Part shown: one piece after another, positions 1 through 14,101 of the stretch
How the letters are laid out: the number at the start of each line of letters is the position of its first letter
How positions within the stretch are numbered: position 1 is the first letter of the stretch
Assembly: GCA_026397455.1 (NCBI GenBank)
Contig: JAPLUX010000168.1
Coordinates: 1 to 14,101 of the forward strand
Length of the DNA stretch: 14,101 bases
Direction of reading: 5' to 3'
DNA from: Candidatus Aenigmatarchaeota archaeon
Lineage (GTDB): Archaea > Aenigmatarchaeota > Aenigmatarchaeia > CG10238-14
Program-made: the position numbers and the translations under genes
The notes under the pieces: generated by a model
Database searches by the model: none
What the model saw: only the letters and a program-made list of their open reading frames with translations
Told to the model about the DNA's origin: nothing

Positions 1-1
1 A

Positions 2-640
2 AAATATTTTTTTCATCATCCACCCCCACTTGAACCAATACTTGAACTAGCTCCTGGTGTCGGAGAAGAGGCTATTGAGAATAGATTAGATAAAAATCCT
101 GATGAATTAGTTCGGATAAAACGAGTTGCATTAGAAAAAGAATTAGAATATTTTTTTGACACCATCCCTTGCAAAAGAACGAGAATTCATAAGTTGTTTG
201 CATTAAAAAAGTTTTTTTATATTAACGGGAAAAAAAATTTAAATTTTCCAAGAATAAGAATTCTTCCTCGGCGTGAACAAAGGGTAAGACCCGAATACGT
301 TCCAACTTTAGAAGAGGCTTGGAAAATGGCGGATCATGCAGGGTCATTGAGGAATCGTCTAATTATAATGTTTTTTTTTATTACTGGTCTCAGAAATTCT
401 ACACTTAGAGTATTGAAGTATAATGATGTGCCAACACAAGAACTCTGGCAAAAAGATTATACGATTGAGAATGAACTCAATCAAGGGAAAAAAAATATTG
501 TAATCATAGTAGACCCAGGTATGAAGAAATATCACCCCAATGCATGCAAGAATGGGATTCCATATTATGTTTTCACCTCAGAGGAACTAACTGAAACTCT
601 GAAAAGTTATTTGAATTCAATAAAAGAAAAAAATAAGTGA
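2..640 (+). CDS. Tyrosine recombinase/integrase, N-terminal part, cut by left edge and frameshifted at 3' end
   Basis: The frame is open from the left edge, so the true start lies outside the window; the TTG at 194 is internal. The first part (2-250) matches the helical core-binding domain of the complete integrase at 1141-2403. The middle aligns closely with it: MADHAGSLRNR against MADCACSLRNK, catalytic Arg I in TGLRNSTLRVL against SGIRTSTLAAL, and MKKYHPNACKNGIPYY against MKNINSDACKNSLPYY. The frame stops at 638-640, before box II. The rest of the catalytic domain continues in another frame at 642-1133. Reading one base fewer in the A7 run at 627-633 joins the two. Together they would cut and rejoin DNA by tyrosine-mediated site-specific recombination. 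As written this is a broken gene or a sequencing error; programmed shifting is less likely. Confidence 0.85.
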   Translation, partial: KYFFHHPPPLEPILELAPGVGEEAIENRLDKNPDELVRIKRVALEKELEYFFDTIPCKRTRIHKLFALKKFFYINGKKNLNFPRIRILPRREQRVRPEYVPTLEEAWKMADHAGSLRNRLIIMFFFITGLRNSTLRVLKYNDVPTQELWQKDYTIENELNQGKKNIVIIVDPGMKKYHPNACKNGIPYYVFTSEELTETLKSYLNSIKEKNK

Positions 641-641
641 G

Positions 642-1133
642 ATGAGGATGAGAATGTGTGAAAATGAAGAAATAAACGATGAAGGATTTCTTTTTCCCTC
701 TGCATATCGTAGATATTCTAAAAAGAAAAGAGGACGAACACCAATTTCTATGCGAGAGATACAACAAGTCATTCATGACGCTGCAAAAAATGCTGGACTG
801 AAACATTGGAAATATATTACACCACAGAGCCTGAGAAAAACATTCAACAATAATTTAAGAGATCAGAAAGAAAATTCCAGATTGGACAAAGCAGATCAAG
901 AATTTTTTATGGGGCACCTTTTACCAGGTGCACAGGAACACTATTTCGTTAGAGAGATGGTAGAAGATTTGAGAGAGAAATTTGCTAAAATGAAATTCAA
1001 GCCAAGAATGCCATCGGACGAGTGTAAACAGAAGATTATAAATCTATGCGAACTCGATGATTATATCAAGAAAGGGTGGCGTTATATCAATCATTTACCA
1101 GATGGAACAGTTATAATCGAAAAACTGGAATAA
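642..1133 (+). CDS. Tyrosine recombinase/integrase, C-terminal catalytic part (displaced by +1 frameshift)
   Basis: This is the downstream half of the integrase that begins before base 2. It holds box II TPQSLRKTF (arginine kept; the usual box II histidine is Gln, three residues before the Arg), the GH motif in FMGHLLPGAQ and the nucleophile Tyr in EHYF, nine residues after that His. These match TPKCLRKSY, LMGHVLHGSQ and DNYF in the integrase at 1141-2403. The ATG at 642 is unlikely to be a genuine start: the frame is open back to 624, so the split is best explained by one extra A at 627-633. The tail after the Tyr (about 55 residues) differs from that of the other integrase. Alone this fragment lacks Arg I and the catalytic Lys and should be inactive. 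Confidence 0.85.
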   Translation: MRMRMCENEEINDEGFLFPSAYRRYSKKKRGRTPISMREIQQVIHDAAKNAGLKHWKYITPQSLRKTFNNNLRDQKENSRLDKADQEFFMGHLLPGAQEHYFVREMVEDLREKFAKMKFKPRMPSDECKQKIINLCELDDYIKKGWRYINHLPDGTVIIEKLE

Positions 1134-1140
1134 TTGCTTC

Positions 1141-2403
1141 CTATGTTTTTTCTGTAAGAGCTTTTTTCAATAAATTTTTTTTCAATATATAATCTTCTAT
1201 GAGCTTATCTGGGTCTTCTCCTGTCCCTTCAAAAGCCTGTGCAATTACCTTTCTTAGCGTTTTAAACTTATTTTCTATCGTAATGCGGTTGAATTTAAGT
1301 TTTGAGTATTCCATTCTGATTTGTTCTATTTTTGAACGATCAAAGTAGTTATCCTGACTTCCATGGAGAACATGACCCATCAGAAACTCCTGAATCTTTG
1401 AATCAAGAGTGTATCCATCAAATGTTTCGCTGTGTGTCACTGTTTCATAGGATTTTCTAAGACACTTTGGTGTAATATTTTCCCATTTATTTATTCCAGC
1501 AAGTTTTGCTGATTCTTTAATAAGTATTTGAATTTGGCGTTGTGTTAAAAATTTGCTTTTTCTGTTTTCTTTAACTATCTGATTGTAGTCAGATGCAAAA
1601 AGTGGATCATTATCCATGATTAGCCCGTATTTTTTCGTTCTTCCCTGCAAATAGAGACGTATAGCTTCTGTTGCCTCGTCACAGATAAACGTATAATATG
1701 GAAGAGAGTTTTTACAAGCATCAGAATTAATGTTTTTCATTTCCGGATATATTGATATTTTTAAATTAGCAATTCCTTTGAGTAAATCTTCTTTGATATC
1801 TTTGTAGGTTAGTGCTGCAAGCGTGGATGTTCTTATTCCTGAGCTATATAATGTAAGAACTATCGCTTTGTTTCTAAGTGAGCAAGCACAATCTGCCATT
1901 TGATATATTTCGTGTTTTTGCGGTATTGTTTCATTATTTTTTCTGTATCTTGTAGGAACATGGTAACCTTCTATCTGAAGAGCATTCAGACCTTTGAACC
2001 CATTTGCCTCGTAGAAAGTTTTCAATGCTGCAAGAGCATTATTTGCAGTTCTTTTACTGAAATTAGATGTGTTATATCTATCCGTGTATTTCTGGATGAG
2101 AGATTCTGTGTTTTCTTTGGGTAATTTAATTATTTCTTCTGGTTTCATTTTCGCATAAATGCAGAAAGACATAATGCGTTGTAGATAGTTTCTTCTTGTA
2201 GCTAAACTACCGCTTTTTCTTTTCAGATGCAATAATAAATTGTTCACGCTATTGTATTCACTTGTCCAGCCATCATCTGATACTCTTAAAAATTCGCTAA
2301 TTTTTACCGATATATTAATAGTGGTGAATGGTTTTTTAATTGGTTCATTTTGCATTGGTAAATTCTGGAAATTATTTGGTATGATTGTAAATTCAGGCTT
2401 CAT
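1141..2403 (-). CDS. Tyrosine recombinase/integrase (XerC/D- or SSV-like), complete
   Basis: This is a 420-residue site-specific recombinase. An N-terminal SAM-like core-binding domain (about 50-135) precedes the catalytic domain (about 160-375). Visible catalytic residues are Arg191 in SGIRTST, Lys223 in EMK (probable), Lys313 and Arg316 in TPKCLRK, His344 in LMGH and the nucleophile Tyr353 in DNYF. Lys replaces the usual box II His, as in SSV-type archaeal integrases. The ATG overlaps the stop of the LAGLIDADG gene as ATGA (2400-2403), so it is translated as the last gene of a three-gene operon. It ends 7 bases from the end of a related, frameshifted integrase on the plus strand. The role (excision/integration of an element, or dimer resolution) is not shown by the sequence; no att repeat was identified. 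Confidence 0.92.
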   Translation of the reverse strand: MKPEFTIIPNNFQNLPMQNEPIKKPFTTINISVKISEFLRVSDDGWTSEYNSVNNLLLHLKRKSGSLATRRNYLQRIMSFCIYAKMKPEEIIKLPKENTESLIQKYTDRYNTSNFSKRTANNALAALKTFYEANGFKGLNALQIEGYHVPTRYRKNNETIPQKHEIYQMADCACSLRNKAIVLTLYSSGIRTSTLAALTYKDIKEDLLKGIANLKISIYPEMKNINSDACKNSLPYYTFICDEATEAIRLYLQGRTKKYGLIMDNDPLFASDYNQIVKENRKSKFLTQRQIQILIKESAKLAGINKWENITPKCLRKSYETVTHSETFDGYTLDSKIQEFLMGHVLHGSQDNYFDRSKIEQIRMEYSKLKFNRITIENKFKTLRKVIAQAFEGTGEDPDKLIEDYILKKNLLKKALTEKT

Positions 2404-2744
2404 GATTTTTTCCTCATTCTTGTGTCTTCATCTTTTATTTCTTCGTATTTTTTTCTTAGTCTGGTTGTAGGGATTATAGTAAAGAATTTTTCAACATCAT
2501 CTCTACTGTTGATGTCAATTCTATGTTGCAATTTTTTTCCCAATCCATTGCTATTGTTCATTTGAGTGGAATAAGATGTTTTAATTCCTTCCCCCGTTAA
2601 TTTTTCGTTAGCAAAGTCAATGAACACTTTTTCGGTCATAGCTAAAGTAACTCTTACCCGTCGTGTAGGTCCATCTTTGCATAGCCAAACGCAACCTTCG
2701 CCTTCGTATAACCCCGCTAAGTAAGCTCTCTGCATATCGTTCAC
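2400..2744 (-). CDS. Free-standing LAGLIDADG homing endonuclease-like protein
   Basis: A 114-residue protein with one LAGLIDADG helix, LAGLYEGEGC at residues 9-18. The acidic residue that binds metal in this family is present as Glu (EGEG). One motif and this length fit the homodimeric class. The remainder (VTLAMTEK, then HRIDINSRDDVEKF) fits the beta-alpha pattern of the fold. The start is GTG at 2744, overlapping the stop of the upstream PD-(D/E)XK gene as GTGA; an ATG three codons later (2735) is the alternative. Its own stop overlaps the integrase ATG. It sits between two intact genes rather than in an intron or intein, so a role as an operon component or DNA-binding partner is possible. 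That role is inference; the family call is firm. Confidence 0.8.
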   Translation of the reverse strand: MNDMQRAYLAGLYEGEGCVWLCKDGPTRRVRVTLAMTEKVFIDFANEKLTGEGIKTSYSTQMNNSNGLGKKLQHRIDINSRDDVEKFFTIIPTTRLRKKYEEIKDEDTRMRKKS

Positions 2745-3829
2745 CGGTCATCACCGTTTTCCAAGGAGTTAATTGCCTTTTTAATTCCGTGTATATGTTC
2801 TTCTATTTCATTCTTCAATTCGTCTGAATATTTTCTTATCTCCATATTTGCCTTCTCAATGTTGGTGCATTGTCTCTGAATCTGGGAAAAAACCTCCAAT
2901 TTTTCTGATATTTGTTTGATGCCTTCATCCAGTATCTTGAGAGATTTCTGTTCCATGTTTATCTCAGTGTTCAATCTGAATTTCGCCCACTGATAAGCAA
3001 CATATAATAACTGAGGTAAAAACTGATTTTTATCTCCCAGTGCTACAACAAGTATGTTACCACGGAATTCATTGAAGATTCCGATTTTTCTCGGTAACCC
3101 CTCCACATATCTTACAACAAAAATTCCATATGATGCTCCACGATTTTTCATGGCTTTTTCCATGGTTTCGATAATCATTGGTTGAGAAATATTTTCTACA
3201 TCTTTTATTTCAAATACAATTTTTTTATTTGGTTTATCTTTTAATGTTATTAGGAAGTCTCCGGTCATACAGCCGGTTATCATACCTGTTACGTTTGTCT
3301 TTCGTTCTAATTCATCACCCATATTGATGCAGACACAATCACTGAGAATTTCTTCGCATGTATCCTCAAATTTGAATCCCTTTAGGGTTGTTGAATTAAC
3401 GACTTCCTCTTTTGCGTTTTTTATAATAATCTCATCCTTAAGTTCTCTGATTTCAGTTATTATTTCTTTTCGTAAAATAGCAAGAGGAGTATTGCCATTC
3501 ATCGGGTTGAAGATACTTTCAACTGTTCCCCCCTTGCCAAAATAAGTTCGTAAAAGGAGAGATAATTTATCAAGGTGATTTATCTCGATTGAAGCGAATA
3601 TTCTTTCAAACTTCGATAACAGTGTGTTGAACTCTTTTTCAACATAATCAACATTTTCGCCCGTCCCCATTCGTTTGAGACCAAGGATACCTATTCTTAA
3701 TGCGGTTATTAACCGCTCAATCCTTTTTTCTTTATCGACTTCTTGCAGGAAACGGTATACTTCTTCGTCTTTCATTGTTATGTTAATCGTTAAGGTTTTA
3801 CCGTCCTCTTCTAAATTTACATAATCCAT
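2741..3829 (-). CDS. PD-(D/E)XK nuclease-like protein with C-terminal coiled coil
   Basis: A 362-residue protein. The N-terminal half (1-140) is helical and unrecognised. A nuclease core follows: FKFED (about 152-156), GDFLITL with Asp191, then FEIKD with Glu207 and Lys209. This is a D-x15-E-x-K PD-(D/E)XK site, followed by the strand GIFVVRY. Residues about 285-355 are heptad-like and rich in Lys/Glu, consistent with a coiled coil. The ATG at 3829 has an SD (GGAGTG on the minus strand, 3836-3841) eight to nine bases upstream. It is first in an operon with the LAGLIDADG and integrase genes and shares a promoter region with the divergent AbrB-type gene. It could be a DNA nuclease acting with the integrase or a defence nuclease; the sequence does not decide. 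The overall plan recalls RmuC-like proteins, but I do not claim that family. Confidence 0.7.
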   Translation of the reverse strand: MDYVNLEEDGKTLTINITMKDEEVYRFLQEVDKEKRIERLITALRIGILGLKRMGTGENVDYVEKEFNTLLSKFERIFASIEINHLDKLSLLLRTYFGKGGTVESIFNPMNGNTPLAILRKEIITEIRELKDEIIIKNAKEEVVNSTTLKGFKFEDTCEEILSDCVCINMGDELERKTNVTGMITGCMTGDFLITLKDKPNKKIVFEIKDVENISQPMIIETMEKAMKNRGASYGIFVVRYVEGLPRKIGIFNEFRGNILVVALGDKNQFLPQLLYVAYQWAKFRLNTEINMEQKSLKILDEGIKQISEKLEVFSQIQRQCTNIEKANMEIRKYSDELKNEIEEHIHGIKKAINSLENGDDR

Positions 3830-3878
3830 ATTTTTTCACTCCATTATTAGAGGTCATCCTATAACTTCTACCTCTTTT

Positions 3879-3925
3879 TCTACCTAATATATATAGTGTT
3901 CATTATATATAAATTTTTAGGTAGA
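3879..3925. promoter_or_regulatory. Palindrome containing two TATA boxes (divergent promoter/operator)
   Basis: Perfect 8-base arms TCTACCTA (3879-3886) and TAGGTAGA (3918-3925) enclose two TATATATA stretches, one serving each strand. A further direct copy of TTCTACCT lies at 3866-3873. The left box is placed for the minus-strand nuclease operon, with a start site near 3866 and a leader containing its SD. The right box (3904-3912) is placed for the plus strand. The layout suggests that a dimeric regulator, probably the adjacent AbrB-type protein, covers both promoters; that assignment is inference. Confidence 0.55.
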
Positions 3926-3949
3926 ATAAATGATAGAAAAAAGTGTAGA

Positions 3950-3959
3950 AAATATTTAA
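3950..3959 (+). promoter_or_regulatory. Possible second TATA box for the AbrB-type gene
   Basis: AAATATTTAA is centred about 35 bases before the ATG at 3990. It would give a leader of roughly ten bases, which fits the absence of any SD before this gene. The TATATATA inside the palindrome upstream is the alternative and would give a leader of about 55 bases. Confidence 0.35.
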
Positions 3960-3989
3960 CTACTAATCTCTTATACATATCTGATTATT

Positions 3990-4160
3990 ATGGGATTCAA
4001 AACAACACTTACAAAAGCTTCTACTATCACCAATTCTCTTCGCACAACTGTTCCAGCAGGAATTATACAACAATTCAATCTGAAAGATGGCGATATCCTC
4101 GACTGGACCTTGAAAGCAGAAAAAAAAGAAATAATGATTATTGTTAAACCTATTAAATAA
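3990..4160 (+). CDS. AbrB/SpoVT-type DNA-binding protein
   Basis: A 56-residue protein of the swapped-hairpin AbrB fold. The hallmark run is LRTTVPAGIIQQFNLKDGD (residues about 18-36), equivalent to the family's R-x-T-(V/I)-P-x-x-I-x-x-x-x-x-L-x-x-G-D, followed by the strand ILDWTL and a closing EIMIIVKP strand. Such proteins bind DNA as dimers and act as transcriptional regulators or antitoxins. No toxin partner is adjacent in the same orientation. It diverges from the PD-(D/E)XK/LAGLIDADG/integrase operon across the palindrome at 3879-3925, so control of that operon and of itself is the natural reading. No SD is visible; a short-leader transcript is likely. Confidence 0.8.
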   Translation: MGFKTTLTKASTITNSLRTTVPAGIIQQFNLKDGDILDWTLKAEKKEIMIIVKPIK

Positions 4161-4189
4161 GGATATACTTCTTCAGAATAAGTTAACAA

Positions 4190-4624
4190 TTGAAGAAAGG
4201 TTTAAGTAAGATCGAACTCCTTTCATATTTTATGACCAACGACAAAGCATCTTGGGATTGTATTATCGACGGAGAAGAATACAAAATTATTAAAAAAGAT
4301 AACGTATGGATAAAAGCAAAACCCTTAGTTAACGGAGTCGCTTATGAACATCACATCTGTAATCCATCAAACACATCAGGTAGTGTGACATTGCATTTGG
4401 ATGTTGTCATCAACCAAAAACCCACCGGAGAAAAGATTTATATTCCTAATTGTAAGATAGGAACCGCCAATGTTGGCGATTATATAAATACAAGTGGAGC
4501 AGTTGATGTAAAAATCTTTCCACAGGATGCATGCATAACGACAATAACCCCTATAGTTTGTTCTGGATCTGTATGCATAAGTGGTAATACATCTGGTCCC
4601 GTGGTCTATGTTGTTAAATATTAA
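4190..4624 (+). CDS. Hypothetical beta-rich protein with three NTSG motifs
   Basis: I do not recognise this gene. From the TTG at 4190 it encodes 144 residues; ATG at 4232 (residue 15) is the better start codon, though neither has an SD and a stop lies just upstream in frame (4184-4186). The body alternates polar and beta-branched residues, with NTSG three times (PSNTSGSV, YINTSGAV, SGNTSGPV) and five cysteines after residue 50. The order NTSGSVTLHLDVV, then KIYIPNC, then a C-terminal VCSGSVCISG recalls the beta-sandwich pattern of small phage tail or virion surface proteins; this is weak inference. There is no signal peptide or membrane segment. It lies between the AbrB-type gene and a methyltransferase on the same strand. 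Confidence 0.5.
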   Translation: MKKGLSKIELLSYFMTNDKASWDCIIDGEEYKIIKKDNVWIKAKPLVNGVAYEHHICNPSNTSGSVTLHLDVVINQKPTGEKIYIPNCKIGTANVGDYINTSGAVDVKIFPQDACITTITPIVCSGSVCISGNTSGPVVYVVKY

Positions 4625-4677
4625 GGTGTAGTTTTTATCAATACTTTCAATGATCTTTTGAAAACGTTCTTATGGGC

Positions 4678-4687
4678 AAAATATATT
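4678..4687 (+). promoter_or_regulatory. Probable TATA box for the BglII-type R-M genes
   Basis: AAAATATATT is preceded by G-rich GGGC. Transcription starting about 26 bases downstream would fall near 4708, only a few bases before the in-frame ATGs at 4715 and 4721. This favours a leaderless or near-leaderless methyltransferase message starting there rather than at the upstream TTG (4658). Confidence 0.45.
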
Positions 4688-4699
4688 CTACTATCTGCA

Positions 4700-5665
4700 A
4701 TGATGTCAACAAAAATGCAAATGCTAAAAATCAATAATGAATTTTCGGAACAAAATAATATAATACTTCATCACGGGGATTCTTATGAATTTTTAAAAAC
4801 TATTCCTATAAAGACTGTTAAACTGATTATAAGTTCTCCCCCGTATAATGTTGGTAAAATCTATGAAAAAAGAGTTAAAATCGAGGATTACTTGAAAGAA
4901 CAAGAGAGAGTTATTGGGGAGCTTGTTCGTATTTTAAAAGACGATGGAAGTATTTGTTGGGAAGTAGGTAATTTTGTAGATAAATCAGAGGTTTATCCTC
5001 TTGATATTTTTTACTATGATATTTTTAAAAAACATCATCTGAAACTACGAAATAGAATAATATGGCATTTTGGACATGGGTTACACGCATCTAAACGTTT
5101 TTCTGGCAGATATGAAACTATTTTGTGGTTCACCAAAACAGATAATTATACCTTCAATTTAGATAGTGTGAGAGTCCCTTCAAAATATCCTGGGAAAACA
5201 TATTATAAGGGTCCGAAAAGAGGACAGCCTTCAGGAAATCCTAATGGTAAAAATCCCTCGGATATTTGGGAAATTGTCTGTAATGATTGGGAAAATGAAA
5301 TATGGGATATTCCAAACGTTAAATCTAACCATCCTGAAAAAACGATTCATCCCTGTCAATTCCCTATAGAACTTGTTGAACGATGCGTTCTTGCATTAAC
5401 AAATGAAAATGATTGGGTTCTTGATCCTTATTCCGGTGTTGGTAGTGCCTTAATTGCAGGATTGAAACATAACAGAAGAGTAATTGGCGTCGATAAAGAG
5501 TCTAAATATATAGACATTACAGAAGAAAGAATAAGAAAGTTGTATAGTGGTAAATTAAAAATCAGACCGCTTGGTCAACCTGTTTATCAACCTACAGGAA
5601 AAGAAAAAGTATCTCAGATACCATCAGAATGGAAAGATGAAAATAAACAAAGGAGATTATTATGA
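4700..5665 (+). CDS. Type II DNA methyltransferase, class beta, SPPY (probable N4-cytosine)
   Basis: The enzyme transfers a methyl group from S-adenosylmethionine to DNA. Motif IV (SSPPYNVGK) comes before motif I (DPYSGVGSA), with the target-recognition region between, which is the class beta order. HPCQFPIELVERC is motif X. SPPY is usual for N4-cytosine methylases, while N6-adenine enzymes more often have DPPY or NPPY. Several in-frame starts exist: TTG 4658 and ATG at 4700, 4703, 4715 and 4721. The conserved fold begins after 4740, and a TATA box at 4678-4687 favours 4715 or 4721. It overlaps the next gene by ATGA. The partner is BglII-like and, as I recall, M.BglII is an N4-cytosine enzyme, which supports the call. 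Expected role: protecting the host from the neighbouring endonuclease. Confidence 0.9.
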   Translation: MMSTKMQMLKINNEFSEQNNIILHHGDSYEFLKTIPIKTVKLIISSPPYNVGKIYEKRVKIEDYLKEQERVIGELVRILKDDGSICWEVGNFVDKSEVYPLDIFYYDIFKKHHLKLRNRIIWHFGHGLHASKRFSGRYETILWFTKTDNYTFNLDSVRVPSKYPGKTYYKGPKRGQPSGNPNGKNPSDIWEIVCNDWENEIWDIPNVKSNHPEKTIHPCQFPIELVERCVLALTNENDWVLDPYSGVGSALIAGLKHNRRVIGVDKESKYIDITEERIRKLYSGKLKIRPLGQPVYQPTGKEKVSQIPSEWKDENKQRRLL

Positions 5666-6237
5666 TAGTAGCTGGTAAATATTCTTTTAATCATGGAGAA
5701 GAAATAATTGAACAAGCCTATCCGGAGCTTCTCAAAGAGATACAAGAAGTAATTAAAAACATTGATGCTTCAAAACATATCAATAAAGAAAGCAAAGAAA
5801 AAACGATGCCAGGTCAGATGCTTTATAGTCCTGTATCGTTAAACAATGCGTTTAAAAACGAGTTTAAAAAATATGGGTGGGGGTGCAAACGTATTAAATG
5901 CGATTACCCCACCCAATATTATACAGGGGGATATGCTCCAAAAGGGACAACAAGAGGTGCTTTTAGAGAGATGGATTTCATAAAAGAAAAACTTGGAGTC
6001 GAGGTTCAATTCGGAAAGTATGCTTTTATGGTTTACAACGTAGCAGCAAAAATGACAATCTTTCATAACTTAGGATTCATTGACATGGGTGTTGAGATAG
6101 TCCCGATGAAACAGTTCGCAAATAATATGTCCACAGGTGTTTCTTATTTCGAGCAATTTGTATGGGATCTCGAACATAGGGGAGTATCAAATATCGATAT
6201 ACCCGTTCTTATATATGGTATTGATAAATCGTATTGA
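5662..6237 (+). CDS. Type II restriction endonuclease, BglII family
   Basis: A 191-residue endonuclease expected to cut unmethylated DNA at a GATC-centred site. BglII uses Asp84, Glu93 and Gln95, an unusual E-x-Q version of the PD-(D/E)XK site. Here REMDFIKEKLGVEVQFGK holds an Asp, eight residues, Glu, one residue, Gln: the same spacing. The surrounding text (REMDF before it, AFMVYNVAAKM and NLGFIDMGVEIVP after it) fits the family, and the length is close to that of the BglII/BstYI enzymes. The start ATG at 5662 overlaps the methyltransferase stop (ATGA), with GGAG at 5652-5655, so methylase is translated first. The exact site (AGATCT, RGATCY or GATC) cannot be read from the protein. Confidence 0.88.
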   Translation: MIVAGKYSFNHGEEIIEQAYPELLKEIQEVIKNIDASKHINKESKEKTMPGQMLYSPVSLNNAFKNEFKKYGWGCKRIKCDYPTQYYTGGYAPKGTTRGAFREMDFIKEKLGVEVQFGKYAFMVYNVAAKMTIFHNLGFIDMGVEIVPMKQFANNMSTGVSYFEQFVWDLEHRGVSNIDIPVLIYGIDKSY

Positions 6238-6284
6238 AATAGTGAGACATATCCAGACATTACCATCGTTGGTTCGATAGTAAA

Positions 6285-6290
6285 TTTTTT
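6285..6290 (+). terminator. Weak T-run terminator after the R-M pair
   Basis: A T6 run lies about 50 bases after the endonuclease stop, in the 60-base gap between two convergent genes. Archaeal transcription often ends in short T-runs without a hairpin. The run is short, so this is a weak call. Confidence 0.25.
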
Positions 6291-6297
6291 GATATAA

Positions 6298-6891
6298 CTA
6301 TTGAGAGAAATCTGTCTGAATACAACTTACATTCTCAAAAGATAAAGATATTTCATCTTGATTCTCAGGAGCATAAAAAGTAACTTGTCCTGATACTGAC
6401 CATTGAATGGCTGTTTCCTCCAACATGGCATTTTGTAATTCTTGGTCTATAGAGAACGCTGGAATAAGTTTGAATCCATATTCATTACCATCCTCGTAGC
6501 AACAAGACCAGTTGAAAACTTTAATGTTTCTATGGAATTCATTCAAATTAATAATGTCATTTCTATATGTCATTAAACTATCACCACCACAATAATGACC
6601 ATTTCCATGTAAAATGAAGGTTAACTCTTTACTTACTGTCAGGTTCCAATGATTATTGAATATAGGAAAATATTCCTCGGGGAGTTTTAAATAAAGATTA
6701 ACATGAACCTTCCCTGATTCTGGATCACCATGAACATACGGTTCATAATGGGAATAGAGAGCCCATTCTGCTTTACTCCAATCAAGATTTTTATAATCAA
6801 TTTTTTCATTCTGTTTTTCATTTGTGCATCCACTTAAACATCCAATACTAATGATGATAATAACAATTAGTAGTATCCCAATTTTTTGCAT
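6298..6891 (-). CDS. Predicted lipoprotein of unknown function
   Basis: A 197-residue exported protein. Residues 2-18 are a hydrophobic signal segment ending in a lipobox, CLSGC, with the lipidated Cys at about residue 21. The mature part starts with a charged, flexible TNEKQNEK linker and is then beta-rich, with three Asn-x-Ser/Thr sites and several cysteines (HYCGGD, WSCCYED, SCIQTD) that could form disulfides outside the membrane. I do not recognise the domain. The SD GGAGAAAGG abuts the ATG. The gene is divergent from a winged-helix regulator, with the shared promoter holding a 9-base perfect inverted repeat, so it is probably that regulator's target. The rest of the window is about nucleic acids, which makes this pair look like an ordinary small regulon inside the island. 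Confidence 0.7.
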   Translation of the reverse strand: MQKIGILLIVIIIISIGCLSGCTNEKQNEKIDYKNLDWSKAEWALYSHYEPYVHGDPESGKVHVNLYLKLPEEYFPIFNNHWNLTVSKELTFILHGNGHYCGGDSLMTYRNDIINLNEFHRNIKVFNWSCCYEDGNEYGFKLIPAFSIDQELQNAMLEETAIQWSVSGQVTFYAPENQDEISLSFENVSCIQTDFSQ

Positions 6892-6906
6892 CCTTTCTCC
6901 TTAATA

Positions 6907-6949
6907 ATATAACGACAATGTTCGTTATATACTTTTTGTTCGCTATATC
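6907..6949. promoter_or_regulatory. Divergent promoter with inverted and direct repeat operator
   Basis: Perfect arms ATATAACGA (6907-6915) and TCGTTATAT (6922-6930) are separated by six bases. TGTTCGTTATAT (6919-6930) is repeated as TGTTCGCTATAT (6937-6948), 18 bases on. The minus-strand TATA (about 6925-6932) sits in the right arm and serves the lipoprotein gene. TATAT at 6944-6948 serves the plus-strand regulator, about 22 bases before its ATG, so that message should be leaderless. A repressor bound here would block both promoters. Confidence 0.6.
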
Positions 6950-6967
6950 TATTCACCATCCCCATAG

Positions 6968-7192
6968 ATGGAACTGATTGGCTCAACCAAAAAGAAGATT
7001 CTTCTGGAAATTGCAAAAAGACCCACGCATGGATATCAGCTGGCTTTATCTCTTACATTGCCTTTATCAACAGTATACGGGCATCTTAGCGATATGCAAA
7101 AATTAGGTCTGATAGAAAAGAAGATTTGCGACAGACAGATAGTATACAATTTAACAGATAAAGGAAAAACCTTCGTCAAAGTAATTCAATAA
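6968..7192 (+). CDS. Small winged-helix transcriptional regulator (ArsR/PadR-like)
   Basis: A 74-residue single-domain winged helix. KKKILLEIAKRPTHGYQLA is the first helical pair, with the HGYQLA turn typical of PadR-like and related archaeal regulators. LPLSTVYGHLSDMQKLGLI is the recognition helix-turn-helix, and KKICDRQIVYNLTDKGK forms the wing. It lacks the C-terminal dimerisation helices of full PadR proteins. It probably binds the inverted repeat in its own promoter and controls both itself and the divergent lipoprotein; binding is inference from position. No SD precedes the ATG and a TATA box lies about 22 bases upstream, so the transcript is probably leaderless. Confidence 0.82.
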   Translation: MELIGSTKKKILLEIAKRPTHGYQLALSLTLPLSTVYGHLSDMQKLGLIEKKICDRQIVYNLTDKGKTFVKVIQ

Positions 7193-7198
7193 CAAATA

Positions 7199-7207
7199 TT
7201 TTTTTTT
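7199..7207 (+). terminator. T-run terminator after the winged-helix gene
   Basis: A T9 run begins 7 bases after the regulator's stop codon, in a convergent gap of 50 bases. This is a typical archaeal intrinsic termination signal; no hairpin precedes it. Confidence 0.5.
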
Positions 7208-7242
7208 CACAGCTTTGCACTTGAAACATATAAAATCGGTGA

Positions 7243-7893
7243 CTAAAATTTAGTAAGCTCTTTATTCCATTTACAAAACTCACAATTTTCTCCAGACGCC
7301 GGAATCGATTGATTCAAAACGTTAATTGCTTTTGATAACAAATCCTTTACGATTGTTTGGTTGGTTTCTACCTCGATAACTGTGCAACAGAATGGCATCC
7401 CTTTATGCAGATCGCAGTTGTCTGGATAATAGTAAGCCAAATATGCTTTATTGGTTGTTTTATAACCCATCATTTTCAATAGATATGAATAGACATTCAA
7501 TTGCACCTTATACGATGAATGGACATTCACAGGTGGTTTAGATGCTGTTTTATGGTCAAACGCCACAATGCTTTTATCGCTCATCTCGAAATAATCATCT
7601 GGTCTACCCCATAAAGTAATTCCATTCTCTTCTGTGAATGTCAATGTTTTTGGCATATCAATAGCCAATCGACCAGTAATTTGCCCATGAATCATCGGTG
7701 GTAATTCTCCAAGTTCTCTATATTTATTGAAATAATTTTTAATTATACTGTCCATTTTGATAGGGATGGATGACATCGGACCTGATGGACGTTTAATCTT
7801 CATCACCATTGAGAGCCAAAAACAGCGAGGACAATCTTCGAGCAAATTAAGATTTGAGGGCGATAGTTTGTATTCCATAATCTTCCGCTCCAT
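7243..7893 (-). CDS. Cas4/RecB-like PD-(D/E)XK nuclease with probable Fe-S cysteines
   Basis: This is a RecB-family nuclease (PDDEXK_1/Cas4-like). Counting from TTG at 7908, the active site is GRPDD (Asp104/Asp105) and FDHKT (Asp118, Lys120), followed by the RecB motif QLNVY (Gln136, Tyr140). DCPRC (Cys26, Cys29) near the N-terminus and CEFC (Cys209, Cys212) near the C-terminus are placed like the four-cysteine cluster of Cas4/AddB nucleases, though the N-terminal pair is unusual. The ATG at 7893 is chosen because GGAG lies four bases upstream; TTG 7908 and ATG 7878 are alternatives. There are no cas1, cas2 or repeats nearby, so this is a stand-alone nuclease. Its role (DNA repair, defence or element maintenance) is not shown. 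It stands alone on the minus strand. Confidence 0.82.
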   Translation of the reverse strand: MERKIMEYKLSPSNLNLLEDCPRCFWLSMVMKIKRPSGPMSSIPIKMDSIIKNYFNKYRELGELPPMIHGQITGRLAIDMPKTLTFTEENGITLWGRPDDYFEMSDKSIVAFDHKTASKPPVNVHSSYKVQLNVYSYLLKMMGYKTTNKAYLAYYYPDNCDLHKGMPFCCTVIEVETNQTIVKDLLSKAINVLNQSIPASGENCEFCKWNKELTKF

Positions 7894-8007
7894 TATACTC
7901 CAAAACAATTAAATGATTTTAATGATGTTCCTTTTTTTAGCCTATTATTATTTTTTTGAGTTTTTTCTTTCATATGTTTGTTCACAAATAATAATTATCA
8001 TTTTAGG

Positions 8008-8057
8008 TATATAAATATGTCGGTATATCCTTATATACCGTTAGCGGTATAACGGTA
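8008..8057 (+). promoter_or_regulatory. TATA box and CGGTA operator cluster before the RHH/R-M operon
   Basis: TATATAAA at 8008-8015 predicts transcription from about 8036-8041. The region downstream holds a perfect inverted repeat (CGGTATAT 8021-8028, ATATACCG 8033-8040), a second one (TACCG 8036-8040, CGGTA 8045-8049) and another CGGTA at 8053-8057. That makes four half-sites straddling the start site. Ribbon-helix-helix proteins bind arrays of short half-sites, so the first gene of this operon is the likely ligand (inference). Confidence 0.65.
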
Positions 8058-8070
8058 AAAAGGTAATTAA

Positions 8071-8271
8071 ATGCCAGATGAATTACATATACTGCCAGAA
8101 CAGGGAGAGATAGAAGTGGGGAAAATCAAAACATCTATCAACATAGATGAAGACACATGGAATGATTTTAGAATTTTAGTTTTACAAAAAGAAGGTGGTC
8201 GTAAGCTTACTGATGTTATTGAAACATTGATTAAACAGTATATCAAGAAAAATGGGGGGATGCACAAATGA
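8071..8271 (+). CDS. Ribbon-helix-helix (CopG/Arc-type) regulator
   Basis: A 66-residue protein. After a 16-residue acidic N-terminal arm, GKIKTSINIDEDTWNDFRI gives the DNA-contacting beta strand (about 18-25) and helix 1. GGRKLTDVIETLIKQYIKKN is the turn and helix 2 of the ribbon-helix-helix fold. Such dimers bind short palindromic half-sites. The ATG at 8071 follows AAGG at 8060-8063 and a cluster of CGGTA half-sites. It overlaps the restriction-modification gene by ATGA. It is placed where controller proteins sit in restriction-modification operons, so timing the nuclease-methylase after entry into a new cell is a reasonable inference. An antitoxin role is the alternative. Confidence 0.85.
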   Translation: MPDELHILPEQGEIEVGKIKTSINIDEDTWNDFRILVLQKEGGRKLTDVIETLIKQYIKKNGGMHK

Positions 8272-10967
8272 GTGAGGAGTTAATTCAAAAGGGATTAACA
8301 AAAAAAGGCTTAACAATTGGTAATTATGAATTTTATAATATCGGCAATACTACTATTAATCAATTAAAAAAATACAAGGTCATACCGAATAAACAGTATA
8401 AAGGATATGAAAAAAACAAACCAGATGCTTTGTTAATAGATCGCAGAAATAAAAATAATATTAAAATTCTTTTAGTGGTTGAATACAAAGATACTGGAAA
8501 ATTCAAGTCACGTAAGGATAAAAAGGGGACTATTGAACAATGTAATACTCTTTGTCAGATTTTACAAGCAGATATCGGAATAGCAACCGATAATTCATCT
8601 TTTATATGGTTCAATCCAAAACAACCAAATAAAAAAAATGAATATGTTGATTCTGCGGATAAAAAAAGAAGCTACACAATCATTCAAGATAAAGACACCA
8701 ATGATTTTATCGAGAAATTTATAATAGACCAGACTAAAGACGAAATAGAAACCAATAAGTTAAACTCACAGACACGAATTAGTTTAGAGCATCTCGAATT
8801 AGTAAGGAAAAACATATCAGTAAATAATTCTAAAATCACTAAAGAAAAAACCATCGACCCCACTCGTTTAGCTAAACAAATATGGCAAGATGTATGGTCT
8901 GTAAGCGGAGCAACACCAGAAAAATGTTTATACACTTTTGTAGAATTATTTATATTCAAATATCTCAGTGATTTGGATATACTGGATGAAGATGATAAAG
9001 GCAACAAAATAAATTTCAGAGACATCTATAAATTAACACCTGAAAAAGCATTTAAGAATTATTCCAGCAATGCAAGAGAACATCTAAAAATAATGTTCCC
9101 AGTAAATCCCTTAGACAATACGACAATTATTAATGGAACGGTATTGAATCCTGATGTCCCCGAGCATAGTAATGTTTTCTATAAAATACTGAAAAAATTT
9201 AATGATTTCGGGAAATTAGAGAACATCGACCCAAAATTCAAATCAAAGGTTTTTGAAGAGTTCATGAAAGAAAGTATCAGTAAGAAAAACTGGGGTCGAT
9301 ATTTCACACCGAGAAATATTGTCGATGCTATGATTGAGATATCTGATATAGACAAACTTGCTAAAGAATCCATTATCTGTGACCCCGCTTGCGGAGTTGG
9401 GGGCTTTATTTTAGAGCCGATGAAAGTAAAAGACGATGGAGTAAAATTTTATTATAGAATTGAAGGAGATAAAATAAAATCAAGATATGATTTCTATGGT
9501 TTTGATAAGGGATTCGAAAAAGAAGAACAACTGACAATAATTTTAGCAAAAGCAAATATGCTTATTTTCTTATCTGACCTTCTTAAGAAGAACCCAACAA
9601 TGGCTTTGAGTTTTTCAGAGCTATTTAATAAAACATTCACATTATTGAGCAAAACAATTCTGGGAACTCTAAATATCACTGAATCAGATAAATATGACCT
9701 TATATTAACAAATCCACCTTACGTTACAAGTGGTAGTAGCAACTATAAGGAAGCAATAAAAAGAGATTCAAGACTCAGTGATTTTTATAAGAAAAATGCG
9801 ATGGGCGTAGAAGGATTATTTTTAGAATGGATAATTCGTAGTTTAAAACCATCACGAAAAGCATTTGTTATTATTCCCGACGGTTTACTTAATAGAACGC
9901 ACGAAAAAGAAATTAGACAATTTATTTTGGATGAATGTATTTTAGATGGAATTATTTCATTACCGATTAATGCTTTCTATACCACTCCTAAAAAAACATA
10001 TATCCTTTGCATCACAAAAAAATCTGGAGAAAATGAAATTGAACGGAAAAAAATCAAACAAACGGAACCTGTTTTTACTTACTTGGTTAGCAATATTGGA
10101 GAAACATTGGATGTTAAACGATTCTCAATTCCTGATGAAAATGATTTAATCGAAGCTGTTAGTTTATTCAACCAGTTCAAAGGGGCAAAAACATCTTTTA
10201 AAACAAAGTCATTGAGATGCAAAATACAACCCATTGAAAAGTTTACTAAAGATATTAATAAACATTGGTCGGTTGATCGATGGTGGAAAAGAAAAGAAAA
10301 AATAAAACTCGGCATCGAAAGCGAAGATGTCGTTATGGAATTGCATGAGTTCCAGGATAAAATGAGAGATGCAACAAAAAAGATAAAAGAAGCGACAAAA
10401 AATTTAGACCAACTAAAAGGGAAACTTGTAAAACCAGGGCTTGAAAAGAGAATAGTCTTGAGTAATACAGATTATTTTGAGACATTCATTGGTAAACGAG
10501 TTTTAAAGGAAGATGTATTTCGTTCAAGCGGAAAAATCCCTGTATATAGTGCAAATGTTTTTGAGGAATTTGGTTATTTAGATAAATCAAATATCTCAAA
10601 TTTTGACCATGATTATGTTCTATGGGGTATTGATGGGGAATTTGAGTTTAACGTAATGAAAAAAGGAACAAAATTTGCTACCACAGACCATTGCGGTGTA
10701 ATTAAAATCCTCGATGAAAATATTGTTCCAGAATATCTTTTATATCAGTTAGAATTAGAAAGACATATATTAGGCTATGATAGAACATTAAGACCCTCCT
10801 TAAAAAACATGAATAATGTTGAAGTAAAATTTCCGATTAATCGCAATGGCAAAATAAATAAGAAAATCCAAGAAAAAATTATAAAAAAATATATCCTCCT
10901 AAAAGAAATTAAAAATAATCTACAAAATGAAATTGACGATTTGCTTGATATAACAGTTGAATTTTAA
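8268..10967 (+). CDS. Single-chain restriction-modification enzyme (type IIG-like: nuclease-methylase-target recognition)
   Basis: An 899-residue fusion. Residues about 40-130 form an HsdR_N-like PD-(D/E)XK nuclease: KPDALL with Asp53, then VEYK with Glu72 and Lys74. Residues about 190-640 are an HsdM-type N6-adenine methylase with RYFTPR (about 344-349), motif I DPACGVGGF (372-380) and motif IV NPPY (482-485). A helical spacer (about 690-725) leads to one HsdS-like target-recognition half (730-899), including KIPVYSAN, DYVLWGIDGEF and a closing amphipathic helix. There is no helicase motor, so it is type IIG/IIB-like rather than type I, and should both methylate and cut near its site. With one target domain it may act as a dimer on a split palindromic site or on an asymmetric site. 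The ATG overlaps the RHH stop; GGGGGA at 8255-8260 is the SD. Confidence 0.9.
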   Translation: MSEELIQKGLTKKGLTIGNYEFYNIGNTTINQLKKYKVIPNKQYKGYEKNKPDALLIDRRNKNNIKILLVVEYKDTGKFKSRKDKKGTIEQCNTLCQILQADIGIATDNSSFIWFNPKQPNKKNEYVDSADKKRSYTIIQDKDTNDFIEKFIIDQTKDEIETNKLNSQTRISLEHLELVRKNISVNNSKITKEKTIDPTRLAKQIWQDVWSVSGATPEKCLYTFVELFIFKYLSDLDILDEDDKGNKINFRDIYKLTPEKAFKNYSSNAREHLKIMFPVNPLDNTTIINGTVLNPDVPEHSNVFYKILKKFNDFGKLENIDPKFKSKVFEEFMKESISKKNWGRYFTPRNIVDAMIEISDIDKLAKESIICDPACGVGGFILEPMKVKDDGVKFYYRIEGDKIKSRYDFYGFDKGFEKEEQLTIILAKANMLIFLSDLLKKNPTMALSFSELFNKTFTLLSKTILGTLNITESDKYDLILTNPPYVTSGSSNYKEAIKRDSRLSDFYKKNAMGVEGLFLEWIIRSLKPSRKAFVIIPDGLLNRTHEKEIRQFILDECILDGIISLPINAFYTTPKKTYILCITKKSGENEIERKKIKQTEPVFTYLVSNIGETLDVKRFSIPDENDLIEAVSLFNQFKGAKTSFKTKSLRCKIQPIEKFTKDINKHWSVDRWWKRKEKIKLGIESEDVVMELHEFQDKMRDATKKIKEATKNLDQLKGKLVKPGLEKRIVLSNTDYFETFIGKRVLKEDVFRSSGKIPVYSANVFEEFGYLDKSNISNFDHDYVLWGIDGEFEFNVMKKGTKFATTDHCGVIKILDENIVPEYLLYQLELERHILGYDRTLRPSLKNMNNVEVKFPINRNGKINKKIQEKIIKKYILLKEIKNNLQNEIDDLLDITVEF

Positions 10968-11033
10968 TTATCGGTGGAAGTAAATCAACAAATATTTCAA
11001 ATAAGCAAAGATGATTGTCTTATTAGAGGATAT

Positions 11034-11453
11034 ATGGATACAATTTCGATAGCTACCTTAATTACAGCACTCGCAACCGTGTTTTTAGCTGGTGCGACAT
11101 TCTACTATGCGTATACGAATCACAAATTAATGGTTACTCAAGAAAAAATACTCAAAAAAACAAGAAAACAAGATGAAGTAAAATTGATAATAAATCCGAT
11201 CATCAATCAATGCATTTCTGAAATAAAAAATATCGATGAAAAAAGATTTTTTATTATCGAAAGATTTGAAACTTTTAATGATGATATCTCAAAAAACTAC
11301 TATAAGAAAATGATATATGAGGATTTCATTTTGAACCATGCATCCCTCAGTGAAATGATGGGGATTCATGACGAAGTTATTCATAAAATAAAAGAGTATT
11401 GCAGTTCGATATCGAAAATATTTAACGAAGAAAAAATATCAGTTAAAAATTAG
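11034..11453 (+). CDS. Small membrane-anchored protein, unknown function
   Basis: The chosen ATG at 11034 follows GAGGA (11026-11030); GTG at 10974 would add 20 residues but has no SD. The protein starts with a membrane helix, ISIATLITALATVFLAGA (residues about 4-21), followed by YYAYTNHKL and then 110 residues of charged, helical cytoplasmic sequence. Similar short proteins (one TM helix, then a helical domain) are widespread in archaea with no known role. It begins 66 bases after the restriction-modification gene on the same strand and is probably in its operon. The C-terminus may be wrong: the next gene starts 4 bases after the stop, and a +1 shift at the A6 run 11431-11436 would fuse the two. 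Confidence 0.6.
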   Translation: MDTISIATLITALATVFLAGATFYYAYTNHKLMVTQEKILKKTRKQDEVKLIINPIINQCISEIKNIDEKRFFIIERFETFNDDISKNYYKKMIYEDFILNHASLSEMMGIHDEVIHKIKEYCSSISKIFNEEKISVKN

Positions 11454-11457
11454 GGAT

Positions 11458-11805
11458 ATGCTCAGGGAATTCAACAAGGAGGTAAAAACAAGAATTTCTG
11501 AAAATAGCCTCCCTTCACTTTCAAAGAGTTTATTGATCTACATTATAGAAGGAACAAACCATACCATTTTGTTGGGAGGACCAGAAAAAACCTTTTGGGA
11601 AAAATACGAAAAAGAACTATTAACATTAAGAGATAACGACCTTAACATCCCGCTAAAAAAATTACATACAACTGGAAAACAGCTAATAAAAATCGATAAT
11701 GACATTATCAACTATTTGAAGAAGATATGTAATGAATATACGAAAGAGTATGGCATTTCATTAGATGCAGAAATAAAATCTCCTTTTTTAATTCTATACT
11801 GTTGA
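11458..11805 (+). CDS. Hypothetical helical protein, possible C-terminal part of the preceding gene
   Basis: From ATG 11458 this encodes 115 residues, mostly helical and charged, with no membrane segment or motif that I recognise. GGG lies just upstream but no good SD is present. The frame is open well upstream of the ATG (through about 11407), and its upstream translation (KKKYQLKIRDMLREF) continues the helical character of the preceding protein. This gene may therefore be the C-terminal half of a single protein of about 255 residues, broken by one base in the A-run at 11431-11436. If it is a separate gene, the 4-base spacing implies translational coupling. The function is unknown. Confidence 0.5.
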   Translation: MLREFNKEVKTRISENSLPSLSKSLLIYIIEGTNHTILLGGPEKTFWEKYEKELLTLRDNDLNIPLKKLHTTGKQLIKIDNDIINYLKKICNEYTKEYGISLDAEIKSPFLILYC

Positions 11806-11823
11806 TTATTACTCGATTTTCCT

Positions 11824-12156
11824 TTACATCTTAAAAAAGGACAAAATAGCAACACAAATTAAAACTACTGTAAGGCAGACGATAATAATTGTCAAGTTTT
11901 TTATTTTCTCAGCCAGCGACTCGTTCTTCCAAGAGCTAATCAATGGCAACATATTCGGTCCTAACATATACCCTATACGTCGTTCCCCATTTTCGATAGA
12001 AGAATCTTCCATCAAAAAATCTTTTTCAACTAATTTTCTCCTTACGCTTTCCGATATTATAATGTTCTCTACACCAGAATAGATATAGTTCGGGAAACCC
12101 CTATACATATCCAGCACTAAATCATTAAATTTCTCGACTTCAATTTCTTCTGCCAT
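11824..12156 (-). CDS. Tail-anchored protein with winged-helix-like N-terminal part
   Basis: A 110-residue protein. The first 75 residues (DLVLDMYRGFPNYIY, then SVRRKLVEKDFLMED, then RRIGYMLGPNMLPLISSW) follow a winged-helix pattern ending in a short strand-turn-strand. This is inference from pattern, not a firm domain hit. SLAEKIKNLT is a linker helix, and residues about 88-107 form a single C-terminal membrane helix, IIIVCLTVVLICVAILSFF, with only a Lys-Met tail. It would be anchored facing the cytoplasm. The ATG at 12156 has no clear SD; a TATA-like TTAATTTAATTAA lies 22-36 bases upstream within a palindrome, so the message may be leaderless. It is divergent from the GIY-YIG operon and could sense or regulate it, or be unrelated. 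Confidence 0.6.
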   Translation of the reverse strand: MAEEIEVEKFNDLVLDMYRGFPNYIYSGVENIIISESVRRKLVEKDFLMEDSSIENGERRIGYMLGPNMLPLISSWKNESLAEKIKNLTIIIVCLTVVLICVAILSFFKM

Positions 12157-12177
12157 GAGGAACTTCAGGATTTAGTG

Positions 12178-12210
12178 GTTAATTAAATTAACGAAAAAAC
12201 AAGTTTTTTC
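12178..12210. promoter_or_regulatory. Two adjacent palindromes in a divergent promoter region
   Basis: GTTAATT (12178-12184) and AATTAAC (12186-12192) form a perfect 15-base palindrome that overlaps the probable minus-strand TATA element. Directly after it, GAAAAAAC (12193-12200) and GTTTTTTC (12203-12210) form another 8-base perfect repeat around AA. The plus-strand promoter of the GIY-YIG gene is probably further right: ATATTTAA at about 12223-12230. The palindromes may be operators; AT-richness makes chance repeats more likely here. Confidence 0.4.
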
Positions 12211-12291
12211 TTCCTTTTATTACATATTTAACCAATTTTTCATTGTGGAAATTAATATGTAGTGCTAAAAGATAACTGAAATTGAGATTGG

Positions 12292-12744
12292 ATGAAGGAT
12301 ATTAAAATTTTCTTTGGGGAACCAAAGGAACTGGTTCAACATAATATCGAATCTTTAAATGGAATTACTGGACTATATTTCATTTTTCTTAAGACAATGA
12401 AAGTTCAATATCCATTCAATAATTCCAGATTAATTTATATCGGTATGAGCGAAAAAAGGACGAATAGCATTGGGAATAGATTAACCAGTCATTATAATGG
12501 AAAATCTGGAAATGTTGGATTAGTAAACTATAGGAAAGTCGATAAATTATTTTTTACTCACATCAATTTTGAAATGATGAAAGAAATTTGGCAACCGAGC
12601 ATTGAAGATTTAGAGAGCTATTTTATTCTTGACTTTGTAGAAAAATATGGGGTATACCCTATATGCAACAATAAAACAGGTTTCGAAGTTTTAAATAGAG
12701 ACATAGGGATTAAACTTGTTATCGATTGGCAATATTTTGAATGA
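12292..12744 (+). CDS. GIY-YIG nuclease
   Basis: A 150-residue single-domain GIY-YIG endonuclease. The family motifs are present in order: GLY (27-29, the GIY), YIG (49-51), Arg63 in NRL, His67 in SHY, metal-binding Glu108 in DLESYFI and Asn126 in CNN. All key catalytic positions seem intact. No extra DNA-binding domain is attached, so specificity must come from partners. It is first in an operon with a 60-residue protein and an SMC-like ATPase, on the opposite strand from a tail-anchored protein. ATG 12292 lacks a strong SD; TTG or GTG alternatives are not evident. The family ranges from homing nucleases and UvrC to restriction enzymes; the operon points to defence (inference). Confidence 0.85.
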   Translation: MKDIKIFFGEPKELVQHNIESLNGITGLYFIFLKTMKVQYPFNNSRLIYIGMSEKRTNSIGNRLTSHYNGKSGNVGLVNYRKVDKLFFTHINFEMMKEIWQPSIEDLESYFILDFVEKYGVYPICNNKTGFEVLNRDIGIKLVIDWQYFE

Positions 12745-12749
12745 GGAGG
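12743..12749 (+). promoter_or_regulatory. Strong ribosome binding site overlapping the GIY-YIG stop codon
   Basis: GAGGAGG lies eight bases before ATG 12758 and overlaps the TGA (12742-12744) of the upstream gene. It fixes the start of the small middle gene at 12758, against an ATG at 12716 in the same frame, and couples the two genes. Confidence 0.75.
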
Positions 12750-12757
12750 AAAAAGAG

Positions 12758-12940
12758 ATGGCTATAGAAATTAAAAGCGGAGAAGAACTTTTGAATGAAT
12801 TTTTCGAGGAACTGAAAGTTATCCCTGATGTCGATAAAGATGTCATAGATATCTTATATGGACTTTATCATCAAGACAAACTCTCACGTAAAAATATAAC
12901 GAATGCCTTATCAAAAAGTAGGGGGGAAACTGCTAAATGA
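12758..12940 (+). CDS. Small acidic helical protein between nuclease and ATPase
   Basis: A 60-residue protein that I do not recognise. It is acidic and helical in its first half (SGEELLNEFFEELKVIPDVD) and basic at the end (LSRKNITNALSKSRGETAK), with a pattern compatible with a small helical bundle. The start is fixed by a strong SD at 12743-12749. The stop overlaps the ATPase start as ATGA, and the upstream nuclease ends 13 bases before its ATG, so the three genes are very tightly coupled. Likely roles are an adaptor between the GIY-YIG nuclease and the ATPase, or a regulatory subunit of the ATPase; both are inference from position. Confidence 0.7.
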   Translation: MAIEIKSGEELLNEFFEELKVIPDVDKDVIDILYGLYHQDKLSRKNITNALSKSRGETAK

Positions 12941-14101
12941 CAAGAATTAAAAAATTATCTATGAAAGGAGTTCGAGGAGTTAAAACAGATTTATCATTGA
13001 TGTTAGATGGCAATTCTGTCCTGCTCTATGGTGATAACGGATCAGGAAAAAGTAGTATAACTGATGCTATCGAATGGTTTTATTACGATAAAATTGAACA
13101 TTTATCATCTGAGGAAATAGGACGAAGTTGCTTGGACGCCATCAGAAATACATTTCTCGGAAATGAAGAGAATAGCAATGTTTCGTTTGAATTTACCGAT
13201 AGCGTTCTTAATGCAAACAAAGATATTTATTTAAAACGAGGAAAACTAATCTGTAGTTGTTCTAATGAATGCAACGAATTTAATGACTTCTTGGAGTCAT
13301 CTAAAAAGGAGCGTTTGATTTTACGCTATAAAGATTTACTAAACTTTGTTATCGCTACTAAGAAAGAGCGGTTAGACGAATTTTCGAACATCATTGGATT
13401 TTCGAAAGTTACGGAAATAAGAGGCTTGTTTAAGACGATTGTCAATGATTTAAATACAGAGATGGATATAAAAAATTTTGATAACCAAAGAAATATCCAG
13501 CAGAAAGACATTATAGCAAAACTCGGGCGTAATGTCACGTCAGATGGACAATTTATTGAATCTATAAATGAATTAATAAAACCGTTGAATCTCGGCAAGA
13601 CAATTGGAAAATTGGATGAAATCGACACTTTATTAGAATCGATAACAAAACCAGAAGACGAAAAGATAATCGAGATACAAGCCTTCTACAAGAGCGTAAG
13701 CGATGAGATTTCTAATTTCCCAAATCTCCTCAACAAGATAGATGGAACATATAAGATTTATTATGAAAAATTTCAAAAAATTGTTACTGACGCCGAAAAA
13801 ATCAACAAAATCATGCTGGAAACACTATTATCAGAAGGCATTACAGTTTTGAGGGGAAAAATAATTATTGAGGACAATTGTCCTCTTTGTTTACAACCAA
13901 AAAATAGAGTAGAGTTACTCAGAGAATTAGAATCCAGAATTACTGAACTGAGTAAAGTAAAAAAAGAAAAAATGGAACTCAATACATTCAAAGAAACATT
14001 AGAGAAAATCATAGATAAACCCAACAACATAATCAATGGTTTTTTATCACATAAGAATATGAAAGGAGAGGAAAATAGAGAATTAAAGTTGAAACTTCAA
14101 C
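12937..14101 (+). CDS. SMC/Rad50-like ABC ATPase with CPxC hook motif, cut by right edge
   Basis: 388 residues are visible and the frame runs off the window. The N-terminus MTRIKKLSMKGVRG is the typical first strand of RecF/SMC/Rad50-type ATPases. Walker A is GDNGSGKSS (32-40), followed by DAIEWFYY. Long helical, charged segments follow (about 230-310), then CPLC (315-318) within NCPLCLQPKNRVELLREL, and another coiled segment (about 325-388). A CPxC in this position resembles the hook or finger of PrrC/RloC and AAA_13-type defence ATPases and of Rad50. Walker B and the signature motif would lie beyond the edge. It overlaps the 60-residue gene as ATGA. The likely role is a DNA- or end-sensing motor that controls the GIY-YIG nuclease (inference). 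A C-terminal effector domain cannot be excluded. Confidence 0.85.
   Translation, partial: MTRIKKLSMKGVRGVKTDLSLMLDGNSVLLYGDNGSGKSSITDAIEWFYYDKIEHLSSEEIGRSCLDAIRNTFLGNEENSNVSFEFTDSVLNANKDIYLKRGKLICSCSNECNEFNDFLESSKKERLILRYKDLLNFVIATKKERLDEFSNIIGFSKVTEIRGLFKTIVNDLNTEMDIKNFDNQRNIQQKDIIAKLGRNVTSDGQFIESINELIKPLNLGKTIGKLDEIDTLLESITKPEDEKIIEIQAFYKSVSDEISNFPNLLNKIDGTYKIYYEKFQKIVTDAEKINKIMLETLLSEGITVLRGKIIIEDNCPLCLQPKNRVELLRELESRITELSKVKKEKMELNTFKETLEKIIDKPNNIINGFLSHKNMKGEENRELKLKLQ

Follow-up and report, generated by a model that had tools for sequence, protein, structure and literature searches.

Do the three genes at the right end of this contig form a defence system and, if so, how might it work? 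The window, i.e. the whole stretch of DNA analysed, is the entire contig G000:C12 (14,101 bases) of a MAG of 942,536 bases and 72% completeness. The MAG is probably archaeal, judging from a TFIIB-like protein with two repeats (among 14 controls only the four archaea were positive). Archaeal ribosomal proteins L19e and L32e were searched for in the MAG and not found, and the window contig may be mis-binned into it. The ORF list and the sequence of the window give three plus-strand ORFs encoding a GIY-YIG nuclease, a small protein and the first part of a zinc-hook ABC ATPase (Table 1). Their layout is exactly as stated in the first-pass annotation: AGGAGG shares one base with the stop codon TGA of the nuclease gene (12742-12744), 13 bases (12745-12757) separate this stop from the ATG of the small gene, and the small gene overlaps the ATPase gene in the ATGA at 12937-12940.

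Table 1. Features of the three-gene locus and of its upstream neighbours in the window, together with the probable remainder of the ATPase gene
Feature	Position	Strand	Size, details or basis
N4/N6 methylase	4658-5665	+	Pfam N6_N4_Mtase 4.9e-52
BglII-like restriction enzyme	5662-6237	+	Pfam Endonuc-BglII 2e-20
Fused N6-adenine methylase/specificity protein, type I/IIG-like R-M	8268-10967	+	899 aa; Pfam N6_Mtase 6e-32
GIY-YIG nuclease gene	12292-12744	+	150 aa, catalytic domain only
GIY-YIG nuclease motifs	GLY 12370-12378; YIG 12436-12444	+	sequence
GIY-YIG nuclease residues	Arg63 12478-12480; His67 12490-12492	+	sequence
GIY-YIG nuclease residues	Glu105 12604-12606; Glu108 12613-12615; Asn126/Asn127 12667-12672	+	sequence
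Shine-Dalgarno-like AGGAGG	12744-12749	+	8 bases ahead of small-gene start; sequence
Small gene, three-helix protein	12758-12940	+	60 residues; alignment, AF2 model, codon-position bias
Small-protein helices	residues 8-20, 27-38, 44-59		AF2 pLDDT 89.3, pTM 0.66
Zinc-hook ABC ATPase gene, 5' part	12937-14101	+	first 388 codons, open at contig end
ATPase motifs, window part	Walker A 13030-13056; CPLC hook 13879-13890	+	sequence
ATPase gene, probable remainder	G000:C185 1-1236 (L171)		411 aa; genome search with full-length relative

We show that the product of the first gene has a predicted GIY-YIG fold and that its motif residues are intact. Y29, Y49-I50-G51, R63, H67, E105, E108, N126 and N127 are invariant in an alignment of 29 rows including the window, and we take these residues to be the GIY-YIG catalytic positions; the catalytic set had been annotated as intact, and it is. 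A single protein search yielded 1775 homologues, and among the best 120 of them GIY, YIG, R...H and the E-motifs are present in 120/120 and YPICNN in 117/120. A distant plasmid relative keeps the motifs, E108 and N126, but neither E105 nor N127. Pfam scores of the nuclease lie under the curated cut-offs; the hallmarks of the GIY-YIG superfamily (GIY...YIG, Arg, Glu, Asn, beta-beta-alpha fold) are all found, by way of motifs, structure model and structural matches. The model is confident and matches GIY-YIG enzymes over residues 4-132. It consists of one domain, in agreement with the earlier view that the nuclease has no DNA-binding domain of its own.

The ATPase gene is cut by the assembly end and cannot be extended on G000:C12, since the window is that complete contig. 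With a full-length relative as query, a search of the same genome locates a second ATPase piece where contig C185 begins; it is 58% identical over 237 residues. Aligned to the relative L034, the window piece stops at residue 390 and the C185 match starts at 402; therefore about ten residues are missing between the two contigs. As judged from these alignments, the C185 piece is probably the rest of the window ATPase gene, so that the extension past the right edge proposed in the first-pass annotation is unavailable on the window contig and probably available on C185. Walker A and the CPxC insert had both been recognised in that annotation; across 36 aligned ATPases neither the Walker A core (G32, N34, G37-K38-S39-S40) nor CPLC varies. 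C185 contributes LSESH as the signature, FFILDDVISSFD as Walker B and also a C-terminal domain, in which Arg-Met-Ser-Pro-Glu is followed after 37 residues by Ser-His (RMSPE-x37-SH) and which ends in a zinc-ribbon-like CxxC...CxC. Read as one gene, C12 and C185 encode a zinc-hook ABC ATPase of the Rad50/RloC type in which no ATPase motif is missing.

How widely are these genes found together? A protein search with the 388-residue ATPase piece, limited to proteins of up to about 679 aa, gave 80 matches, 79 besides the query itself. We further scanned genome contigs by alignment and retained the best 80 of 144 confirmed places; the first 38 (L004-L041, 35-45% identity) are taken as the family, the other 42 as distant relatives. 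By script, eye and profile, a small gene of 60-75 residues lies just upstream of the ATPase gene in 38/38 family loci, and a GIY-YIG gene precedes it in 37/38. The remaining locus, L031, lies at a contig end, and its whole genome has no GIY-YIG match. The first-pass annotation had asked whether the small gene lies between these two families elsewhere and whether the three families co-occur; both are the case. Such a recurrence of gene order in 37/38 loci, seven near-copies included, is far above chance. At E<0.05 the trio profiles detect neither a GIY-YIG gene nor a small-protein relative in the 42 distant-ATPase loci or in 80 viral loci; one small-protein match weaker than this threshold occurs in the distant-ATPase locus L043. 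A midpoint-rooted tree of 52 ATPases, built after seven of the 38 loci had been dropped as near-identical, has a branch of 100/100 support that separates the 31 trio members from the others. Component distances are correlated over 27 loci, with Spearman coefficients of 0.61 (GIY-ATPase), 0.44 (GIY-small) and 0.54 (small-ATPase) and a Mantel p of 0.001 each. By comparison of these loci, we show that the three genes form a conserved operon and a real conserved system.

Trio loci, many of them from MAGs, are spread over ten named bacterial phyla; besides the window's genome, their sources are Bacteroidota, Planctomycetota, Pseudomonadota, Melainabacteria, Cloacimonadota, Thermodesulfobacteriota, Bacillota, Chloroflexota, Elusimicrobiota, Verrucomicrobiota and Aminicenantes. 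In 27 of 29 carrier genomes the GIY-YIG profile has a single match; one further genome has two (the second weak, E 2e-9), and that of L031 has none. This profile finds nothing in 394 other Bacteroidota genomes, and the ATPase search nothing in 155 further genomes from the phylum of the window. In Aliiroseovarius crassostreae the three genes lie together on a plasmid, with the GIY-YIG gene divergent from the small gene and the ATPase gene, and adjoin Mu-type/TniB/TniQ transposition genes. Such a patchy distribution is consistent with a mobile accessory role.

The surroundings are those of a defence island. The BglII-like R-M pair and the fused methylase-specificity gene lie upstream of the trio in the window, the latter matching the PADLOC models MTase_I (7.4e-38), REase_MTase_IIG (5.7e-23) and Specificity_I (2.8e-11), and on C185 the ATPase part is followed by an ApeA-type HEPN gene (PF18862 1e-52, PF18739 5e-24). 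Among trio-neighbour ORFs, 253 of 314 of which were scanned, type III methylase models match at most 4/135 and 6/118, and type III restriction models 2/135 and 4/118.

Among the systems named in the first-pass annotation, RloC is the best guide. The accessible text of PMC2610378 defines RloC by Arg-X3-Glu-X36-52-His, often with Ser before His, a CX2C hook and a length of 658-897 aa. The trio ATPase is likewise a coiled-coil-split ABC ATPase of about 800 aa with a CX2C hook and a C-proximal Arg-X3-Glu-X36-52-(Ser)His: Walker A and CPLC are found in the window, LSESH, LDDVISSFD and the triad on C185. Judging from this motif, the ATPase probably carries a nuclease domain, located on C185, and with an RloC-type Arg-X3-Glu-X37-Ser-His the long-form ATPase is therefore probably itself a second effector. 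The description of the ATPase as having so far no nuclease changes to this extent. In the accessible text of PMC2610378 and PMC3874168 RloC figures as one gene on its own, whereas the trio ATPase is accompanied by a GIY-YIG nuclease and a 60-aa protein and has a zinc-ribbon-like end after the triad. Precomputed AAA_13 annotation covers 23/120 homologues listed (the best 120 of 466), and L036 reaches only E 0.19; hhalign of trio and AAA_13 C-terminal domains gives only 6%. In 30 AAA_13 loci the family profile has only six matches at E<=1, of which five are weak, and the GIY-YIG and small-protein profiles find no relative in these loci with flanks of at most about 1.5 kb. AAA_13 proteins from other Bacteroidota genomes have N-x2-R-x3-E in 14/20 ORFs and N-x2-S-H in 11/20. 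We call the trio ATPase RloC-like and not RloC because of the 6% in hhalign, the barely detected AAA_13 and the weak full-length similarity; it matches RloC in architecture and triad, not clearly in overall sequence.

The ATPase occurs in long and short forms. It measures at least 795 aa (forms of about 810 aa) in 32/38 loci, and the window ATPase (C12 plus C185, read as one gene) is also about 810 aa long. The ATPases of L004 and L005 are short (650 and 646 aa), with both partner genes retained; the ATPase of L041 stops within the C-terminal domain, and those of L009, L037 and L038 run off their contigs. Of 33 long forms (from 31 loci, the plasmid copy and C185), 30 have a triad spacing of 36-52. 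In L014, L021 and L039 both triad motifs are present at spacings of 35, 35 and 31; a further long form, L007, has a spacing of 37. The best 120 of 466 long-form homologues are 807-823 aa long, with CPxC in 120 and a triad spacing of 36-52 in 119. Many short forms (640-680 aa) fall under the RloC size range, and in 35 of them no triad motifs follow Walker B; a loose triad pattern matched two of 42 proteins over 600 aa. The short forms keep the partners and lack the triad; thus the GIY-YIG nuclease is the constant effector and the C-terminal domain the optional one, the latter being, by its motifs, likely an RNase arm. Since 7/42 distant ATPases have both triad motifs in order near the C-terminus, at varied spacing, this domain may be older than the trio.

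The 60-residue protein was the unfamiliar part in the first-pass annotation and has stayed so. In 30 relatives PADLOC finds no convincing model naming it, only weak scattered matches, and no Pfam family is over its cut-off in members with scores given; a middle-component family is absent from the 25 listed of 32 weak Pfam matches. The coiled-coil family Osmo_CC weakly matches 7/30 small proteins (best E 7.8e-5). The best of the PADLOC matches, to NsnC, known from the Menshen context, concerns 1/30 (E 4.2e-4), and we take it as chance. K6, G8, F15-F16, D26, L36, T43 and N49 are kept in at least 90% of the 30 aligned rows, the window having Ser in place of the family's Thr at position 43, and the three-helix model has no convincing structural match in the PDB. 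Close relatives, compared in nine non-independent pairs, differ by 51/27/132 at first, second and third codon positions; the codons concerned are 101 synonymous and 73 non-synonymous. Third positions collect most of the changes; therefore the gene is translated and under selection, and by this pattern it is a real coding gene. Small genes also stand ahead of several related ATPases with other partner genes. In some of these loci the preceding gene, judged by eye, encodes a SNF2-type helicase or is large and restriction-like; on a Bradyrhizobium plasmid the small gene has a DUF262 gene on one side and a CPLC-hook ATPase gene on the other. Small ORFs ahead of related ATPases differ from viral control loci in their higher profile scores (p 8.5e-4), not in position alone, and the kinship of small proteins outside the trio is a lead.

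What kind of system is it, then? Its conservation as a trio, the single tree branch, the distance correlations, the RloC triad spacing and the defence context argue, at a probability of about 55%, for a three-gene anti-invader system made up of a hook ATPase as sensor, a tether, a GIY-YIG DNase and an RloC-like second arm. Of the earlier reading, this keeps the conserved trio and the split of sensor and nuclease; the ATPase without nuclease gives way to one with a probable nuclease domain, on C185. From the observed motifs, gene order and co-inheritance we infer sensing, tethering and both cleavages as follows. Two ATPase subunits would join via the CPxC hook and, by analogy, sense abnormal DNA, i.e. 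free ends or intermediates of foreign DNA, as RloC does with linear DNA. Mre11 has a Rad50-binding tail within one chain. The three-helix small protein may do the job of this tail by tethering the GIY-YIG nuclease to the ATPase. DNA and ATP would engage the heads, whereupon the GIY-YIG enzyme, having no DNA-binding domain of its own, would cut the DNA held there. The C-terminal domain would add an RloC-like RNase as a second arm, cutting tRNA and halting translation if DNA cutting fails; short forms would retain the DNA arm only. According to the accessible text of PMC3874168, linear DNA activates RloC, whose nuclease remains active for as long as a DNA end persists.

Other known systems resemble the trio in part. 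PrrC, in the accessible text of PMC2610378 and PMC3710099, is an ABC ATPase with an Arg/Glu/His RNase triad tied to R-M (EcoprrI); there the hook insert, present in the trio ATPase, is distinct to RloC, and no GIY-YIG partner such as the trio has is mentioned. DndD/CxC systems combine an ABC ATPase with DndE or a small partner and varied nucleases including GIY-YIG (URI), as far as the accessible text of PMC10853773 goes; the trio shares ABC ATPase and small operon partner, whereas its hook is CPxC and not CxC, and DndE is not among the listed matches of its small proteins. PD-T4-3 and other stand-alone GIY-YIG restriction enzymes are larger (9u75_A 248 aa), whereas the trio nuclease is a catalytic domain that comes with an ATPase. 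Gabija, Septu, Wadjet and Menshen had been named in the first-pass annotation; no hallmarks of these systems were found in the scanned trio proteins. Gabija gives weak GajA matches to the ATP-binding N terminus of the ATPase only, with no TOPRIM in the C185 part of the ATPase and no helicase in the trio; Septu PtuA covers the N terminus only (best 3-71, E 8.8e-8), and the trio nuclease is GIY-YIG with no HNH in Pfam matches; Wadjet is limited to a 26-residue JetC match (E 4.6e-4), without any JetA/B/D match to the trio. Menshen, a DUF262 gene with an OLD/TOPRIM nuclease in the accessible text of PMC10952713, has no counterpart either, no DUF262 or TOPRIM/OLD family being among the Pfam matches of the scanned trio proteins.

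One may instead read the trio as a member of Lamassu/ABC-3C, with the GIY-YIG protein as a new LmuA effector, the small protein as a tiny LmuC and the ATPase as LmuB. According to the accessible text of PMC10586767, these systems have an effector, a small middle component and an SMC-like sensor, the same three parts in the same order, and 9/9 full-length short-form ATPases scanned match PADLOC LmuB PDLC03859 near its full profile (73-99 bits). This match is unspecific, however: LmuB profiles score equally (best 62-156 bits) on nine ABC ATPases without the GIY-YIG/small pair, some of which may be true Lamassu. Up to E 1, none of 30 small proteins matches an LmuC model, and a PDB search with the long-form profile gave only SMC and Rad50 chains at E<=0.001. 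Unlike Lamassu/ABC-3C/DdmABC effectors, the 150-aa nuclease, one domain with GIY-YIG over 4-132, lacks a C-terminal docking domain, and GIY-YIG is missing from the effector list in the accessible text of PMC10586767. We regard membership as rather unlikely, although it overlaps partly with our preferred explanation.

Another possibility is that a neighbouring R-M enzyme silences the trio, which fires when a virus blocks that enzyme, as for PrrC, held by a type I enzyme in the accessible text of PMC3710099 and PMC2610378. The window contains several R-M genes, and in 5/18 genomes (L015, L026, L027, L030, L037; hand-picked, including ones already seen to be so) one type III methylase model has its sole match some 30 bases (profile edges) ahead of the GIY-YIG gene. 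The other 13/18 have no adjacent match, L033 showing a weak one 1.3 kb before the GIY-YIG gene, and RloC, linked to type I/III R-M in 8/72 (accessible text of PMC2610378), is activated even in R-M deficient hosts (accessible text of PMC3874168); such guarding seems unlikely to us. Equally doubtful is that the small protein, placed between the nuclease gene and its partner as in known toxin-antitoxin layouts, inhibits the nuclease and does not tether it, a role compatible with the rest of the model. On the plasmid with the flipped nuclease gene, the small gene still overlaps the ATPase gene, and a small gene also precedes related ATPases without GIY-YIG, though the kinship of those small proteins is weak. 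The nuclease of Mre11-Rad50/SbcCD is of the Mre11 type. A DNA-repair analogue of this complex, in which GIY-YIG replaces Mre11 and immunity plays no role, would explain a zinc-hook ATPase of Rad50-like build beside a separate nuclease that shares its fold with the repair nuclease UvrC (structural matches). The trio is, however, sporadic in Bacteroidota and in the window's phylum, scattered across phyla, placed beside R-M genes and once beside transposition genes, and differs by its GIY-YIG nuclease, small protein and C-terminal domain; we give repair very little probability.

We thus return to the three-gene anti-invader system, which is probably an unlisted anti-virus system. No PADLOC model names the window nuclease or small protein, in line with the earlier failure to match the set to a named system, and no model in PADLOC, Pfam or NCBIfam names the scanned trio members as such a system; therefore surveys built on these resources probably miss it. 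A literature search, with the main ABC-ATPase survey (2020) outside its reach, found no paper describing the trio, and a term search of the main text of the archaeal defence survey PMC12988326 found no mention of GIY-YIG, RloC or Lamassu. More tentatively, at less than even odds, the trio may be an undescribed two-armed immune machine, in which a Rad50-like hook ATPase sensing DNA ends, a 60-residue tether, a GIY-YIG DNase and the ATPase's own C-terminal HEPN anticodon nuclease would attack foreign DNA first and translation second, and whose tether and hook-ATPase core would be common to a wider set with a swapped partner (DUF262, SNF2-type helicase, restriction-like gene).

If the ATPase is a relative of RloC that is rarely without its GIY-YIG and small partners, one sensor would run both a DNA-break-sensing tRNase and a DNase. 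The short ATPase forms would then be a natural experiment without the tRNase arm, and the small protein a minimal candidate, open to testing, for the way in which swappable nucleases are recruited by hook ATPases.

The design of the trio, a small gene placed ahead of a zinc-hook ABC ATPase, looks to be combined with a different enzyme in a parallel set on Bradyrhizobium sp. 62B plasmid CP092842.1 (L166), encoding a DUF262 protein, a 57-residue protein and a CPLC-hook ABC ATPase, with a four-base overlap. Archaeal pairs of a small gene and an ABC ATPase were seen in Bathyarchaeota (L048, L054, L062, L063) and on a Natrinema plasmid (L168); inspection by eye revealed no obvious enzyme gene directly upstream of these five pairs. 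In some loci of the trio ATPase family, a further small gene directly precedes the GIY-YIG gene. We take those of four loci (L009, L013, L016, L041) to be KTSC-like and those at the same position in L006 and L032 to be WYL-like, and both kinds are possibly accessory or regulatory.

Coordinates of trio-related and neighbouring features
Locus	Position	Strand	Feature	Basis
L009	2405-2632		small gene directly before GIY-YIG gene	
L013	7113-7340		small gene directly before GIY-YIG gene	
L016	6965-7192		small gene directly before GIY-YIG gene	
L041	836-973		small gene directly before GIY-YIG gene	
L166	2046-6448		DUF262 set	
L008	8001-10409		trio ATPase	
L171	2862-4262		ApeA-type HEPN protein	PF18862 + PF18739
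window	1141-2403	minus	tyrosine recombinase gene	Pfam Phage_integrase
window	2-640	plus	ORF facing recombinase gene	
window	642-1133	plus	ORF facing recombinase gene	
window	4658-6237		overlapping N4/N6 methylase and BglII-like restriction enzyme genes	Pfam Endonuc-BglII (restriction enzyme), E 2e-20

Downstream of the ATPase tail on contig C185 (L171), the ApeA-type HEPN gene is likely a further defence gene of the same island as the trio. The two ORFs facing the recombinase gene resemble, by eye, a split relative of it, and window 1-2403 may mark the border of a mobile element. The metagenome-assembled genome (MAG) carrying the methylase and BglII-like pair is probably archaeal.

Seven of the 42 more distant ABC ATPases (L047, L049, L059, L074, L075, L076, L080) carry N-x2-R-x3-E and then N-x2-S-H near the C-terminus, at a spacing of 35-79, and are possible additional ABC-HEPN proteins. 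The L008 trio ATPase matches the NCBIfam model for ASRP, the archaea-specific SMC-related protein, over residues 12-608 with 51 bits, under the cut-off of 300; this match is a possible clue to where the trio ATPase family comes from.
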